Shown here piece by piece: positions 1 to 64,000 of a DNA stretch of 64,000 nt. How positions within the stretch are numbered: position 1 is the first letter of the stretch; every line of letters begins with the position of its first letter. The translations under genes were made by a program, and so were the position numbers. The notes beneath the pieces were generated by a model. That model worked only from the letters and a program-made list of their open reading frames with translations, was not told the DNA's origin and did no database searches. The DNA is taken from positions 1 to 64,000 of the forward strand of contig NZ_JAMQON010000003.1 of the NCBI RefSeq assembly GCF_031624395.1. Reading direction: 5' to 3'. This DNA is from Halomicroarcula saliterrae. Lineage in GTDB: Archaea; Halobacteriota; Halobacteria; Halobacteriales; Haloarculaceae.

Positions 1-29
1 AGCAATCCACCAGCTGGCATAGTAGCCAA
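1..29 (-). rRNA. rrl: 23S rRNA, 5' end only (partial)
   Basis: The reverse complement of these bases reads TTGGCTACTATGCCAGCTGG and continues GTGGATTGCT, which is the known 5' start of haloarchaeal 23S rRNA. The rest of the gene lies beyond the left edge. It is transcribed leftwards after 16S and tRNA-Ala, the usual archaeal order 16S-tRNA-Ala-23S. The first base is placed at 29 by similarity to the Haloarcula 23S start, so it could be off by a few bases. Confidence 0.9.
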
Positions 30-39
30 CGTCAATTGT

Positions 40-61
40 GACTCGTTAAACTGAACGAGTC
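40..61 (-). other. Hairpin just upstream of 23S in the spacer
   Basis: An 8-bp perfect inverted repeat (40-47 with 54-61, six-base loop) lies ten bases before the 23S start. It probably belongs to the folded precursor around the 23S 5' end. No function beyond that can be read from the sequence. Confidence 0.5.
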
Positions 62-199
62 CAGTGGACGCCTGGATCGCACGTACACACGGTTTCATAC
101 TCGCCCCCAAGGTGGTAGATGGTGGGCAAGTCGACCCTTCCCAACCACGGTTTGACCCGGGATGGTGCATCTGTCGTCGTACCATATCCCATCGCCGTC

Positions 200-212
200 C
201 CACACTTAAGGG
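200..212 (-). promoter_or_regulatory. Internal rRNA spacer promoter (TATA-type)
   Basis: The minus strand carries the TTAAGTGTG hexamer-type box found in the three upstream rRNA promoters (shared core TTAAGTGT). It lies between tRNA-Ala and 23S, so it could add extra 23S transcription. Spacer promoters of this kind are known in haloarchaeal rRNA operons; activity here is inferred. Confidence 0.55.
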
Positions 213-238
213 GCACGGTTCGGGGCAGGCACGTCGTA

Positions 239-310
239 TGGACCCACTGGGATTTGAACCCAGGGCTTCCTCCTTGCAAAGGAGGTGCTCTGCCGCTGAG
301 CTATGGGCCC
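239..310 (-). tRNA. tRNA-Ala, anticodon TGC
   Basis: The minus strand reads GGGCCCATAGCTCAGCGGCA onward to TGGGTCCA. The acceptor stem pairs 7 bp (one G-T), the anticodon stem-loop is CTCCTTTGCAAGGAG with anticodon TGC, and the T arm carries GGTTCAAATCC. The gene ends at the discriminator A and CCA is not encoded. It sits in the 16S-23S spacer, the standard place for this tRNA in euryarchaeal rRNA operons. Confidence 0.97.
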
Positions 311-351
311 TGCAGATCCGCAGTTGTCAGCCCTGATAGTTCATAGGTGCC

Positions 352-379
352 CGGTCGGCGAGATAGTCATCGAACACCC
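352..379 (-). other. 16S processing stem, trailer strand (bulge-helix-bulge)
   Basis: Bases 352-362 and 371-379 are exactly complementary to 1969-1979 and 1954-1962 on the other side of 16S. The two helices (11 and 9 bp) are separated by unpaired stretches of 8 and 6 bases. This is the bulge-helix-bulge architecture cut by the archaeal splicing endonuclease to release pre-16S. The gene for that enzyme (endA) is also in this window at 10722. Confidence 0.85.
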
Positions 380-388
380 ATAGGTGAG

Positions 389-405
389 CTGGGGCAAAGC
401 CCCAG
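389..405 (-). other. Hairpin immediately 3' of 16S
   Basis: A 7-bp inverted repeat with a three-base loop (CTGGGGC / GCCCCAG) lies between the 16S 3' end and the processing stem. It is part of the pre-16S trailer fold. Confidence 0.5.
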
Positions 406-416
406 TCTCGATCAGT

Positions 417-1887
<1,471 letters not shown>

Positions 1888-1953
1888 GTATCCCGGCACA
1901 AGGCCGGGGGGTTAGGCGGGTCACACTCCAGATGGAGTGTGGTCGCTATCGAA

Positions 1954-1979
1954 GGGTGTTCGAGGACACTCGCCGACCG
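1954..1979 (-). other. 16S processing stem, leader strand (bulge-helix-bulge)
   Basis: This is the partner of 352-379. Bases 1954-1962 and 1969-1979 form the two helices of the pre-16S bulge-helix-bulge, with a six-base bulge between them. Pairing is perfect in both helices. Confidence 0.85.
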
Positions 1980-2185
1980 AGTGTCACCGAACTATCAGGG
2001 CTAACATCAGATCCCATCTTGACGGCGGACCGCAGGGGTGGAATCCTCATTTCTTCGGACCTGCATGTTGTCCCGAAGCCATCTTAAAGGCTTCGAGTTC
2101 CGATGGCGAGTTACCTCGCCGCAGTGTGTTGGCCGGGTCGTCTCGGCCCCGGCCAGGCCTCGTTCGCGTTCAACCCGAGTACCCT

Positions 2186-2199
2186 GTTACACTTAAGGG
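2186..2199 (-). promoter_or_regulatory. rRNA promoter P1 (proximal)
   Basis: The minus strand reads CCCTTAAGTGTAAC, a haloarchaeal rRNA TATA element, about 300 bases before 16S. About 20-25 bases downstream lies an ACGCGAA start-like motif that is shared with the next copy. It is one of three tandem boxes spaced 79 and 84 bases apart. Confidence 0.8.
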
Positions 2200-2264
2200 C
2201 ATCGGACCGCGCTTACCTCGAACCGCACGACGCAAGCGACCTTCGCGTTCCATCCGAACGCCCT

Positions 2265-2278
2265 GTTACACTTAAGGG
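2265..2278 (-). promoter_or_regulatory. rRNA promoter P2
   Basis: This repeats P1 exactly over the box CCCTTAAGTGTAAC, 79 bases further upstream, and has the same downstream ACGCGAA motif. The two units look like a duplication of a whole promoter module. Confidence 0.8.
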
Positions 2279-2349
2279 CGTCGTTTGGGTCGCGGCCTGA
2301 CCGGGGAGCGTCGCCCCGTGCCATCTTCGCATCTCAGTCGATGGGAGTG

Positions 2350-2361
2350 TCACACTTAACC
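2350..2361 (-). promoter_or_regulatory. rRNA promoter P3 (distal)
   Basis: The minus strand carries GTTAAGTGTGA, a less exact copy of the P1/P2 box, 84 bases further upstream. It is probably the distal promoter of the tandem set. Confidence 0.6.
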
Positions 2362-2609
2362 CCGTCGGACCGAGCCCGCTTCGTCAGGCGATTACACGGG
2401 TTAGTGAGTCCCATGCGCCAGACATCGACACGGCCAGTGGAACGGACACGAAACAGACGGGGGAACAACTGGTCCGTACTCGTGAGTATCGCGCGCTCGC
2501 GCGCGGATGGAAGTCCGGCCGTCAATGTCGAACGCGCCGACTCCCCCGAGTCGTGTAGACTCGCGACCTCGCGTGTACCGTAGACTCGGCACCGGGGACA
2601 TCGACCGAC

Positions 2610-2614
2610 AAAAA
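2610..2614 (-). terminator. T5 terminator behind the MC1 gene
   Basis: A run of five T on the minus strand lies about 20 bases after the MC1 stop codon. Oligo-T runs are the usual archaeal termination signal. Confidence 0.5.
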
Positions 2615-2632
2615 GTTCGCGCTGACAGGGGA

Positions 2633-2941
2633 CTAGATGTCGTCTAGGTGTTCGACACCCTCTTTCGAGACGTTCCCTTTCGTGATGTCACCCGGCATCC
2701 AGTCCGGTTTGTCGTCGGGAGCTGTTTCGACCCAGGCCCACGCCTCGTAGATGTGGACTTTGTGGGTTCCTTTCTCCCGGAGCCGAATCTCCTGTCGATC
2801 GGCCTCGTCTTCGCTGTCGGCTGGGTCGAGCCGCCGTGCGGCCTTCAACGCAGCCTGTCGGGGGGTCCCGCCTGAGAAGACGCTCGATTCGTCACCATCC
2901 TCACGAAGCGCAAAGTTGCGCTTGTCGCTGTCGCGTGCCAT
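2633..2941 (-). CDS. hmc1: Chromosomal protein MC1
   Basis: The 102-residue protein is the haloarchaeal form of MC1, a small monomeric protein that binds and bends DNA and helps compact the chromosome in archaea. Family hallmarks are visible: RNFALR near residues 8-13, the central TPRQAALKAARRL helix, LREKGTHKVHIYEAW, and PDWMP near residues 79-83. It starts at the only sensible ATG. An AT-rich TATA box (TATATTTATTATG, minus strand, about 2978-2990) lies about 40 bases upstream, so the mRNA has a short leader. It is divergent from the AbrB-like gene, with the shared upstream region in between. The gene family is well recognised; the degree of expression is not readable here. Confidence 0.93.
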   Translation of the reverse strand: MARDSDKRNFALREDGDESSVFSGGTPRQAALKAARRLDPADSEDEADRQEIRLREKGTHKVHIYEAWAWVETAPDDKPDWMPGDITKGNVSKEGVEHLDDI

Positions 2942-3007
2942 GGTTTTCTCCGCTCCATGTCAATTCAAAACATGCCACATAATAAATATACCCCCCGATT
3001 CGGCCTC

Positions 3008-3032
3008 CGTACCGCGGTACGTTTATATAATA
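3008..3032 (+). promoter_or_regulatory. 14-bp palindrome abutting a TATA box
   Basis: CGTACCGCGGTACG at 3008-3021 is a perfect palindrome. It runs straight into the TATA box GTTTATATAATA at 3021-3032, so it covers the position where the TFB recognition element should lie. A dimeric regulator bound here would block TFB. The expected start would be near 3055-3060, about 115 bases ahead of the AbrB-like gene at 3171, which also has a nearer box at 3126-3136. The transcript could therefore be a long leader or a separate small RNA. Confidence 0.6.
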
Positions 3033-3170
3033 GGAGGGGGCAGGCACTGTATTCGGCCCGAATCCGGGCGAGACTGCCGCGCTGAGACCGCGCGCGCACC
3101 GCCGTCCTGCGACGCGCCGCACGGTAGACTTAAGTGTATCCTACGGCGATGCACGGAATAGGATAGCGCG

Positions 3171-3368
3171 ATGGTGCGAAAGAAGAAGCTCAGCCCGAGT
3201 GGCGCCAAAGATGAGGACGGCGAGTACCACAACGTACATATCAACATCCATGAAGACGAGCTGGCCGTTGCGGGCATGGAGATCGGCGATGAGGTGTTCG
3301 TTCGGGTACGCGACAACAAAATCATCATACAAAAAGCCGACCCAGACGAGGTCGAACACGATTTCTGA
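3171..3368 (+). CDS. AbrB/MazE-type (SpoVT-AbrB fold) DNA-binding protein
   Basis: This 65-residue protein has the pattern of a swapped-hairpin AbrB domain: a basic start (VRKKKLSPSG), then beta strands with the family-like segment GDEVFVRVRDNKIIIQKADP at residues 39-58. Such proteins bind DNA as dimers and act as regulators or antitoxins; no toxin gene lies beside it. A TATA-like ACTTAAGTG at 3128-3136 about 40 bases upstream supports the ATG at 3171. A strong GC hairpin follows the stop. The palindrome at 3008-3021 is a possible own operator, which is inference. Confidence 0.8.
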   Translation: MVRKKKLSPSGAKDEDGEYHNVHINIHEDELAVAGMEIGDEVFVRVRDNKIIIQKADPDEVEHDF

Positions 3369-3382
3369 CGTGCTGTTGCGAG

Positions 3383-3402
3383 CCCCCGACGCTTGTCGGG
3401 GG
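3383..3402 (+). terminator. GC-rich hairpin between abrB-like gene and pyrD
   Basis: CCCCCGAC and GTCGGGGG form a perfect 8-bp stem with a four-base loop. It lies 15 bases after the AbrB-like stop and 18 bases before pyrD. No T-run follows, so it may be a processing or folding element rather than a true terminator. Confidence 0.45.
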
Positions 3403-3419
3403 ACGATTCGAAGGCCCCA

Positions 3420-4472
3420 ATGAGACTATACGATATCGCCAAACCGGTTCTGTTCTCGCTCCCGGCCGAGACGGCCCACGGGGGCATCCACGCGTTGCTC
3501 GAGGCCGCTCAGGGGACGCCAGTAGCGAGGGCCATGGCCCGACAGTACACCGTCGACGACGAGCGACTCGCCGTCTCGGCGCTCGGACACTCCTTCGACA
3601 ACCCCGTCGGCGTCGCCGCGGGGTTCGACAAGAACGCGACCGTCCCGTCGGCGCTGGCCTCGCTCGGCTTCGGCTTCGCCGAGGTCGGCGGCGTCACGGC
3701 CGTTCCCCAGACGGGGAACGCACGCCCGAGGATGTTCCGCCTGCGTGAGGACGGCGGCATCATCAACCGGATGGGACTGAACAACGAGGGCGCGGCCGCC
3801 GTGGGCGACCGGCTGGCGGCCACCGACGCCCCGTTCCCGCTCGGCGTCAACATCGCCAAGAGCGAGCACGTCGGCACCGAGGGAGCGCCGGCGGACTACC
3901 GCGAGACCTACGAGCACGTCGCCGACGGCGGCGACTTCTTCGTCGTCAACGTCTCCTGCCCCAACTCGGAGGGGTTCGAGGAACTCCAGAACCGCGACGC
4001 GATGGAAGCCATCCTCACCGAACTCCAGGACGCGGGCGCGGCGCCACTGCTCGTGAAGCTCTCGCCGGACCTCCCCGACCCCGCCGTCGAGGACGCGCTG
4101 GACCTCGTCACCGAACTCGACCTCGACGGGGTCGTCGCGACCAACACCACGACCGAGCGACCCGACGGCTTACGCTCGCCCAACGCGAGCGAGACCGGTG
4201 GGCTCTCGGGCAACCCTATCGAGAGACAGTCGACCAGTATGGTCCGGTTCGTCGCCGAGCGCGTCGACGTGCCCGTCGTCGGCGTCGGCGGCGTCGCCTC
4301 GGCCGACGGTGCCTACCGGAAGATCCGGGCCGGCGCGTCGCTCGTGCAACTGTACACCGGCCTCGTCTACGAGGGACCGTCGCTCGCCCGCGACATCAAC
4401 GAGGGGCTGCTCGACCTGCTCGAAGCGGACGGGTTCGACAGCGTCGAGGACGCCGTGGGCGCGGACCTGTAG
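3420..4472 (+). CDS. pyrD: Dihydroorotate dehydrogenase, quinone-dependent type
   Basis: PyrD oxidises dihydroorotate to orotate in pyrimidine synthesis. The 350-residue length and the N-terminal helical extension (residues 1-40) fit the membrane-associated class 2 enzymes. The FMN barrel motifs are clear: AAGFDKNA near 61-68, the NRMGLNNEG block, LVKLSPDLPD, NTTTERPDG, and the phosphate-binding GVGGVASADGAYRKIRAGAS near the end. An unusual point is the catalytic-base segment VNVSCPN: it has Cys where class 2 enzymes usually have Ser. The ATG at 3420 is chosen over an upstream TTG because homologs begin MRLYDIAKP. It stands alone, and the next gene converges on it. Confidence 0.92.
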   Translation: MRLYDIAKPVLFSLPAETAHGGIHALLEAAQGTPVARAMARQYTVDDERLAVSALGHSFDNPVGVAAGFDKNATVPSALASLGFGFAEVGGVTAVPQTGNARPRMFRLREDGGIINRMGLNNEGAAAVGDRLAATDAPFPLGVNIAKSEHVGTEGAPADYRETYEHVADGGDFFVVNVSCPNSEGFEELQNRDAMEAILTELQDAGAAPLLVKLSPDLPDPAVEDALDLVTELDLDGVVATNTTTERPDGLRSPNASETGGLSGNPIERQSTSMVRFVAERVDVPVVGVGGVASADGAYRKIRAGASLVQLYTGLVYEGPSLARDINEGLLDLLEADGFDSVEDAVGADL

Positions 4473-4475
4473 CCG

Positions 4476-4682
4476 CTATCGGCACTCTTCTATCGGAATC
4501 GCGGCCTCGATAGCGACGGATAGCCACTCCGTCCGCGGGCCGTCCGAGACGACTGTGAGACGCGCGGGCGCGTTCGGGTCGTCGACAAGCCAGTCGAGCG
4601 TGAACCACGGATACGTCTCACAGGCCGGGTTGCCGTAGTGGTCCGGGTCGCCACAGTCGGAGTGCCTGTCGGTGACAGCCAT
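4476..4682 (-). CDS. Small haloarchaeal protein, possibly DUF7511-like
   Basis: This 68-residue acidic protein has no signal peptide or membrane segment. Its N-terminal half contains HSDCGDPDHYGNPACETYPW with two cysteines, and the C-terminal half (LTVVSDGPRTEWLSV) resembles the short haloarchaeal DUF7511 domain. A start at the second ATG (4682) is preferred because a TATA-like GGTTACTG lies about 27 bases upstream. It converges on pyrD, with only three bases between stops. Function is unknown, and family membership is tentative. Confidence 0.6.
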   Translation of the reverse strand: MAVTDRHSDCGDPDHYGNPACETYPWFTLDWLVDDPNAPARLTVVSDGPRTEWLSVAIEAAIPIEECR

Positions 4683-4765
4683 TGTCCCTCTGTTTGGCAC
4701 TACGTGACAGTAACCCAAAAACACCCGGTAACGGACCAGTAATCCGGTTACAGGACGGTTACGTG

Positions 4766-4770
4766 AAAAA
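4766..4770 (-). terminator. T5 terminator behind pheT
   Basis: Five T in a row on the minus strand, about 33 bases after the pheT stop, form a plausible end of the pheST transcript. Confidence 0.45.
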
Positions 4771-4802
4771 GTGCAACCGCGAACGGCCGCCCCGTCCGCG
4801 CG

Positions 4803-6653
4803 CTACTCCAGTGCGTCCAGTCGGAACTCGAACGCCGCCACCGGCAGTTCCAGGTCGTGTTCGACGAGTACCTTCGGGTGAATCTCGCCGACGACGCCGA
4901 CCGACTCGCCGTCCAGCACGACGTCTGCTGCACGGCCCTCGATGAACGTGGGGTGGCTCGTCGCCGGCGTCTCCAGTTCCTTGCCGAAGGCCTCGGCGAT
5001 GGCCTGCAGGCGGGCCTTGGCGTCCTCGTAGGAGGCGTCAGTGCGGGCGAGCGCGCCGGCGACGGTCCGGTGCTCGGTGACGCCGGTGTTCCGGCTGTCG
5101 TCCAGTCCCGCGGCGAGGCCGATCTCGGCGAGGTCCTGCGGGTAGCGGCGATGGGTATTGTTCTCGAACACCATCATGAGGGACGGGAGCGCCCACGTGC
5201 GGAGGATGGTGTAGTCCTCGCTGTAGGGTTCCTGGATGGTCACCGGGTCCGCGAGGCCGACGAACGAGCCGTCGCTCTCGCCGGGCTCGGGGAGGTTCAT
5301 CCTGCCGAAGTTCTCGTCCTCGTTGGTCATGTGGAAGTTCAACAGGTCCTCGAAACCCAGGCCGACGAGGGTGTCTCGGGCCGCGTCCTCCAGACGGGAG
5401 CGCTCGTGGCGCCCGCCGACAGTCGAGACGTCGGGGTAGGTCGGTTCGAGGCTGTTGAACCCGAGCGCGCGGCCGATGTCGTCGACGATGTCCAGCGGGT
5501 GGATGACGTCGACGCGGTAGGGCGGAATCTCCACGTCGAAGACGCTGCCCTCGTCGACGGTCCGCTCGGTCGCAGTGAGCCCGGCGCGTTCGGCGTAGTC
5601 GACGACGTCGCGCGGGTGGAGGTCCACGCCGAGCAGACGCTCGATGCGGTCCAGCGTAACCGTCTTCGTCCGGGTCTCGAAATCGGGGCGCTCCAGCGTG
5701 TTACCGGCGTACTCGCCCGCAGCGTCGTCGGCGTACTCGACGTTCACGCGTTCGATGGTGCCGCCGCGGGCCTCCAGCGCGTAGCAGACGATGTTACACA
5801 TGTGGTCGATGGTCCACTGGTCGGTGCCGGTCAGCTCGATGAAGAGGTCACGGGAGTCCTCGGCGACCTCGGTCCGGCGGCCGTTGATGACCGGCGGGAA
5901 CGAGAACAGCCCGATGGCGTCGTAGATGGCGGGCACGCGGTCGAAGTCGGCCACGAGGTCGCCGTAGGCCTGGCCCGTGTCGTGGTTGGCGATAACGTCG
6001 TTCGGCGTCATCTCGGCGTCGGATTCCAGCGGGACGAAGGTGGCCTCGTCCGGGTCGGCGCTCGTGTAGGTAATGGCGTTGCCGCCGGCGGGTTCGACGG
6101 CCGCGTCGCCGACCATCTCGTCCTGGGGTTCCTCGCTGGCTTCGGTCGGACCCTGTCCGCCCGAGAGGTCCAGACTGCTCGACTGCTCGTCGGTCGGACG
6201 GAGGTCCGTCCCTTTCAGCATCGTCAGGTCGTGGACGCCGATGGCGCCCTTGGCGCGCTTGCGACCCATCGTCGCGTGGAGCTTCTCCTGCAGTTGAATC
6301 AGGGATTCGAGCGCCCCCTCGCTCATGTCGAGCCCGCGGACGACCGCGCCGGTGACGTAGGGGCGGCCCTCGGGCTGGTCCTCGACTTCGATGGTCCAGT
6401 CGGCGCCGTTCGTGTTGGGGACGTAGACGCCCCGGTCGTCGCCGTAGTGGTAGCGCAGCGAGCGGGCCACGCCTTCGACCGAGAGCCGGTCGAGCCGGTC
6501 CGGGGCGAACTCCAGCTGGAACTCGTCGTCCTCGGTCCACCCCTCGAACTCCAGCCCGAGGTTGAACAGGTCGGACTTCAGTTCGTCGTCGTCCTTCTCG
6601 TCGTGGCCGGTCAGGTAGCGAAGCTCGTCGGGATCGACGTCGACGACAGGCAT
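4803..6653 (-). CDS. pheT: Phenylalanyl-tRNA synthetase beta subunit
   Basis: PheT pairs with PheS in the (alpha-beta)2 enzyme that charges tRNA-Phe in the cytoplasm. The 616-residue protein shows the archaeal beta layout. It starts MPVVDVDPDELRYLTG, and the B3/B4 editing-type region includes LIQLQEKLHATMGRKRAKGAIG near 130-155. The B5 domain follows (VTLDRIERLLGVDL), then the catalytic-like core (FEDLLNFHMTNEDENF) and a C-terminal GVVGEIHPKVL. Residues about 175-215 form an acidic, Ser/Gly-rich insert, probably a haloarchaeal surface loop. The gene starts inside the pheS stop (TGATG overlap), so the two are translationally coupled. Confidence 0.96.
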   Translation of the reverse strand: MPVVDVDPDELRYLTGHDEKDDDELKSDLFNLGLEFEGWTEDDEFQLEFAPDRLDRLSVEGVARSLRYHYGDDRGVYVPNTNGADWTIEVEDQPEGRPYVTGAVVRGLDMSEGALESLIQLQEKLHATMGRKRAKGAIGVHDLTMLKGTDLRPTDEQSSSLDLSGGQGPTEASEEPQDEMVGDAAVEPAGGNAITYTSADPDEATFVPLESDAEMTPNDVIANHDTGQAYGDLVADFDRVPAIYDAIGLFSFPPVINGRRTEVAEDSRDLFIELTGTDQWTIDHMCNIVCYALEARGGTIERVNVEYADDAAGEYAGNTLERPDFETRTKTVTLDRIERLLGVDLHPRDVVDYAERAGLTATERTVDEGSVFDVEIPPYRVDVIHPLDIVDDIGRALGFNSLEPTYPDVSTVGGRHERSRLEDAARDTLVGLGFEDLLNFHMTNEDENFGRMNLPEPGESDGSFVGLADPVTIQEPYSEDYTILRTWALPSLMMVFENNTHRRYPQDLAEIGLAAGLDDSRNTGVTEHRTVAGALARTDASYEDAKARLQAIAEAFGKELETPATSHPTFIEGRAADVVLDGESVGVVGEIHPKVLVEHDLELPVAAFEFRLDALE

Positions 6654-8164
6654 CAGTGAAGCACCTCCGTGGTCCGCAGCAGCTCCAGGTCACACAGCGT
6701 CCCGTGGACGTCGCGGATGTCCTCGAAGCCGTACATCAGCATCAGCAGTCGTTCCAGCGAGAGCCCCCACGCCATCACGTCGCAGTCGACGCCCAGCGGC
6801 GAGAGCACCTCCTCGCGGAAGATGCCGGAGTTCCCGACCTCGACGACGTCGCCGGTCTCCGGATGGGTCCCGAACAGCTCGAAACTGGGCTCAGTGTAGG
6901 GGTTGTAGTGGGGTTTGAACTCCAGGTCGGTGATACCGAACTGCTCGTAGAACTCCGTGAACGTGCCCATCAGGTCACGCACCGAGAGGTCCTCGGCCAT
7001 GACCCACCCCTCTATCTGGAAGAACTCCAAGAGGTGTGTCGGGTCCAGCGTGTCGTTCCGATAGACCTTCTCGACGCTGAAGAAGCGCTTTGGCGGTTCG
7101 AGTTCGCCGATTTCCTCGCCCGAGAGATATCGCATAGAGAGCGACGTGGTGTGGCCCCGCAGGTCCAGCCCGCGAGCCACATCCTCGGCCCACGGGGAGT
7201 GGTACCCTTCGCCGTCGGGACCGACGCCCTCGCGATGGGCGGATTCGACCCGCTCGACGAGGTCCGCCGGGAGCTCCTTGATTTCGTCGGGCCGTTCCAG
7301 CGCGAACTGGTCCCAGTGGGTGCGCGCGGGGTGGTCCTGGGGCATGAACAGACAGTCGTTGATCCAGAACTGGGCGTCGACGTGGGGCCCCTGCATCTCC
7401 TGGAAGCCCATGCCGACGAGCGTGTCTTTCACGCGATTGGCGGTCTGGCGGAGGATGTGTTCCTTGCCGTGGCTCACGTCCTCGGCGTCGGCCTCGACGT
7501 TGTACTCGGTGAACTCCACGTCCGCCCACTCGCCGCTGGTGAGCATCTCGGCGGTGAGCTGGTCGACGGTCTCGGCCGCCTCGACGCCGGCGTCGAGAGC
7601 GGCCACGCCCTCGTCGGTCAGCAGGACCGAGCGGACGGTCTCCTCGCTGACCGAGAGCAGGCCGCGCCGTTCGAGCTGGTCGAGTGCGTCAGCGTCGGCC
7701 TCGTCGAGGCGGTCGTCGGCGACCGCTTCGAGCGCGTACATCTCCGGGTCCGACCCGGGCTTTGCGTCGGGGTCGGCGGTTATCTCGCCGCTGTCGATAG
7801 CGCCGTACCCCTTGCGGGCGTAGTTCGACAGCGCGATGTCCACAGCGGGGCCTTCGAGGCCGGAGGCGCCGATGACCTGCCCCATCTGGACCGGCTCCTC
7901 GTCGGCCCCGGAATCGACGGCGGCCTCGTAGAGGTCCTGCTCGGGGAGACTCTCGAAGACGTACTGGGTCCCCTCGTCGGTCAGCGCGTAGTGTTCGACG
8001 GTCTCCTCGGTGACGGCGAGCAGCCCGTCCGCTTCGAGTTCGAAGGCGGCTCGCGTCGCCGCCTCTGGCTTGAGGTCGGCCGCCTCGGCCACCTCGTCGA
8101 TACGTCTCGGTTCGTCGGAGTCGGCGGCCTGCAGGACGGCCACCTGTGCCTGTGGTCGTTTCAT
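6653..8164 (-). CDS. pheS: Phenylalanyl-tRNA synthetase alpha subunit
   Basis: PheS carries the class II active site of phenylalanyl-tRNA synthetase. The 503-residue protein has an N-terminal winged-helix tandem (residues 1-200) typical of the archaeal and eukaryotic form, then the catalytic core. Motif 2 is visible around KRFFSVEKVYRNDTLDPTHL, and motif 3 appears as DVMAWGLSLERLLML near the C-terminus. The Phe pocket segment FEIxG is seen as FQIEGWV. A TATA-like GGTTATGC on the minus strand at 8187-8194 is 23-30 bases upstream of the ATG, which fits a leaderless pheST message. The stop overlaps pheT by one base. Confidence 0.97.
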   Translation of the reverse strand: MKRPQAQVAVLQAADSDEPRRIDEVAEAADLKPEAATRAAFELEADGLLAVTEETVEHYALTDEGTQYVFESLPEQDLYEAAVDSGADEEPVQMGQVIGASGLEGPAVDIALSNYARKGYGAIDSGEITADPDAKPGSDPEMYALEAVADDRLDEADADALDQLERRGLLSVSEETVRSVLLTDEGVAALDAGVEAAETVDQLTAEMLTSGEWADVEFTEYNVEADAEDVSHGKEHILRQTANRVKDTLVGMGFQEMQGPHVDAQFWINDCLFMPQDHPARTHWDQFALERPDEIKELPADLVERVESAHREGVGPDGEGYHSPWAEDVARGLDLRGHTTSLSMRYLSGEEIGELEPPKRFFSVEKVYRNDTLDPTHLLEFFQIEGWVMAEDLSVRDLMGTFTEFYEQFGITDLEFKPHYNPYTEPSFELFGTHPETGDVVEVGNSGIFREEVLSPLGVDCDVMAWGLSLERLLMLMYGFEDIRDVHGTLCDLELLRTTEVLH

Positions 8165-8449
8165 AGGGGTGTGTCGGTCGTTGTCGGCATAACCGCGGGT
8201 CGCTCAGTTAACGGTTCTTACTTGCTGCGACGGCCTCGCCTCCGAGCGGTTTCGTCCGGGCCACCGCGGCCCCGACTCCACCGCCCGTCAGAACGCGAAA
8301 AAGAACCCGAACCCGGAACTGACGGCTGGCTGGCGAGCGACGCCGGCACGGGTGGATTCGGGTGCCATGTGCGAGCGATTGGCGCGGGTGCGCAAAAGGA
8401 TTACGAAGGGGGGGCCAGGTGAGTCCGGAGAGCTGCACGGTCGCCGGAA

Positions 8450-8752
8450 TCAGCTGTCGAGGCGCTGCCGTGTGGCGGTGACCACGCCAGCCAGCGAGAC
8501 GACCAGCCCGGCGACCAGCGGCAGGAACGAGTTCGTCCGCCAGTTACAGCCGTCGTACCACTCGACGGTGCCGTCGGCGAGGTCGATACCGGTTATCGCG
8601 ACGCCGCCGGGGTGAACCCCGAACGTGTCGTAGACTGGACCGCCGAGTTCCGGACAGGCAAGTGCTGTCGAGCCGCCGAACCACGGCGAGAGCAGCGCGA
8701 TACCGACGCCGGCGGTGACGAGCAGGTGCCCCAGTCGGGTGCGAGAGACCAC
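8450..8752 (-). CDS. Small two-helix membrane protein, unknown
   Basis: From a GTG at 8752 this frame gives about 100 residues: a short basic start (VSRTRLGH), a hydrophobic segment at about 10-22, a soluble loop with two cysteines (ACPELGG and DGCNW), and a second helix at about 76-93 (LPLVAGLVVSLAGVV) followed by basic residues. That topology suggests a membrane protein with an outside loop and possibly a disulfide. The frame stays open upstream into trpS, but the earlier part is Arg-rich and looks like shadow sequence, so the start is uncertain. No family was recognised. Confidence 0.55.
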   Translation of the reverse strand: MVSRTRLGHLLVTAGVGIALLSPWFGGSTALACPELGGPVYDTFGVHPGGVAITGIDLADGTVEWYDGCNWRTNSFLPLVAGLVVSLAGVVTATRQRLDS

Positions 8753-8850
8753 GTTGGTAAACGTCCCGTGGACGACGCCGAAAACACACCGGTCGGTGAA
8801 ACCGCGGTTTGAGCCAAAGCGGACCGGATAGTGAGCTGTGGCGGCAGGGT

Positions 8851-8856
8851 AAAAAA
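8851..8856 (-). terminator. T6 terminator behind trpS
   Basis: Six T in a row on the minus strand lie 24 bases after the trpS stop. Confidence 0.5.
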
Positions 8857-8880
8857 GCGATTCAGGCCCGAAAGGCGACC

Positions 8881-10512
8881 TCACGCCCGCTTTCGGTGCG
8901 AGTCGAGGTCGATGTCGAGTTCGTCCAGCTTGTCCTCCCACTCGGCGCGTTTCTCCTGGTGGTCTTCGAGGAACTCGGCCATCAGCTCCGCCGCTTGCTC
9001 CTTGCAGCCGCCACAGAGTCGCTCGCCGCCGACGCACTCGTCGTACACTTCCTCGGCGAACTCGTCGTCGTCGCCCGAGAGGAGGTAGGCGTACAGTTCG
9101 TAGACGGGACACTCGTCGGCCCGGCCGCCCTTCTCGCGCTGTTCCTCGGCGGTGGCCCGGCCCCCGGTCGTGGCGGATTTCACCTTGTCGAAGCCGTCGC
9201 TGGGGTCGTCGAGCAAGGAGATGTGGGAGGCCGGAATCGAGGATGACATCTTCCCGCCGGTGAGGCCGGTCATGAACCGGTGGTAGATCGAGGACGGCGG
9301 CAGGAAGCCGTAGCCGCCGGTGTCGAGTTCGACCTCGCGGGCCAGTTCGTCCGCGTCGGCGCGGTCGAGGTCGAAGGCGTCGACGTGTTCGTCGTAGACG
9401 CGCTTCTCGCCGGAGACGGCCTCGATGAGCGCCTCGAAGGCCGCGTCGGTGGCGTTGCGGTCGAAGATGCGGGTCCGCGGCCGAATCGGCTCCTTGCCGG
9501 CGTTGTCGAGCTTCTCGGTAACGGACTCGCGAGCGTCCGCGGGCGCTGGCTCGTGCTCGCGAAGATAGTCGGCGGCCTCGACACAGCGGGGCGTCTCCGG
9601 GTCCTCGGCGTACGCCTCGCGGGCGTCGTAGGCCTGTCGCAGGAGCGTCCGCTCGACGGGGTCGGCCTCGAAGCTGGCGAACGCTTCGGTGACGCCGAAG
9701 TAGCGCATCCGCGCCGCGAGGTCCCGCACCAGCCGCATGTGGGGGTCCTGGTCGGGGCCCACGGGAATCACGGTCGGCTTCGGTTCGTCCAGTTGCGGGG
9801 AGAGGATGTCGGCCATCTGGGTGACGACCGACTGCATGTGGGAGACGTCGGTCTCGCCGTCGAAGTCGTAGATGGCCTGCAGCTCCGAGAAGTTCGTCTC
9901 GGCGCCCAGCTCGAAGGCGAGGTCCTGGACCTCGCGGTTGTCGGACTGGCGATACAGCGCTCCGTCCTCGGGGTCAAAGCCCAGCGCGAGCAGGGAGAGG
10001 ATGTAGCTCCTCGCGTGTTCGTCGATCTCGCTCCAGGAGAGCTCGCGGGCGGCGTGGGCTTCGAGGTCGGCGATGAGCGCATAGGCGTCGGCGCCCCGCT
10101 GCTGGTGCCAGATTATCTCGTCGAACACCATCTTGTGGCCGATGTGAGGGTCGCCGGTGGGCATGAACCCCGACAGCGCGGCGAACGGCTCGTCGTTGCG
10201 CATGGCCTCGGCCACGGGGCCGTAGTCCCGGTGGCCGAAGATGACCCCTCGCCGCATCAGGTAGTGAGGGTCCGGGACGCCCGGGAGCACGTCGTCGAAG
10301 CTCTCGATGCCGAACTGCTCGAACAGCTTGCGGTAGTCCTCGACGGTCGAGGAGCCCCACGGGTCGAGCTGGGTCTCGTCGGCGCCGGCGGCGTCAGCAC
10401 CTCCGTCAGTCCGGAGGTCCGACGAGCCTCGCCTCGCGTCGCTCGGCTCACCGCCGTCCGTTCGCGTCTGCTCGTCTGCCGGTTCGTCGTCGGTGTGTGA
10501 ATATCGCGTCAT
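8881..10512 (-). CDS. trpS: Tryptophanyl-tRNA synthetase
   Basis: TrpS charges tRNA-Trp. The 544-residue class I enzyme shows the HIGH-type motif GDPHIGHK near residue 120 and the KMSKS-type motif GGKMSSSIP near residue 410. It also has the archaeal-type start block PDPHYLMRRGVIFGHRD. The first 50 residues are acidic and Gly/Ser/Thr-rich, probably a disordered halophilic extension. The ATG at 10512 is chosen over an upstream in-frame start because that would add a His-rich tract. It lies downstream of endA in the same direction. EndA removes the intron that haloarchaeal tRNA-Trp genes carry, so the two products act on the same tRNA. Confidence 0.95.
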   Translation of the reverse strand: MTRYSHTDDEPADEQTRTDGGEPSDARRGSSDLRTDGGADAAGADETQLDPWGSSTVEDYRKLFEQFGIESFDDVLPGVPDPHYLMRRGVIFGHRDYGPVAEAMRNDEPFAALSGFMPTGDPHIGHKMVFDEIIWHQQRGADAYALIADLEAHAARELSWSEIDEHARSYILSLLALGFDPEDGALYRQSDNREVQDLAFELGAETNFSELQAIYDFDGETDVSHMQSVVTQMADILSPQLDEPKPTVIPVGPDQDPHMRLVRDLAARMRYFGVTEAFASFEADPVERTLLRQAYDAREAYAEDPETPRCVEAADYLREHEPAPADARESVTEKLDNAGKEPIRPRTRIFDRNATDAAFEALIEAVSGEKRVYDEHVDAFDLDRADADELAREVELDTGGYGFLPPSSIYHRFMTGLTGGKMSSSIPASHISLLDDPSDGFDKVKSATTGGRATAEEQREKGGRADECPVYELYAYLLSGDDDEFAEEVYDECVGGERLCGGCKEQAAELMAEFLEDHQEKRAEWEDKLDELDIDLDSHRKRA

Positions 10513-10582
10513 GTGTCGTGTGTCGTGTCGGTGTGCGGTCGAGGCCACGGCGGAGAAAGCGGAGGGAGCATCGTCGGCCTCG

Positions 10583-10603
10583 CCGGCGGGTTACGCCCGC
10601 CGG
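10583..10603 (-). promoter_or_regulatory. Perfect hairpin in the endA-trpS gap
   Basis: CCGGCGGG and CCCGCCGG form an 8-bp stem with a five-base loop, 71 bases upstream of trpS. A second inverted repeat (GTCCACTC / GAGTGGAC, about 10620-10627 with 10657-10664) lies next to it. Together they could end the endA message or shape a trpS leader; there is no T-run. Confidence 0.4.
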
Positions 10604-10721
10604 ACGGGGACCGCGAAACTGTCCACTCTCCGGACGTGCCAGCGCCAGCCGTCGGCGGGAGTGGACACCATGTGGGGGACATGCGCGAACACGGTCTTAT
10701 GCCTTCCGGGTCTCGAACCGG

Positions 10722-11717
10722 TCACGGCGTCAGCCGCTCCACTTGCACCCACTCGATACCGTCGCCGACGAGCGCGAACACCATCGTCTTTCGCACCCCG
10801 TGGGCGAGGCGAACGTCCAGTGCGAGGTCCCGCGGCTCGAAGTCGTGGTCGGCGGGCAGCGCCCGGACCAGCAGTTCGGAGTGGCCCAGATTATCGACGC
10901 TCTCGACGTCGGCGTAGGTCCGGAAGTCCGCGCCGAACTTGAAGCCGGTCTTGGGGACCACGCCGGAGTCCCGCAACGCGGCGTACACTCCCAATCGGCG
11001 GTCGAAGCGCTCGCCCTCCACGTCGCGGCCTCGGTCGACGATAGCGTCCGTGCCCCCGTCGACGTCTAGCAGTCCCTCGCGGGCCAGATAGGCCGCCTCC
11101 ACGAGCGAGAGTTGGACGGCGTCCTCGTCCAGTTGCTGTCCGTAGAAGGCCTGCTGATAGAGCGCCGCCGGCGGGTCCCAGCACAGTACCCGCTCGGCCA
11201 GCAGTTCGCCCCGGACCTCGGGCACGTCGGCCGCGCTCGTCCCCGCGACGGACCGCTCGCTCGTGTCGAGATACGTCAGTTCGCTCTCCTCGTCGACCAC
11301 GGCGAGCACGCAGTCGCCGAGCGAGCCCGCGGGCACGTCGTCGCGCTCGCCGACGACCCGGACGCGATAGGCGACGGCGTCGTCCCACGGCCCCTTCCCC
11401 CGCGGGTAGACCACGAAGTCAGCGCCGACGGGGTCGTCGACCCACCCCTCCCGGGCCGGCGTGAGGTAGAACCCGCGGTCGCGCAGGTCCTTGTACACCA
11501 GGAAATCGACGGCCGAGACGGCCCCGGAGGCGAGGAGCTCCCGGACGTCCATCCCGTCGACGGCGTCGATGTCGCCCCGATAGCAGAGATGAGCGGCCTC
11601 CACGGGCGCGAGGTCGAGGTCGCCGTCGCGGACGCGGCCGTAGCCACGCGAGTCGTAGAACCGCTCGCGAGCGCGGTTCCCGGCCCGGACCACGTCGCCG
11701 TCGAGCGTGAGTTGCAT
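10722..11717 (-). CDS. endA: tRNA-splicing endonuclease
   Basis: EndA cuts bulge-helix-bulge motifs in intron-containing tRNAs and in rRNA precursors. The 331-residue protein is the long euryarchaeal form made of two tandem repeats that acts as a homodimer. The catalytic set is visible in the second repeat: Tyr in DFRTYADVES, His in NLGHSELLVR and Lys in GVRKTMVFAL. The first repeat (GFYLTPAREG, DFVVYPRGK, YRVRVVGERD) lacks the triad, as expected. The start is the ATG at 11717 (MQLTLDGDVV), which fits family starts better than the longer frame. It is followed by trpS. Confidence 0.94.
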   Translation of the reverse strand: MQLTLDGDVVRAGNRARERFYDSRGYGRVRDGDLDLAPVEAAHLCYRGDIDAVDGMDVRELLASGAVSAVDFLVYKDLRDRGFYLTPAREGWVDDPVGADFVVYPRGKGPWDDAVAYRVRVVGERDDVPAGSLGDCVLAVVDEESELTYLDTSERSVAGTSAADVPEVRGELLAERVLCWDPPAALYQQAFYGQQLDEDAVQLSLVEAAYLAREGLLDVDGGTDAIVDRGRDVEGERFDRRLGVYAALRDSGVVPKTGFKFGADFRTYADVESVDNLGHSELLVRALPADHDFEPRDLALDVRLAHGVRKTMVFALVGDGIEWVQVERLTP

Positions 11718-11816
11718 ACCGGTCGGTGGGCCACGGAGGGTCAAATCCCCTGCGGGTTGGGGCGAGGAGAATCTATACTAGAGACCGCAATTGAACGCGA
11801 GAACTCGATGCTGAAC

Positions 11817-12006
11817 AGCCGGAAAGCCCCCGTGCTCTCAGCTCCCGCGACTCGTTGCGCGCTTTACTCGCTTTGCTCGTTGCAGTGCTTACTTCGCCGG
11901 GGTTCGCTGAGAGCACGGCCCCTTTCAGTCCCGCCCGTAGCCGGTTGGGCAGCCGGCATGGGTGGGACTCGAAGGGGCGGCCAGCTACGCTCGGGGCTTT
12001 CTGGCT
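11817..12006. repeat. 190-base nested inverted-repeat element (three-way junction)
   Basis: Three sets of complementary arms are nested. The outer arms 11817-11830 and 11993-12006 match 13 of 14. Inside are 11831-11842 with 11906-11917 (12 of 12) and 11921-11936 with 11960-11977 (near-perfect, with two extra bases). The result is an outer stem enclosing two hairpins. The first hairpin loop holds two copies of CTCGTTGC. It fills the gap between the zinc-ribbon gene and endA. It looks like a non-autonomous or REP-type mobile repeat, or a structured RNA. Similar intergenic sequences seem familiar from other haloarchaea, but that was not checked. Confidence 0.65.
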
Positions 12007-12044
12007 CTTCTCATTGCCATTGGGCGAAATACTGCCGTACAGTT

Positions 12045-12767
12045 TCACCCGGTTTCCCCACACCCGCTGTCCAGACAGCGCCGGCCGCCCGCCGTCTCGA
12101 ACACTGGCAGACCACAGCCACAGTCGCCGGTGACGACCCCCGACGGGAGCGCGTAGCCGGTGTCACACTCCGGATAGTTCTCGCAGCCGGCCAGCAGGCC
12201 GCCCCGTCGCAGAATCCGGAGGTCGCCCCCGCAGTGCTTGCACTCCCACTCGCGGTCGAACAGCGCTACGACCCGGTCGTCGAGTGACTCACAGTCCCGG
12301 TCGATGCAACACTCGATGGCTTCGCCGCGTTCGACCCGCATCGTCGGCAGCGCGCAGTCCCCACAGCGACTGCCGGTGACGGCGGCGTCGGTCGGCAGCC
12401 CGTAGCGTTCGCCACAGCCGGTACAGGTCACGGCGCCGCCCGCACGCACCAGCGTCCCCGGGCACCCCGGGCAGTCGCCGACCGGAACGCCGGCCTGTGA
12501 GGCCGGGAACCGGGCGCTCCCGTGTTCCTCGTGGGCGACGACCCGGAGGAACTGCTCGCCCTCGCGAGCGGTGACAGTGCCGTCCTCGACCGTGACGCTG
12601 TCGGCCCTGGTGAGCCACGCAACCGGCTGATACCCTTCGGCGTCGTGGACCAGCACCGTGTTGTCGGGCTTGACCACGACCAGCACGTCGCCGCGCTGTT
12701 CGCGCTCGCGGGACCCCTCGAAGACAGTCGTACACTCACCGGCCATCACGCGCGTTCCGTCGTGCAT
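12045..12767 (-). CDS. Zinc-ribbon protein with NucS-like N-terminal domain
   Basis: The 240-residue protein has an N-terminal part (residues 10-85: CTTVFEG, VLVVVKPDNTVLVHDAEGYQPVAWL) resembling the N-terminal domain of the NucS/DUF91 endonucleases. Four cysteine clusters of zinc-ribbon type follow: CPGC..CTGC, CGDC..CIDRDC, CKHCGGDL..CENYPEC (topoisomerase C4 type) and CGCG..CLDSGC. The RecB-like nuclease domain of NucS is absent. A role in binding DNA or RNA is likely; catalysis is not supported by what can be seen. The ATG at 12767 gives MHDGTRVMAGECT; the internal ATG seven codons later is also possible. Confidence 0.75.
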   Translation of the reverse strand: MHDGTRVMAGECTTVFEGSREREQRGDVLVVVKPDNTVLVHDAEGYQPVAWLTRADSVTVEDGTVTAREGEQFLRVVAHEEHGSARFPASQAGVPVGDCPGCPGTLVRAGGAVTCTGCGERYGLPTDAAVTGSRCGDCALPTMRVERGEAIECCIDRDCESLDDRVVALFDREWECKHCGGDLRILRRGGLLAGCENYPECDTGYALPSGVVTGDCGCGLPVFETAGGRRCLDSGCGETG

Positions 12768-12853
12768 AGCGGCGGTGGGCCCGTCCCGGTATCTAAACCC
12801 TCGGTCGTCACGGCCGGCGACGGGGTTTTCCGCCCACCGGGTGAGAGGTGAGT

Positions 12854-13378
12854 ATGGAACCGACGAGACGGGCGGTACTGGGCACGGTCGGCGGACTCGG
12901 TGTCACCGCGGGCTGTACCGGCGGTGGCAGCGAGACGCCGACCGCCCGAGCGGGCATCAGCTACAGCGTCGTGAACCGCGACGCCGGCCCGCACGACGTG
13001 TTGCTGGCGGCGACGCCCAACGGGGTCACCGGCTACGAGTTCACGTACGCCGACGGGGAGACACGGCGCGTCGAGGCGACGGACCTCGGGGAACTGCCGG
13101 CCGAGGCGTTCGACGGCGCGATCCGGCTCACGCCGGTTGGCGAGGGTGTCGACCGACGGGAGCTGTCGCTCGCTGCAGGTGAGCAACGGCGGGGTTCCTT
13201 CGACGGGCTGCCCGCAGACACGCAGGTGTTTACTGCCATCGCCCCCGGCGGCGAGCAGATACGGTCGTACGGGTTCTCGTGGTGTGACGTGGGGCGTATG
13301 GAGCTGGACATCCAGCTCAGGACCGGCGAGAGCTACGAGGAGAGCGTCCGCTGTCTGGACGCCGCGTCCTCGGGCTAG
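12854..13378 (+). CDS. Tat-type lipoprotein, unknown function
   Basis: From the ATG at 12854 the protein has a short twin-arginine signal (TRRAVLGTVGG) and a lipobox ending TAGC, so it is probably exported folded and anchored by a lipid on Cys near residue 20. The remaining 150 residues read as a beta-rich domain with a single C-terminal Cys (VRCLDA) and a WCDVG segment, and may form a disulfide. A GTG two codons earlier is the only alternative start. No family was recognised. It is divergent from the zinc-ribbon gene, with about 85 bases between. Confidence 0.75.
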   Translation: MEPTRRAVLGTVGGLGVTAGCTGGGSETPTARAGISYSVVNRDAGPHDVLLAATPNGVTGYEFTYADGETRRVEATDLGELPAEAFDGAIRLTPVGEGVDRRELSLAAGEQRRGSFDGLPADTQVFTAIAPGGEQIRSYGFSWCDVGRMELDIQLRTGESYEESVRCLDAASSG

Positions 13379-13436
13379 ACAGAGTGCAACCGGTCGAGCG
13401 CAAGGGGCAAACCGTTCGGGCGAGTGAGGGGAACCA

Positions 13437-14099
13437 ATGAGTGACGCACCGACCGCAATCTGTTTCGACATGGACGGCGTCCTCGTCCAGTCCGAGGACC
13501 ACTGGGTCAGTATCCAGCGCGAGCATATCCTGCCGACGGTCGCGCCCGACGACGACATCCCGCTGTCGGCCATCACCGGCCGGGACTACACCGAGGTGTA
13601 CCCCGACCTCGACGGCGAGTACGACCTCGCGGTCACGCGCGAGGAGTACGAGCGGCTGTTCGAGGAGGCCGGCAAGGAGATATACGGTGACCACGCCACG
13701 ATGCTCGACGGCGTCGACGACCTGCTCGCGGACCTCCGGGAGGCCGGCACCCAGCTGGCGCTGACCACCTCGGCGCCGTGGGACTGGATCGACGTCATCG
13801 AGGAGCGCTTTGGCCTGTTGCACCACTTCGACGCCGCCGTCAGCGCACAGGACGTCGACGGCCCGGGCAAGCCCGAGCCACACATCTACGAGCGCGGTGC
13901 GTCGGAACTCGCCGTCGACCCGGCGAACTGCTGGGCCGTCGAGGACTCCTACGCCGGCGCGAGCGCGGCAGTGGCCGCGGGGATGACGACCGTCGGCTTC
14001 CACGGCGACGGCGCGGCGACGGACCTCCCGATGGTCCACTACGAGGCGAGCGACGCGGCGGAGCTTCGCGCGGTGCTACTCGGACAGCGCCGCCAGTAA
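13437..14099 (+). CDS. HAD-superfamily hydrolase, phosphatase-like
   Basis: All four HAD motifs are present in a 220-residue protein of the beta-phosphoglucomutase-like subgroup: the nucleophile motif FDMDGVLV at residues 10-17, motif II LTTSAP near 114, the motif III lysine in GKPEPHIY near 145, and motif IV WAVEDSYAG near 164. The helical cap lies between motifs I and II (EDHWVSIQREHIL). It should remove phosphate from a small metabolite; the substrate cannot be told. Upstream is the lipoprotein gene in the same direction, 58 bases away. Confidence 0.9.
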   Translation: MSDAPTAICFDMDGVLVQSEDHWVSIQREHILPTVAPDDDIPLSAITGRDYTEVYPDLDGEYDLAVTREEYERLFEEAGKEIYGDHATMLDGVDDLLADLREAGTQLALTTSAPWDWIDVIEERFGLLHHFDAAVSAQDVDGPGKPEPHIYERGASELAVDPANCWAVEDSYAGASAAVAAGMTTVGFHGDGAATDLPMVHYEASDAAELRAVLLGQRRQ

Positions 14100-14135
14100 A
14101 GGGGAGTCGAAGACCGCATAGCGCCCGAGGGGGAG

Positions 14136-14384
14136 TCAGGCGCTGGCACGGTACCCCCGGCCAATGACGAGGCCGAGGACGTTGGCGAAGAACACACCGG
14201 TAAGCAGGAGGAGGCGGCTCCGTCCGTCCAGTGAACTCATGAGAAGCACGGCATACGCGAGCGGTGCCACGACGGCAGTCCAGAACCCGAGGAACTGGAC
14301 CGGCCGAACAGCCAGCCGTCGGAAGTCGATGCTTCCGCTGGTGAGTGCATCAGTCGGCGACCGAAAGGGCGGAGCACTGGACAT
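14136..14384 (-). CDS. Small membrane protein with two helices
   Basis: From the ATG at 14384 the product has 82 residues, with hydrophobic segments at about 29-48 (VQFLGFWTAVVAPLAYAVLL) and 58-73 (LLLLTGVFFANVLGLVI), and basic residues at the end. A clear TATA box (GTTTATATGG, minus strand, 14421-14430) lies about 40 bases upstream and argues against the longer frame starting at 14456. It converges on the HAD gene. No family was recognised. Confidence 0.7.
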   Translation of the reverse strand: MSSAPPFRSPTDALTSGSIDFRRLAVRPVQFLGFWTAVVAPLAYAVLLMSSLDGRSRLLLLTGVFFANVLGLVIGRGYRASA

Positions 14385-14590
14385 TGGGTTCCTCCTCACT
14401 CCCTCGTAGAACACATACCCCCATATAAACGACAGACGGTTGTATCCAATTCGCACCAGTACGTTTCGTTTGATTGATTTTATCCGGTTTCACAGCGACG
14501 GTCGGAACGAGCGAGACGCTTTTAGCGAGCGGGATAAATTTTATTCCGCAATCTGCGGCAGTTATCTGATGACGGGAGATCCGGCGTCTG

Positions 14591-16963
14591 TCACCGCACC
14601 GCGACTGTCCGAGAGACGGTGACGGGGTCGAGCGGTCGGTTCGGGAACGTCACCTCGACGGTGAATGTCAGTTCGTCGGCGTCGGCCCCGAAGACGGCGA
14701 CGGGGAGCGTCGTCTGGCCGAGATACGACGGTTTGGCCGTCATCTCGCGGCCGTTGACCGTCACCCGGAGGCCGGCCCGTGCGCCGCCGCCGTTGTTCGC
14801 GACGGTCACCTCGCGCATATCGTGGTCGCCGGTGGCGATAGTCTCGGGGAACTCGCCCCAGTCGACGACGACCACGGGGAGGTCACGGGCGTTCGAGACG
14901 ACCTGTTCCGCGACGCCCTCCGAGAGGCCGGCGGCGACGAGTCCCGAGACCCCCGCCCGGACCACGTCGGCCGGGCTGGAGAGCCCCTCGGCGGCGAGTT
15001 TGCCGGCCCGACCGGAGCCGACGCCGTCGATGGCGGTCAACCCCACCGCGTCCTCGCTGATACCGTGTTCGACGCGGGCCTCGACGCGGCAGGCGAGGTT
15101 CGCGAAGCGGGCGGGCGCGAGGTTGTCGAGGAACTCCCGCAGCGCGGCCAGCAGCCGCAGCGCGTTCTGGCGGATGACCCACGCGTCGCTTTTCAACTCG
15201 GTCGGCGTGGTGCCGGTCATCCCCGAGTGCAAGATTGCGAGCACCTTCCGCTGGCCGGCGTCGAGTTCCTCGGGGGCGCCACTACCCACCACCGCGCTCA
15301 CTGCGTCCTGCTCGTCCGAGCGGGCGCTGACGCTGTCGAACTCCGTCGCGCCGGCGACCGTCGCGAGCAGGTCCTCGGCGTCTATCGACTCGGCCGCGTC
15401 CCCGTCGCCGGCCACCGCCGCACAGCGCTCGGCGAGGTCGGCGAAGCGACGCGCGGTGTCGAGCCGGAGGTAGAACTTCGAGGCGAGCTGTCCGAGCCGG
15501 GTGGCCTCGATGCGGAGCCCGTCGCGCTCGACGAAGCCGTCGGCGACGAGCTGGGAGAGCTCGTTCGACACCCGCTCGCGGAGGTCGCTGCCCGCGTCGT
15601 AGGCGTCGGGCGAGGACTTGGCGCGGGCGTAGTAGAACGTCGTCTCCAGCCAGCTCATCACGTCGTCGATGTCCCGAATCGTGCCCAGCGCGATTTCGGC
15701 GTTGAGGTGGGCGTCGAGCTCGCCGGCCAGCCGGGACTCTATCTCCTTGCCGTCCCGCAGCAGGCGGCGGTACTTGTCGGCGTCGGACCGGTCACAGACG
15801 ACCCAGGCGTACCCCATGTCGTCGTAGCCCGGCCGGCCCGCGCGGCCGAGCATCTGGAGCACGTCGAGTGGACTCATGTCCACCTCGCCCTCCAGGGGGT
15901 CGTGGAGCTTCGTGTCGCGGATGACGACACAGCGGGCGGGGAGGTTCACGCCCCAGGCGAGCGTCGAAGTCGAGAAGAGAAGCTGGATTTTCCCCTCCTT
16001 GAACCACTGCTCGACGCGGTTCTTGTCCTCGCGGGAGAGCCCGGCGTGGTGAAAGCCCACACCGTCGAGCACCGACTGGCGCAGCGTGTCGTTGCTCAGG
16101 TCGGCGGCGTCGTTATGGAAATCGTAATCCCCGCGAGCCCCCATCGGGATGTCCCGCTCGACGAGCTCGTCGCGGGCCTTCTTTGCCGCCTGCACGGTGT
16201 CCTGTCGCGAGGAGACGAAGACGAGCGCCTGCCCCTCCTCGCGGATGTGCGGTTCGGCGAGGTCCAGCGCCCGGTAGAGCCGCCGGTACTTGTCGGCGAA
16301 GGCGTTCTCGCCGTGGGTGTAGGTCTTCACGTCGGCGTTCAGCGGCACCGGTCGGTAGGCCTCGTCGAAGGCGAAGGTCGTCTCCGAGGGGGCGTCCAGC
16401 CAGTCGGCCACGTCGTCGATGTTGGGCATCGTCGCCGAGAGCGCGACGACGCGGGGGTCACAGAGTCTGCGGAGCCGCGAGACAGTGACTTCGAGCACCG
16501 CGCCCCGGCGCTCCGAGTCCAGCAGGTGGACCTCGTCGATGACACAGCAGTCCACGTCCATGATAAAGGAGTAGCGGGCCGTCTCGTGTTTCCGTGTGGC
16601 CGAATCGGCCTTCTCGGGAGTCATCACGAGGATGTCGGCCCGTTCGGCCCGACGCGGGCTGAGGTCGCGCTCGCCGGTGACGACGTACACCGAGTAGCCC
16701 AGGTCCTCGAAGCGCTCCCACTCGCTTTCCTTCTCGTTGGTGAGCGCGCGCAGCGGGGCGAGAAAGAGCGCGGTGCCCCCCTCGGCCAGCGTCTTGCAGA
16801 TGGCCAGCTCCGCCAGCGCGGTCTTGCCGCTGGCGGTCGGCGCGCTGACGACGACGTTGTCCTCGCGGTCGAGCAGGGCGGGCAGGGCCGCCGACTGCAT
16901 CTCGTTGAACCGCTCGAAGGGGAAGGCGTCGGCGAACTCCGGCAACACCTCGTCGACTGCCAC
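14591..16963 (-). CDS. hel308: Hel308-type ATP-dependent DNA helicase
   Basis: Hel308 is a 3'-to-5' Ski2-family helicase that works at stalled replication forks and in recombination. The 790-residue protein shows motif I APTASGKT, DEVH in CVIDEVHLLDS, SATMPN, FVSSRQDT and QMLGRAGRPGYDD. It then has the winged-helix and ratchet regions and a helix-hairpin-helix segment AIDGVGSGRAGKLAAEG. The last 100 residues form a beta-rich CARDB-like domain beyond the usual ratchet region. The GTG at 16963 (VAVDEVLPEFADAFPF) is the preferred start; the frame is open 56 codons further, but that part is Arg-rich and unlike the family. It is divergent from the NmrA gene. Confidence 0.93.
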   Translation of the reverse strand: MAVDEVLPEFADAFPFERFNEMQSAALPALLDREDNVVVSAPTASGKTALAELAICKTLAEGGTALFLAPLRALTNEKESEWERFEDLGYSVYVVTGERDLSPRRAERADILVMTPEKADSATRKHETARYSFIMDVDCCVIDEVHLLDSERRGAVLEVTVSRLRRLCDPRVVALSATMPNIDDVADWLDAPSETTFAFDEAYRPVPLNADVKTYTHGENAFADKYRRLYRALDLAEPHIREEGQALVFVSSRQDTVQAAKKARDELVERDIPMGARGDYDFHNDAADLSNDTLRQSVLDGVGFHHAGLSREDKNRVEQWFKEGKIQLLFSTSTLAWGVNLPARCVVIRDTKLHDPLEGEVDMSPLDVLQMLGRAGRPGYDDMGYAWVVCDRSDADKYRRLLRDGKEIESRLAGELDAHLNAEIALGTIRDIDDVMSWLETTFYYARAKSSPDAYDAGSDLRERVSNELSQLVADGFVERDGLRIEATRLGQLASKFYLRLDTARRFADLAERCAAVAGDGDAAESIDAEDLLATVAGATEFDSVSARSDEQDAVSAVVGSGAPEELDAGQRKVLAILHSGMTGTTPTELKSDAWVIRQNALRLLAALREFLDNLAPARFANLACRVEARVEHGISEDAVGLTAIDGVGSGRAGKLAAEGLSSPADVVRAGVSGLVAAGLSEGVAEQVVSNARDLPVVVVDWGEFPETIATGDHDMREVTVANNGGGARAGLRVTVNGREMTAKPSYLGQTTLPVAVFGADADELTFTVEVTFPNRPLDPVTVSRTVAVR

Positions 16964-17230
16964 CGTCGGCTCACTGTCGGCTCGGCGTGACACGTGGGAT
17001 GGGCGGCACCGCGAGGCCAAAGGCGTTTCTATGGCGCGGAGGCCGGCGGCGGCGCGATGTCTCGACCCGACGCCGGCGAACTGGCGGCGCCCAGCGGGCG
17101 CAGTCCAGCGCGAGTCCGGCAGCACCGCCATCGCGGACGGTGGGCTGGCTGGCGGTCGTCCGGAGACCGACGCGACGTTCCGAGGTCAGGGAAACGTTTT
17201 ATTAACACTCCATCTAATTGATAATATATC

Positions 17231-18112
17231 ATGCGAACGGTACTCGTCACCGGTGCGACCGGCACGCAGGGAGGCGCGGTCGTCGACCACTTGCTCGCGT
17301 CCGACCGGCCGTGGGCGGTCCGCGGCCTGACTCGCGACGCCACGAGCGAGGCGGCGCGTGCGCTCGACGAGCGCGGCGTCACGGTGGTCGAGGGGGATAT
17401 GACCGACGCCGAACGGATGGAGACGCTGCTTGCCGACGTCGACGCCGTCTACTGTGTCACGGCGTACGCGAACGGCGGCCGGGAGGGCGACATCGCCCAG
17501 GGCGTGACGGTGGCCGAAGCCGCTGCCGCCGCCGACGTCGACCAGTTCGTCTACAGCTCCGTCGGGAACGCCGGGGACGCCGTGGGGGTCAACATCTTCG
17601 AGGCGAAACACGCCGTCGAACAGCGCATCGCCGAGCTCGGACTGCCGGCGACCGTCGTCCGCCCCACGTTCTTCCTGCAGAACTTCGCGGGGCCGGGGAT
17701 GCGCGAGGACATCCTCGACGGACAGCTCGCGCTCCCGCTCGCGGATGGCGTCTCGCTGGCCGCCGTCGACACGGACGACATCGGGCAGGCGGGCGCGGCG
17801 GCGCTCGCCGACCCCGACCGCTTCGTCGGTGAGACCGTCACGCTCGCCGGCGACGAACTGACTCTGGCGGAGTTCGCCGCGGCGTTCAGCGACTACCTCG
17901 GGAGAGACGTCGAGCCGGTCTCCGTCGACATGGCGGCGTTCCGCGAGGCGATGGGTGACGACTACGCCGACATGTACGAGTGGTTCAACGAGGGCGGCTA
18001 CGACGTGGACATCGAGGGGCTCGCCGAACGGCACGGTATCCAGCCGACCTCATTCCGGGAGTATCTGGAGCGAAGTGACGCGTGGCGACCGGCCTCTGCG
18101 CCGGCGGAGTGA
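17231..18112 (+). CDS. NmrA-like NAD(P)-binding protein
   Basis: The 293-residue protein starts with a Rossmann fold, VLVTGATGTQGGAVV (GxxGxxG). It continues with family features such as VYCVTAYANG, QFVYSSVGNAG and ATVVRPTFFLQNFAG. The SDR Tyr-Lys pair is not conserved, as in NmrA itself. It probably acts as a redox sensor or an atypical reductase; the substrate is unknown. An AT-rich box TTTTATTA at about 17197-17204 places the transcript start at the ATG, a leaderless message. Hel308 is divergent from it. Confidence 0.88.
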   Translation: MRTVLVTGATGTQGGAVVDHLLASDRPWAVRGLTRDATSEAARALDERGVTVVEGDMTDAERMETLLADVDAVYCVTAYANGGREGDIAQGVTVAEAAAAADVDQFVYSSVGNAGDAVGVNIFEAKHAVEQRIAELGLPATVVRPTFFLQNFAGPGMREDILDGQLALPLADGVSLAAVDTDDIGQAGAAALADPDRFVGETVTLAGDELTLAEFAAAFSDYLGRDVEPVSVDMAAFREAMGDDYADMYEWFNEGGYDVDIEGLAERHGIQPTSFREYLERSDAWRPASAPAE

Positions 18113-18167
18113 GCGCGGCGCCCGGCCGGAACGCAACCCCTTTTGAGCGACGGACCGAAGCGCCGGT

Positions 18168-19130
18168 ATGAGTCGTTCGCGCAAGCCCGACTGGCTGAAG
18201 ATGCGGCCGCCGTCGGGCGAGCGGTTCACGGATATCAAGCAGAGCCTCCGTGAGCGGGACCTCCACACCGTCTGCGAGGAGGCTAACTGCCCGAACATGG
18301 GCGAATGCTGGTCAGGGGGCGCGAACGCGTCCCCGAACGAGGAGGCGGCGGATGCCGCCGACAGCGGCCCCGGCACGGCGACGTTCATGCTGCTGGGCGA
18401 CCGCTGCTCGCGCGGGTGTAACTTCTGTGACGTGGAGACGGGCGGGATGGAGCCGCTCGACCCCGACGAGCCCGCGAACGTCGCCGACGCCGTCGCCGAC
18501 ATCGGCCTCGATTACGTGGTCCTGACGAGCGTCGACCGCGACGACCTCCCCGACCAGGGCGCGGGCCACTTCGCCGAGACCATCCGCGCTATCAAACGGC
18601 GCGATTCGTCGATTCTGGTCGAGTGTCTGATTCCGGACTTCCAGGGCGAACCGGACCTCGTCCGGCAGATTATCGACGCCGAACCGGACGTACTGGCCCA
18701 CAACATCGAGACCGTCGACCGCCTCCAGTGGCCGGTGCGTGACCGCCGGGCAGGCTACGAGCAGTCGCTGTCGGTGCTCCGGCAAGCGAACAGGGAGAGC
18801 GACGTCTTCACCAAGACCAGCCTGATGCTGGGCGTCGGCGAGTACGCCCACGAGGTGTACCAGACGCTCTCCGATTTGCGGCAGGTCGGGACCGACATCG
18901 TCACCTTCGGGCAGTATCTCCAGCCCTCGCGGTCCCATCTGGAGGTGAGCGACTACGTCCACCCCGACGTCTTCGACACCTGGCAGCGCGTCGCCGAGGA
19001 GGAGTTCGAGTTTCAGTACTGCGCCTCGGGGCCGATGGTCCGGTCGTCGTACCGGGCCGGCGAACTGTTCGTCGAGAGCGTGCTCGCTGGCGGCGACGCC
19101 GAAACGGCTCGCGAGCGAGCACGTCAGTGA
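18168..19130 (+). CDS. lipA: Lipoyl synthase
   Basis: LipA inserts two sulfurs into octanoyl groups on lipoyl domains. The 320-residue radical SAM protein has both iron-sulfur motifs: the auxiliary cluster CEEANCPNMGEC (residues 36-47) and the SAM cluster CSRGCNFC near 80-87. The family block VECLIPDF is present, and the C-terminal third-ligand region is seen as SGPMVRSSYRAGE. It lies 2.3 kb upstream of the E1-E2 genes whose E2 carries a lipoyl lysine, so its product probably serves that complex. No lipB or lplA gene is in the window. Confidence 0.95.
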   Translation: MSRSRKPDWLKMRPPSGERFTDIKQSLRERDLHTVCEEANCPNMGECWSGGANASPNEEAADAADSGPGTATFMLLGDRCSRGCNFCDVETGGMEPLDPDEPANVADAVADIGLDYVVLTSVDRDDLPDQGAGHFAETIRAIKRRDSSILVECLIPDFQGEPDLVRQIIDAEPDVLAHNIETVDRLQWPVRDRRAGYEQSLSVLRQANRESDVFTKTSLMLGVGEYAHEVYQTLSDLRQVGTDIVTFGQYLQPSRSHLEVSDYVHPDVFDTWQRVAEEEFEFQYCASGPMVRSSYRAGELFVESVLAGGDAETARERARQ

Positions 19131-19288
19131 ACGGCGCGAGTGAGCGTGCTCCGCGAGGGCGAGAGCGTCGCGGACTCGTCAGCTAGCGGGTGGCTGAGGA
19201 GAAGCCGTATATAACAGTTTCTACGGTCTGCAGCCGACTGCCGAGCGCCAGCCCCGTTTAAGCTACGTGCCGAGAACGTACCAGATAG

Positions 19289-20566
19289 ATGTCGCCCCCA
19301 CCCGACACCCGACTCTCCCGCCGGGCGGCGCTGCGCGCCGGTGCCGCGTCACTGACCGCCGGCGTCACGGCGCTAACCGGCTGTAGCGGCCTGCCACCGC
19401 TGGGGTCGAAAGTCAAGTACGGCACCGTGCAGGCCCCCGACGCTGGGGCCCCGAAATACCGCGAGTGGCTCCCCGCGCCGGATGCCTTCCCCGACACCGC
19501 GGACGCCGACGGCGGCTACGACGTCCACGCCTACGAGCCCCCGCCCGAAGACGCGCCGGCCTGGACCAGAGGGAGCGTCGCGCGGACCCTCGTCGCCACG
19601 CAGTCCGACTACGTCGGCGTCCACGTCGACGACGTCGATACGGCGGTCGGCATCAGCAGCCTCCTCGAATCGAGCAGTGCGGTGGTGCTGGCCGGCGACA
19701 TCGACCGAGGCGCCGTCACCGAGACGATTCCGGAGACGAGCTACGAGCCCGCGGGTACCGAGAACGGATACGAGATCTACGTGCGGCCGGACGACGACCG
19801 CGTGATGGGCGTCTCGGCGGACGGGCTGGTGTTCGGCAGCGGCCCGGGTGCCCGGGATATCGTGGCGACTATCGCGGCCGCCCGTCGCGGCGACGGCGAG
19901 CGGTACCACGAGGTCGCGGCGGACTTCGAGGCGCTGTCCGCCGGCGCGGGCAGTCGCCGGTGGACGTGGCTCCTGCCGGGGACGGTACGGAGCGGCGACC
20001 AGCAGGCGACCGACACGGTGTTCTGGGATATTGTGGGTCGGGCGTACGCGTTCAGCCACGACGACGACGCAGTCTACAGCGTCCGAACGTGGCTGTTCCC
20101 CGAGGGTGACGAGCCGACGGTGGGCGAGGTGAAGACGGCGCTCGAACGCCGCGCCCGCCTGCGGGACGCCGACGCGGTCGAGGTCACCGTCGAGGGGCGG
20201 GTCGCGACGATGGAACTCGCCGAGCCCGTAGAGCAGTTCCGCGGCGACACCCGTACGCTGGTGGTCCCCCACGTGTCGTGGCGGGTCACCGACGACGCGG
20301 CCGCCGAGACGGTGGAGTTCCGGCACGAGGCCGGCGACACGGTCGAGACCGAACGCCTCGTCGTGAAGGCGACGAACAGCGACGAGGTCACCGACTTCAG
20401 CGTGGACGACGACGCCACCGACTTCGACGTGGGCGACACCGTCGAACCGGGCGAGGTGCTGACCGTCTCTACCGCCGACATCGAGTCCGGCGCGACCGTC
20501 CGCCTGGTGTACCGGAGCGCGGACCGCAACGCGACCGCGACACTGGCGTTCCGGGAGGCGCCATGA
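19289..20566 (+). CDS. Tat lipoprotein of unknown function
   Basis: The 425-residue protein starts with a twin-arginine signal (LSRRAALRAG) and a lipobox ending LTGC at about residue 32, so it is probably a lipid-anchored outside protein. The body has an alpha/beta pattern, with repeated acidic stretches and DFSVDDDATDFDVGDTVEPG near the end. The segment after the anchor (YREWLPAPDAF..DGGYDVHAYEP) resembles the truncated lipoprotein at 63646 (PEWTSWAPSPAAL..DGGYEVVSFEP), so the two are probably paralogs. A TATA-like GTTTAAGC at 19255-19262 supports the start. The HTH/DUF7521 pair follows closely. Confidence 0.8.
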   Translation: MSPPPDTRLSRRAALRAGAASLTAGVTALTGCSGLPPLGSKVKYGTVQAPDAGAPKYREWLPAPDAFPDTADADGGYDVHAYEPPPEDAPAWTRGSVARTLVATQSDYVGVHVDDVDTAVGISSLLESSSAVVLAGDIDRGAVTETIPETSYEPAGTENGYEIYVRPDDDRVMGVSADGLVFGSGPGARDIVATIAAARRGDGERYHEVAADFEALSAGAGSRRWTWLLPGTVRSGDQQATDTVFWDIVGRAYAFSHDDDAVYSVRTWLFPEGDEPTVGEVKTALERRARLRDADAVEVTVEGRVATMELAEPVEQFRGDTRTLVVPHVSWRVTDDAAAETVEFRHEAGDTVETERLVVKATNSDEVTDFSVDDDATDFDVGDTVEPGEVLTVSTADIESGATVRLVYRSADRNATATLAFREAP

Positions 20567-20619
20567 GACACTCCCACCGAACGGGTCGGCTGACCCCGAG
20601 CCAAACGACACCGACAACT

Positions 20620-20991
20620 ATGACACCAGCACGCGACGGCCCTGACGTGTCCGGTGACCCGACGCTCGAAGCGGTCGTCGCGCTCCTCGACGACGACCAC
20701 GCACGGGCCATCCTCACCGCGACGAGCGACGGCGCCCTGAGCGCGAAGGAACTGAGCGAGCGCTGTGACATCTCGCAGGCGACGGTGTACCGCCGCGTCG
20801 AGCGACTGACCGACGCGGGACTGCTCGTCGAACGCACGCGCCCGCGGGCAGACGGTCACCACGACACCGTCTACGCGGCCACGCTCGACGAGCTGACCAT
20901 CCGGCTGCGCGACGGGGAGCTACAGTTCGAACTCGACCGGGTGGGCGACGACGTCGCCGACCGGCTCACGCGGCTCTGGGAGGAGTTCTGA
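20620..20991 (+). CDS. Winged-helix (ArsR-like) transcription regulator
   Basis: This protein of about 123 residues has a clear helix-turn-helix, LSAKELSERCDISQATVYRRVERL, followed by a wing (LVERTRPRADGHHDTVYAA) and a C-terminal helix. It is a typical small haloarchaeal HTH regulator. The frame can also start at 20563 inside the lipoprotein stop (ATGA overlap), giving 19 extra Thr/Arg-rich residues; the later ATG matches the usual family start. Together with the next gene it forms the common HTH-DUF7521 pair. Confidence 0.85.
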   Translation: MTPARDGPDVSGDPTLEAVVALLDDDHARAILTATSDGALSAKELSERCDISQATVYRRVERLTDAGLLVERTRPRADGHHDTVYAATLDELTIRLRDGELQFELDRVGDDVADRLTRLWEEF

Positions 20992-20992
20992 G

Positions 20993-21328
20993 ATGGTGCT
21001 GGACCAGTTCACGCCGCTCGGCCTCGTGGAACTGGCCGTGACCGCGGTCACGTCGCTGGTGGGGCTGTACATCGGCTATCAGGCCTACCGCGGGCTCCGG
21101 CGCAACGACAGCCCGCCGATGCGATACCTCTCGGTCGGGCTCATCCTCCTCTTTGGCGTGACCTACGTCGCCGCCTTCACCGGCAACGCGCTGTTCCGGA
21201 CCGGCACGGTGCCGCTGTGGTATCAGGGCTACTTCCGCATCGCCGTCCGACTGATCCAGCTCGCGGGCGTGGGCTGTATCGCCTACTCGCTGTATCTCAC
21301 CCGTAGCGCGGAGCCGATCGGCACGTAG
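20993..21328 (+). CDS. DUF7521 family membrane protein
   Basis: The 111-residue protein has three hydrophobic segments at about residues 10-30, 44-64 and 80-100, with short basic loops (YRGLRRND). It starts one base after the HTH stop, so the two genes are almost certainly one operon. Proteins of this family often accompany a small HTH regulator in haloarchaea, which suggests a membrane sensor or anti-regulator; that role is inference. Confidence 0.8.
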
Positions 21329-21396
21329 GACCCGGGAGAGAAGCGGCATCTTTCGCCGCGAAAACCCTAAGCGTGGTGCGTGCCAACGTTTGGCGT

Positions 21397-22515
21397 ATGT
21401 ATCGCGCAGGGAGCGTCCTCCAGCGGGACCCCAGCGACCGGGTACAGATACTCGACGAAGACGGGCAGGTCGTCGACGGCGCGACTGTCCCCGACCTGAG
21501 CGACGACCGACTCGTCGAGATGTACCGCTACCTCAAACTGAGCCGGCAGTTCGACAAGCGGGCGGTGAGCCTGCAACGACAGGGGCGCATGGGCACGTAC
21601 CCGCCGATGGCCGGACAGGAGGCCTCCCAGGTCGGGAGCGCGATGGCCCTGTCGGAGGGGGACTGGACGTTCCCGAGCTACCGCGAGCATCTCGCGCTCG
21701 CGGTTCGGGGCTGGTCGCTCTCGGACGACCTGCTGTACTGGATGGGCAACGAGCGGGGCAACGCCCCGCCCGAGGACGTGCAGGTGTTCTCGATGGCGGT
21801 GCCCATCGCCACCCAGATACCCCACGCGACCGGCGCGGCGTGGGCGGCGAAACTCCGCGGTGACGACGCCGTCGTCCTGGCGTACTTCGGCGACGGGGCG
21901 ACCAGCGAGGGCGACTTCCACGAGGGGCTGAACTTCGCGGGCGTCTTCGACGTGCCCGCCGTCTTCTTCTGTAACAACAACCAGTGGGCCATCTCGCTAC
22001 CGCGGGAGCGCCAGACCGCCAGCCAGACACTGGCCGGCAAGGCCGCGGCCTACGGCTTCGACGGCGTCCAGGTCGACGGGATGGACCCGCTCGCGGTGTA
22101 TCAGGTGACAAAGGAGGCCGTCGCGAAGGCCCGCGACCCGTCCGAGGGGGACCTGCGACCGACGCTCATCGAGGCCGTGCAGTACCGCTTTGGCGCCCAC
22201 ACGACCGCGGACGACCCGTCGGTGTACCGGGACGACGACGAGGTCGAGCGCTGGAAGCGCAAGGACCCGATTCCGCGGCTGGAGACGTTCCTGCGCGAGC
22301 GGGGGCTGCTCTCCGAGGAGCGCGTCGACGATATCGAAGCGTCGGTGGCCGACGAGGTGGCCGACGCCATCGAGACAGCGGAGGCGACCGAACGGCCGAG
22401 CCCCGAGGAGCTGTTCGCCCACGTCTACGCCGAGATGCCCGAACGGCTCGAACAGCAACTCGACTACCTGCGCGACCTGCGCGAACGCCACGGCGACGAG
22501 GAGATATTCCAGTGA
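21397..22515 (+). CDS. pdhA: 2-oxoacid dehydrogenase E1 alpha subunit (pyruvate type)
   Basis: E1 alpha binds thiamine diphosphate and decarboxylates a 2-oxoacid together with E1 beta. The 372-residue protein has the ThDP motif [20 protein letters not shown] running to NNNQWAIS, the [16 protein letters not shown] entry segment, and the phosphorylation-loop-like region [13 protein letters not shown]. The start at 21397 is chosen because homologs begin close to the [10 protein letters not shown] segment. Its end overlaps pdhB (GTGA). In haloarchaea pyruvate is mainly oxidised by a ferredoxin enzyme, so the true substrate of this complex is uncertain. Confidence 0.93.
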
Positions 22516-23498
22516 GCACCACACAGAACCTGACGCTCGTCCAGGCCGTTCGCGACGGCCTCTACGGCGAACTGGAACGTGACGACGACGTGCTCGTCAT
22601 GGGCGAGGACGTGGGGCGCAACGGCGGCGTCTTCCGGGCGACACAGGGCCTCTACGAGGAGTTCGGCGCGGACCGCGTCGTCGACACGCCGCTGGCCGAG
22701 TCGGGCATCGTCGGCTGTGCCATCGGGATGGCGGCCTACGGCCTACGGCCGGTCCCCGAACTGCAGTTCTCCGGGTTCATGTACCCCGGCTTCGACCAGA
22801 TAGTGAGCCACGCCGCCCGGCTGCGCACGCGGAGCCGCGGGCGATACAGCTGCCCGATGACGATTCGGGCGCCCTACGGCGGCGGCATCCGCGCGCCCGA
22901 ACACCACTCCGAGTCCAAGGAGGCCTTCTACACCCACGAGCCGGGGCTGAAGGTCGTCGTCCCCTCGACGCCCGCCGACGCGAAGGGGTTGCTCGCGGCC
23001 GCTGTCCGCGACCCCGACCCCGTCGTCTTCCTCGAACCGAAGCTCATCTACCGCTCGTTCCGGGAGGCCGTGCCCGAGGACCCGTACACGAGAGAGCTGG
23101 GGACCGCGAGCGTCCGCCGCGAGGGCGAGGACGTCTCGGTGTTCACCTGGGGCGCGATGACTCGCCCGACGATAGACGCCGCCGAAGAACTGGCCGACGA
23201 GGGCGTCGACGTGGAGGTCGTCGACCTCCGGACGCTCAAGCCGCTCGACACCGAGACCGTCCTCGCGTCCTTCCGGAAGACCGGCCGCGCGGCCGTGGTC
23301 CACGAGGCGCCGAAAACGGGCGGGCTGGCGGGCGAGATTATCGCCACCGTTCAGGAGGAGGCGCTGCTGTACCAGGAGGCCCCGATCACGCGAATCACTG
23401 GCTTCGACGTGCCGTTCCCGCTGTACGCCCTGGAGGATTACTACCTCCCCGAGACCGGCCGTATCAAAGACGGTATCACCGAGGCCGTCGACTTCTGA
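22512..23498 (+). CDS. pdhB: 2-oxoacid dehydrogenase E1 beta subunit
   Basis: The 328-residue E1 beta pairs with PdhA. Conserved blocks are [45 protein letters not shown] and [14 protein letters not shown], with the C-terminal PEDYYLP-type end seen as [12 protein letters not shown]. The GTG start at 22512 overlaps the pdhA stop by four bases, so the two are translationally coupled. pdhC begins two bases after its stop. Confidence 0.94.
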
Positions 23499-23500
23499 CC

Positions 23501-25066
23501 ATGTTCGAGTTCGAGCTGCCCGACCTGGGCGAGGGGGTCGCCGAGGGCGAGGTGCTGGCCTGGCACGTCGCCGTCGGCGAGGCAGTCCACGAGGACCAGA
23601 CGCTCGCCGAGGTCGAGACCGACAAGGCCGCCGTCGACGTGCCGTCACCGGTCGCCGGCGTCGTCCGGGAGTTACACGCCGAGGTGGGCGACATCGTCGC
23701 CACGGGCGAGGTGCTGGTCACCATCGAGGAAGGGGCCGACGGTCCGGAGAGCACCGAAAGCGCGGCCCCGCCCGAGAACGGCGCGGCCGTCGACGACCGC
23801 GTCTTCGCCCCGCCGAGCGTGCGTCGGCTCGCCCGCGAGCGGGGCGTCGACATCGCGACCGTCGAGGGCACCGGCCCGAGCGGCCGTATCACCGAGGCCG
23901 ACGTGGCGGCCGCCGCGAGCGAGCGGGAAGACGACGAGGGACCCACCCCGGTCGTCTCGAAAGTGGACGACGACGAGCGCGAGGACGACGGTCCAACCTC
24001 GGTTATCTCGAAGGTCAGCGACGACGGGCCGGACACAGAGAGCGACGGGACGGAGCCGGCTGTCAAGTCCGCCGTCCGGAAGGTCGCGTCGACCATGACC
24101 GAGCGGCGCGACCGCACGCTTGCGACGCCGGCCACGCGACGGCTCGCCCGCGAGCTGGGCGTCGACATCGACGCCGTCCCGACCGACGAGACCCGCGACG
24201 GCGAGCCCTACGTCGACGCGGCGGCGGTGCGAGCCGTCGCGGAACGCGAGTCGGACGCCGGCGAAATCACCGACGAGGACGTGCGCGAGGTCGCCGAGCG
24301 AGTGGTCTCGGAGCTCCGCGAGGCAGCCACGGAGACCGGCGTCGAGGCGACGCCGGTCGAGGCGACCGACGCGGACCGCCGGGAGCCGTACCGCGGGGTC
24401 CGCCGGACCATCGGCGAGCAGATGGCTCGGTCCCGACGCGAGGTGCCCCACGCGACCCACCACGACAAAGTGGCCGTCCCCGGACTGGTCGAGGCCCGCG
24501 AGCGGCTCCAGCCGCTCGCGGAGGAGCGGGGCGTCCACCTGACGTACACGCCGCTGGTGCTGCAGTGCGTCGCCGCCGCGCTGGACGACCACCCGATTCT
24601 CGCGACGCAGCTTGACACCGAGCGCGAGGAGATAGTCTACCGGAGCGACCGCGATATCGGCGTGGCGACGGCGACGGACCACGGGCTCGTCGTCCCCGTG
24701 GTCGAGGACGTCGACGAGACGGGGCTGCTGGAACTGGCTGCCGACGTGAATCAGCTCGTCGAGCGGGCCCGAAACCGCGACATCGCTCGCGAGGAGCTGC
24801 AGGGCGGCGTCTTCACGGTCACGAACTTCGGCGCTATCGGCGGGGAGTACGCCGACCCCATCATCAACGTCCCCGAGACGGCGATTCTGGGCGTCGGCGC
24901 GCTGAGAGAGCGACCCGTCGCGGAAGACGGCGAGGTGGTGGCAAAGCCAACCCTGACGCTGTCACTGGCCATCGACCACCGGGTCGTCGACGGGGCCGAC
25001 GCGGCCCGGTTCGTCGACACCCTCAAATCCTATCTGGCGGACCCGACGCGGCTGCTGCTGGAGTAG
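23501..25066 (+). CDS. pdhC: 2-oxoacid dehydrogenase E2 (dihydrolipoyl acyltransferase)
   Basis: E2 forms the core of the complex and passes the acyl group to CoA. In order, the 521 residues hold one lipoyl domain (lysine in VETDKAAV near residue 44), a peripheral subunit-binding domain (APPSVRRLARERGVDI near 105), and an acidic linker with two similar VVSKV/VISKV segments. A second subunit-binding-like unit follows (ATPATRRLARELGVDI near 208), then the catalytic domain ending in DHRVVDGADAARF (HRxxDG active site). Two binding domains in one chain are unusual. No E3 gene (lpdA) follows; the next gene runs the other way and overlaps this one by 44 bases. Confidence 0.93.
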   Translation: MFEFELPDLGEGVAEGEVLAWHVAVGEAVHEDQTLAEVETDKAAVDVPSPVAGVVRELHAEVGDIVATGEVLVTIEEGADGPESTESAAPPENGAAVDDRVFAPPSVRRLARERGVDIATVEGTGPSGRITEADVAAAASEREDDEGPTPVVSKVDDDEREDDGPTSVISKVSDDGPDTESDGTEPAVKSAVRKVASTMTERRDRTLATPATRRLARELGVDIDAVPTDETRDGEPYVDAAAVRAVAERESDAGEITDEDVREVAERVVSELREAATETGVEATPVEATDADRREPYRGVRRTIGEQMARSRREVPHATHHDKVAVPGLVEARERLQPLAEERGVHLTYTPLVLQCVAAALDDHPILATQLDTEREEIVYRSDRDIGVATATDHGLVVPVVEDVDETGLLELAADVNQLVERARNRDIAREELQGGVFTVTNFGAIGGEYADPIINVPETAILGVGALRERPVAEDGEVVAKPTLTLSLAIDHRVVDGADAARFVDTLKSYLADPTRLLLE

Positions 25067-26267
25067 GCCGTCGGGCGACGAGGGTCGTCGCGAGCGCCAC
25101 CGCGACCGATATCGACCCGGCCGCGAGGAGTAGCGGCGTGTAGCCCAGCCCGGCGGTCACGGCGAGACCGGCGAAGGTGACTGGGCCGGCAAAGCGCCCG
25201 GAGAACGTGGCGCTGTTGCGCAGACTGAACGTCCCGGCCCGGTGTGCCTCCGTCGTTCGCTCGCTCAGCGACGCGTCGATGCTGGGCAGGAGCAGGCCGA
25301 TGCCGGCCCCGGCGAAGACGACCCCGGCCACGGTGGTCCCCAGCCAGCCGAACAGGCCGATGAGGAAGAACCCGACGCCGTAGCAGGCGAAGCCGAGGCC
25401 GACCAGCTGGACGGAGCTGAACCGGCGGGCGAGGCGGCCGGTCGCCGTCGCGGCGACCATCGAGACGGCCTCCGCCGAGAGGATGACCGCGCCGACGAGC
25501 ACCGGTGCCAGGACCGGTTCCAGCAGGAACGGGAGCGTCGTGAAGACGACCCCGAAGGCGAGGAACTCTGTCAGGAAGGTCACGCCGAAGAGCGCGAGCA
25601 CGGCCGGCGTGGCGACGCTGGAGAGCGCCGACCGGAGGTGTGCGACGCCCCGGGTCTGGGCCCCCGTCGCCGGCTCCTCCAGCAGCAGGGCGACCGCGAC
25701 CGCCAGCGGCACCGCCGCGAAGTAGGTGAGGAACGGTGCGTTCCACGAGATACCCACGAGGTAACCCCCGAGCACGGGAAAGAGGGCGGCCGTCAGGGAG
25801 AGGACGGCCACGTTGACCCCGAGGACAGCGGTCCGCTGGGCGTCCTCGAAGGTGTCGCCGATAATCGTGACCGTCGTGATGAAGATGGCGGCGGCGCCGG
25901 TGCCCTGCAGCACCCGCAGGAGCAACACCGCCTCGAACGAGGGGGCGAAGGCCATCGCGCCGCCCAGAACCCCGAAGGTCGCGAGGCCGCCGACGAGGAC
26001 GCGCTTGCGGCCGAGCCGGTCCGCGAGCAGGCCGACGAACGGCGAGAGGAGGATGCCGACGACGAAGTAGCCACTCACGAGGAGGCTCGCCTGGGCCTCC
26101 GTCACCCCGAAGGCGTCCCGGAACACCGGCAGCGTGGGGCTGACGAGCGGGACGCCCAGCGGCGCCAGCGCGGTCGAAAGCAGGACGAGCTGGACGGTCC
26201 GCGAGCGCCACGGCACGCCCGCCTCGGCCGGGTCAGTACGCGAATCGGCCACGGCGTCGTCAGCCAT
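25023..26267 (-). CDS. MFS transporter
   Basis: The 414-residue protein has about 12 hydrophobic helices and the MFS signature between helices 2 and 3, GLLADRLGRKRVLVGG. The motif-C-like segment GGYLVG lies in helix 5. The layout matches drug or small-molecule efflux proteins, but the substrate cannot be read. Its 3' end overlaps the end of pdhC by 44 bases on the other strand. The FAD oxidoreductase gene lies 12 bases upstream in the same direction, so both may share a message. Confidence 0.88.
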   Translation of the reverse strand: MADDAVADSRTDPAEAGVPWRSRTVQLVLLSTALAPLGVPLVSPTLPVFRDAFGVTEAQASLLVSGYFVVGILLSPFVGLLADRLGRKRVLVGGLATFGVLGGAMAFAPSFEAVLLLRVLQGTGAAAIFITTVTIIGDTFEDAQRTAVLGVNVAVLSLTAALFPVLGGYLVGISWNAPFLTYFAAVPLAVAVALLLEEPATGAQTRGVAHLRSALSSVATPAVLALFGVTFLTEFLAFGVVFTTLPFLLEPVLAPVLVGAVILSAEAVSMVAATATGRLARRFSSVQLVGLGFACYGVGFFLIGLFGWLGTTVAGVVFAGAGIGLLLPSIDASLSERTTEAHRAGTFSLRNSATFSGRFAGPVTFAGLAVTAGLGYTPLLLAAGSISVAVALATTLVARRPTPAAAASGPPDRI

Positions 26268-26279
26268 GCGAGCCGTCCA

Positions 26280-27707
26280 TCAGTCCGTCCCTCGCGGCGC
26301 GATGTTCTGGTTCAGCCGAAACAGGTTCTCGGGGTCATACTCGGTCTTGACCTCGACCAGCCGGTCGTAGTTCTCGCCGAACAGCAGGTGCGCGGGGTCC
26401 CCGGCAAAGCCCGGGAAGTTACCGTAGCGACCGCCCGAGACAGCCAGTTCCTCGGCGGCGGCAAACCCCTCCCGGACCCACTGGACGTTGTCGTCGTCCC
26501 GGTCCGGGTCCTCCCAGTTAGCCTCGAAGTTGAGCATGAACGGCTTGTCCCGGTGCCAGAACGCGGTCGCGTCCTGTGGCACGTCCGCGACCTGTCCACC
26601 GAGCCACCAGAGGTCGACCGTCGAGAGGTCGGAGGGAGCGCTGTCGTTGTATCGCACCATCACGTCGACGACCTCGTCGGTCAGCTCCGTCAGGTAGAGC
26701 GACTTCCAGTAGTAGCGCAGCCCGTCGGGGTAATCCTCGTCCAGCAGCGCCTGTAGCGCCTCGAAGCGGGTCCGCTCGCTGAGGTCGACGATGGGGTCGC
26801 CCGCGGTCAGCGGCCCCACGGTCTCCTCGAACGCCGCAGGGTCACCGCGGACACAGCCGAAGAAGGCGAGCGCCGGTTCGCCCCACGACGCCTCGGGGAA
26901 CGGCTCTTCTGCGGGGACGTGCGCGAGGAAGGGGAGGACGGCCGCGGTCCGGGGCGCCGACTCGGTCCACTCGCGGAAGGCCGCCAGCCGGTCGGCGGCC
27001 TCGTCGGCGTGGTACCAGACGAACAGCTGGGACACCTCGGGGCCGACCTCGTGGAGGTCGTATTCGAGCGACGTGACGACGCCGAAGTTGCCGCCGCCGC
27101 CCCGGACGGCCCAGAACAGGTCAGCGTGCCGGTCCTCGCTGGCCGTCCGGACCTGCCCGTCGGCGGTGACGATGTCCACTTCGCGGAGGTTGTCCGCCGC
27201 CAGCCCGTACTCCCGCGAGAGGTGCCCGTAGCCGCCGTTGAGCGTGAGCCCGGCGATACCGGTCTCGCTCACGACGCCGAGCGGCGCCGCGAGACCGAAC
27301 AGCTGGGTCTCGTGGTCGACGTCGCCCAGAAGCGCGCCGCCCCCGGCCCGGACCGTTCCGGCCTCGGGGTCGACGTGGACGCCGTTCATCGGCGAGAGGT
27401 CTATCATCAGGCCGCCGTCGGCGACGGCGCTGCCCGAGACGTTGTGGCCGCCGCCGTGTATCGACACCTCGCTGCCCGTCTCCCGGGCGAACTCGACGGC
27501 CGCGACGACGTCGGCCGTTCCGGTACACTGGACGACGAGCGCGGGGTGGCGGTCTATCATCCCGTTCCAGACCGTCCGGGCCTCGTCGTAGCCGTCGTCG
27601 TCCGGTTCGAGGAGGTCGCCGCGCAGACCGGACCGGAGGTCGTCTATCGCCTGCTGTGAGAGGTCGGAGACCCGCCGGTCACCGGCCGATGTACCTGACG
27701 CTGTCAT
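26280..27707 (-). CDS. FAD-binding oxidoreductase, berberine-bridge type
   Basis: The 475-residue protein has a PCMH-type FAD domain (VAAVEFARETGSEVSIHGGG, with the His that carries FAD in GGGHNVSG near residue 87). The BBE C-terminal signature YDPENLFRLNQNI is also present. The second covalent site of bicovalent enzymes would be a Cys in the segment GLAADNL, where Ala is found, so a single FAD link is expected. It probably oxidises a sugar or other alcohol; the substrate is unknown. A TATA-like CTATAGC lies about 30-35 bases upstream. The MFS gene follows. Confidence 0.88.
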   Translation of the reverse strand: MTASGTSAGDRRVSDLSQQAIDDLRSGLRGDLLEPDDDGYDEARTVWNGMIDRHPALVVQCTGTADVVAAVEFARETGSEVSIHGGGHNVSGSAVADGGLMIDLSPMNGVHVDPEAGTVRAGGGALLGDVDHETQLFGLAAPLGVVSETGIAGLTLNGGYGHLSREYGLAADNLREVDIVTADGQVRTASEDRHADLFWAVRGGGGNFGVVTSLEYDLHEVGPEVSQLFVWYHADEAADRLAAFREWTESAPRTAAVLPFLAHVPAEEPFPEASWGEPALAFFGCVRGDPAAFEETVGPLTAGDPIVDLSERTRFEALQALLDEDYPDGLRYYWKSLYLTELTDEVVDVMVRYNDSAPSDLSTVDLWWLGGQVADVPQDATAFWHRDKPFMLNFEANWEDPDRDDDNVQWVREGFAAAEELAVSGGRYGNFPGFAGDPAHLLFGENYDRLVEVKTEYDPENLFRLNQNIAPRGTD

Positions 27708-27827
27708 ACCGGAGCTGTTGGCGCCGCGCGAGCAAAGCTATAGAGAGCCATCCGGCGGATAGGGTGGCGCTGCCGGCGACACACGCACGTTACCGACTGA
27801 GAAATAGGCGTCTTATGGCGGTCGACG

Positions 27828-27890
27828 GGCACGCATCCGGCCGGTACCGGGTTCATACCGGCCGTTGGCACGCATCCGGCCGGTACCGGG
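27828..27890. repeat. 24-bp direct repeat, two copies, period 39
   Basis: GGCACGCATCCGGCCGGTAC plus CGGG occurs at 27828-27851 and again at 27867-27890. The repeat contains the palindrome CCGGTACCGG. The spacer and flank also carry partial TACCGGCC copies. It lies between the CMD gene and the FAD gene, upstream of the latter, and may be tandem operator sites or a short slip duplication. Confidence 0.7.
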
Positions 27891-27908
27891 CCTGCACCGG
27901 TCTCCGGG

Positions 27909-28238
27909 TCACTCCGTCAGGTCCGAAATCCAGCTCCGGGCGGCCATCGCCTGCGGGAATCCCAGCGTCGGAATCGACAGCACCGCGACGTGCTGGAGCT
28001 GTTCGGCGGTCAGCCCCTCGTCGAGGCCGCGCCGGACGTGGGAGTGGACCGCGCCCTCCGACTCGGCGCCGATGGCCAGCGCGAGTTTGACGAGTCGCCG
28101 GGTCTCGTCGTCGAGCGGTCCGGCCGCCGAGCAGGCCCGCCCCAGGTCGCTGTAGGCCGCCCAGACGTCGGGTTCGGTCTCGGCGAAGGTGCCGGCGGTC
28201 GCTGGCAGGTCGTCGGTGTCGTCGATGTCGTCGGACAT
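27909..28238 (-). CDS. Carboxymuconolactone decarboxylase family protein
   Basis: The 109-residue all-helical protein matches the CMD/AhpD fold, with [20 protein letters not shown] at about 49-68 and [20 protein letters not shown] after it. Peroxidase members of this fold need a CxxC pair in the position seen here as AVHSH. No cysteine is present there, so thiol peroxidase activity is unlikely. The catalytic role is open. It is divergent from rfcS. Confidence 0.85.
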
Positions 28239-28318
28239 ACCGTCACCTTCGGCGGCGCCGGTACAATAGTTTGGGAGCGAACGGTTCGTTTATGCCGGGC
28301 CCGCGCTACCCCAGACAC

Positions 28319-29296
28319 ATGAGTGAGGCCGACGCCGAGTCGCGGGCGGGACGGGAGGAAGTGTGGATAGAGAAGTACCGCCCCGAATCGCTCGACGACG
28401 TGATGGGTCACGAGGACATCGTCGGGCGACTGCAGAGCTACGTCGACCGCAACGACCTGAGCCACATGCTGTTCTCCGGGCCGGCCGGTACCGGGAAGAC
28501 GACCAGCGCCTGCGCCATCGCCCGCGAGCTGTACGGCGAGGACTGGCAGGAGAACTTCCTCGAACTGAACGCCTCCGACGAGCGCGGTATCGACGTGGTC
28601 CGGGACCGCATCAAGAACTTCGCGCGCACGAGCTTCGGCGGCCACGAGTACCGCATCATCTTCCTCGACGAGGCGGACGCTCTCACGAGCGACGCCCAGT
28701 CGGCGCTCCGCCGAACGATGGAGCAGTTCTCGAACAACGTCCGCTTCATCCTCTCGTGTAACTACTCCAGTCAGATTATCGACCCCATCCAGTCCCGGTG
28801 TGCGGTCTTTCGCTTCTCGCCGCTGTCGGACGACGCCGTCGAGGCCGAAATCCGCCACATCGCGGCCGAGGAGGACATCGAACTCACCGACGACGGGCTG
28901 GCGGCGTTGGTGTACGCCGCCGGGGGCGACATGCGCAAGGCTATCAACGGGCTGCAGGCCGCCTCGGTCAGCGGCGACGTGGTCGACGAGTCGGCGGTGT
29001 ACGCCATCACCTCCACGGCCCGTCCCGAGGAGATACACGGGATGGTCCAGTCGGCGCTCGACGGCGACTTCACCGCGGCGCGCGCGACACTCGACCGCCT
29101 GCTCACAGAGGAGGGTATCGCCGGCGGCGACATCATCGACCAGCTCCACCGCTCCATCTGGGAGTTCGAGGTCGACGACCGGGCGGCGGTCCGCATCCTC
29201 GAACGGGTGGGCGAGACCGACTATCGAATCACACAGGGGGCCAACGAGCGCGTGCAACTCGAAGCGATGCTCGCCTCGCTGGCGAACCCCGAATAG
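28319..29296 (+). CDS. rfcS: Replication factor C small subunit
   Basis: RfcS is the AAA+ motor of the sliding-clamp loader. The 325-residue protein has Walker A GPAGTGKT near residue 56, Walker B with FLDEAD, sensor 1 SCNYSS, the SRC motif QSRCAVF with its arginine finger, and sensor 2 [16 protein letters not shown] element GTTTATGC at 28288-28295 sits 24-31 bases before the ATG, so the message is leaderless. No large-subunit gene lies nearby. The start is well supported by [15 protein letters not shown] near the N-terminus. Confidence 0.97.
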
Positions 29297-29387
29297 GCCG
29301 TATTACCCCGCTGTAGCTCGTTTTCACCGTCGATAATTGCTCACGCAGCTTTATACAGGAGCAGTAGAGAAACTATCAGTAACTGAA

Positions 29388-30017
29388 ATGTACAGCTTGA
29401 ACGACCAAGCTCCAGACGACCGCGGGCAGGTCGGTATCGGCACGCTCATCGTGTTCATCGCGATGGTGCTCGTGGCCGCCATCGCCGCGGGCGTGCTCAT
29501 CAACACGGCCGGGTTCCTGCAGAGCTCCTCGCAGGCGACCGGCGAGGGCGCGAGCGACGCGACCTCGAACCGACTGCAGGTAGTCAGCGCGACGGGGACC
29601 GACCTCGACGACAACTCGGTCGGCGTCGTGAGCCTCATCGTAAAGCGGGGACCGGGCGCGGGCAACGTCGACCTCGCCACGACGACGATTCAGTGGGTCG
29701 GCCCGACCGGGTCGTTCTACCAGCTCGCCGCCGACCAGACCTCCGGCAACCCCGACGGCCGCTTCACCGTCTCGACCGTCCAGGACGAGGACGGCTCGAA
29801 CCCCGTCCTGAACGACCAGCAGGACCGACTGAAGATACAGCTCGAACTCGGAGAGGGCGACGGGGAGAACATCCTCAGCGGCGGGGATTCGTTCGGCAGC
29901 GAGCTCGGCGAGGGCGAGACCGCGACCATCCGCATCACGACCGCCTCGGGCGCGTCGACGAGCCAGCGTATCATCGTCCCGAAGACGATATCGGGCACCT
30001 CCGCGGTGCAGCTGTGA
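29388..30017 (+). CDS. Archaellin (archaeal flagellin)
   Basis: The 209-residue protein has a class III signal peptide, [19 protein letters not shown], with predicted cleavage after Gly13. The hydrophobic assembly helix follows ([18 protein letters not shown]). The rest is a Thr/Ser-rich, acidic, beta-type outer domain ending [15 protein letters not shown], a common archaellin end. A TATA box TTTATAC at 29350-29356 lies about 35 bases upstream and supports the ATG at 29388. No other arl/fla genes are near, so this is a lone archaellin, either a minor filament type or one assembled by machinery encoded elsewhere. Confidence 0.92.
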
Positions 30018-30079
30018 CCCCCGTCGGCTGCTGACCCCTTCGGAACTGTTTTACCCGCTGCTGGGCCAACACTACGCCA

Positions 30080-32866
30080 ATGAGCGACCTCGACGAGGCC
30101 TACCAACTCGACTATTTCGACGAGGCGGGATTCCACCGTCAGGAGTGTGCGGAGTGTGGCGATATGTTCTGGTCGCGGGCCGACCGGGACACCTGCGGCG
30201 AGCCCCCGTGTGCGGAGTACGGGTTCATCGACAGTCCGGGGTTCGACGAGGAGTACGCCCTCGCGGAGATGCGCGAGGCGTTCCTCTCCTTCTTCGAGGC
30301 GCGCGACCACGAACGCGTCGACCCCTACCCGGTCGCGGCCAACCGCTGGCGCGACGACGTGTTGCTGACACAGGCGTCTATCTACGACTTCCAGCCGCTC
30401 GTGACGAGCGGGACGACGCCGCCGCCGGCGAACCCGCTCTGTATCAGCCAGCCGTGTATCCGCATGCAGGACATCGACAACGTGGGCAAGACCGGCCGGC
30501 ACACGATGGCATTCGAGATGATGGCCCACCACGCGTTCAACGCGAAGACTGACATCGAGGACCCCGAGGAGTACGCCTACGAGGGCGAGGTGTACTGGAA
30601 GGAAGAGACCGTCGAGTACTGCGTCGAGCTGTTCGAGGAACTGGGCGCGGACGTCGACGAGCTCACCCTCATCGAGGACCCGTGGGTCGGGGGCGGCAAC
30701 GCCGGCCCCGCCTTCGAGGTCATCTACCAGGGCGCCGAGCTGGCGACGCTCGTGTTCATGTCGCTGGAACAGGACCCCGACGGCGAGTACGAGATGAAAG
30801 ACGGGAACCGCTACTCCGAGATGGACACCTACGTCGTCGACACCGGATACGGGCTCGAACGCTGGACGTGGGTCTCCCAGGGCACGCCGACGGTGTACGA
30901 GGCCGTCTACCCCGAGATGATAGCCTTCCTGAAGGACAACGCCGGCATCGAGCTCTCCGACGAGGAGGCCGCCATCGTCCACAACGCCGCCAAGCTCGCG
31001 GGCCGGATGGACATCGACGAGGCCGAGGACATCGAGGCCGAACGGGACACCATCGCCGAGCAGGTCGGCGTCGAGGTCGACGAGCTTCGGGCCCTCGTGG
31101 CGCCGCTGGAGGAGATTTACGCCATCGCCGACCACTCGCGCACGCTGGCGTACATGCTCGGCGACGGCATCGTCCCGTCGAACGTCGGGACGGGCTATCT
31201 CGCCCGGATGGTCCTGCGGCGCACCAAACGGCTGGTCGACAGCGTCGGCGTGGACGCGCCGCTGGACGAACTGGTCGACATGCAGGCCGACCGGCTGGGC
31301 TACGAGAACCGCGACACCATCAGGGATATCGTCCGCACCGAGGTCGAGAAGTACCGCGAGACCCTCGACAGGGGCGGCCGCCGCGTGCGCCAGCTCGCCG
31401 ACGACTACGCCGAGTCGGGCGACCCCATCCCGACCGACGAGCTGGTCGAGCTGTACGACTCCCACGGCATCCAGCCCGACATGGTCGAGGAGATAGCCGA
31501 CGAGCGGGGCGTCGCGGTCGACGTGCCCGACGACTTCTACGCCGTCGTCGCGGACCGCCACGGCGGGGAGACGGCCGCCGGGGACGGCGACGAGGGGGTC
31601 CCCTACGCCGACCGGCTCGCCGAACTGCCCGACACCGACCGGCTCTACTACGAGGACCAGCAGCGCATGGAGTTCGAGGCGGTCGTGCTGGAGGTGTTCG
31701 AGCGCGACGACGACGGCTTCGACGTGGTGCTCGACCAGACGATGTTCTACCCCGAGGGCGGTGGCCAGCCGCCGGACCACGGCCATCTAGCGACCGACGA
31801 CGTCACCGTCGAGGTCGAGGACGTCCAGCGCTACGACGGCGTCATCCTCCACACCGTCGACGAGGACCCGGGCAAGGGCGAGTTCGTCCGCGGTCAGGTC
31901 GACGCGACCCGTCGCAAGCGGCTGATGCAACACCACACCGCGACCCACATCGTCGTCCACGCGGCCCGGCAAGTGCTGGGCGAACACGTCCGCCAGGCCG
32001 GCGCTCAGAAGGGCGTCGACTCCTCGCGCATCGACGTGCGCCACTACGACTCCGTCTCCCGCGAGCAGGTCAAGGAAATCGAGTCCATGGCCAACGACCT
32101 CGTCCAGGACAACGTCCCCGTGACACAGGAGTGGCCCGACCGCAACGAGGCCGAGGCGAAACACGGCTTCGACCTCTACCAGGGCGGCATCCCCGCCGGC
32201 GAGCAGATCCGGCTCATTCAGGTCGCCGACGACATCCAGGCCTGCGGTGGCACCCACGTCGCCCGCACCGGTGACATCGGGACCATCAAACTGCTCGGCA
32301 CGGAGCGCGTTCAGGACGGCGTCATCCGGCTCACCTTCGCGGCGGGCGACGCGGCCATCGAGGCCACCCACCGCACCGAGGACGCCCTCTACGAGGCCGC
32401 GGAGATACTCGACGTGGCCCCCGACGCCGTCCCCGAGACGGCCGAGCGGTTCTTCCACGAGTGGAAGGGCCGCGGCAAGGAGATAGAGGACCTCAAAGAA
32501 CAGCTCGCACAGGCCCGCGCGGCCGGCGGCGCCGACACCGAGGAGTTCGAGGTGGCCGGCACCACGGCCGTCGTCCAGCGCATCGACGCCGACATGGACG
32601 AGCTCCGGGCGCAGGCCAACGCGGTCGTCGAGCAGGGGAAGATCGCGGTGCTTGGCTCCGGACAGGAGGGCGCCCAGTTCGTCGTCGCTGTCCCCGGGGA
32701 CGTCGACGTGGACGCCGGCGACGTGGTCGGCGAACTCGCCGGCCGCGTGGGCGGCGGCGGTGGCGGCCCCTCGGACTTCGCTCAGGGCGGCGGCCCCGAC
32801 GGGGACGCGCTGGACGACGCGCTCGGCGACGCCGAGGAGATTCTGCAGTCCGTCGCGAACGTCTAG
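30080..32866 (+). CDS. alaS: Alanyl-tRNA synthetase
   Basis: AlaRS charges tRNA-Ala. The 928-residue protein is the archaeal form, with an N-terminal zinc-type segment [20 protein letters not shown] before the class II core. The core shows [20 protein letters not shown] and the [11 protein letters not shown] block. The editing domain has [12 protein letters not shown] and [13 protein letters not shown], and a glycine-rich C-terminal DHHA1 domain ends the chain ([14 protein letters not shown]). A TATA-like TGTTTTACC lies about 30 bases upstream. A long stem-loop lies behind the stop. The tRNA-Ala gene is in the rRNA operon of the same window. Confidence 0.97.
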
Positions 32867-32910
32867 CAAAGACGGCGACTGTTTTCTTGCCGTCAGCTGA
32901 ACGCTGACAA

Positions 32911-32962
32911 CCAGAGAGTCCACCCGTAGCCGGTGTATCGGCCGTCTGGGTGGGCTCTCTGG
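32911..32962 (+). terminator. Long stem-loop behind alaS
   Basis: CCAGAGAGTCCACCC and GGGTGGGCTCTCTGG pair over 15 bp with one mismatch (32911-32925 with 32948-32962), and a small GCCG/CGGC stem sits in the loop. A second hairpin GTCAGC/GCTGAC precedes it. It could end or stabilise the alaS message, or be a small RNA; it stands 45 bases after the stop. Confidence 0.55.
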
Positions 32963-33053
32963 CTGTGTTCGAGTCAGTTGGCAGCAACCGCGAATCCATC
33001 GGCTAGTCCGCGAACCGAAACACCCACCGGTACACCAGCAGTAGCGAGTATAG

Positions 33054-33830
33054 ATGCCGATCACGACCAACGACGGCGTCAGCCTGCACTACGAGACCAC
33101 TGGCGACGGCCCCACGGTCGTCTTCGTCGGCGACGTCGGCTACGGCGCGTGGCAGTGGGGCTGGCACCACGACGCCGTCGCCGGCCCCTACGAGGCGGTC
33201 GTCTGGGACCTGCGGGGGACCGGTGACTCCGACGCGCCGGCGGGCCCCTACGACGTGGCGACCCTCGCCGCGGACCTCGACGCCGTCCTCGGCGACCACG
33301 GCGTCCGGAGCGCCCACCTCGTCGGCGCGGGGCTCGGTGGCATGATAGCCCTGCAGTACGCCCACGAGTACAGCAGAGCGCGGACGCTGACACTGTACAA
33401 CACGGCCTCGTCGGGCGACGCTGTCGACGCCGAGGCGCTCGACGCGCTCGGACTCGACCGCGGACCGAAGCAGTCGCTTTCGGGCGCGTTCTCCCCGCGG
33501 TTCCGCGAGGACGCCACCGACCTCGTCGAACGCATCACCGGGTGGCGCGAGGCCGAGGACGCCACCGGCGACGCGTTCGCCGCGCAGGCGACGGCGATGA
33601 CGGCCTTTTCCGCCCCGCCGCTGTACGAGGTGACCCAGCCCGCCGAACTGTACTACGGCGTCGACGACCCCGTCGTGCCGAGCGACGCGGCCGAGTCGCT
33701 GGCGGCGGACCTGCCGCGGGGGACGAGCGAGGCCGTCGAGGGTCGGCACTGCTCGTTCGTCGAGCACGCACAACCGGTGACCGACCGCCTGACCGCGTTC
33801 CTCGACCAGCACACCGAAGACCAGCACTGA
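33054..33830 (+). CDS. Alpha/beta-hydrolase fold protein lacking the nucleophile Ser
   Basis: The 258-residue protein has the alpha/beta-hydrolase order: VVFVGDVGYG (oxyanion-type loop), VVWDLRGTGDSDAPAGPY, the elbow region LVGAGLGGMIAL near residue 92, the acid DDP in YYGVDDPVVP, and the histidine in GRHCSFVEH. The elbow should read GxSxG, but the codons give G-A-G-L-G, so Ser is replaced by Gly. It may be non-catalytic or use another mechanism, as in cofactor-free or binding members of the fold. A TATA-like AGTATAG lies just upstream. Confidence 0.85.
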   Translation: MPITTNDGVSLHYETTGDGPTVVFVGDVGYGAWQWGWHHDAVAGPYEAVVWDLRGTGDSDAPAGPYDVATLAADLDAVLGDHGVRSAHLVGAGLGGMIALQYAHEYSRARTLTLYNTASSGDAVDAEALDALGLDRGPKQSLSGAFSPRFREDATDLVERITGWREAEDATGDAFAAQATAMTAFSAPPLYEVTQPAELYYGVDDPVVPSDAAESLAADLPRGTSEAVEGRHCSFVEHAQPVTDRLTAFLDQHTEDQH

Positions 33831-33902
33831 GACGACGGCACCCGTGGCAGTTCCTGCCGCGGAAAGGTGGTCTTTTACTCCTCGAACTGCTGGATACACC
33901 CA

Positions 33903-34616
33903 ATGAGTCTGCGTATCGCCCTGCTGAACGCGGCCCACGACGGCGAGGACAACCGCCGGAACTTCCGGCGGGAGGTCGACGCCGACCTCGTGGAGTACGA
34001 CGTCACCGAGCGCGAACTGCCCGACTCCTTCGCGTTCGACGGCTGTCTCGTCACCGGCTCGCGGGCCTCCGTCTACTGGGACGAGCCGTGGATAGCCGAC
34101 CTCGAGTCGTGGGTCGGCGACGCCATCGACGAGGGGCTGCCGTTCCTCGGGGTGTGTTTCGGCCACCAGCTGCTCGCCCACGCGCTGGGTGGCTCGGTCG
34201 AGCCGATGGACGACTACGAAATCGGCTACCGGACCGTCGAACACGACGGCGCGAACCCGCTGCTCTCGGGCGTCGACGACACCTTCACCGTCTTTACCAC
34301 CCACTCCGACCACGTCGCGGAACTGCCGCCGGGCGCGACCCAGTTCGCACAGAACGACTACGGCGTCCACGGCTTCCGGAAGGAGGACGTCTTCGCGGTC
34401 CAGTTCCACCCCGAGTACGACCCCGAGACCGCGGCGGACGTCGCCTCGGGCAAGGACCTCCCGGACGAGCGCATCGAGCGCGTCCTCGACGGCATCACCG
34501 AGGAGAACTACCGGGCGGCCTGTGAGGCCAAACAGCTGTTCGACAACTTCACCGACTACGTGCGGGCCCGGCAGCCGGCCGCCGGCGACCCCGAGCAGGT
34601 CGCCAGCGACGACTAG
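33903..34616 (+). CDS. Class I glutamine amidotransferase-like protein
   Basis: The 237-residue protein has the triad of class I amidotransferases: Cys in LGVCFGHQLLAHALGG near residue 87, and His and Glu in VQFHPEYD near 169. It resembles the stand-alone GMP-synthase-like amidotransferases. The partner synthase is not in the window, so substrate is unknown. A TTTTAC box about 27 bases before the ATG supports the start at 33903. Its stop shares CTAG with the stop of the convergent HPP gene. Confidence 0.87.
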   Translation: MSLRIALLNAAHDGEDNRRNFRREVDADLVEYDVTERELPDSFAFDGCLVTGSRASVYWDEPWIADLESWVGDAIDEGLPFLGVCFGHQLLAHALGGSVEPMDDYEIGYRTVEHDGANPLLSGVDDTFTVFTTHSDHVAELPPGATQFAQNDYGVHGFRKEDVFAVQFHPEYDPETAADVASGKDLPDERIERVLDGITEENYRAACEAKQLFDNFTDYVRARQPAAGDPEQVASDD

Positions 34617-35092
34617 CCGAGCCGGGTCAGGAGCGCCTGTTCTACGACCAGCACCAGCACGGCAAGCAGCATAATCACGCCCTGCAGCGGCGCCGAGAGG
34701 ATGCCCAGCCCGACGATGAGCGTCGTCGCACAGGCGGGGGCGTGGCCGGTGTCGGTGAGTGACATCCCCGCGGTCGTCAGCGCGACGGCGACGACGCCGC
34801 TCGCGGCCAGTCGGAGCCCGGCCATCGAGGCGGCGCCCATCGAGGCCGTGATGACGATGTCGCCGGCGACGGCGTGGTAGGCGACCAGTCCCGCGACGAC
34901 GCCGATGGCGTGCCCGCCGAGCACCCGGCGGGCCGAGGACTGCCGGGCCGACGGCTGTGTCGCGAAGAGATACGCCGTGGGGCCCAGACTCGGGAAGAGG
35001 AAGGGGAGGCCACTGAGCCAGACGACAGCGCCGAGCGCCGCCAGTAACGCGCCGGCGTGGCTCGCCTGCCGCGGCCAGGAACTATCGGACAC
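34613..35092 (-). CDS. HPP family membrane protein
   Basis: The 159-residue protein has four predicted membrane helices and the family-like segment FPSLGPTAYLFATQPSAR, which stands where HPP proteins carry their name-giving region. GHAIGVVAGL and HAPACATTLIVGLG are also family-like. HPP proteins are proposed nitrite or related anion transporters; that role is inferred from the family. The start is a GTG at 35092. The end overlaps the amidotransferase gene by four bases. Confidence 0.85.
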   Translation of the reverse strand: MSDSSWPRQASHAGALLAALGAVVWLSGLPFLFPSLGPTAYLFATQPSARQSSARRVLGGHAIGVVAGLVAYHAVAGDIVITASMGAASMAGLRLAASGVVAVALTTAGMSLTDTGHAPACATTLIVGLGILSAPLQGVIMLLAVLVLVVEQALLTRLG

Positions 35093-35206
35093 TGTGGCCG
35101 ACCGTTCACCTCGGGCGGTAAAATCCTGCTGTTCGACGCCGGACAGTTCGAGGGGGATAGAGTGGGCGTATGGACCGAATTCGAGGTATATGTGGACGCG
35201 CGTTCG

Positions 35207-35371
35207 CTATTCTCGCCGGTCGATGTCGAGTTCTTCGTCGAGGTCCTCGAGCCAGTCGGCGTTTTCCAGTTCGGCCATCTGCTCGCGGAAGTGTGTCTTG
35301 CAAACGCCGACCTTGACCCCGTCGCTGTCGACAGCGATGTCCGCGTCACGGTCGCAGTAGTGACACTGCAT
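35207..35371 (-). CDS. Small CxxC zinc-ribbon-like protein (DUF6757 type)
   Basis: This 54-residue protein is short and easy to miss. It starts MQCHYCDRDADIAVDSDGVK and has a third Cys and a His in the segment VCKTHFREQ, so a Cys3-His type zinc site is likely. The acidic tail (ADWLEDLDEELDIDR) is conserved in the haloarchaeal family I recognise as DUF6757. Function is unknown. It stands between the PHP gene and the HPP gene in the same direction. Confidence 0.85.
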   Translation of the reverse strand: MQCHYCDRDADIAVDSDGVKVGVCKTHFREQMAELENADWLEDLDEELDIDRRE

Positions 35372-35457
35372 AGCCGTGGGTTGTACCCGTGGGGCATTGA
35401 ACCCTCGGATTCCGTCTGCCGTTCGTCAGACGGGGTGGTAGCTGTGACCCGTCGATA

Positions 35458-35483
35458 GGCGGACCGACTGCCGGTGGTCCGCC
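35458..35483 (-). terminator. Hairpin directly behind the PHP-domain gene
   Basis: GGCGGACC and GGTCCGCC form an 8-bp stem (35458-35465 with 35476-35483) abutting the stop codon of the PHP gene. A second hairpin CCGTCTG/CAGACGG (35412-35433) follows. Both lie in the gap before the DUF6757 gene. Confidence 0.5.
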
Positions 35484-36257
35484 TCAGACGAGGGCGTTCC
35501 CGACCCGGTCCCAGGCGGACCCGTCGAGCCCCGCGACGCCGAGTCGGTCGTCGTGGGCGTCGCTGCCGCCCGTCGGGACCAGCCCGTACTGGTCGATAGC
35601 GGCGTCGAGCGCCTCGGTGTCGACGGGGCGGCCGTACGGGTACCACCGTTCGACGGCGTCGAGGTCGGCACAGCGGGCCAGCGCCGCCGTCGTGTCCCGG
35701 TAGCGAAACGGGTGTGCCAGCCCGACGAGCCCGCAGGCGTCGGCCAGTAGGGCTCGGCCGCGGTCGAAATCGGGAACCTCACGGGCCACGAAGCACGGGC
35801 AGTCGTCGCCGATGAGATGGTCGAACGCCCCCTGCACGCTGTAGTCGGTCACCTCGGCGATGGCCCGGGCAATGTGGGGCCGGCCCAGCCCGGCGCGGGG
35901 TTCGACCGGCAGCGAGACGCCGAGGCGGTCCTCGACGCAGTCGATGATCTGGCGCCCTCGCTCGCTGCGGTCACGCTGGATGCGGGCACACTCGGCGCGG
36001 AGCGCGTCGGTCGGCTCGACGCCGTAGCCGAGCAGGTCCAGACGCTGCTCGCCCGCGTCGACGCGCAGTTCGATGCCGTGGACCAGCGTGGTCCCCTCGC
36101 GGGTCGTCACCGGCCCCTCGAGGTCGGGCTGGACCCGGTCGTGGTCGGTGATAGCGACCACGTCGACTTCACAGCTCGCGGCCGCGGCCGGGACCGACGA
36201 GAGCGGGAGCGAGCCGTCCGAGCGCGTCGTGTGTACGTGGAGGTCCGCGACGACCAT
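35484..36257 (-). CDS. PHP-domain metal-dependent phosphoesterase
   Basis: The 257-residue protein has the PHP motifs: ADLHVHTTRSDGSL at residues 4-17, AITDHDRV near 36, the LVHGIELRV glutamate, GLAHPFRY, and the last GGSDAHDDRL. These bind the metal cluster used for phosphoester cleavage. It resembles the stand-alone 3'-5' nucleotide phosphatases of the YciV/RNase AM type; the substrate is not fixed. The ATG at 36257 is preferred over the longer frame, whose extra residues do not fit. Confidence 0.9.
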   Translation of the reverse strand: MVVADLHVHTTRSDGSLPLSSVPAAAASCEVDVVAITDHDRVQPDLEGPVTTREGTTLVHGIELRVDAGEQRLDLLGYGVEPTDALRAECARIQRDRSERGRQIIDCVEDRLGVSLPVEPRAGLGRPHIARAIAEVTDYSVQGAFDHLIGDDCPCFVAREVPDFDRGRALLADACGLVGLAHPFRYRDTTAALARCADLDAVERWYPYGRPVDTEALDAAIDQYGLVPTGGSDAHDDRLGVAGLDGSAWDRVGNALV

Positions 36258-36394
36258 ACAGGAGAGCGAGTGGCCAGCGACAAGCCAGTTTCCCGTCGAC
36301 GTGTCACCGGTTGACGCATGCCCCTTAATGCAATTAAGGAATATTATCATTATAAAACATGAGGTTTATTACCGGTCGTTCGCTCTCACGCGAT

Positions 36395-36682
36395 ATGGGA
36401 ATGCTAACAGAGGCGGAGGCGGCGTTCGACGCACAGCAGTATCCGATCACGACCGAGGAGCTCATCGAGGCGGAGGGCGACCTCACCCTCGAACTCCCCA
36501 ACGGCACGGAGACGCTGGCCGACGCGCTGAGTCGGTCGGCACCGGAGACGTTCGAGACGGCCGAGGACGCACGCCTGACGGCGTATGCGGGCGTCTCCGG
36601 CAAGGCCATCGGCCGGAAGGGCTACTCGGACCGGGACCCGGTCTGCATGGGCGAGGACGGCCCCGAAGAAGTCTCGTTCTGA
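36395..36682 (+). CDS. DUF5789 family protein
   Basis: The 95-residue acidic protein contains the family pattern YPITTEELIEAEGDLTLELP, NGTETLADAL and the C-terminal GKAIGRKGYSDRDP. It is a widespread haloarchaeal family of unknown role. A TATA element GTTTATTA at 36363-36370 lies 25-32 bases before the ATG at 36395 and decides this start: the message is leaderless. It is divergent from the PHP gene. Confidence 0.88.
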   Translation: MGMLTEAEAAFDAQQYPITTEELIEAEGDLTLELPNGTETLADALSRSAPETFETAEDARLTAYAGVSGKAIGRKGYSDRDPVCMGEDGPEEVSF

Positions 36683-36732
36683 ACTCCGGCGGCCCCAGCT
36701 ACACTTTTATCGACGCGACCGACGAGCGGTAG

Positions 36733-36969
36733 TTAGAACCCGTAGTCGTCGTCCATCTGTGCCGGGTCCTGCTGCTCGGCCGCGGTCTGACCGAACATAT
36801 CGTCGTCGACCGGCGACTCCGTCTCGTCGGTGGTGACGTTGTACGCGGAGATGCCGCGTTTCAGCAGGTCCTCGACGGCCTGGTCGCGGTTGAGGAACTC
36901 CCCCTGTTCGACGAGACGCTGGATGTCGGAATCGACCTGGTCGGGCAGCGACAGTTTGATTCGGCTCAT
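36733..36969 (-). CDS. Ribbon-helix-helix protein (DUF7120-like)
   Basis: The 78-residue protein has an N-terminal ribbon-helix-helix (MSRIKLSLPDQVDSDIQRLV, then EFLNRDQAVEDLLKRGI) and an acidic, Met/Gln-rich tail. This is the fold of CopG/MetJ-type DNA-binding dimers. The haloarchaeal DUF7120 family has the same size and layout; assignment is likely but not certain. A TATA box GTCTATATACTC at about 36994-37004 supports the ATG. It converges on the DUF5789 gene. Confidence 0.85.
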   Translation of the reverse strand: MSRIKLSLPDQVDSDIQRLVEQGEFLNRDQAVEDLLKRGISAYNVTTDETESPVDDDMFGQTAAEQQDPAQMDDDYGF

Positions 36970-37046
36970 ATGGGCCGGCTTATCTTGTCGAGTATATAGA
37001 CCTGTTGCCGACGGGGTGAGTCACGACGGGATAAAAGGCGTATCGG

Positions 37047-37829
37047 TCACGCGGGCGTCTCGACAGCCCCCGCGTCGAGGTGCTCGGCGTCGCGCTTGTA
37101 CCGGTGGTAGAGGTCGGTTGCCCACTCGCGGGCGTCGGGGTCGTCGGTCGTCACAGAGGCGGTCGGGAGCGCCGTCTCGGCGTCGAACCCGCCGATGATG
37201 ACCAGTTCGTCGATGAGGCCCATCGTGAAAGGGAGGTCGGGGTTGGTGTACAGCGACGGTCCCTCGGCGCCCGCGATGGTGTCGAACGCCTCCTCGGAAG
37301 CGTTCTGGTCGGCTTCGAGCGCCAGGGGCGTACAGATGGCCTCGAAGTCGACGCCGTTGCGGGCATGTTCGAGCCCCTGCCGAGTGACCGCGGGCGGACA
37401 GCCGGCGACGACCAGCGTCCGGCAGCGGTCGAACGACTCGAAGTGGTCGAGCCACGGCTCGATGGGCGCGCTGGGGTGCTGTGGCGTGGCGGTGTGGAGG
37501 TCCGCGTCGGCGAAGAGGTCGATGTTCCGCGTGAGTTCCGGCGCCGAGAGCTCCGCGAGCAGGGGTTGCAGTCGGTCGATGGCCGCGAGCGACCGCTCGA
37601 ACCGCTCGGCGACGTCGACGACGGCGGCGCCGGCCCCGGTCGCCCGATAGCCCGCCGGCCTCCGTTCGAGCAGGCCGTCGTCGGTGAGTGCGGAGGTCCG
37701 CCGGTAGGCCGTCGCCCGCGAGATGTCGAGTTCGTCCTGCAGGGTCGCCCGGTCTACCTGCCGGTCGCGGGTCGCGTCGAGCAACGGCACCCGAGGCAGC
37801 ACGCGCTGTGGGTCGTAGCCGTCTTGCAT
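37047..37829 (-). CDS. HTH regulator with FilR1-type middle domain
   Basis: The 260-residue protein has an N-terminal winged helix (LQDELDISRATAYRRTSALT, DDGLLERRPAGYRAT) and a larger C-terminal part that fits the FilR1 middle domain found in many haloarchaeal regulators. That domain probably senses a ligand. It uses the ATG at 37829; a GTG three codons earlier is possible. The gene is divergent from the large surface-protein gene at 38001. The palindrome CGTCTCAGACG at 37891-37901 between them could be its operator, which is inference. Confidence 0.85.
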   Translation of the reverse strand: MQDGYDPQRVLPRVPLLDATRDRQVDRATLQDELDISRATAYRRTSALTDDGLLERRPAGYRATGAGAAVVDVAERFERSLAAIDRLQPLLAELSAPELTRNIDLFADADLHTATPQHPSAPIEPWLDHFESFDRCRTLVVAGCPPAVTRQGLEHARNGVDFEAICTPLALEADQNASEEAFDTIAGAEGPSLYTNPDLPFTMGLIDELVIIGGFDAETALPTASVTTDDPDAREWATDLYHRYKRDAEHLDAGAVETPA

Positions 37830-37890
37830 ACGATTCACTGGCGAGCCTGAACTGTAAGCATTTCGTCAACAGTCTCACAGGCTGAAACAT

Positions 37891-37913
37891 CGTCTCAGAC
37901 GGTGACTATAATC
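37891..37913 (+). promoter_or_regulatory. Palindrome plus TATA box for the surface-protein gene
   Basis: CGTCTCAGACG (37891-37901) is an 11-base palindrome just ahead of a TATA-like ACTATAATC (37905-37913). The expected start, 25-27 bases on, falls at 37933-37936, on the first base of a short upstream ORF rather than near the GTG of the surface protein. The palindrome sits over the TFB-binding position. Confidence 0.5.
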
Positions 37914-37935
37914 GAATCTGTTCGTGAGGAGTAGT

Positions 37936-38004
37936 ATGGATACGACGACGATAGCGGCCCGTTTGGGGCGACAGCGGAAACTGGGGAAGAGGGTTGGCGC
38001 GTGA
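37936..38004 (+). CDS. Leaderless 22-codon upstream ORF
   Basis: ATG at 37936 opens a 22-codon frame beginning MDTTTIAARL and ending GKRVGA. Its TGA (38002-38004) overlaps the GTG start of the surface protein (GTGA). The predicted transcript start coincides with its ATG, so ribosomes would read it first and could re-start on the large gene. It is rich in Arg, Lys and Thr. It may be a leader peptide or may mark a frameshift at the 5' end of the large gene. Confidence 0.45.
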   Translation: MDTTTIAARLGRQRKLGKRVGA

Positions 38005-41000
38005 CGGGGACGAGCGCGACGCGACTGCGTGCGGTCACACTCTCGGTAGTGCTGGCGACGTCGCTGTTCGCGGCCGCGAACCTCGGGTTCGTCGGCGTCG
38101 CGGCGGCCGCGAACGCACCGGACTGTGCCACGGTCAGCTATAGCGGGGCCGGCAACGCTGCCGACCCGTACCAGGTCGGCACGGTGGACCAACTGCAGTG
38201 TGTCGAGAAGCAGGGGCTCGACGGCGACTACGAACTCACGGGCGACATCGACGCGAGCGAGACCGCGGAGTGGAACGACGGTGACGGGTTCGACCCGATC
38301 GGTGGCGAGTTCACGGGCACCTTCGACGGCGACAACCACACGATTTCGGGACTGACCATCGACCGAGGGGGGACGAACGATGTCGGCCTGTTCAGCGTGG
38401 TCGGGCCGGCGGGAACGATTCGGAACGTCGGACTCGAAGGCGGCTCTGTCACCGGAGGGGAGCGGGTCGGACAGCTAGTCGGCAGAAACGGCGGGACGGT
38501 CGAGGATTCCCACGCCACTGGTGAAGTCATCGGGAGCTATCGGGCCGGCGGACTGGTCGGACAGAACGACGGGACCGTCCGTCGCGCCTACGCCAGCGGG
38601 GAACGCAGTCGTGCGAACGATTGGGTTGGCGGACTGGTCGGGTACAACCGAGGGACGGTTAATCACTCCTTCGCTGCGAGGGCCGTCGTCGGGGAGGGAG
38701 GCGGTTTCGATGGCACGTCTGCCGGCGGGCTCGTCGGGGTCTCGACGGGGACGATAGCGGATTCCTACGCCACTGGAACAGTCACTGCGAGCTGGTTCGT
38801 CGGTGGGCTGGTCGGGTCCTACCAAGCAGATGACGGCGGAACGACTCTGCGTTCCTACGCCACGGGTGCCCTCAGTATCGACGACGAGACCCAAGGTATC
38901 GGTGGCCTTGTCGCTGGCACTGCTGTTTCTGATACGACCGTGGAACAGGCCTACTGGGACGTGGGAACGACGAACGAGGCGAGTGCGACTGGAGATGACT
39001 CGATAGCCGTGACCGAAGTCAGCGGTTTCGGCGCGACGACTGATACCGCCCCCGCCCCCGAGATGCAAGGTGAGAGCGCAGAGACGAACATGCCCGGCCT
39101 CGATTTCACGACCACGTGGGAGACGGTCGAGAGCGATGACCCGGACGCGGCGAAGGACGGCTATCCGATTCTGCGGGCGCTCGACCGGACCGTGCAGTTG
39201 CGAGCGCAGGGAATCACGACGGAGACTGCACCGACGGCAGCGGACTGTGCCAGCCTCTCCTGGTCGACACGGGAGATTGACGGCGAGACGTACTACGAGG
39301 TCGATAGCCTCTACAAACTCCAGTGTGTCGAGAATCGGGGACTCGGGAACAACTACGTGCTGACCGAGGATATCGACGCGAGCGAGACGGCCGAGTGGAA
39401 CGACGGCGACGGGTTCGACCCTATCGGTGACTTCGATACCACGCTCACGGGTACCTTCGACGGCGACACCCACGCGATTTCTGGATTGACTATCGACCGA
39501 CCGGGAACCTCCCCGGTCGGCCTGTTCGGTGCTGTCGGTTCGGACGGGACGGTCACGAACGTCCAACTCGACGGCGGGACGGTCGCAGGTGGCGGTGCCG
39601 TCGGCGCGGTCGCCGGGAAAAACGAGGGCACTGTCAGTGGGGCCACTGTGACCACCGACGTGACCGGGAACGGCAGAAACGTCGGTGGAGTCGTGGGTTT
39701 CAACCAGGGGACGATCAAACGGTCCGGGACCACGGGCGACGTTTCCAATCCGACCGCTGTCAATGTCGGCGGGGTAGCCGGTACCAATATCGGGACGGTC
39801 AGGGAGTCCTACGCGACCGGCGACGTGACCGGTTCGACGGGGTCCTACGCCTACGCCGGCGGGCTGGTCGGTGGCGAGGGAGGCGGGACGGTCGTAGATT
39901 CCTACGCGACCGGCAACGTGACGGCGGGTGGGAGAATCGTTGGCGGGCTGGTCGCCGCGACCTCCAGCGGAACGGTCAGACGGTCGTACGCGACCGGTGC
40001 TGTCGGTGGCACCGACGGCACCGTCGGCGGGCTGCTCGGCGAAAGCAGCAGCAGCGCGACCGTCGAAAACGCCTACTGGGACAGGGGAACGACGGACCAA
40101 GGAACTGCGATCGGGGCGGCTTTTGGCGCGACGAACGGCCTCGTGGGCTTCGGGTCGACGGGCGATAGCGCCCCGGCGGCAAACGCCACGGGCGACACCG
40201 TCTACGACACCATGCCCGGGCTGGACTTCGACTCGACGTGGACCGCCACCAGCAGCTATCCTCGTCTCCAGTGGGAGGGTGTCGACGCACTCACGGTCGA
40301 TTCACTCGACGCCACAGCGCCGACAGTCGGCGAGAACGAGAGCGGGACCATCACCGTGGCAGCGACGGATAGCGAGGACAGTCCCGCCGAAGGGGTGAGC
40401 ATCGAGGTTATAAACGCCGACGGGCTCGCGGGACTCTCCGGCGAGGCGGTCACCGACGCGAGCGGCCAGGCGACGTTCTCGTTTACCGGAGACACGACGG
40501 GCGATTACGCCCCGGCGTTCGCCTGGAAGTACGACGACGAAGTCGGAGAGACCGTCACGATTTCGTCGGCCGTTACCGTCGTCGACCCACCGGAAGTCGA
40601 CGCCATCACGCGGGCAGGTACGAGTCCGACCAGCGCAGACAGCATCGACTTCGACGTGACCTTCTCCGAGAGCGTCACCGGCGTCGGCACCGGTGATTTC
40701 ACCGTGACACAGGCCAGTGGCGACGTGACAGGGGCCGTCTCCGGGGTCAGCGGCTCCGGGAGCAGTTACACCGTCACCGTCGACGCCATCACCGGCGGGG
40801 GCGACCTCCGACTCGACCTCGTCGACGACGACGGCATCACTGCCGCGGACAGCGGCGTCTCGCTCGGCGGTGTCGGCACCAGCGGCGAGAGCGACGGGAG
40901 TGTGAACGGCGATAGCTACACCATCGACAACGAAGCGCCGATAGCCGACGCCGGCACCGACCGGACGGTAGCGGATAGCAGGCCGGTCGCGTTCGACGCG

Positions 41001-42716
41001 AGCGGTTCGAGCGGCGACATCGCCGCCTACGAATGGGACGTCGACGGCGACGGTACGACGGAGGCCACCGGCATCGCGCCGTCGTACACCTTCCGGGCGC
41101 CCGGGACCTACGACGTCGCACTCACCGTCACCGACCCGGCGGGTAACACCGACACGGACACCCTCACGGTCACCGTCACGGACCTGACCGGACCCACCGC
41201 CGATGCGAGCAACAGCGACACCGCCGGCGAGGAGGACACCGCGTTCACCCTCGACGGGACCGCATCGACCGACAACGTCGACGTCACCGCCTACGAGTGG
41301 GACGTCGACGGCGACGGCAGCTACGACGCCACCGGCGCGAACGTCACCCACACTTATGCCGACCCCGGCACGTACACCGCTGTCCTTCGGGTCACCGACG
41401 AGGCCGACAACACTGCGACCGATACGGTCTCTATCAGCGTCGCCGACACGACCAACCCGACCGCCGACGCCGGACCGAACCAGACCGTCGACGAGGATAT
41501 CCCGGTCGCGCTCGATGCCGGTAACTCGACCGACAACGGCCGAATAGCGAGCTACGCGTGGGACATCGAAGGCAACAGCACGACCGATGTCACCGGCCGG
41601 AACGTCACCCACACCTACGCCGACCCCGGGACCGACACGGTCACGCTGACCGTGACCGACACGAGCGGCAACACCGACACGGACACGCTGACCGTGACGG
41701 TCGAAAACACCGGCGGTGGCGGCGGTGGCGGCGCCCCGAGCAGTCCGGCCGACGCGCCGACGGCAGAGACCGACACGTATCGCCTCTCGCCGGGGTCGAG
41801 CCTGGACGCGTCCGCGAGCACCGGCGTGCTTGGCAACGACGTCCTCGCCGAGGAACTGCGGTTCTACTCCGTATCGGTCGTCGAGGGACCGGCGAACGGC
41901 TCGCTCGACCTCCAGCCGGACGGCTCGTTCGCTTACACGCCCACCGACGGCTTCACCGGGACGGACGCGTTCACCTACGAGGTGACCCACGGCGGCCAGA
42001 CCGACCGCGCGACGGTCACGCTCACCGTCTCCTCGGCCGCCAGCGTCGAACGTACCGTCTTCGAGAGCGCCTCGGCGATTCGCCAGGCCGTCGACCTGCC
42101 GGCGGACGCGACGCCGACCTACGCCGAGCGGCTGACCGTCCGGACGAACCAGTCCGGCCCCGTCACGGTCCGGTTCAGCGAGAACGCGACCGTGTCGTCG
42201 CTTCGGGTCGGCCCCGAGACCGAACTGCGTGGCACCGTCACCGTGACCGAGTTCGCCGGTAGCGACTCGGTGCCCTCGGGCGTTCCGGGCCAGCCCCTCG
42301 CTGCGCTCCAGCTCACCGGCTCGCCGTCGATGACGAACGCCACGGTAACCGCCCGGATGCGGCTTTCGCGGGCCGACCTGCGGGCGTCCGGGACGGACGC
42401 GGGCGCGGTCCGCGTCGCACACTACGTCGACGGGTCGTGGGAAGTGCTGGAGACGAGCGTCGTGAACCGGACGGGCGAGCGAGTGACGGTCGAGGCCGTG
42501 ACCAGCGGCTTCTCGCCGTTCGCGCTGACGGCCGTCGAGTCACCGCAAGCGACTGGGTCGGAGACGCCGTCGACCGACACCGCCGGTGGGAGTACGGCAG
42601 GCGGCTCCGGTGGCCGGACTCCGACCGCGACCGGCGCGGGCGGGCCCGGCTTCGGTCCCGTCGTCGCCATCATGGCGATACTGGCAGTCGCCCTCGTCGC
42701 CCGACTGCGGCGGTGA
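38001..42716 (+). CDS. Large cell-surface protein with PGF-CTERM anchor
   Basis: The 1571-residue protein starts with a Sec signal peptide (residues 1-37, cut after AAAA). Two long GLUG-rich modules follow, about 40-395 and 410-755. Both open with QCVE, a conserved long D-rich stretch (DIDASETAEWNDGDGFDPIG) and GTFDGD. Ig-like parts come next, then three PKD domains (AYEWDVDGDG-type, about 975-1240), a Gly-rich linker, a cadherin-like domain with VLGNDVLAE, and a PGF-pre-PGF domain. A Thr/Ser/Gly stretch leads to the PGFGP signal, a helix and RLRR, the archaeosortase A target. It should be lipid-anchored outside, for adhesion or as an envelope part. The GTG start overlaps the stop of a short upstream ORF. 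Confidence 0.92.
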   Translation: MTGTSATRLRAVTLSVVLATSLFAAANLGFVGVAAAANAPDCATVSYSGAGNAADPYQVGTVDQLQCVEKQGLDGDYELTGDIDASETAEWNDGDGFDPIGGEFTGTFDGDNHTISGLTIDRGGTNDVGLFSVVGPAGTIRNVGLEGGSVTGGERVGQLVGRNGGTVEDSHATGEVIGSYRAGGLVGQNDGTVRRAYASGERSRANDWVGGLVGYNRGTVNHSFAARAVVGEGGGFDGTSAGGLVGVSTGTIADSYATGTVTASWFVGGLVGSYQADDGGTTLRSYATGALSIDDETQGIGGLVAGTAVSDTTVEQAYWDVGTTNEASATGDDSIAVTEVSGFGATTDTAPAPEMQGESAETNMPGLDFTTTWETVESDDPDAAKDGYPILRALDRTVQLRAQGITTETAPTAADCASLSWSTREIDGETYYEVDSLYKLQCVENRGLGNNYVLTEDIDASETAEWNDGDGFDPIGDFDTTLTGTFDGDTHAISGLTIDRPGTSPVGLFGAVGSDGTVTNVQLDGGTVAGGGAVGAVAGKNEGTVSGATVTTDVTGNGRNVGGVVGFNQGTIKRSGTTGDVSNPTAVNVGGVAGTNIGTVRESYATGDVTGSTGSYAYAGGLVGGEGGGTVVDSYATGNVTAGGRIVGGLVAATSSGTVRRSYATGAVGGTDGTVGGLLGESSSSATVENAYWDRGTTDQGTAIGAAFGATNGLVGFGSTGDSAPAANATGDTVYDTMPGLDFDSTWTATSSYPRLQWEGVDALTVDSLDATAPTVGENESGTITVAATDSEDSPAEGVSIEVINADGLAGLSGEAVTDASGQATFSFTGDTTGDYAPAFAWKYDDEVGETVTISSAVTVVDPPEVDAITRAGTSPTSADSIDFDVTFSESVTGVGTGDFTVTQASGDVTGAVSGVSGSGSSYTVTVDAITGGGDLRLDLVDDDGITAADSGVSLGGVGTSGESDGSVNGDSYTIDNEAPIADAGTDRTVADSRPVAFDASGSSGDIAAYEWDVDGDGTTEATGIAPSYTFRAPGTYDVALTVTDPAGNTDTDTLTVTVTDLTGPTADASNSDTAGEEDTAFTLDGTASTDNVDVTAYEWDVDGDGSYDATGANVTHTYADPGTYTAVLRVTDEADNTATDTVSISVADTTNPTADAGPNQTVDEDIPVALDAGNSTDNGRIASYAWDIEGNSTTDVTGRNVTHTYADPGTDTVTLTVTDTSGNTDTDTLTVTVENTGGGGGGGAPSSPADAPTAETDTYRLSPGSSLDASASTGVLGNDVLAEELRFYSVSVVEGPANGSLDLQPDGSFAYTPTDGFTGTDAFTYEVTHGGQTDRATVTLTVSSAASVERTVFESASAIRQAVDLPADATPTYAERLTVRTNQSGPVTVRFSENATVSSLRVGPETELRGTVTVTEFAGSDSVPSGVPGQPLAALQLTGSPSMTNATVTARMRLSRADLRASGTDAGAVRVAHYVDGSWEVLETSVVNRTGERVTVEAVTSGFSPFALTAVESPQATGSETPSTDTAGGSTAGGSGGRTPTATGAGGPGFGPVVAIMAILAVALVARLRR

Positions 42717-42743
42717 ACGGGCGGCTACGTCTCACCCATGCCG

Positions 42744-42926
42744 TCACTGACTGATTGTCCGCCGTCGTATCGCTCCCGGCACCGGTGGGAACAGTCCGGT
42801 CATCATCTGGCCCGCAGTGGACGGGACGGCCGCAAGCAGGATGCCAAGCGGTAGCACCATCCCCGTGGCCGTGGACAGCTTCTCGGCCAGCTGCTTGCCG
42901 TACTCCATCGGACCCATGTCGCCCAC
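42744..42926 (-). CDS. Small membrane protein, unknown
   Basis: The 60-residue frame holds a hydrophobic stretch at about 22-45 (GMVLPLGILLAAVPSTAGQM) after an amphipathic start and ends in basic residues. It follows the 136-residue gene by 19 bases in the same direction, so it may be the third gene of the KaiC-like operon. It ends 27 bases from the end of the surface-protein gene. No family was recognised, and a chance frame cannot be excluded. Confidence 0.45.
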   Translation of the reverse strand: MGDMGPMEYGKQLAEKLSTATGMVLPLGILLAAVPSTAGQMMTGLFPPVPGAIRRRTISQ

Positions 42927-42945
42927 CGTCGGGCGGACATGTCCG

Positions 42946-43356
42946 TCACCGGTCCAGAAAGTCGGGCCGGTCGACCGCTTCGGTGCTGTCGACGTCCTGT
43001 TTGTCGAGCAACTCGCCCGAATCGAGCGCCTCGGGGAGGCTGTCCCGGCCGCGGCTGGGCACGTCGTCCCCGTCGATGACCGTCTTCTCGCCCTCGACCA
43101 GTTCGGCCCAGACGGCGTCGGCGTCGTCGCTGTCGGCGTCAGTGGCCGCCTTCGCCTCGTTGCGGCCCTCCTCGTAGGCCAGTTCGACCATGCTCCGGTG
43201 GTACGCCGAGTCCATCTCGGTGTAGATGGCTTCGAGCTCCTCGCGATTGAACTCCCCGAGGCGCTCGGCGACGCCGATGGCGTAGGCGCGGTTCGTGGCG
43301 TCGTCCTTCCCCAGCGAGTCCCATCCGGTGTCGAACTCGCCCTCGTAGCGGCTCAT
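42946..43356 (-). CDS. Haloarchaeal hypothetical protein in KaiC-like operon
   Basis: This 136-residue, very acidic, mostly helical protein has no membrane segment or signal. The middle (EFNREELEAIYTEMDSAYHRS) looks like a compact helical domain; the last 50 residues are low-complexity acidic. Its ATG overlaps the stop of the KaiC-like gene (ATGA), so the two are translationally coupled. It may be a partner of that ATPase. No named family was recognised. Confidence 0.75.
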   Translation of the reverse strand: MSRYEGEFDTGWDSLGKDDATNRAYAIGVAERLGEFNREELEAIYTEMDSAYHRSMVELAYEEGRNEAKAATDADSDDADAVWAELVEGEKTVIDGDDVPSRGRDSLPEALDSGELLDKQDVDSTEAVDRPDFLDR

Positions 43357-44066
43357 GTGTCGATTTTCTCGTCGGCGTGGACCTGCAGGCCGCGGTCGGT
43401 AAAGGAGATTCTGCGGATGTCACAGTCGATAGCGGTGCCACGCATCTTGATGACCTGGACGCCACGGGTCATGCTCCCGCCCTCCAGGAAGTTGTGGAAG
43501 AAGATGACGCCGTGTGCGAGATAGTGCTCGTCGCTGTAGGAGGAGGGGTCGGTCATCTCCGAGATGAGCAGCGTCGTCGTGTCGGTCTGTTTCAGCGCCG
43601 AGAGAAAGCCCGTAATCTCGCTGTCGACGTCGTTCATGAAGTGCTGGAGGAGCATGGTCGAGTCGATGACCACCCGCTGGATGTCGTTCTGTTCGATGTA
43701 GGAGACTAGCCGGTTGGTCAGTCCGCCCTCTGTGCCGAACTGGGTGATAGTCCGCTTGCCGCTCTCGGTGACGAGGTTGAGAAACTGGACGGCGTCGGAC
43801 TGCATCGCCCGGTCGAAACCGAAGTCGTAGCCCGCCATGTCCTGCATCAGCTCCTCTTTGGTCTCGTGCATCGTCACGTAGAGGCAGGTCTCGCCTTCCT
43901 TGGCGCCCTGTGTCATGAACTGCGAGCAGAAGGTGGTCTTCCCGCTGCCGGGCGGGCCGCTGACGACGTACAGCCGGTCGGGCAGCAACCCCCCCTGGAT
44001 GAGCTCGTCGAATCCGGGGACCCCGCTGGAGATGCGCATATTGCCAGCATGCGCGCGTCCGGACAT
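43353..44066 (-). CDS. KaiC-like RecA-superfamily ATPase (HTR-like)
   Basis: The 237-residue protein has a single KaiC-type domain: ISSGVPGFDELIQGGLLPDR at the start, Walker A SGPPGSGKTTF near residue 33, and Walker B in IQRVVIDSTMLL. Stand-alone single-domain KaiC homologs are common in archaea and are thought to act in signalling. The ATG at 44066 is preferred: a TATA-like GAGTTATC about 27 bases upstream makes the message leaderless. A CTGGT/ACCAG palindrome (44079-44092) lies between box and start and may be an operator. Confidence 0.88.
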   Translation of the reverse strand: MSGRAHAGNMRISSGVPGFDELIQGGLLPDRLYVVSGPPGSGKTTFCSQFMTQGAKEGETCLYVTMHETKEELMQDMAGYDFGFDRAMQSDAVQFLNLVTESGKRTITQFGTEGGLTNRLVSYIEQNDIQRVVIDSTMLLQHFMNDVDSEITGFLSALKQTDTTTLLISEMTDPSSYSDEHYLAHGVIFFHNFLEGGSMTRGVQVIKMRGTAIDCDIRRISFTDRGLQVHADEKIDT

Positions 44067-44113
44067 ATGTGTTCGTGTCTGGTTTTCACCAGTGATAACT
44101 CTCCCGGCCCGAG

Positions 44114-44821
44114 TCACGCGACGACGGCGCGTGGATGCTCGTCGACGAGGTCGAGCAGCGTCGTCGTCCCGGCCTCGTCGAACCGCATCGGCCGGCGCCA
44201 CCACGGCCCCTTCCCCGAGTCCGAGGAGCGGTCGGTGACCAGCCAGTTGGCGTCGGTGCCGCCAGTTGGCGAAGACAGCGGGACGACCGTCTCGTACAGC
44301 CGCGACACCTCGGGGTCCCCCAGCAGGAGCACGCGGGCGTCGAAGTCGGCCCGTTTGACGTGGGCGTTCGAGTCGAAGACGGCCCGTTCCTCGGGGGGGA
44401 GCGCCCGGTAGCCCGCACCCGTCACTGGGTCGCGCGCCAGTCGGAAGTGGCCGATGACGTGGGCGCCCCACGTCGGTGGCGCCCAGTCGGGCCGGTCGCC
44501 GGTCGTGGACAGGGTCGCGTAGAAAAACAGGTAGTCACCGGCCGACAGCTCCGAGAGCGGCCCGGCCTTGACCCCGTGTTCGTCCCCGTACGTGTACCGC
44601 TCCCCACCGGCCTCGGGGAACTCGGGGTCGAGGTGGACCGGCCGGTCGGCCACGCTCCGCACGTCGGTCGCGAGGTCGAGGTCGGCGTAGGTCGACACCG
44701 GCTCGCCGGTCGGTTTGGCCTCGGGAATCGGGATATACTCGAAGGACCCGTCGGGGTACAGCGGGCCGCGAAAGCCCGGTTCGTTTGTGTTCGCACCGAT
44801 GTTGATGGCGACGCTCCGCAT
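44114..44821 (-). CDS. Nmad3-like putative nucleotide-modification protein
   Basis: The 235-residue protein begins MRSVAINIGANTNEPGFRGP and continues PDGSFEYIPIPEAKPT, the signature I associate with the nucleotide modification associated domain 3. Later conserved pieces are GDYLFFYATL, WGAHVIGHFRL and VLLLGDPEVSRLYE. In phages and bacteria this domain sits in clusters for modified DNA bases; here no such cluster is seen. Its neighbours are a zinc-ribbon gene upstream and the KaiC-like gene downstream. Biochemical function is unproven. Confidence 0.75.
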   Translation of the reverse strand: MRSVAINIGANTNEPGFRGPLYPDGSFEYIPIPEAKPTGEPVSTYADLDLATDVRSVADRPVHLDPEFPEAGGERYTYGDEHGVKAGPLSELSAGDYLFFYATLSTTGDRPDWAPPTWGAHVIGHFRLARDPVTGAGYRALPPEERAVFDSNAHVKRADFDARVLLLGDPEVSRLYETVVPLSSPTGGTDANWLVTDRSSDSGKGPWWRRPMRFDEAGTTTLLDLVDEHPRAVVA

Positions 44822-44851
44822 GGTCGACGGTCGCGGCGTCCGGACAAAGGG

Positions 44852-45100
44852 CTACCGGAGGGACTCGGCACAGGCGCTACAGTACCGAATCATCCGATGG
44901 GACTCGTTTTCGGTGCCACAGTGTTGGCACGTCACGGTGGCGGCAGCTTCGGCGGCGACCGTTCGGCCGCCGTCCGCCCGCGTGACACGCCCCTCGGTCG
45001 TCTCCGGGGACGGGCTCTGTCGGCTGAAATGCCGGTAGAGCACGACCTGCAACAGCCCGAACCCGAGGACGTACGCTGTGAGCCAAACCCACGGTTGCAT
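44852..45100 (-). CDS. DUF7577-type membrane-anchored zinc ribbon
   Basis: The 82-residue protein has one N-terminal helix (residues 3-22, VWLTAYVLGFGLLQVVLY), a linker, and a C-terminal CQHCGTENESHRMIRYCSAC zinc ribbon. The ribbon faces the cytoplasm if the positive-inside rule holds. This matches small haloarchaeal DUF7577 proteins; function is unknown. It precedes the Nmad3-like gene by 30 bases in the same direction. Confidence 0.8.
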   Translation of the reverse strand: MQPWVWLTAYVLGFGLLQVVLYRHFSRQSPSPETTEGRVTRADGGRTVAAEAAATVTCQHCGTENESHRMIRYCSACAESLR

Positions 45101-45180
45101 ACACGGGTGTGGGCGGGAACACTACTTTGCTGTTCTGGCCGTGTTATCAGCGCTGATACTCACGCGGCCGACGAGCGGCC

Positions 45181-46083
45181 TCAGCGGTCCGGCGGCGAGA
45201 GGTCCCGCTGGAACTCGTCGAAGACGGTGATGTCGTCGGGGACCTCGTAGTCGAGTTCGCGCTCGGCGCGACGGTCGACGTTCGCGTCCGCGAGCGGTTC
45301 GGCGACCGACTCCCAGCCGTCCTTGATGGCGATGGATTTGGCGGGCGTGCCGGCGGCGATGTGGTGGGCGGGGATGTCTTTGCCGGCGATGGACTTCGCC
45401 GCGAGGACGGCGTTCTCGCCGACGCGAACGCCGGCCCGGACCATCGAGTCGTAGGTCAGGCGCACGTCGTCCTCGACGATGGTGTGGAAGTTGTCGATGT
45501 GGGTCTGGTCGACGGCGTCGTGGTCGTGGCTGTAGATGTGGGTGTCGTCGGAGATAGAGACGCGGTCCCCGATGGTGAGTTTGCCCCGGTCGTCCAGGTG
45601 GACGTCGTCGTGGACGACGACGTTGTCGCCGACCTCGATGTTGTGGCCGTAGGTAAAGGAGATGTTCTTGAAAAAGCGGCAGTTGTCGCCACACGACTCG
45701 AAGAGGTGGTCGGCGAGCATCCGGCGAAAGCGCAGCGCGAACTCGACGTTGTCGGCCATCGGCGTCGCGTCGAACTGCCGCCAGAGCCACTGGAGGTGTT
45801 TCGAGCGCTTGAACTTCGCTTCGTCTTTCTCGGCGTAGTACTCGCTCTCCAGGGTCGTGTTACAGGGGTCGTACCCCTGAAGGCGGACGCGTTCGGCGGG
45901 CGAGACGTCCTCGCCGGACTGCCAGCGCTCGTAGGCCTGCCGGTCGCCGTGGAGGTCGATGAGCACGTCCGTGACCACGTCACAGGTGTCCTCCTCGCCG
46001 GAGAGTCGCTCGTCTACCTCGCGGATAAAACTCCGGAGCCCCTCCTCGGCGAGCGGCGGTAACGACACGTGGCGCTTCGTCAT
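45181..46083 (-). CDS. Left-handed beta-helix acyltransferase
   Basis: The 300-residue protein has an N-terminal maltose-acetyltransferase-like part (HLQWLWRQFDATPMADNVEF, near 105-130). A hexapeptide-repeat beta-helix follows (NISFTYGHNIEVGDNVVVHD, LTIGDRVSISDD), with the catalytic His in the segment HIYSHDHD. It should transfer an acetyl or similar group to a sugar. A C-terminal extension of about 50 residues is acidic. The ATG at 46083 is supported by a TATA-like CTATTTG about 27 bases upstream; the upstream frame reads into the CPBP promoter region. Confidence 0.87.
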   Translation of the reverse strand: MTKRHVSLPPLAEEGLRSFIREVDERLSGEEDTCDVVTDVLIDLHGDRQAYERWQSGEDVSPAERVRLQGYDPCNTTLESEYYAEKDEAKFKRSKHLQWLWRQFDATPMADNVEFALRFRRMLADHLFESCGDNCRFFKNISFTYGHNIEVGDNVVVHDDVHLDDRGKLTIGDRVSISDDTHIYSHDHDAVDQTHIDNFHTIVEDDVRLTYDSMVRAGVRVGENAVLAAKSIAGKDIPAHHIAAGTPAKSIAIKDGWESVAEPLADANVDRRAERELDYEVPDDITVFDEFQRDLSPPDR

Positions 46084-46234
46084 GTCACAACCGTGGCCTC
46101 CGGGGCAAATAGTGGTTTCCGTTACGTCGCCACCAGCGGGTGGCGCCGATGTTACCACTCGGCCGTCGACGAGTCCGGGATCGTTCCCGGCCGTCGGGCC
46201 GACAATATAAATCGCCGCCGTCCCTCCCACCGCC

Positions 46235-47242
46235 ATGAGCAGGTCGGACCTCATCACGGAGGTGCGTGGCTACCTCGTCAACCCCGCCGAGAAACGGCTC
46301 CGGGCGCCGTGGCGAATCTCCCTCTGGGTCTTCCTCTTTGCCTTCGCGGGGGTCCTCATCACCGCGGTGAATCTGACTTTGCCGATGGCGTCACGGAGCG
46401 GTCCGCTGGCCGCGCTGTACGCCATGGCCCGCCAAGTCGGCCTCATCCTCGCGGCGGTGGCGGCCGGCGTCGGAATCGGCTATCTACTCGACCGGCGCTC
46501 CCTCGCCGACTACGGGCTCTCTGTCGACGGCCAATGGTGGCGCGACGCCGGGTTCGGCGTCGCGCTGGGGTTCGCCCTCCCGACGGCCGTCCTGCTCGCC
46601 CAGCTCGCGGTCGGGTTCACGACGATCACCGGCGCCCTCCCGACAGGCCCCAGCGACACGTTCTACTTCGCCGGAACGGGCGCCGTGCTCCGCCTGGCGT
46701 TGCTGGTTCCGTTCTTCGTCGTCCAGGCCAGCACCGAGGAGATTATCGTCCGCGGCTATCTCCTGACGAACCTCGCGGAGGGGGCGGCCGGCCTCATCGG
46801 AAAGGCGGCCTCGACCGTCGCCGCGACCGTCCTGACCGGCGCGCTGTTTGGCGTCCTCCACTGGACCAACCCCAACGCCACGCTGCTTTCCGTCGGGAAC
46901 ATTACGCTCTACGGCCTCCTACTCGGGGCCTGCTACGTCCTCACCGGCCGGCTCGGTATCGCCTGTGGCTTCCACGTCGCGTGGAACTACACCCTCGCGC
47001 TGTGGGACTTCCCGGTCAGCGGACTCGACGTCGGCGTCGCGCTCGTCGGGACCCGGACGACGGGCCCCGAACTGGTGACCGGCGGCGGGTTCGGCCCGGA
47101 GGGCGGGCTCGTCGCGCTGCCGATACTGGCCCTCGGGTCGGGCGCGCTCTACTGGTGGGTCCGCCGGGAGTACGGCCGCGTCGAGATTCTGGACGCCATC
47201 GCCGTCCCCGACCTGCGGATTCCGACGCGCGGCGGGGAGTGA
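46235..47242 (+). CDS. CPBP-family intramembrane metalloprotease
   Basis: The 335-residue protein has about eight membrane helices and the CPBP motifs: EExxxR as STEEIIVRGYL near residue 168, FxxxH as FGVLHW near 207, and a later His in GFHVAWNY near 246. These bind zinc and cleave CAAX-type or other membrane peptides. Family members in haloarchaea have no known substrate. A clear TATA box CAATATAAATC at 46202-46212 lies 23-33 bases before the ATG. The acyltransferase gene is divergent. Confidence 0.9.
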   Translation: MSRSDLITEVRGYLVNPAEKRLRAPWRISLWVFLFAFAGVLITAVNLTLPMASRSGPLAALYAMARQVGLILAAVAAGVGIGYLLDRRSLADYGLSVDGQWWRDAGFGVALGFALPTAVLLAQLAVGFTTITGALPTGPSDTFYFAGTGAVLRLALLVPFFVVQASTEEIIVRGYLLTNLAEGAAGLIGKAASTVAATVLTGALFGVLHWTNPNATLLSVGNITLYGLLLGACYVLTGRLGIACGFHVAWNYTLALWDFPVSGLDVGVALVGTRTTGPELVTGGGFGPEGGLVALPILALGSGALYWWVRREYGRVEILDAIAVPDLRIPTRGGE

Positions 47243-47313
47243 CGAACCCCGGAGCGGCTGTGTGAGACGGGCGAACCACGACCGATAAGTGCGCACCGTC
47301 CTAACACGCCCCC

Positions 47314-48417
47314 ATGAAGTACGATACGCTCGGGTCGACCGGAATCGAGGTCTCGGAAGTCGGCTTCGGCGCCTGGGTCGTCGGGACGGACTGGTGGGGC
47401 GACCGGACGCGGGACCAGGCCATCGAGATGGTGCAACACGCCGTCGACCGGGACGTGACCTTCTTCGACACCGGCGACGTCTACGGCCACGGCGACAGCG
47501 AGGAACTCGTCGGCGAGGCGCTGGCCGAGGTGCGAGACGAGGTCACCGTCTCGACCAAGGTGGGCTACGACTTCTACAACAACCCACAGGCCGGCCACGG
47601 CGAACTGCCGAAGAAGGTCACGCCCGAGTGGATTCGGACGGCGCTCGACCGCTCGCTCGACCGACTGGACATGGACCACGTCGAACTGTTGATGCTCCAC
47701 AACGCCAACGTCGACGAAGTCACCCCCGACGTGCTGGAGACGCTCGACGAGCTCCGCGAGGAAGGCAAGGTCGAGGCCATCGGCTGGGCGCTCGGCCCCT
47801 CCATCGGCTGGCTGGCCGACGGCGACGCCGCCGTCGCCAACGAGTTCGACGCGCTCCAGACCGTCTTCAACCTCTTCGAGCAGACCCCCGGCCAGCACTT
47901 CATCGACACGATCCGCGAGCGGAACGCCGACACGTCGGTGCTCGCGCGGGTCCCCCACTCCTCGGGGCTTCTGAACGAGCAGGTCACGCCCGAGACGGAG
48001 TTCGAGGCCGACGACCACCGCGCTCACCGGCCGACCGAGTGGTACGAGACCGGCTTCGAGAAGCTGGAGACGCTGCGGTTCCTCGAACGCGCGGAACGCA
48101 GTTCCGCGGACGGTTCGAGCGGTGACGAGCCGCGAGAACGAGACGGCGAGCGCACGATGGGCCAGGCCGCCATCCAGTGGCTGCTGGCCCACGACGAGGT
48201 CGCCTCCGTCACTCCCACCTTCCGCACCAACGCCGACATCGACGAGTGGGCCGGCGCGCCCGACACGCCGCCACTCTCCGAGGCGGAGTACGACCGCGTC
48301 CAGTCGCTCTACGCCGACAACTTCGGTGTCGACCGCGACGACGGGATGGACGCGCTGCGCTCCTCGGTCGGCGGCGAGGACCTGGACGGGACTGGGATGA
48401 AGTCTGCCGGGGACTAG
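47314..48417 (+). CDS. Aldo/keto reductase
   Basis: The 367-residue protein has the aldo/keto reductase barrel and tetrad: Asp in FFDTGDVYGHGDSE, with the Tyr in the same stretch, Lys in VSTKVGYD and His in LMLHNANVD. An acidic insert near residue 260 (ERSSADGSSGDEPRERDGER) is probably a halophilic loop. It should reduce aldehydes or ketones with NADPH; the substrate is unknown. The TAG stop lies inside the first copy of a 54-bp repeat. A CGATAAGTG box about 28-34 bases upstream supports the ATG. Confidence 0.9.
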   Translation: MKYDTLGSTGIEVSEVGFGAWVVGTDWWGDRTRDQAIEMVQHAVDRDVTFFDTGDVYGHGDSEELVGEALAEVRDEVTVSTKVGYDFYNNPQAGHGELPKKVTPEWIRTALDRSLDRLDMDHVELLMLHNANVDEVTPDVLETLDELREEGKVEAIGWALGPSIGWLADGDAAVANEFDALQTVFNLFEQTPGQHFIDTIRERNADTSVLARVPHSSGLLNEQVTPETEFEADDHRAHRPTEWYETGFEKLETLRFLERAERSSADGSSGDEPRERDGERTMGQAAIQWLLAHDEVASVTPTFRTNADIDEWAGAPDTPPLSEAEYDRVQSLYADNFGVDRDDGMDALRSSVGGEDLDGTGMKSAGD

Positions 48418-48516
48418 TCACGGAGGCGTTTATCGCCGACGCGTAGTCCACGGCAGACCGGGCGGGGACTAGTCACGGAGGCGTTTATCGCCGACGCGTA
48501 GTCCACGGCAGACCGG
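48403..48516. repeat. 54-bp tandem duplication with long inverted repeat
   Basis: Bases 48408-48461 are repeated exactly at 48463-48516 (period 55). The first copy includes the stop codon of the aldo/keto reductase gene. GTCTGCCGGGGACTA (48403-48417) pairs with TAGTCCACGGCAGAC (48445-48459) except one base. This gives a stem of about 15 bp with a GGCG-TTTAT-CGCC hairpin in the loop. It probably ends the reductase message; the duplication looks recent because the copies are identical. Confidence 0.8.
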
Positions 48517-48816
48517 ACGGGTGACCGACCGACGGCCGGCGGACCACCCGAATCTGCAGTCGAGAACATACCCCTCGACGACCAGTCGAATCAGTTCGCC
48601 GTCGTATGGTTTTTGCTCACAACCCCCCTATTTCGACAGGAGATGTATCGCCGTCCGGCGATTCGCCCGCGTGAGAATCACTTTCACTCCGGTGTGTCAG
48701 ACGGACGAAAGACGCCAGACGGCGGCGGGTTCGACACGAAACGAAGGGGTTCGGGGCGTGGGGACACGACACAGGATGTGCCGGCGATGCCGTCGCTCGT
48801 CGGCAGCGAAACGCCG
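48517..48816. other. Intergenic stretch without recognised gene
   Basis: This stretch lies between the duplicated repeat and the radA terminator. Frames on both strands are open because of base composition, but none has a recognisable domain or promoter. Only a weak AT-rich TATGGTTTTTG around 48605 stands out. Confidence 0.5.
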
Positions 48817-48821
48817 AAAAA
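48817..48821 (-). terminator. T5 terminator behind radA
   Basis: A run of five T on the minus strand, about 20 bases after the radA stop, is flanked by CCCG and CGGC. Confidence 0.5.
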
Positions 48822-48840
48822 CGGGACCGCTCGTCCGGGG

Positions 48841-49890
48841 TTACTCGTTTTTGAGGCCGGCACCCTCGACGCGCATGACGCCCTCGCCGTCGGGGAGGTT
48901 CGGCGCGTCGACGAGTTTGACGATGCGCTTGTTCCCCTTGGACTTCCGGAGGTAGATACGGAAGGTGGAGGTGTGGCCCAGGATGTTGCCACCGATGGGC
49001 TGGGTCGGGTCGCCGAAGAACGAATCGGGGTTCGAGGCGACCTGGTTGGTGACCAGCACAGCGGTGTTGTTGAGGTCGCCCACGCGCATCAGGTCGTGGA
49101 GGTGCTTGTTGAGCTTCTGCTGTCGGTCGGCGAGCTGGCCGCGACCGACGTACTCGGCACGGAAGTGAGCCGTCAGCGAGTCCACCGCGAGCAGTCGAAC
49201 GGGGAACTCGTCGTCCTGCGTGCCGCTCGCGATTTCCTGAGCCTTCTCGGCCAGCAGAATCTGGTGGTTGGAGTTGAACGCCTTCGCGACGTGAATCTTG
49301 TCGAGGACGGATTCGACGAGGTCGGCCATCAGCGCGTCGTCGGTCGCGTCGGCGGCCTCGTCCTCGCCGACGATGCCGTGGAGCTGCATCATGTCTTCGA
49401 GCGCCTCGTCGTCCTGTCCCTCGACCATCTGCTCGATACGCTCGGGGCGGAACGTGTCCTCGGAGTCGATGAAGATGGCGCTGCCCTCCAGCCCGCCGTG
49501 TTCGGCCGGGAGCTGGACGTTGACGGCCAGCTGGTGGGTCACCTGTGACTTACCCGCACCGAACTCGCCGTACACCTCGGTGATGGACTGGGTCTCGACG
49601 CCGCCGCCGAGTAGCTCGTCGACCTCGTCGACGCCCCACGAGAGCTTCCCGATCTGTTCGCGCCGCTCCAGTACTGTCGCACCGGTCTCGAAGCCGCCGA
49701 TGTCGGCGGCGTCGCGGGCGGCGTTGATGATGTCGGAGGCGGAGGACTCGCCGATGTCGGCGGTGTTCGACAGCTCGCTTGGGGAGGCGACCGCGATTCC
49801 CTGATAGGAGTCGAAGCCGTTGTCTTTGAGCTTCTCTGCTGTGGCCGGACCGACACCTGGCAGGTCTTCGAGGTCTGCTGCTTCGGACAT
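48841..49890 (-). CDS. radA: DNA repair and recombination protein RadA
   Basis: RadA is the archaeal Rad51/RecA recombinase. The 349-residue protein has an N-terminal helix-hairpin-helix domain ([20 protein letters not shown]), the polymerisation-linker [11 protein letters not shown], Walker A GEFGAGKS near residue 108 and Walker [13 protein letters not shown]. The L2 region lies around [20 protein letters not shown]. No intein is present. A TATA box GTTTATATCCC at 49912-49922 lies 22-32 bases before the ATG, so the message is leaderless. It stands alone. Confidence 0.97.
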
Positions 49891-50011
49891 GAACGTGACT
49901 TACGTCCGATGGGATATAAACCCCCGTTAACAGTATGGTGAAAGTGAAATCGCCGGACAGAATCGGGGTGAGCGGCGACGGAATCGGGACGTTTAGAAGG
50001 GAAGGGGGGAG

Positions 50012-50425
50012 TCAGTCGAGGACGATAGCGAGGACGATGCAACCGAAGCCGGCAAAGAGGAGACCGTTGCCGGCAAGCGGCGGTAGCGCCACCAGTCCCA
50101 CGTTGCCGAGGGTTCCGACCACGGCGAGGAGCACGCCGGCGATTATGAGCGGGCCGCTCGTCCGGAACGCCCAGTAGGCGGCATCTGCCACCGAGCGGAG
50201 ACGAGTGCCGACCGAGCGGTTCCCGTCGGGATTCTCGGCCGGCTCGAACGAATCCAGCGTCTCGCGGGTGACGACCTCGCCCGTGTGCGCCCGCCGGCCG
50301 TCGTCGTCGGAGACACGCAGGAGCGTGACGGTCCCAGTGTCGGTGCCGACGACGCGGTAGACGGCGTCGTCGTCGGGGTCGGTCGAGCGCAGGTGGTCGT
50401 AGACGGCGATGTCACGGACTGACAT
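50012..50425 (-). CDS. Membrane protein behind pspAB
   Basis: The 137-residue protein has a soluble N-terminal half (residues 1-85, VYRVVGTDTGTVTLLRVSDD) and two C-terminal helices at about 92-110 and 115-134. It begins three bases after the pspAB stop, so it is probably co-transcribed with htpX and pspAB. No named family was recognised; the context suggests a membrane-stress role. Confidence 0.75.
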   Translation of the reverse strand: MSVRDIAVYDHLRSTDPDDDAVYRVVGTDTGTVTLLRVSDDDGRRAHTGEVVTRETLDSFEPAENPDGNRSVGTRLRSVADAAYWAFRTSGPLIIAGVLLAVVGTLGNVGLVALPPLAGNGLLFAGFGCIVLAIVLD

Positions 50426-50428
50426 CGG

Positions 50429-51046
50429 TCACTCCCACGGGTGGTCGCCCGCGCGGTCGGGCCACAGCGGGTACCAGTACGCCTTGTCGTCTTCGAGGCT
50501 GAGTTCGCCGCCGAGCTTGCTCTCCAGCTTGAACTCCGCCGCCTGGTCGCGCTCGTGGTCGGTGTCGGGGTCCGGTGCGAACGGGTAGTAGGCCCCCCGG
50601 CGGAAGGAGTACACCCAGTAGACGCGGTCGCCAGTCCGCTCGTCCTCGAAGGCAAAGAGCGCCGCCAGCAGCCGCGAGCCATAGCGGCGCTCGATGAGGG
50701 TGTCCGCGGCGAAGTGGATAGAGGTGACGAGGTCGTCGAAGTCGTCGTCGTGGAGGACGACCCAGCGATAGCCGTGGCTGTCGCCGGTGAACTCCGCCTC
50801 GGTACCGGTCTCGGCCTCGCCCGCGTCGAGGATGGCCTCGACCTCGTCGGTAGCAGCCTGAAAGTCCGTGCTGTCCACGTCGCCGAAACAGAGCGCGGCG
50901 TCACCGGTCGGCGCGTAGCCCAGGTCGGCCTCCATCGTCACGTAGGCCGTCGACATGCCAAAGAGGTCGTCCGGGTCGGCGTCCCGCGTCGCGTCGGCCT
51001 CCGCGCGCATGCCGAGGACGCTCTTGAGTCCGGAAAGCAGTCCCAT
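50429..51046 (-). CDS. pspAB: PspA-associated protein PspAB
   Basis: The 205-residue soluble protein matches the PspAB family: MGLLSGLKSVLG, DPDDLFGMSTAYVTMEADLG, then HGYRWVVLHDDDFDDLVTSI and YGSRLLAALFAF. In actinobacteria and haloarchaea it is linked to envelope-stress systems and often sits beside htpX, as here. The molecular role is not established. It lies between htpX and the small membrane gene in the same direction. Confidence 0.85.
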   Translation of the reverse strand: MGLLSGLKSVLGMRAEADATRDADPDDLFGMSTAYVTMEADLGYAPTGDAALCFGDVDSTDFQAATDEVEAILDAGEAETGTEAEFTGDSHGYRWVVLHDDDFDDLVTSIHFAADTLIERRYGSRLLAALFAFEDERTGDRVYWVYSFRRGAYYPFAPDPDTDHERDQAAEFKLESKLGGELSLEDDKAYWYPLWPDRAGDHPWE

Positions 51047-51169
51047 AGCGGTGTATCGAGCGCGACGGGTAAGGTGGTTGTCGTTCCAGCAACGTGGCGT
51101 CTGCGGGTGGCGCTCGATGAAAACAGCGATACTGGTGGCGGCGGACAGCGCAGCGGTCGCGAGTCGGGC

Positions 51170-52042
51170 TCAGAGTTCTCGCTCTAGCTGTCGAAGCCGC
51201 TCGATGCGCTTCTCGGTCGACGGGTGCGTGCTGAACAGGCGGCCGACGAAGCCCGAGCGGATGGGGATGATGAAGAAGGCGTTCATCTCCGACTGACCCC
51301 GAAGGTCGTCCTTGGGGACCTTCTCCATCCCGCTGTCGATTTTCGTCAGCGCCGTCGCGAGCGCCGCGGGGCGACCAGTGATGGAGGCCCCGCCGCGGTC
51401 GGCGGCGAACTCGCGGTAGCGCGAGAGCGCACGGATGAGCAGGAACGACAGTATCCACACCACCAGCGACAGCAGGATGGCGACGAAGACGGGCGCCTGC
51501 TGCTGGCCGCCACGAGACCGCCCGCCGGAGAACAGCCACCCCCAGCGGACGACGAGAAAAGCGATGGTCGAGAGGAAGGAGGCGATAGTCATCACCATCA
51601 CGTCGCGGTTCTTGATGTGGGCGAGCTCGTGGGCGAGCACGCCCTCCAGTTCCTCCTCGTCGAGCAGGTCCATGATGCCCGTCGTCACGGCGACGGCGGC
51701 GCTGTCCTGCGAGCGCCCCGTCGCGAAGGCGTTCGGCGTCCGTGAGTCGGCGACGGCCACCGTGGGTTTGGGCAGGTCGGCCTGCTGGGCGAGGCGTTCG
51801 ACGCTGCGGTGTAGTTCCGGGTACTCGTCGGGGTCGACCTTGCGAGCGCCCATCGAGTACAGCGCGAGCTTGTCGCTGAAGAAGAACTGCGCGCCCATGA
51901 ACAGCGCCATCACGAGGACGACGACTGCGATGCTATCGAAGGACACCGCGAGGACGCCGATGAAGACGATGTACAGCCCGAAGAGGAGGAACATCGTCAG
52001 AGCCATCCGCCCTCGGAGGCCCCAGTCGGTTTGCCACTGCAT
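51170..52042 (-). CDS. htpX: Zinc metalloprotease HtpX
   Basis: HtpX is a membrane protease that degrades misfolded membrane proteins. The 290-residue protein has two N-terminal helices (about 12-55), the zinc motif HELAHIKNRD near residue 137, two central helices, and the third ligand in the segment RYREFAADRGGA. THPSTEKRIERL near the end is a further family mark. The ATG at 52042 (MQWQTDWGLRGRM) fits homologs better than the longer frame. pspAB follows 123 bases downstream, a common pairing. Confidence 0.94.
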   Translation of the reverse strand: MQWQTDWGLRGRMALTMFLLFGLYIVFIGVLAVSFDSIAVVVLVMALFMGAQFFFSDKLALYSMGARKVDPDEYPELHRSVERLAQQADLPKPTVAVADSRTPNAFATGRSQDSAAVAVTTGIMDLLDEEELEGVLAHELAHIKNRDVMVMTIASFLSTIAFLVVRWGWLFSGGRSRGGQQQAPVFVAILLSLVVWILSFLLIRALSRYREFAADRGGASITGRPAALATALTKIDSGMEKVPKDDLRGQSEMNAFFIIPIRSGFVGRLFSTHPSTEKRIERLRQLEREL

Positions 52043-52163
52043 ATGTTGCCTAGGTGACCAAGCGGCTAAAACCCCGCTATCGTGTGCCCACACCACACGA
52101 CCTACGTCGCCCGGCTGTCACGTCGCCCGCACGCATTTGTGGCCGTGGACACAACGCCATCTC

Positions 52164-53057
52164 ATGACCGAGACAGTCGTCGTCACCGGTGGCCTGGGTC
52201 GCTCCGGGCGCTGGCTCTGTGACCGCCTCGCCGAGCAGTACCGCGTCGTCTGCGTCGACCTCGACCACCCCGGCTGGGAGGTCCCCGAACGCGAGCGCAT
52301 CGACTTCCGGGCCGTCGACGTGACCGACGGCGGCGAGGTGCGTGACCTCGTCAGCGAGTGCGACCCCGCGGGCGTCGTCCACTGGGCCGCGCTCCCGTCG
52401 CCCGAGCGCCACGCCGGGAGCCGGGTGTTCGAGACCAATATCGAGGCGACGTACACCGTCCTCGACGCCGCCGGCCGCGCCGGCGCCGATGTCGTCTGGG
52501 CGTCCTCCGAGAGCGCGTACGGTATGGCCTTCGCCGAGGAGACGCCGCCGCCGGCGTATCTCCCGATGGACGAGGACCATCCGATGGCCCCCGAGGACCC
52601 CTACGGCACCTCGAAGGTGGCCGGCGAGGAAGTCGCGAAGATGGTCGCCCGCCGGGACGGCGTCAGCGTCGCCTCGATTCGCCCGTCGTGGATTCAGTAC
52701 CCCGGCGAGTACAACTGCCGGGACGTGGCCGAGAGCGAGCTGTCGGGCGGCGCGGGCAACTGCTGGTCGTACGTCGACGTGCGGGACGTGGCGGGTATCG
52801 TCGCCGCGGCGCTGGACGCCGAGTTCGACGGCCACGAGGCGTTCCACGCCGCCGCGGCCGAGAACTACGTCGGGCGTCCGACCGCCGACCTGGTCGAGGA
52901 GTTCTGGGGCGACCTGCCCGCCCGCTGTGCGCTCGACGGCGAGCAGTCGGCGCTCTCGACGGCGAAAGCCGACGGACTGCTGGACTGGTCGCCCGAGTAC
53001 GGGTGGCGGGAGGCGGCCGCGGAGGAGATCGACGGGCCGAATTTGCTCGCGGAGTGA
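52164..53057 (+). CDS. NAD-dependent epimerase/dehydratase (extended SDR)
   Basis: The 297-residue protein begins VVVTGGLGRSGRWLCDRL, the GxxGxxG nucleotide site, and has the YxxxK pair in DPYGTSKVAGEEV near residue 149. The upstream Ser is in WASSESAYG, so the catalytic triad is intact. It probably acts on a sugar nucleotide or other sugar; the substrate cannot be told. The gene is divergent from htpX, with about 120 bases between. Confidence 0.88.
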   Translation: MTETVVVTGGLGRSGRWLCDRLAEQYRVVCVDLDHPGWEVPERERIDFRAVDVTDGGEVRDLVSECDPAGVVHWAALPSPERHAGSRVFETNIEATYTVLDAAGRAGADVVWASSESAYGMAFAEETPPPAYLPMDEDHPMAPEDPYGTSKVAGEEVAKMVARRDGVSVASIRPSWIQYPGEYNCRDVAESELSGGAGNCWSYVDVRDVAGIVAAALDAEFDGHEAFHAAAAENYVGRPTADLVEEFWGDLPARCALDGEQSALSTAKADGLLDWSPEYGWREAAAEEIDGPNLLAE

Positions 53058-53085
53058 CGCCCGCTGGACAGTCGTCCCAAGCCGG

Positions 53086-53451
53086 TCAGAGTCTGTAGGC
53101 GACCGCCCTCGTATCGTACGTGACGACGGTCCGGTCCGTCCCGGTGCTCGAAGGAATCGCTCGACCGAGTTGCTCCCCGGTGGTGGGTTCGCGCGCCTCC
53201 GCGCCGAGGCCATCGGTGATGGCGACTACCAAATCCAGCACGACCGGTGGGAAGGTGGTCGAACCGACGCCCTCCTGCGTCCATCGCACGTCCCCAGTTT
53301 CGGCATCGAGCGCGCAGAACGCGTCTGCCAGCCATTGCGGGTAGACGAACACTGCGTCGTCGGTCCCAGTGGTCGAGGGCTCAGTTCGCTCGGCGTTCGC
53401 ATCGCTCGTCCAGCTCTGTGAACCGCTGTCGAGGTCGGCAGCCGACGGAAC
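53086..53451 (-). pseudogene. Remnant of a PQQ-type beta-propeller protein
   Basis: The minus strand encodes about 120 residues with propeller-blade patterns: DLDSGSQSWT, AFCALDAETGDVRWTQEG, VVAITDGLGAEAREPTTGEQ and a last VVTYDTRAVAYRL, the usual C-terminal end of haloarchaeal PQQ-like proteins. A full protein would have 350-450 residues and a signal peptide. Here the N-terminal two-thirds are missing and the frame runs into the promoter and start of nmd3. It is best read as a decayed gene. Confidence 0.7.
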
Positions 53452-53488
53452 GCAATACGTAACCCACTGAACCCAGTACACTCCCCCA

Positions 53489-54622
53489 ATGAGCCGGTCT
53501 GGAGCCTTCTGTCCGAAGTGTGGCGACGAGTTCGAGCCACCCGAGGACCGCCCCGAGCTCCCGGGCACACAGCGGGACTCCGAGCGGGTCCTCTGTGACG
53601 CCTGTTACTTCGAGGAGTTCGACCTCGTGGACGCCCCCGAGACCATCGAGGTCCGAGTGTGTGCACAGTGTGGGGCGGTCCACAAGGGGAACCGCTGGGT
53701 CGACGTGGGCGCCGAAGATTACACCGACATCGCCGTCGAACAGGTCAGCGAGGCGCTGGGCGTCCACGTCGACGCCGAGGCCGTCGAGTGGCAGGTCGCG
53801 CCCGAGCAGCTCGACCAGAACAACATCCGGATGCACACGGAGTTCTCGGGCGTCGTCCGGGGCATCCCAATCACCGAGCAGGTCAGCGTCCCCGTGCGCA
53901 TCGCTCGCGAGACCTGCAAGCGTTGCGGGAAGATCGCCGGAGGGTCGTTCGCCAGCGTCGTGCAGGTCAGAGCCGACGAGCGGGACCCGACCGACGACGA
54001 GGTCGACCGGGCGAAGACCATCGCCGAGGAGTACGTCGCCGAGCGCGAGGCCACCGGCGACCGCAACGCCTTCATCACCGAGACCAACGAGGTCGACGAC
54101 GGGCTGAACATGAAGATATCGACCAACCAGATGGGCCACGGCATCGCCAAGCGCATCACGGCCCAGCTGGGCGGGGGCTACTCCGACTCGAAGCGCCTCA
54201 TCACCGAGGACGAGGACGGCCAGAAGCTCTACCGGATGACCTACGCGGTCCGCTTGCCGCGGTACCGACAGGGCGAGCTCATCGACCCCGAGGACGGCGA
54301 CGGCCCCGTCCTCGTCCGCTCGGTCCAGGGGAACCTCAAGGGCGTGCGGCTGGCGACCGGTGAGAAGTACGAGGCCCAGTTCGAGGAGGGCGAGGCCCCC
54401 GACGCCGACCGGCTCGGCTTCCGCGACGACGGCGAGCCGACGACGCTCGTCGCCGTCGAGGACGAAAACGCCGTGCAGGTGCTCGACCCGGAGACGTTCG
54501 AGAGCAAGACCGTGCCGCGGCCGGACTATCTCGACACCGACGCCGACGAGGTGCCGGTGGTCAAGAGCCGCGCCGGCCTGCACGTGCTGCCGGCGGCCGA
54601 CGACGCTACCGACGGGGAGTGA
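53489..54622 (+). CDS. nmd3: NMD3-family ribosome-export protein homolog
   Basis: The 377-residue protein has the NMD3 N-terminal zinc modules: FCPKCGDEF..LCDACYFEEF and VRVCAQCGAVHKGNRW, followed by CKRCGKIAGG near residue 150. These are the parts that bind the large ribosomal subunit in eukaryotes. Archaeal NMD3 lacks a nuclear-export signal, and its role in ribosome assembly is inferred. The ATG at 53489 is well placed. The end overlaps the HPr-kinase-like gene by 17 bases on the other strand. Confidence 0.92.
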   Translation: MSRSGAFCPKCGDEFEPPEDRPELPGTQRDSERVLCDACYFEEFDLVDAPETIEVRVCAQCGAVHKGNRWVDVGAEDYTDIAVEQVSEALGVHVDAEAVEWQVAPEQLDQNNIRMHTEFSGVVRGIPITEQVSVPVRIARETCKRCGKIAGGSFASVVQVRADERDPTDDEVDRAKTIAEEYVAEREATGDRNAFITETNEVDDGLNMKISTNQMGHGIAKRITAQLGGGYSDSKRLITEDEDGQKLYRMTYAVRLPRYRQGELIDPEDGDGPVLVRSVQGNLKGVRLATGEKYEAQFEEGEAPDADRLGFRDDGEPTTLVAVEDENAVQVLDPETFESKTVPRPDYLDTDADEVPVVKSRAGLHVLPAADDATDGE

Positions 54623-55577
54623 CGTCCGAGTCGGGGGCAGGGCGCTCGGCGAGGTCGCGTTCGACCCTCGCTACGAGTGTCTCAAGTGCGTCCAGCGAGC
54701 GCGGCCGGGTGAGCCGACAGACGTCGACGGCATCGGCCAGCGTCCCGCAGGCGTCGAGGTGTGCCTGCTGTGCCGTCCGGTCCGTGGCCCGATAGATGGC
54801 GTAGCTCGCTTTGAGGAGCCCGAAGACCCCCCGCTGGGCCGACAGTCGCTCGATATCGACGTCGGCCCCGTCGGTCAGGAGATACACCGCCGCCAGTGGG
54901 TACGTGCCCGCTGCGAAGCGGTCCTCGACCGCCACTTCGGCCGTCGCCTCGCTCGACTGGCCGAGCCCCAGCGCCGCGCTCGCGCGGGCGTCGACGCTGA
55001 GAGACGGTGCGCCCGAGGGGACGACTGGCCTCCCGGCCGGGTCACACGGGAGCACGTCGTCCGTCAGCAGGTCGTGCCCGGCGGCGAGGAACGCACCGGC
55101 AGTGGTCGACTTCCCGCGTCCGGACGGACCCGCGAAGGCCACGGCGCGGCCGTCGATAACCACTGCGCTCGCGTGCAAGACGACGGCCCCCTGCTGGACG
55201 AGTGCCGACCGCAGACCCGGCCCCCGGACGAACCGCCGTCGAGCAGCCGCGGTGCTCTCGGGTACCGGTGACAGCGTCAGCTCCCTGCCGTCACGAATCC
55301 GCAGCGTCCCGACGCCGTCGTAGAACCAGTAGAACGTCCCGGAGGCCGTCTCGTGGACGGTGAACTCCCCTTCGGGGTCGGCGTAGACACGAGTCGAGGG
55401 GTCGGGAATCTCGGTCGGGTCCGCGGGGAGGGACCCGCGGTCGATGCGTATTTCGGGGCCGACGTGTCCGCTGTCGCCCGGCTCCCGAAGCGACGGGAGC
55501 CGTATCGAGGACCGAACCCGCCGGTCGAAAACAGTGTATTCGCGGGGCTGAGCGTCCGTCGGTACCGTGGGTGTCAC
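54606..55577 (-). CDS. HPr-kinase-like protein of the lasso cluster
   Basis: The 323-residue protein has the layout of lasso-cluster HPr kinase homologs. A beta-rich N-terminal part (ETASGTFYWFYDGVGTLRIR) is followed by LVQQGAVVLHASAVVIDGRA and the P-loop FAGPSGRGKSTTAGAFLAAG near residue 150. HDLLTDDVLP then carries the acidic metal site. Such kinases phosphorylate the precursor peptide in some bacterial lasso systems. It uses a GTG start at 55577, 12 bases after the precursor stop. That the peptide is its substrate is inference; the known enzymes modify a C-terminal Ser, and this precursor ends in Asn. Confidence 0.82.
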   Translation of the reverse strand: MTPTVPTDAQPREYTVFDRRVRSSIRLPSLREPGDSGHVGPEIRIDRGSLPADPTEIPDPSTRVYADPEGEFTVHETASGTFYWFYDGVGTLRIRDGRELTLSPVPESTAAARRRFVRGPGLRSALVQQGAVVLHASAVVIDGRAVAFAGPSGRGKSTTAGAFLAAGHDLLTDDVLPCDPAGRPVVPSGAPSLSVDARASAALGLGQSSEATAEVAVEDRFAAGTYPLAAVYLLTDGADVDIERLSAQRGVFGLLKASYAIYRATDRTAQQAHLDACGTLADAVDVCRLTRPRSLDALETLVARVERDLAERPAPDSDVTPRR

Positions 55578-55589
55578 GCCGCCCGGCAG

Positions 55590-55721
55590 TTAGTTGCCCA
55601 GGCCGCGGCCGTTGTTGCCGGTCGTACCCGAGTTCCCGTCGACGCGGGAGAAGTGCCGTCCTTCAGTGACCGTTTCGATGGGACCGAGCGTCGCGATTTC
55701 GGGGGGTTCGTACGCTTTCAT
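55590..55721 (-). CDS. Lasso peptide precursor
   Basis: This 43-residue peptide starts MKAYEPPEIATLGPIETVTE. The leader fits YxxPx(L/I)xxxGxxxxxT exactly: Tyr4, Pro7, Ile9, Gly13 and Thr19. Thr is expected next to last in the leader, so the core starts at Gly21. The core begins GRHFSRVDG and ends GRGLGN (23 residues). Asp at core position 8 allows a Gly1-Asp8 macrolactam ring; the tail is Gly/Asn/Thr-rich. The cyclase gene lies 66 bases upstream and the kinase gene 12 bases downstream, in one direction. A TATA-like TTGTATCC lies about 25 bases upstream of the ATG. Confidence 0.88.
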   Translation of the reverse strand: MKAYEPPEIATLGPIETVTEGRHFSRVDGNSGTTGNNGRGLGN

Positions 55722-55787
55722 ATGCTCGTATCTTGGCGGCCGGATACAAGAAGATTACGGCCAGTAGACCCCGGAATATACGCCGCG

Positions 55788-57659
55788 TTACGAGGGGATT
55801 CGCTGTAGCCACCGTTCGAGCGTCGTCGCCATGGCCAGGGTTCTGGCGTCGCTCGCGGTCAGGCCGTTCCGGAGCCGCCCGACGGCGTTCGCGAGCGCGT
55901 CGCCGTCGAGATAGCGACCGACTGCCGGCTCGCCGTCGGCCAGCGTCCGCTCGACGAGGTCGGTGTCGTATCGCTGGAGGCCGTAGACGACGTTAGGCGA
56001 GAACTCGGCCTTGTCGGTCCGGTCGCGGACAGCCGCGGGCAGGACGTCTGCCAGCGCCCGCCTGACGATGGTCCGGTCGAGGCCGTCGCTGACGGTGTGT
56101 CCGGGCGGGAGCGCCACGGCGAACTCGACGAGCCGCTTGTCGAAGTACGGGAACCGCGGTTCGACGCCGTGTGCCGCCCCCGCGATATCGTTGAGTTCGA
56201 GGTTGAACGCCGGCTCGTCCGTCGTCAGCGCCCGCCGGCGAATCGCCCGCTGTGTCCGCGGTTGGCCGCGGCGCTGGTCGGCAGCGATGCGGTCGACGAG
56301 CCCGGACCGACGGGCGAACCCGCCGTCGAGCGGCGCAAACGCCATGTCGAGGTAGTCCGCCTCGTCGAAGCGCCGGTGGTAGAGCCGCCGGAGCCGGTCG
56401 GGCACCAGCGGTCGAGCGATGTCGTCCCACAGCGCGTCCCGGGCGTCGAGCCACGGGTAGTTGTCCAGATACCCCCGGAACTCGCGGGCGAACGTCGGGA
56501 GCTGTCCGCGGCCGAGGAGCCCGCGGAGGTAGCCCCGAACGTCGGACCCCATCGTCTGGTCGCCCCCGTAGCCGTTGAGCACGACGCCGGTGTCACACTG
56601 CCCGGCGACCTCGAACAGCCGCCAGATGAGCATACACAGCGAGGGGTAGTAGGGCTGGCCGCGGTGGTCGAGATGCCTGTCGAGCCCGACCAGCGGGCCG
56701 ATTCCGTCGCCGTCGACGTAGTGGGGGTCGAAGGCGCCGCTGCCGAGGACAGCGTCGATGTAGCGCCCCTCGTCGCAGGCCTCGACGGTGTCGAAGACGG
56801 CCGAGAACGTCCGCAGCGGCGGCGCTCCGGCCGCGGCTCGCTGTGTGGCGGCGACACCGGCTATCGAGGAGGAGTCCAGCCCGCCGGAGAGCAGCGACCC
56901 CACCGGCCCGACGCTGCGGCGGCGGTCGGCGACCGCCCGCTCGAACAGGTCCCGGAACCGCTCGTCGTAGGCGGAGCGGTGGGCCTCGGGCAGCGGGTCG
57001 ACCTCGGAGAGCGACCAGTACCGCGTGCGGTCGAGCCCGTCGTCGGTCACGACCAGCCGGTGGGCCGGCGGGAGCCGCGAGACGTCCTCGTAGAACGTCC
57101 GCGAGGAGTCGGCGAACCGGCCCACCAGGAAGTCGCCGATTCGGTGTTCGTCCGGGGCCGACCGCACGCCGTCGAGTCCCAGCAGTGGCCCCGGCTCCGA
57201 GGCGAGCGCGACGCCGCCGTCGGCCGTCTCGGCGTAGTACACCGGCTTGACACCCATGTGGTCCCGGGCACAGACGAGCCGTCGACGCTCGGGGTCCCAG
57301 ACGACGGCTGCGAACGCGCCGACGAGGTGACGGGGGTAGTCGACCCCCCAGCGGCGGTAGGCGTGGGCGACGAGGTCGGTGTCGGGCACCTCGCTCGCGA
57401 CGCCGAACGCCGCGCACAGCTCGGCCCGGTTGTCCAGCCGCAGGGCCGCGGTGACGACGACGCCGTCGACCTGTCTCGGGAACGACCGGCCGCGGGCTTC
57501 GGGGAGCGTGCAGTTGTGCTGGTGGCCGAGTGCGACGGCGTCGCCACACCAGTACCCCGACCCCTGTGGCCCCCGATGGGACTGGGCCGCCGTCAGCTGC
57601 CGAACCGCTGGCGCCGCCGAGGTGCCGTCCCCACACAGCACCGCGCTGATTCCACTCAC
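55788..57659 (-). CDS. Lasso peptide cyclase, asparagine-synthetase-like
   Basis: The 623-residue protein has an inactive glutaminase-type N-terminal domain (VSGISAVLCG, SHRGPQGSGYW, RLDNRAELCAAFG; the catalytic Cys2 is absent). The ATP-pyrophosphatase core follows, with LLSGGLDSSSIAGVA, LNGYGGDQTMGSD and RFPYFDKRLVEFAVALP. This combination next to a YxxP-leader precursor marks a lasso cyclase, which activates the ring Asp or Glu and closes the macrolactam. The GTG at 57659 is chosen because it gives the family start [M/V]SGI; an AAATTATT box lies about 30 bases upstream. It is divergent from taw2. Confidence 0.9.
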   Translation of the reverse strand: MSGISAVLCGDGTSAAPAVRQLTAAQSHRGPQGSGYWCGDAVALGHQHNCTLPEARGRSFPRQVDGVVVTAALRLDNRAELCAAFGVASEVPDTDLVAHAYRRWGVDYPRHLVGAFAAVVWDPERRRLVCARDHMGVKPVYYAETADGGVALASEPGPLLGLDGVRSAPDEHRIGDFLVGRFADSSRTFYEDVSRLPPAHRLVVTDDGLDRTRYWSLSEVDPLPEAHRSAYDERFRDLFERAVADRRRSVGPVGSLLSGGLDSSSIAGVAATQRAAAGAPPLRTFSAVFDTVEACDEGRYIDAVLGSGAFDPHYVDGDGIGPLVGLDRHLDHRGQPYYPSLCMLIWRLFEVAGQCDTGVVLNGYGGDQTMGSDVRGYLRGLLGRGQLPTFAREFRGYLDNYPWLDARDALWDDIARPLVPDRLRRLYHRRFDEADYLDMAFAPLDGGFARRSGLVDRIAADQRRGQPRTQRAIRRRALTTDEPAFNLELNDIAGAAHGVEPRFPYFDKRLVEFAVALPPGHTVSDGLDRTIVRRALADVLPAAVRDRTDKAEFSPNVVYGLQRYDTDLVERTLADGEPAVGRYLDGDALANAVGRLRNGLTASDARTLAMATTLERWLQRIPS

Positions 57660-57763
57660 TGGCACGCAGTTACCGCAGGGCGGCTGAATAATTTTCGGCG
57701 GCGCTCGCCACGAACGGAGCGTGACGATAACGGTTTGTCCGTCGAGTCCGTCCACCCGCCAAC

Positions 57764-58816
57764 GTGGAATCACAGGACTGCACCGACCTCGCCGTCGTGG
57801 TCGCCAAGCCACGGACCGAATCGGTCATCGACGCGCTCGACACGGAGGGGGTCTACGACGCCGACCGGAGCGTCCAGCCGTGGGACGCGGAGAGCGTCGC
57901 CGTCCCCGTGACCGCGCCGCCCGAGACCGTCGAGGTCCGCGAGGTCGTCCGGCAGGTCGGCGAGCGGCGGCTGCGGAACCTGGCGGACCACCTCCGCCAG
58001 CGCGGGTGGAGCGAGGCCGAAATCGACGCGGCCCCGTCCTCGTGGGCGGCCATCGGCAGCGTCGTCCTCGTCGAACTGGGCGAGACGCCCCGGCCGGCGG
58101 CGGTCGGCGAGGCGCTGCTCGCCCTGCACGGCGAGGCCGACACGGTGCTCGCTCGCAACGGCATCGACGGCGTCCACCGCGAGCCCGACGTGACCGTCAT
58201 CGCCGGCGAGGGCGACACCGAGACGGTCCACACGGAACACGGGACCGAGTACGCGCTGGACCTCGCCGAGGTGATGTTCTCACCGGGGAACAAGGCCGAG
58301 CGGGCCCGGATGGGCGAGCGGGTGCAGGCCGGCGAGCGGGTGCTCGACATGTTCGCCGGCATCGGCTACTTCACGCTCCCGATGGCCCGGGCCGGCGCGG
58401 AGGTCACCGCCGTCGAGCACAACCCGACGGCCTTCCGCTATCTCGTCGAGAACACGATGCGCAACGGCGTCGACGGGCTGGTCCACCCCTACCGAGCGGA
58501 CTGTCGTGACGTCGTCGAGGCGGGCATCGACGGCGGCCCGGTCGACCGCGTGGTGATGGGCCACTACGAGGCGAGCGAGCCGGACGGCGACGGCGGCTAC
58601 GCGTATCTCGACCACGCCCTCGACGCGCTCGCACCCGGCGGGGTCGTCCACGTCCACGAGACGACCCCGGAGGCGCTGGTGTTCGAGCGCCCCGTCGAGC
58701 GCCTGACGGCCGCGGCGGTCGCTGCGGGCCGCTCGGTCGAGGTGCTGGACACCAGACGCGTCAAGAGCCACAGCGAGGGCGTCGCCCACGTCGTCGTGGA
58801 CGCGAGAATCGAGTAG
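57764..58816 (+). CDS. Trm5/Taw2-type tRNA-modifying enzyme
   Basis: The 350-residue protein has an N-terminal region (residues 1-110) and a Rossmann domain with VLDMFAGIGYFTLPMARAGA, the SAM site, then AVEHNPTAFRYLVEN. This is the layout of Trm5 and of Taw2, which work on the base next to the anticodon of tRNA-Phe. The motif at the catalytic place is MGHYEAS, not the NPPY or NLP type, which favours the Taw2 (aminocarboxypropyl transfer) branch over methylation. The start is GTG at 57764. It converges on cetZ, with four bases between stops. Confidence 0.82.
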   Translation: MESQDCTDLAVVVAKPRTESVIDALDTEGVYDADRSVQPWDAESVAVPVTAPPETVEVREVVRQVGERRLRNLADHLRQRGWSEAEIDAAPSSWAAIGSVVLVELGETPRPAAVGEALLALHGEADTVLARNGIDGVHREPDVTVIAGEGDTETVHTEHGTEYALDLAEVMFSPGNKAERARMGERVQAGERVLDMFAGIGYFTLPMARAGAEVTAVEHNPTAFRYLVENTMRNGVDGLVHPYRADCRDVVEAGIDGGPVDRVVMGHYEASEPDGDGGYAYLDHALDALAPGGVVHVHETTPEALVFERPVERLTAAAVAAGRSVEVLDTRRVKSHSEGVAHVVVDARIE

Positions 58817-58820
58817 GGGC

Positions 58821-59972
58821 TCAAAACAGCGGCTTCAGGTCGCCGTCACCGCTCCACAGCAGGTCCGAGAGGCGGTCGTCGGCCGTCTCGCTGAGCTCGC
58901 GCATCGACTGCTGGGTCTCGATGGCGACCGCCTGCAGCTCCTTGACCCGCGGGATGTCGCTCACGCCGGAGAGCAACACCGCCGCCGCGACCTCGTCGGC
59001 ATCGGGCACCGGGAAGTCCCCGCCCCGGACCTCCATCGTCCCGGTGGCCTCCTCCAGCCACGTTCGGGCCTTCTCGACGCCGCTTCGGGAGAGCATCTCC
59101 GGCGGGCCGGCGACGACCACCAGCGCGCGCTCGGCGCTGGTAATCTCACAGGGGAGCGTGAGGCGCCCGAGCGTGGCCTGACGCACCAAAGCGAGGATGC
59201 GCGGGGTGGCGTCGCTGACGTCGGCGCGGCCCTTGCCGCCGAAGAGCCCGCGTTTGCGCTCGATTGGCGAACTGGCGTAGCCGAAGGTCGAGACGCCGCC
59301 ACAGCCCAGCGTGTTGATTATCTCGCTGGCGTCGACCACCTGCTCGGGGACCGCCGTGCCGTCGGTCTCGCCGGCGGCGAAGAGGACGCCAAAGCGGCGG
59401 GCCAGTTCCTCGTTCGCTTTCGCGAACCCGCTGGCGAGGCTGTCGGCGCCACTCGCCATCGTGTCGTTGTCGTAGACCACGAGGTTGTCGACTTCGCGGA
59501 CGAACGTCTGGAACGAGCGGGCGGCGTTGAGCGTGTAGATGCCGCCCTCGTCCTTGCCGGGCAGCAGCCCAAGCCCGTAGACGGGCTCTTCGTAGCGACG
59601 GCGCAGTTCCTTCGCGAGATACGGCGCGACGCCCGACCCCGTGCCGCCGCCCAGCCCGGCGACGAGCATGAACGCGTCTATCTCGTGGGTGGGCATCCCC
59701 GCGACTGCGTCCATGACCACGTCGCTGTCGTCGGCGGCGATCTCGGCCCCGAGTTCGTTGTCGGCGCCGACGCCGTGGCCCTTGACGCGGTCGGTCCCGA
59801 TGAGCAGTCGCTTCGAGACGGGAACCCGTTCGAGGCCGAGCAGGTCGGCCTTGGCCGTGTTGACCGCGAGCGCGTCGACGACGATGTCGCTGTCAGTCCG
59901 GTCGGCGTACTCTAAGAACGCATCCGTCACCTTGCCGCCGGCCTGTCCGACCCCGAGAAGTGCGAGACGCAT
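58821..59972 (-). CDS. cetZ: Tubulin-like protein CetZ
   Basis: CetZ proteins are haloarchaeal tubulin/FtsZ relatives that control cell shape and motility. The 383-residue protein begins MRLALLGVGQAGGKVTDAFL and has the GTP motif AGLGGGTGSGVAP near residue 107. The family-specific VKGHGVGADNELGAE near 65 and the T7-type GGVSTFGYASSP follow. The TATA-like CTGTTAAGCC at about 59994-60004 is 22-32 bases upstream, so the message is leaderless. Confidence 0.93.
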   Translation of the reverse strand: MRLALLGVGQAGGKVTDAFLEYADRTDSDIVVDALAVNTAKADLLGLERVPVSKRLLIGTDRVKGHGVGADNELGAEIAADDSDVVMDAVAGMPTHEIDAFMLVAGLGGGTGSGVAPYLAKELRRRYEEPVYGLGLLPGKDEGGIYTLNAARSFQTFVREVDNLVVYDNDTMASGADSLASGFAKANEELARRFGVLFAAGETDGTAVPEQVVDASEIINTLGCGGVSTFGYASSPIERKRGLFGGKGRADVSDATPRILALVRQATLGRLTLPCEITSAERALVVVAGPPEMLSRSGVEKARTWLEEATGTMEVRGGDFPVPDADEVAAAVLLSGVSDIPRVKELQAVAIETQQSMRELSETADDRLSDLLWSGDGDLKPLF

Positions 59973-60240
59973 GTGGTGACAGTGTGGGACTGTCGGCTTA
60001 ACAGTATGGAACGATTCGGCCGGAAGTCGGGCGCTTCCGCCGGCTTTCCGGTCGAGATTGGACGAGAGCCCGGCCAGATTCGTGTCAGAGCTCGGGAGAT
60101 ACCCGTCGTATCGAACCCGCTCTGTGCGGCCGATGACGCTGCCGACCGAACCCCGCCCCGCGTTCCCCGGGACGACCGCGGCTCACGCTGGAGTCAGCGG
60201 GCGTCGTAACGCCTAATTGGCTGTCGGCGAAAGGGGTGCC

Positions 60241-60327
60241 ATGAACAGACAGCAGATACTCGCCATCATTCTCGTCTTCCTGATGGTCGGTTCGTCGTTT
60301 ATCTACGGCGCCTCGTTCCTGATCTAG
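60241..60327 (+). CDS. 28-residue membrane microprotein
   Basis: The frame starts MNRQQILAIILVFLMVGSSF and ends in GASFLI, one hydrophobic helix with a short basic start. It is too short for normal gene finding. Support comes from a TATA-like CCTAATTGG about 27 bases upstream, clean start and stop codons, and haloarchaeal peptides of the same kind that I recall. Its TAG overlaps the stop of the convergent helicase gene by four bases (CTAG). Role unknown. Confidence 0.65.
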   Translation: MNRQQILAIILVFLMVGSSFIYGASFLI

Positions 60328-62036
60328 TCCCAGACGTCCGAGAGGGGGTGGGTACCGCTCGACCGGGACCGCGAGCGGTCGTGCCGACGTTTCGAGCCCG
60401 CGAGCGCCTGCTCCGGGGAGAACTCCGGAAGCGCCGGCTCGGAGACGCGGTCCACCTGCGCCCCGAACCAGTCGGGCATGTCCGTCCGGGCGCGCTCGAA
60501 GAGGTCGAGCAGCGAGCTGTCGGCGAGGTAGGTCGCGCCGTGGTCGTCGGGCGCCCGGACGACTCGCCCACAGGCCTGAATGACGGTTCGGAGCGCGGTC
60601 CGGTAGTACCAGCCCCACTGGCCGTCCTCCAGCCGGCGGGCGACCCGTGAGTCCCGGGTGTTGGGATACGGCGCCTTGCACAGCACCTGCCAGCGACAGA
60701 GGTCGCCCTCCAAGTCCAGAGCCTCCTCCATCTTCACCGAGAGGAACAGGTCGGGGTTGTCGCTGCGCTTCCAGGCCGAGAGCGCGCCGTCGCGGTCCTC
60801 GGTGTCGTGGCTGCGCACGCGCGAGCCGACGCCGAAGTCGGTCAACAGCTCGTCCAGTCGCTCCTGAATCGCGTAGGAGTGACAGTGGACCAGCCCCTTC
60901 TCGTCGGGGTGGCGGGCCATCGCCCGGACGATGGCCCGCGCGACTTTCGGAAGGGTGTCGTCACGGTGTTCGAAGGTCATCTTCCCCTGCGTGACGTCGT
61001 ACAGCGGGCGGTTCTCGACGGGGAAGGTGTGACCGACCTCGACCAGGGCCACGTCGGCGGGGTCGAGGCCGACGTTCCGACAGAACGCGTCCTTGTTGAG
61101 GATGGTCGCCGACAGCAGGGCGAACCGGTTGCCCCGGTCCCAGACGGTGTGTTTGAGATACTTCTCGGGGTTCATCGGTTTGACCGTCACCGGCGCGCCC
61201 TCGCCGCCGTTCTGGTCGACGACCCACGTGGTCGCGCTCTCGGGGTCCCGGTAGTCCTCCTGAAACCACGAGAGGTCGCTGCGGAGTTTGTTCAGCGAGT
61301 CCCGCTCTGCCACCTCGTCGGGCGTGAGTTCGGCGTTGCCCCGCAGCTCTTTGACCCGCCGTTCGGTGACGTGTTCGATGCGCTCGGCGAATCTGACGGC
61401 CTCGTCGAGCCCGTCGAGGTCGGGGACGTCGAGTTCGCCCCAGAACGGAATCGTCGAGGGCGACAGCTCGATGGTGGCGTACATCTCGGCCCACTCGCCC
61501 AAGCCGTGGGCCTCGTCGACGACGACCACGTCGCGCTTCCCGAACACGTCGCTGCCGGCGGTCTGCATGAAGTACGCGAGCGTCATCGCGGCGATGCGCC
61601 GGTTCGAGGCGATAGCGCGGTCCGAGAAGTACGGACACCGGTGTTTCACCTGGCAGTCGAACTCCCGTTCGCGGACACAGGGGGCCTGATTGACCGGCGT
61701 GTCCGTCTCCCCCGGGAGGATGCAGTCGTAGTTGTTCTTCCCACGGATGACACAGAGGTCTTCTAACAGACTGTCCTCGGCCACGTCGTCGAGCTGTGAG
61801 ACCTGCGGCGTCGTGTAGTAGGCGTCGACGACCTGTTCGGGGGCGGCCTCGCCCGCGGTCCGGGCACAGCCGGCGATAGCCCGCGCGAGCAGGGACTTCC
61901 CGCTGCCCGTCGGGGCGCGGACGAGGACGACGTCCTTGCCGCGCTCGAAGGCCGCGCGGATGTCGGCGAGCGCCTGCTTCTGGTTCCCCCGATGGCTCGG
62001 GGCCGGGAACTCGTCGTGAATCCGCGCGGGGTACAC
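60324..62036 (-). CDS. Rad3/XPD-family DNA helicase
   Basis: The 570-residue protein has motif I VRAPTGSGKSLLARAIA near residue 40 and DEAH in VVVVDEAHGLGEWAEM. Four cysteines between them (LCVIRG, YDCILPG, APCVRE, DCQVKHRCPYF) match the iron-sulfur cluster of XPD/DinG helicases. Motif VI is seen as IQACGRVVRAPDDHG. The C-terminal 40 residues are basic and Ser-rich. It unwinds DNA 5'-to-3' in this family, with a role in repair. A GGTTTAGG box about 27 bases upstream supports the ATG. Confidence 0.92.
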   Translation of the reverse strand: MYPARIHDEFPAPSHRGNQKQALADIRAAFERGKDVVLVRAPTGSGKSLLARAIAGCARTAGEAAPEQVVDAYYTTPQVSQLDDVAEDSLLEDLCVIRGKNNYDCILPGETDTPVNQAPCVREREFDCQVKHRCPYFSDRAIASNRRIAAMTLAYFMQTAGSDVFGKRDVVVVDEAHGLGEWAEMYATIELSPSTIPFWGELDVPDLDGLDEAVRFAERIEHVTERRVKELRGNAELTPDEVAERDSLNKLRSDLSWFQEDYRDPESATTWVVDQNGGEGAPVTVKPMNPEKYLKHTVWDRGNRFALLSATILNKDAFCRNVGLDPADVALVEVGHTFPVENRPLYDVTQGKMTFEHRDDTLPKVARAIVRAMARHPDEKGLVHCHSYAIQERLDELLTDFGVGSRVRSHDTEDRDGALSAWKRSDNPDLFLSVKMEEALDLEGDLCRWQVLCKAPYPNTRDSRVARRLEDGQWGWYYRTALRTVIQACGRVVRAPDDHGATYLADSSLLDLFERARTDMPDWFGAQVDRVSEPALPEFSPEQALAGSKRRHDRSRSRSSGTHPLSDVWD

Positions 62037-62311
62037 ACCGGAGCGAACGGCCGGGTGGGCCTAAACCTTTCCAGTCGCCACAGCTCGAACAGCGCCGTCT
62101 CCGCCCGCTCGCCGACTCGGCCGTGGCCCCATCGTGTGCCGTGTTGACACTCTCGGCGTGAGACCGTCACCCTTCGCTCGCGAAAATCGGCCGACGGTGG
62201 CGTGGACGGCGCGCAAGCCCGTCGTGTCGTGCCCCGTGGTCACATACACACGGTCGTGATAATGGCACCCTCGCAACTCTTATACATATACCCCCTGTAC
62301 ATTTGATTGCA

Positions 62312-62506
62312 ATGGCAAACGGAAAGGTTGATTTCTTCAACGACACTGGCGGCTACGGTTTCATCTCGACTGAGGACGCGGACGAGGACGTTTTCTTCCA
62401 CATGGAGGACGTTGGCGGTCCGGACCTCGAAGAAGGCGAGGAGATCGAATTCGACATCGAACAGGCCGACAAGGGCCCCCGCGCGACGAACGTCGTCCGC
62501 AACTAA
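62312..62506 (+). CDS. cspA: Cold-shock domain protein
   Basis: The 64-residue protein is a single cold-shock domain: GKVDFFNDTGGYGFIS (RNP1-type) and DVFFHMEDV (RNP2-type) are both intact. It binds single-stranded RNA or DNA. A strong TATA region TTATACATATAC at 62279-62290 lies 22-33 bases before the ATG at 62312, so an upstream in-frame ATA or ATT start is not needed. An 11-bp hairpin follows. Confidence 0.95.
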   Translation: MANGKVDFFNDTGGYGFISTEDADEDVFFHMEDVGGPDLEEGEEIEFDIEQADKGPRATNVVRN

Positions 62507-62533
62507 TACTGCCGGCTGTAAGTTCGCAGAGAT

Positions 62534-62559
62534 ATTCGCCACCCCGATGGGTGGCGAAT
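62534..62559 (+). terminator. Hairpin behind cspA
   Basis: ATTCGCCACCC and GGGTGGCGAAT form a perfect 11-bp stem with the loop CGAT, 28 bases after the cspA stop. TACTTTCGTTCG follows, with short T stretches. A terminator or stabiliser of the cspA message is likely. Confidence 0.65.
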
Positions 62560-62689
62560 TACTTTCGTTCGTTACAGCCACCAGTATACTCGGATCTCCG
62601 GTCGCTTCGGCGACCACATCTGATACTTTGTTTTATCGACGCTCACCGACGAGCGGTCGCCGTGCCGGACCGGCGCTCGCCGAGCGACT

Positions 62690-62830
62690 GTATATAAAAG
62701 CCGGGGCCGAACTGCTGGGCCTGCAACGCTGGGGTGGGATATAGGGGAACCCGCACCGAACCCGAAAGTGCCGGCGGTGTCCCCGCCACCGGCCCTCTTT
62801 GCCCTCACAGCGGTCCCCCCTCCGCTGTGA
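62690..62830 (+). ncRNA. Candidate structured RNA with own promoter
   Basis: A strong TATA box CTGTATATAAAAG (about 62688-62700) has no protein gene within 25-40 bases. Downstream, 62720-62830 is very GC-rich and folds well: GCCGGCGG with CCACCGGC-type pairing at about 62770-62793, and the perfect hairpin TCACAGCGG/CCGCTGTGA at 62805-62830, followed by a C-rich tail. No frame looks coding. It could be a small RNA ending near 62835, or a long leader of the amphi-Trp gene. No known RNA family was recognised. Confidence 0.5.
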
Positions 62831-62884
62831 CACCCCCCATCTCCCCAGTGTTAATTAGTTGACAGCTCGTAGCTGTCGGTACCG

Positions 62885-63184
62885 ATGGCAGACACGACCA
62901 GTCACGAGACGGAGCTGACCAGAGCGGAGACCGCACAGTTCCTGCGCTCGATCGCCGACGAGCTGGACGCTGACAAGGACCGCATCCGCGTCGCTATCGG
63001 GAACAAGCGCGTTCGGCTCTCGCCGCCCGAGCGCATCGCGACGGAGGCGACGGTGACAGAGCGGTCCCGACGCCTTCGGAAGGACGTCGAGGAACTGGAG
63101 CTGCGGTTCAGATGGACGCCCACGAAGGCGACCGCGGAAGCGACGACCGGCGGGGGCACCACGGGAGGCGCGGAGCGGGAGTGA
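62885..63184 (+). CDS. Amphi-Trp domain protein
   Basis: The 99-residue protein is the short amphi-Trp type: HETELTRAETAQFLRSIADEL, a beta part KDRIRVAIGNKRVRLSPPE, and the end ELELRFRWTPTK with the Trp. The domain is common in haloarchaea, with unknown function. A TATA-like GTTAATTAG at 62850-62858 lies about 30 bases upstream. The stop overlaps the next ATG (TGATG). Confidence 0.87.
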   Translation: MADTTSHETELTRAETAQFLRSIADELDADKDRIRVAIGNKRVRLSPPERIATEATVTERSRRLRKDVEELELRFRWTPTKATAEATTGGGTTGGAERE

Positions 63185-63591
63185 TGTCCGGCGCACTGGC
63201 GGGGCCGGTGCTGCAGGCGAGCGTCGAGACGGCGGCCGTCGTCAGTGGCGTCCTCGTCTTCCTCGTGAGCTTCCTCGTCGGAACCGTGGCGATAGCGCTT
63301 GGGGCACAGGTGCTCGTCGACCGGGACACGGGGTTCCGGCGCGCGGCCGTCACGGCCCTGATCGGCGCGCTCGTCTACGCGCTGGTGGGCGTGTTTCTGG
63401 GCTGGATTCCGCTGCTCGGCCCGGTGCTGATGCTCCTCGCATGGGTCGCCGTCATCAACTGGCAGTACCCCGGCGGCTGGGGGACGGCGCTGGGCATCGC
63501 CTTCCTCGCCTGGCTCGTCGCGGTGCTGATCCTCTACGGGCTCGCACTGCTGGGTATCGCGACCGACGCCTTCGGCATCCCGGGGGTGTAG
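63184..63591 (+). CDS. Four-helix membrane protein
   Basis: From the ATG at 63184, overlapping the amphi-Trp stop by one base, the product has 135 residues with hydrophobic segments at about 15-40, 55-75, 78-95 and 103-122. DRDTGFRRAAVTALIGALVY is a basic loop plus helix. Coupling to the amphi-Trp gene suggests joint function. No named family was recognised. Confidence 0.75.
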   Translation: MSGALAGPVLQASVETAAVVSGVLVFLVSFLVGTVAIALGAQVLVDRDTGFRRAAVTALIGALVYALVGVFLGWIPLLGPVLMLLAWVAVINWQYPGGWGTALGIAFLAWLVAVLILYGLALLGIATDAFGIPGV

Positions 63592-63645
63592 AGGGGCACC
63601 GCCGGGTTGCGAACATTTTTATGCGAAAAATCAGCCATGGATTTT

Positions 63646-64000
63646 ATGCTCAGGAGACGACGAAACGTGCTTCGAGTCGTCGGCGGAGTCTTGGCAGGGA
63701 GTCTCGCCGGCTGTCTCGGTTCGGAGTCGGAATCGACGCCCACGAACGAGCCCAGCGAGACACCGGGTAGTACCGACGGGCTACAGCGCAGCGGTATCCC
63801 CGAGTGGACCTCGTGGGCGCCGAGCCCCGCCGCGCTGGGCCTCGACGGCGGATACGAAGTGGTGTCGTTCGAGCCGGCCGAGGTCGCGTCCTACAGCGAG
63901 ATCCTCCCGTCGAGCGCGACGAACTTGTCCACGACCGACCTCGGGATAGACGGCCTCGGGCCGATTACCGACCAGCGGCGAGGGATACTGCTATCGGACG
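63646..64000 (+). CDS. Tat lipoprotein, N-terminal part (cut by window end)
   Basis: From the ATG at 63646 the frame stays open to the window edge (118 codons). It begins MLRRRRNVLRVVGGVLAGSL, a twin-arginine signal, with a lipobox ending LAGC. A Ser/Thr/Glu linker follows, then PEWTSWAPSPAAL..LDGGYEVVSFEPAEV, similar to the lipoprotein at 19289. A TATA-like ATTTTTATG at 63615-63623 lies about 27 bases upstream of this ATG; a second ATG at 63637 is nearer than a normal start. The 3' end is missing. Confidence 0.8.
   Translation, partial: MLRRRRNVLRVVGGVLAGSLAGCLGSESESTPTNEPSETPGSTDGLQRSGIPEWTSWAPSPAALGLDGGYEVVSFEPAEVASYSEILPSSATNLSTTDLGIDGLGPITDQRRGILLSD

Follow-up and report, generated by a model that had tools for sequence, protein, structure and literature searches.

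In the haloarchaeon Halomicroarcula saliterrae, a unit of three genes very probably converts a small peptide into a ring or a knotted lasso. The reading we favour, at a probability of roughly 0.6, is a lasso satellite operon that relies on B proteins encoded elsewhere and whose product carries an 8-residue Gly1-Asp8 ring. As judged from gene content, B1 and B2 are most likely borrowed from a second lasso cluster in the same genome. The window, i.e., the whole stretch of DNA that was analysed, comprises 64,000 nucleotides (NZ_JAMQON010000003.1:1-64000), and ORF calls place the unit on its minus strand at 54606-57659, in the order lasso-type cyclase, precursor and HprK-like kinase. The intergenic gaps of 66 bases (cyclase-precursor) and 12 bases (precursor-kinase) are exactly those given by an earlier sequence-only reading, which had described three genes in one direction, and all of its ORFs are present. 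At the far end of the unit, the 3′ ends of nmd3 and the kinase gene overlap by 17 nt. The features are as follows.

53489..54622, plus strand: left neighbour nmd3, a host gene (PF04981, E 4e-57)
54604..57785, strandless: inserted DNA between nmd3 and taw2, approximate (adjacency in relatives, boundary alignments)
54606..55577, minus strand: HprK-like kinase (K), 323 aa, GTG start (HprK_rel_A, profile match, AlphaFold fold)
55590..55721, minus strand: precursor peptide (A), 43 aa, MKAYEPPEIATLGPIETVTE / GRHFSRVDGNSGTTGNNGRGLGN (leader pattern, conservation, NF033521)
55593..55661, minus strand: predicted core, 23 aa, Gly1 to Asn23, predicted cyclic mass 2311.09 Da
55638..55661, minus strand: predicted 8-residue macrolactam ring GRHFSRVD, Gly1 amine to Asp8 side chain
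55662..55721, minus strand: leader region, residues 1-20, Y4..P7.I9...G13.....T19, E20 (sequence, four-module comparison)
55788..57659, minus strand: lasso-type macrolactam cyclase (C protein), 623 aa, GTG start (NF033535, PF00733, tree, alignment)
57687..57695, minus strand: TATA-box-like stretch AAAATTATT, 28-36 nt upstream of the cyclase GTG (found by eye), a possible promoter of a leaderless transcript
57764..58816, plus strand: right neighbour taw2, a host gene for the TRM5/TYW2 methyltransferase Taw2 (PF02475, E 1e-45)

All three curated NCBIfam models name the right families, yet the scores lie under their cut-offs, namely 479 bits (E 2e-143, cut-off 525) for the cyclase with the lasso cyclase model NF033535, 14.2 bits (cut-off 19) for the precursor with the lasso leader model NF033521, and 32.6 bits (E 4e-8, cut-off 200) for the kinase with HprK_rel_A, hence automatic annotation could overlook the set.

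The precursor bears the marks of a lasso precursor, i.e., Y4, P7, I9, G13, T19 (the Thr at -2), G21 (core position 1) and D28 (core position 8). Its leader motif, which had been called exact in the 43-residue peptide, proved to be singular as well, since of all 436 window ORFs with 25-130 codons the precursor ORF is the only one that carries the strict pattern Y..P.[LIV]...G.....T. A weak match of the precursor to Pfam SSURE, below the cut-off, was judged to be due to chance. Cyclase-precursor-kinase sets that share the core GxHFSxVDGNSGTTGN are termed W-type modules in this analysis, and three further haloarchaea have one, namely Natronobiforma cellulositropha (L100), Natronoglomus mannanivorans (L101) and Salinadaptatus halalkaliphilus (L104), whose modules were annotated from raw DNA. 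Compared with the window, their cyclases are 51-52% identical and their kinases about 38-42%, with the same core and the same gene order. The first 16 core residues follow the shared pattern in 4/4 modules, with G1, H3, F4, S5, V7 and D8 invariant, as are Y4, P7, L12, G13 and T19 of the leader. Between the window and the three relatives, the first 16 core codons differ by 0-2 amino-acid changes and 5-7 silent ones, and the leader codons by 10-11 amino-acid changes and 3-5 silent ones; by this codon comparison, the core is under tighter constraint than the leader. Since the core is kept by silent change and the same small ORF, with a nearly invariant core, lies beside the closest cyclase homologs in three haloarchaea, the precursor is taken to be a real gene.

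The best reading of the core sequence is an 8-residue Gly1-Asp8 macrolactam ring followed by a 15-residue tail. The 23-residue core minus one water was recomputed as 2311.09 Da, in agreement with the value near 2311.1 Da proposed before. In the tail, GNSGTTGNNGRGLGN, no aromatic residue is available as a plug and this part would fall to Arg19 or Leu21, hence threading is less sure than cyclisation. The product might accordingly be an unthreaded branched macrolactam, or a cyclic phosphopeptide other than a lasso, as the lack of bulky residues in the tail and the presence of a dedicated kinase in the module every time would allow. We consider this unlikely, however, as the cyclase belongs to the lasso family, the spacing of the 8-residue Gly-Asp ring is canonical, and Arg or Lys are able to serve as lasso plugs.

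The identification of the third gene as HPr-kinase-like was upheld beyond the HprK_rel_A match. A profile built from seven kinase relatives matches the HPr kinase/phosphorylase (HprK/P) of L. casei (E 1e-8), and in an alignment of 18 sequences His135, the P-loop GPSGRGKST (150-158) and Asp173-Asp174 are conserved without exception. The AlphaFold model, with a mean pLDDT of 89.5, finds its match in PEPCK (VIA Z about 16, rmsd 4.2-4.8 Å, about 265 residues) and, with Foldseek, in HprK structures also. HprK and PEPCK share a nucleotide-binding fold, and the model predicts this HprK/PEPCK fold for the kinase. PadeK-type kinases phosphorylate the C-terminal Ser of the precursor (PMC9266682). The last residue of the W-type precursors is N, R, T or W, in no case Ser, so that the phosphorylation site must differ from that of paeninodin; the conserved core residues Ser5, Ser11, Thr13 and Thr14 are candidates.

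Neither a B1 gene (RRE, leader-binding) nor a B2 gene (leader-cutting) lies beside the window unit. In the H. saliterrae genome, where copy numbers rest on family searches, there is one PqqD/RRE match (B1, at about 211.2 kb) and one strong match to B2, the transglutaminase-like leader peptidase (at about 210.9 kb), both on contig C6, while a second, weak Transglut_core3 match falls inside a 798-codon frame elsewhere in the genome. C6, a separate contig from that of the window, holds a complete paeninodin-like lasso cluster with two divergent cyclases, two precursors, a kinase, an ABC exporter, a glycosyltransferase, B2, B1 and a nucleotidyltransferase-like gene. Contamination was rejected as a source of C6, as its flanking DNA best matches the same genus relatives that have the closest nmd3 (G022, G009 and G017). 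Of the lasso cluster proposed by the sequence-only reading, the cyclase, precursor and kinase thus stand, but it is not a complete cluster, with B1 and B2 absent locally and strong copies present only on C6.

In the three module-bearing relatives, the module is part of a complete cluster (B1, B2, ABC exporter and nucleotidyltransferase), whereas the window unit stands alone between nmd3 and taw2. Each of these genomes has one B1 and one B2 with two cyclase/precursor sets, and by gene content the single B1/B2 pair would be common to the W module and the second set. In two of them B1 is directly upstream of the W-type cyclase, and in Salinadaptatus it is at the cluster end opposite the W module. 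In Halorientalis persicus, B genes are absent within 10 kb of a cyclase-precursor-kinase unit, and the only B2 of this genome is on another contig, beside a second cyclase; in a further genome (G034), B1/B2 are about 20 kb from the cyclase unit. With one B1/B2 pair beside two sets in the relatives and a B-less unit in H. persicus, service in trans is the simplest reading. The window leader may be recognised by the C6-type B1, as suggested by the leader residues in common and by the relatives with one B1. Lasso RREs outside Bacillota keep a relaxed leader specificity, which fits service of the window unit in trans (PMC13381572). A wider model, to which we give even odds, is a haloarchaeal hub-and-satellite arrangement, in which one B1/B2 pair per genome would serve several cyclase-precursor-kinase satellites, some at unrelated sites, and the window satellite would make a deeply conserved, kinase-modified lasso peptide of the new core family GxHFSxVDGNSGTTGN.

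The local absence of B genes could also mean a self-contained minimal lasso operon, in which leader removal falls to an ordinary cellular protease, or the cyclase takes a leaderless core; a reference cited in PMC13381572 reports that pseudomycoidin can mature without leader and leader peptidase. This is rather improbable, however, since 4/4 module-bearing genomes also carry B1 and B2, and since the RRE-binding leader residues Y4, P7, G13 and T19, which would be needless without an RRE, have been kept.

The suspicion that the unit is a local insertion was borne out by the genus, as nmd3 and taw2 are neighbours in 29/29 relatives whose locus was compared, either overlapping or within about 100 nt in 28/29, with about 500 nt in the remaining one (L088). 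Boundary alignments show that the two genes overlap in the closest relatives, and the inserted stretch measures about 3.1-3.2 kb, with boundaries good to tens of bases. From this comparison, the unit is an insertion between housekeeping genes. A repeat scan of the insertion edges for a target-site duplication or terminal inverted repeat gave nothing convincing. No close cyclase homologue was found in the other 31 genus genomes, and the sole match in a plasmid search was that of Halopiger xanaduensis (37.6% identity). None of 88 pattern matches in viral contigs was related to the cyclase, hence there is no evidence that it is carried by viruses.

As a B1 gene immediately precedes the homologous cyclase of the module in two relatives, the window unit may be a decayed, B1-less copy. 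It might even be a relic, acquired horizontally as a fragment, that has fallen out of use after the loss of B1, and its absence from the other genus genomes examined would agree with this. Such a relic is quite improbable, however, as all three ORFs are intact, the catalytic motifs are present, and 0/16 core residues are changed relative to Natronoglomus against 6 silent changes.

The cyclase has the Pfam domains Asn_synthase (PF00733, E 5e-49) and GATase, and among NCBIfam models NF033535 leads by 275 bits. The N-terminus, VSGISAV... or (M)SGI, aligns with Ser2 in place of the Cys nucleophile of the glutamine-hydrolysing relatives, so that the hallmark of asparagine synthetase B, the catalytic Cys2 for glutamine hydrolysis, is absent, and the PPi-loop SGGLDSS is kept. 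A tree of 79 proteins, built by a quick method and midpoint-rooted for drawing, unites the W-type cyclases of the window and the three relatives in one clade (support 100), which lies on the same side of the tree as the cyclases adjoining lasso B1/B2 genes and is split from the MC-start proteins (support 100). By model match and tree position the window cyclase is a lasso cyclase, as had been claimed, and it does not group with ordinary asparagine-synthetase relatives. An ordinary asparagine synthetase beside an unrelated small ORF, as the Pfam domain labels might suggest, can practically be dismissed, as it is contradicted by Ser2 at the place of the missing Cys, the lead of NF033535, the tree and the conserved precursor.

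In the satellite reading, each chemical step is assigned by analogy with the protein families named. The 43-aa precursor would be made with its 20-residue Y..P.I...G.....T leader, which the C6 B1 (RRE) would bind, handing the precursor to the C6 B2, whose cut would fall behind Glu20, with the leader Thr at position -2. The local cyclase would then adenylate the Asp8 side chain and link it to the freed Gly1 amine, giving the 8-residue ring with the 15-residue tail probably threaded. The local HprK-like kinase would phosphorylate the precursor, probably at a conserved core Ser/Thr, unlike PadeK, which acts at the C-terminus, and the C6 ABC exporter would export the product.

Archaeal lasso clusters were predicted earlier by genome mining (PMC10093198) and in an antiSMASH survey (PMC12144867). 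The paeninodin/pseudomycoidin-type clusters of Bacillota comprise A, C, B1, B2, an HprK-like kinase, a nucleotidyltransferase and an MsbA-like ABC transporter, and the C6 cluster has this whole set. The window unit has the cyclase, the HprK-like kinase and the leader logic in common with them, but is without B1, B2, nucleotidyltransferase and ABC transporter, and its precursor has Y rather than W in the leader and no C-terminal Ser to phosphorylate. With the predicted Halopiger, Boch-4 and PMC12144867 survey clusters it shares haloarchaeal RRE/lasso genes. The Halopiger xanaduensis plasmid (NC_015658), however, encodes a cyclase of the main C6-type family, about 38% identical to that of the window, with its own B1/B2, and for the RRE cluster of Haloarcula hispanica Boch-4, B1, B2 and a kinase are named, not a W-type module (PMC10093198). 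For the linear polyphosphorylated peptides (LPP) of Bacillota, which are likewise encoded beside lasso clusters, YxxP leaders are acted on by an RRE and an HprK-like kinase, and the genes comprise a SipW-like signal peptidase but no cyclase (PMC13381572); the window unit has a cyclase.

What is new, as far as was checked, is the core family of the W-type modules, a unit that stands alone without B genes in a housekeeping locus, and the pattern of a single B pair. In the open-licence literature searched, no archaeal lasso peptide was found to have been isolated, which makes a bounded unit with a predicted mass a good target, and the sub-threshold scores explain how such units can escape routine annotation. 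With B1/B2 missing from the unit, genetics can ask cleanly whether precursors encoded elsewhere are served by one RRE/peptidase pair. The likely biological role would be antagonism or signalling among halophiles, and a core that is stricter than the leader in all four haloarchaea would suit a fixed molecular target better than an arms-race toxin.

Haloarchaea have one main family of lasso precursors, found at the following numbered genomic loci (L, each with its own coordinates):

L023 12521-13075; precursors in L050, L052, L055-L065 and L103-L110: main haloarchaeal lasso precursor family

These precursors lack the combination of Gly1 with an Asp/Glu at positions 7-9 in the usual position, and this arrangement is replaced by the pattern [N/D/E]-K-x...-D, which usually spans an 8-residue stretch from its first position to the Asp (e.g., NKSGSGSD, NKVGNGDD, DKIGDSED, and NKEGVASD). 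The spacing of this stretch from the leader Thr varies, and TxLxGS[IV] comes after it. The ring may start at Asn/Asp, or the Lys may be used.

Several loci carry only part of the lasso gene set:

L102 10001-13110 (NZ_FOCX01000020): cyclase-precursor-kinase unit without B1 (RRE leader-binding protein) or B2 (leader peptidase), Halorientalis persicus
L114 13494-14579: additional precursor and kinase resembling that of the window unit, Halorubrum kocurii
L067 9905-11818 (genome G157): haloarchaeal MSG-start cyclase
L069 9848-11686 (genome G039): haloarchaeal MSG-start cyclase
L186 9098-9196, L187 10280-10378 and L189 9534-9632, each with flanks: cyclase-less lasso-like clusters, same genus as the window

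The Halorientalis persicus unit is a second case of a unit without B1/B2, and the single B2 of this genome lies on a different contig. In Halorubrum kocurii, the additional precursor (MEMNSYKKPKISRIGDVEDITESGGTNDNAQCFSRAGKSDDYNPNC) and the kinase lie next to each other with no cyclase belonging to them, adjoining a full cluster. Both MSG-start cyclases are placed on the lasso side of the cyclase tree; their genomes contain no B2, and no precursor is recognizable nearby.

In the cyclase-less clusters, to which L188, L190, and L191 are related, B1, B2, an HprK-like kinase, a nucleotidyltransferase-like gene, and an ABC exporter surround a 32-aa precursor ending in Ser (MKEYETPSVETYGTVEEKTNWWDHDDGYGKWS), and no macrolactam cyclase was matched within the 19-kb locus. 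B2 of this kind was found above the cut-off in 11 other species of the genus, and no lasso cyclase reached E<1e-50 in any of these 11. These clusters look similar to those of the linear polyphosphorylated peptides, which are described as confined to Bacillota (PMC13381572).

Among halophilic bacteria, Salinibacter altiplanensis has a lasso gene stretch:

L111 2057-13920: two lasso cyclases, two kinases, B1 and B2 in a single stretch

One of the two cyclases falls, with weak support, near the clade of the window cyclase and its homologs from three other haloarchaea, and a halophilic bacterium of this kind may offer a route for exchange with halophilic archaea.

Follow-up and report, generated by a model that had tools for sequence, protein, structure and literature searches.

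A probable lasso peptide precursor gene and its cyclase-kinase cassette in Halomicroarcula saliterrae, with a core better conserved than its leader

Introduction

The closest described counterparts of the locus analysed here are the class II lasso peptide systems of the paeninodin type, which resemble it in the cyclase (C) and in the HprK-like kinase; their split B1 and B2 proteins, MsbA-like ABC transporter and nucleotidyltransferase are also found in wider haloarchaeal clusters. The locus departs from that type in being archaeal, in lacking B1/B2 beside its gene trio, in a product without a C-terminal phosphoacceptor Ser, and in a YxxP leader where Bacillota paeninodin-type precursors have WxxP (PMC13381572). 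The Bsf system of Bradymonas sediminis likewise combines a YxxPxL leader with a predicted Gly1-Asp8 ring, and its kinase BsfK, which phosphorylates an internal core serine (Ser3), has the motif H-G-G-G-K-S-D-D with spacing identical to that of the kinase described below (PMC10368454). The comparison covers leader, ring and kinase; Bsf differs in having Ile instead of Thr at position -2 and in carrying kinase, B1 and B2 in one cluster.

Among the haloarchaea, plasmid pHALXA01 of Halopiger xanaduensis shares the leader rule, B1/B2, the cyclase family and a kinase, but its core is of the form [NDE]KxGxxxD (type 2 hereafter) with C-terminal ..GS.. and no Gly1...Asp8, and the cyclases of such type-2 clusters are only 36–41% identical to ours. 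The gene table of the H. xanaduensis plasmid record (NC_015658.1; L120) omits the precursor at about 25641–25802, and the lasso cyclase is labelled there as an asparagine synthase (asnB); other haloarchaeal records are likely to carry such mislabelling as well. Metanodin (PMC12670498) has a Thr(-2) leader and closes its macrolactam via an Asp side chain, but it has Asn at position 1 and bears on type-2 precursors, not on a Gly1 core. Archaeal lassopeptide clusters have already appeared in genome surveys (PMC12144867), and B1, B2 and kinase genes have been reported in a haloarchaeal draft genome (PMC10093198). In the open-access papers searched, we found no characterised archaeal lasso product and no relevant account of lasso systems whose B1/B2 are shared or act in trans.

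Here we describe a cyclase-precursor-kinase (C-A-K) trio in a 64-kb stretch of the H. saliterrae genome, referred to as the window. Its product is probably a class II (cysteine-free) lasso peptide of halophilic archaea, with a tail predicted to be threaded through the ring.

Results and discussion

Precursor gene and flanking enzymes

Gene A has an ATG start and encodes MKAYEPPEIATLGPIETVTEGRHFSRVDGNSGTTGNNGRGLGN, which divides into the leader MKAYEPPEIATLGPIETVTE and the core GRHFSRVDGNSGTTGNNGRGLGN (Table 1). The gap between the cyclase stop and its start is 66 bp, and 12 bp separate its end from the kinase start. The original prediction had placed it between a cyclase and a kinase, and the neighbouring ORFs on both sides do match those families; Tyr4, Pro7, Ile9, Gly13, Thr19, Gly21 and Asp28 each occupy the position it had given them in the translation. 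The leader rule is common to 36 haloarchaeal precursors, and the leader itself matches NCBIfam NF033521 weakly (14.2 bits, cutoff 19).

Table 1 Features of the trio, its flanks and the type-2 precursors.
Feature	Position	Strand	Basis
Lasso precursor gene A, 43 aa	55590..55721	-	Exact leader-rule match; precursor homologues next to cyclase homologues in three further genera
Predicted leader, 20 aa, Thr at -2	55662..55721	-	YxxPx(L/I)xxxGxxxxxT
Predicted macrolactam ring, core 1–8 (GRHFSRVD), Gly1 amine-Asp8 side chain	55638..55661	-	Gly1/Asp8 in 4/4 homologues
Predicted tail, core 9–23	55593..55637	-	Four-precursor comparison: GNSGTTGN invariant, end variable
Lasso macrolactam cyclase C, GTG start	55788..57659	-	NF033535, E=1e-142
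HprK-like peptide kinase K	54606..55577	-	TIGR04352, E=4e-8, below cutoff; motif intact
nmd3 (housekeeping), left flank of insertion	53489..54622	+	Pfam NMD3, E=4e-57
Trm5/TYW2-family methyltransferase gene, right flank	57764..58816	+	Pfam, E=1e-45; empty-site comparison
Type-2 precursors	L037 (own genome, contig C6) 9520-9690, 9937-10074	+	With 26 more in other haloarchaeal loci

No other ORF of 25–110 aa in the window fits the leader rule. Sixty random sequences of 64 kb each (3.84 Mb in all), equal to the window in first-order composition, gave two matches to the rule and none to the combination of leader, Gly1 and an acidic residue at core 7–9. Across related loci totalling approximately 0.6 Mb, almost every ORF that fits the rule has a lasso cyclase or kinase as its neighbour; two fits are evident chance matches. 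A chance ORF is ruled out by this random-sequence control together with the codon constraint and the core DNA pattern given below. Searches with the precursor against plasmids and against PDB sequences gave no match, and a Pfam match to SSURE (0.015, below cutoff) was rejected as spurious. Judged from its sequence and setting, the 43-codon ORF is supported as a genuine lasso precursor.

The cyclase gene (~623 codons) lies upstream of gene A on the same strand. Its product scores 477 bits against NF033535, below the curated cutoff of 525. The N-terminus reads MSGIS, so that the glutaminase Cys2 of AsnB is replaced by Ser, the residue found there in most haloarchaeal lasso cyclases (Thr or Gly in a few); two AsnB-like outgroups retain MCGI, and the lasso cyclase clade is separate from both. 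Loss of Cys2 would be expected of lasso cyclases when the peptide itself supplies the amine. An ordinary asparagine synthetase was rejected on this loss and on the lasso cyclase model outscoring the AsnB models. Matches in the PDB reach amidotransferases and asparagine synthetases only, and a search of genome contigs returned only two distant bacterial loci. The kinase, encoded downstream of gene A, has the full motif H-x14-GxxGxGKS-x15-DD and gives weak PDB matches to HprK and other P-loop proteins.

Close homologues and conservation of the core

Searches at order, class, family and phylum level, in samples that overlap, yielded about thirty lasso-type cyclases. Only three are close to that of the window (51–53% identity); they come from three other haloarchaeal genera (genomes G174, G368 and G417), and in the cyclase tree the window sequence forms a single clade with these three (L038a, L039a and L064a; support 100/100). 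At each of the three loci, a precursor and a kinase follow the cyclase, in that order. The cores are GRHFSRVDGNSGTTGNNGRGLGN in the window, GNHFSAVDGNSGTTGNRGRGNRGR in G174, GRHFSRVDGNSGTTGNRGNGKGKKKGWW in G368 and GQHFSRVDGNSGTTGNRGHRRGT in G417, with the consensus G-[RNQ]-HFS-[RA]-VDGNSGTTGN-[NR]-G. The predicted ring partners Gly1 and Asp8 are thus kept in all four members of the clade, as had been anticipated, but their conservation alone is not specific for ring closure, given that 14 of core positions 1–16 never vary. A conserved ring with a variable tail had also been expected. Within the tail, only the distal end varies (C-terminal residues Asn, Arg, Trp and Thr, never Ser), and the expectation is ruled out for the proximal tail, where GNSGTTGN is the same in all four precursors.

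RiPPs usually keep the leader and vary the core. Here, the identity between the window and its homologues is 15–17 of 18 positions in the core and 7–9 of 17 in the leader; by sequence comparison, the core is kept better than either the leader or the cyclase. Between the window and each of the three homologues, core codons 1–18 show 6–8 synonymous but only 1–3 nonsynonymous differences, an excess that indicates selection on the encoded peptide. Of 392 genomes of the order, 3 contain the core DNA pattern, and these are precisely the ones that have a window-type cyclase; the reversed control is found in none. G417, found in a later family search, lies outside this count. Such inverted conservation is unusual among RiPPs and is a good reason to look for a conserved target. 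Cores so nearly identical in different genera suggest that the peptide has such a target or acts as a signal, rather than being a toxin in an arms race.

Predicted ring and tail

The Gly1-Asp8 chemistry of the product is predicted from the cyclase family. The tail GNSGTTGNNGRGLGN comprises 15 residues (6 Gly, 4 Asn, 2 Thr, 1 Ser, 1 Arg and 1 Leu) and is as poor in bulky residues as originally described. This counts against the lasso reading, the tail offering little bulk for holding a threaded state. The Gly/Asn/Thr-rich composition would suit a macrolactam that forms between Gly1 and Asp8 yet remains a branched, unthreaded ring, and phosphorylation rather than threading might be the functional change: a kinase is present in every such trio, and Bacillota have gene clusters related to lasso clusters that are built around the kinase and have no cyclase (LPP, PMC13381572). 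However, both the family of the cyclase and the rules that the leader obeys are those of lasso peptides. Moreover, lasso cyclases already known thread the peptide before closing the ring. We consider this alternative quite unlikely.

A ring built from other residues, for example after cleavage at a different site, is suggested by the type-2 precursors of the same genomes, in which similar leaders precede [NDE]KxGxxxD cores. Asp8, on the other hand, is the only acidic residue in the window core, which fixes the acceptor, and the invariant Gly1 puts it at a standard ring size; a different ring in the gene A product is therefore very improbable. The expectation of Gly1 with an acidic residue at core 7–9 in homologous loci was accordingly upheld in the true homologues and failed in the distant paralogues: the type-2 precursors fit the leader rule, and under Thr(-2) all 28 lack this pair. 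Both precursors on contig C6 of the window genome belong to this set. The motif [NDE]-K-x-G-x3-D is found in 25 of the 28 and starts at residue 2–6 of the Thr(-2)-predicted core; the spacing after the leader Thr is variable, and GS is conserved near the C-terminus. These precursors are possibly a second haloarchaeal class with an Asn1/Asp1 ring, and an Asn-started ring has a precedent in metanodin (PMC12670498).

Further core types were observed. A trio in G003 has a precursor with Gly1 and Asp8 in an unrelated core, GTGGGDFDAFATGSP. At L040 (10864-11019), a lasso leader precedes a core beginning GSKGKGRGRGRGRGRG that has no acidic residue at 7–9, and the ORF overlaps that of the kinase. L124, from another family of the same phylum, has three same-strand leader-like peptides near a lasso-type cyclase, and their cores contain PGTADGQGS or similar, which is another core type.

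Insertion site and the missing B1/B2 genes

The nmd3 and Trm5/TYW2-family genes that flank the trio adjoin each other in 29 congeners. The gap is at most about 110 bp in 28 of them and approximately 0.55 kb, with neither cyclase nor kinase, in the remaining one (G466). Homology with these relatives stops at ~54600 and restarts at ~57785, indicating an insertion of ~3.2 kb. Its GC content is 71% against 67–68% in the flanks, and the 3′ end of the kinase gene overlaps that of nmd3 by 17 bp. No further lasso cyclase was detected at E<=1e-80 among the genomes of the genus that were searched.

Neither B1/B2 nor a transporter gene is present in the insertion, and no B gene lies near the cassette, a point on which the original prediction was silent. 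The genome has one PqqD-type B1 (4e-18) and one credible B2 (NF033537, 3e-25, above cutoff), both on contig C6, where their neighbours are an ABC transporter, a kinase, two other lasso cyclases and two other precursors. C6 shows no resemblance to known plasmids and is a possible contaminant (assembly contamination estimate 4.75%). Each of G174, G368 and G417 combines two types of cyclase and two of precursor with a single B1 and a single B2; in G174 and G368, the B1 adjoins the window-type cyclase and the B2 the other cyclase. Two-cyclase relatives with a single B1 and B2 imply that maturation is probably common to both systems and works in trans, and a single leader-processing pair serving several cyclase-precursor sets is probably the simplest reading of these gene arrangements. 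The clusters L038, L039 and L064 each contain two interleaved lasso systems, between which B1/B2 are split in L038 and L039. Other trios without B genes are those of G003 (B1/B2 ~20 kb away) and G480 (B1/B2 on another contig).

An insertion without B1/B2 or transporter, in one species of the genus only, could also be a stranded, non-functional remnant, in which the trio left B1/B2 behind on transfer and its precursor stays unprocessed. We regard this as unlikely: the three ORFs are open, the catalytic motifs and the leader are intact, and the core amino acids were kept while synonymous sites changed. Compatible B1/B2 proteins are present in the genome, and the leader is as similar to those of the resident C6 precursors (8/17) as to those of its own homologues. 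The C-A-K trio is more probably a transferable cassette that would borrow B1/B2 from the resident lasso locus.

Proposed pathway

The pathway as a whole, with B1/B2 in trans, a Gly1-Asp8 ring, a kinase step and distant export, is our preferred reading, to which we assign a probability of roughly three in four; the genes, the constraint on the core, the insertion and the B1/B2 counts are observed, and each chemical step, the threaded fold, export and role are inferred. The YxxPxI leader of the translated precursor would be bound by the single PqqD-like B1 of the genome, and the transglutaminase-like B2 would cut after Glu20, leaving the conserved Thr19 next to last in the leader. The adjacent cyclase would then adenylate Asp8 with ATP and join it to the freed amine of Gly1, so that the eight-residue ring closes around the threaded GNSGTTGN... 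tail. The HprK-like kinase is predicted to phosphorylate a Ser or Thr, probably an internal, conserved one (Ser5, Ser11, Thr13 or Thr14) because the C-terminal Ser of paeninodin-type kinase substrates is absent. Export would probably proceed via the ABC transporter of the second locus.

Implications

Judged against the open-access literature, the precursor family with inverted conservation and the recurring C-A-K cassettes without B genes may be new. The locus offers a defined peptide whose ring can be predicted firmly. It is also a natural setting in which to ask whether leaders from unlinked cassettes can be processed by one B1/B2 pair, a capacity that would be useful to combinatorial lasso production. 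For the haloarchaea more widely, we tentatively propose, at slightly less than even odds, that lasso biosynthesis is modular: a resident B1/B2 pair would serve several mobile C-A-K cassettes for structurally different lasso peptides, of the Gly1-Asp8 and [Asn/Asp/Glu]1-Lys2 types, and the peptide whose core is kept better than its leader and enzymes would act on a conserved archaeal target or as a signal and be phosphorylated internally.
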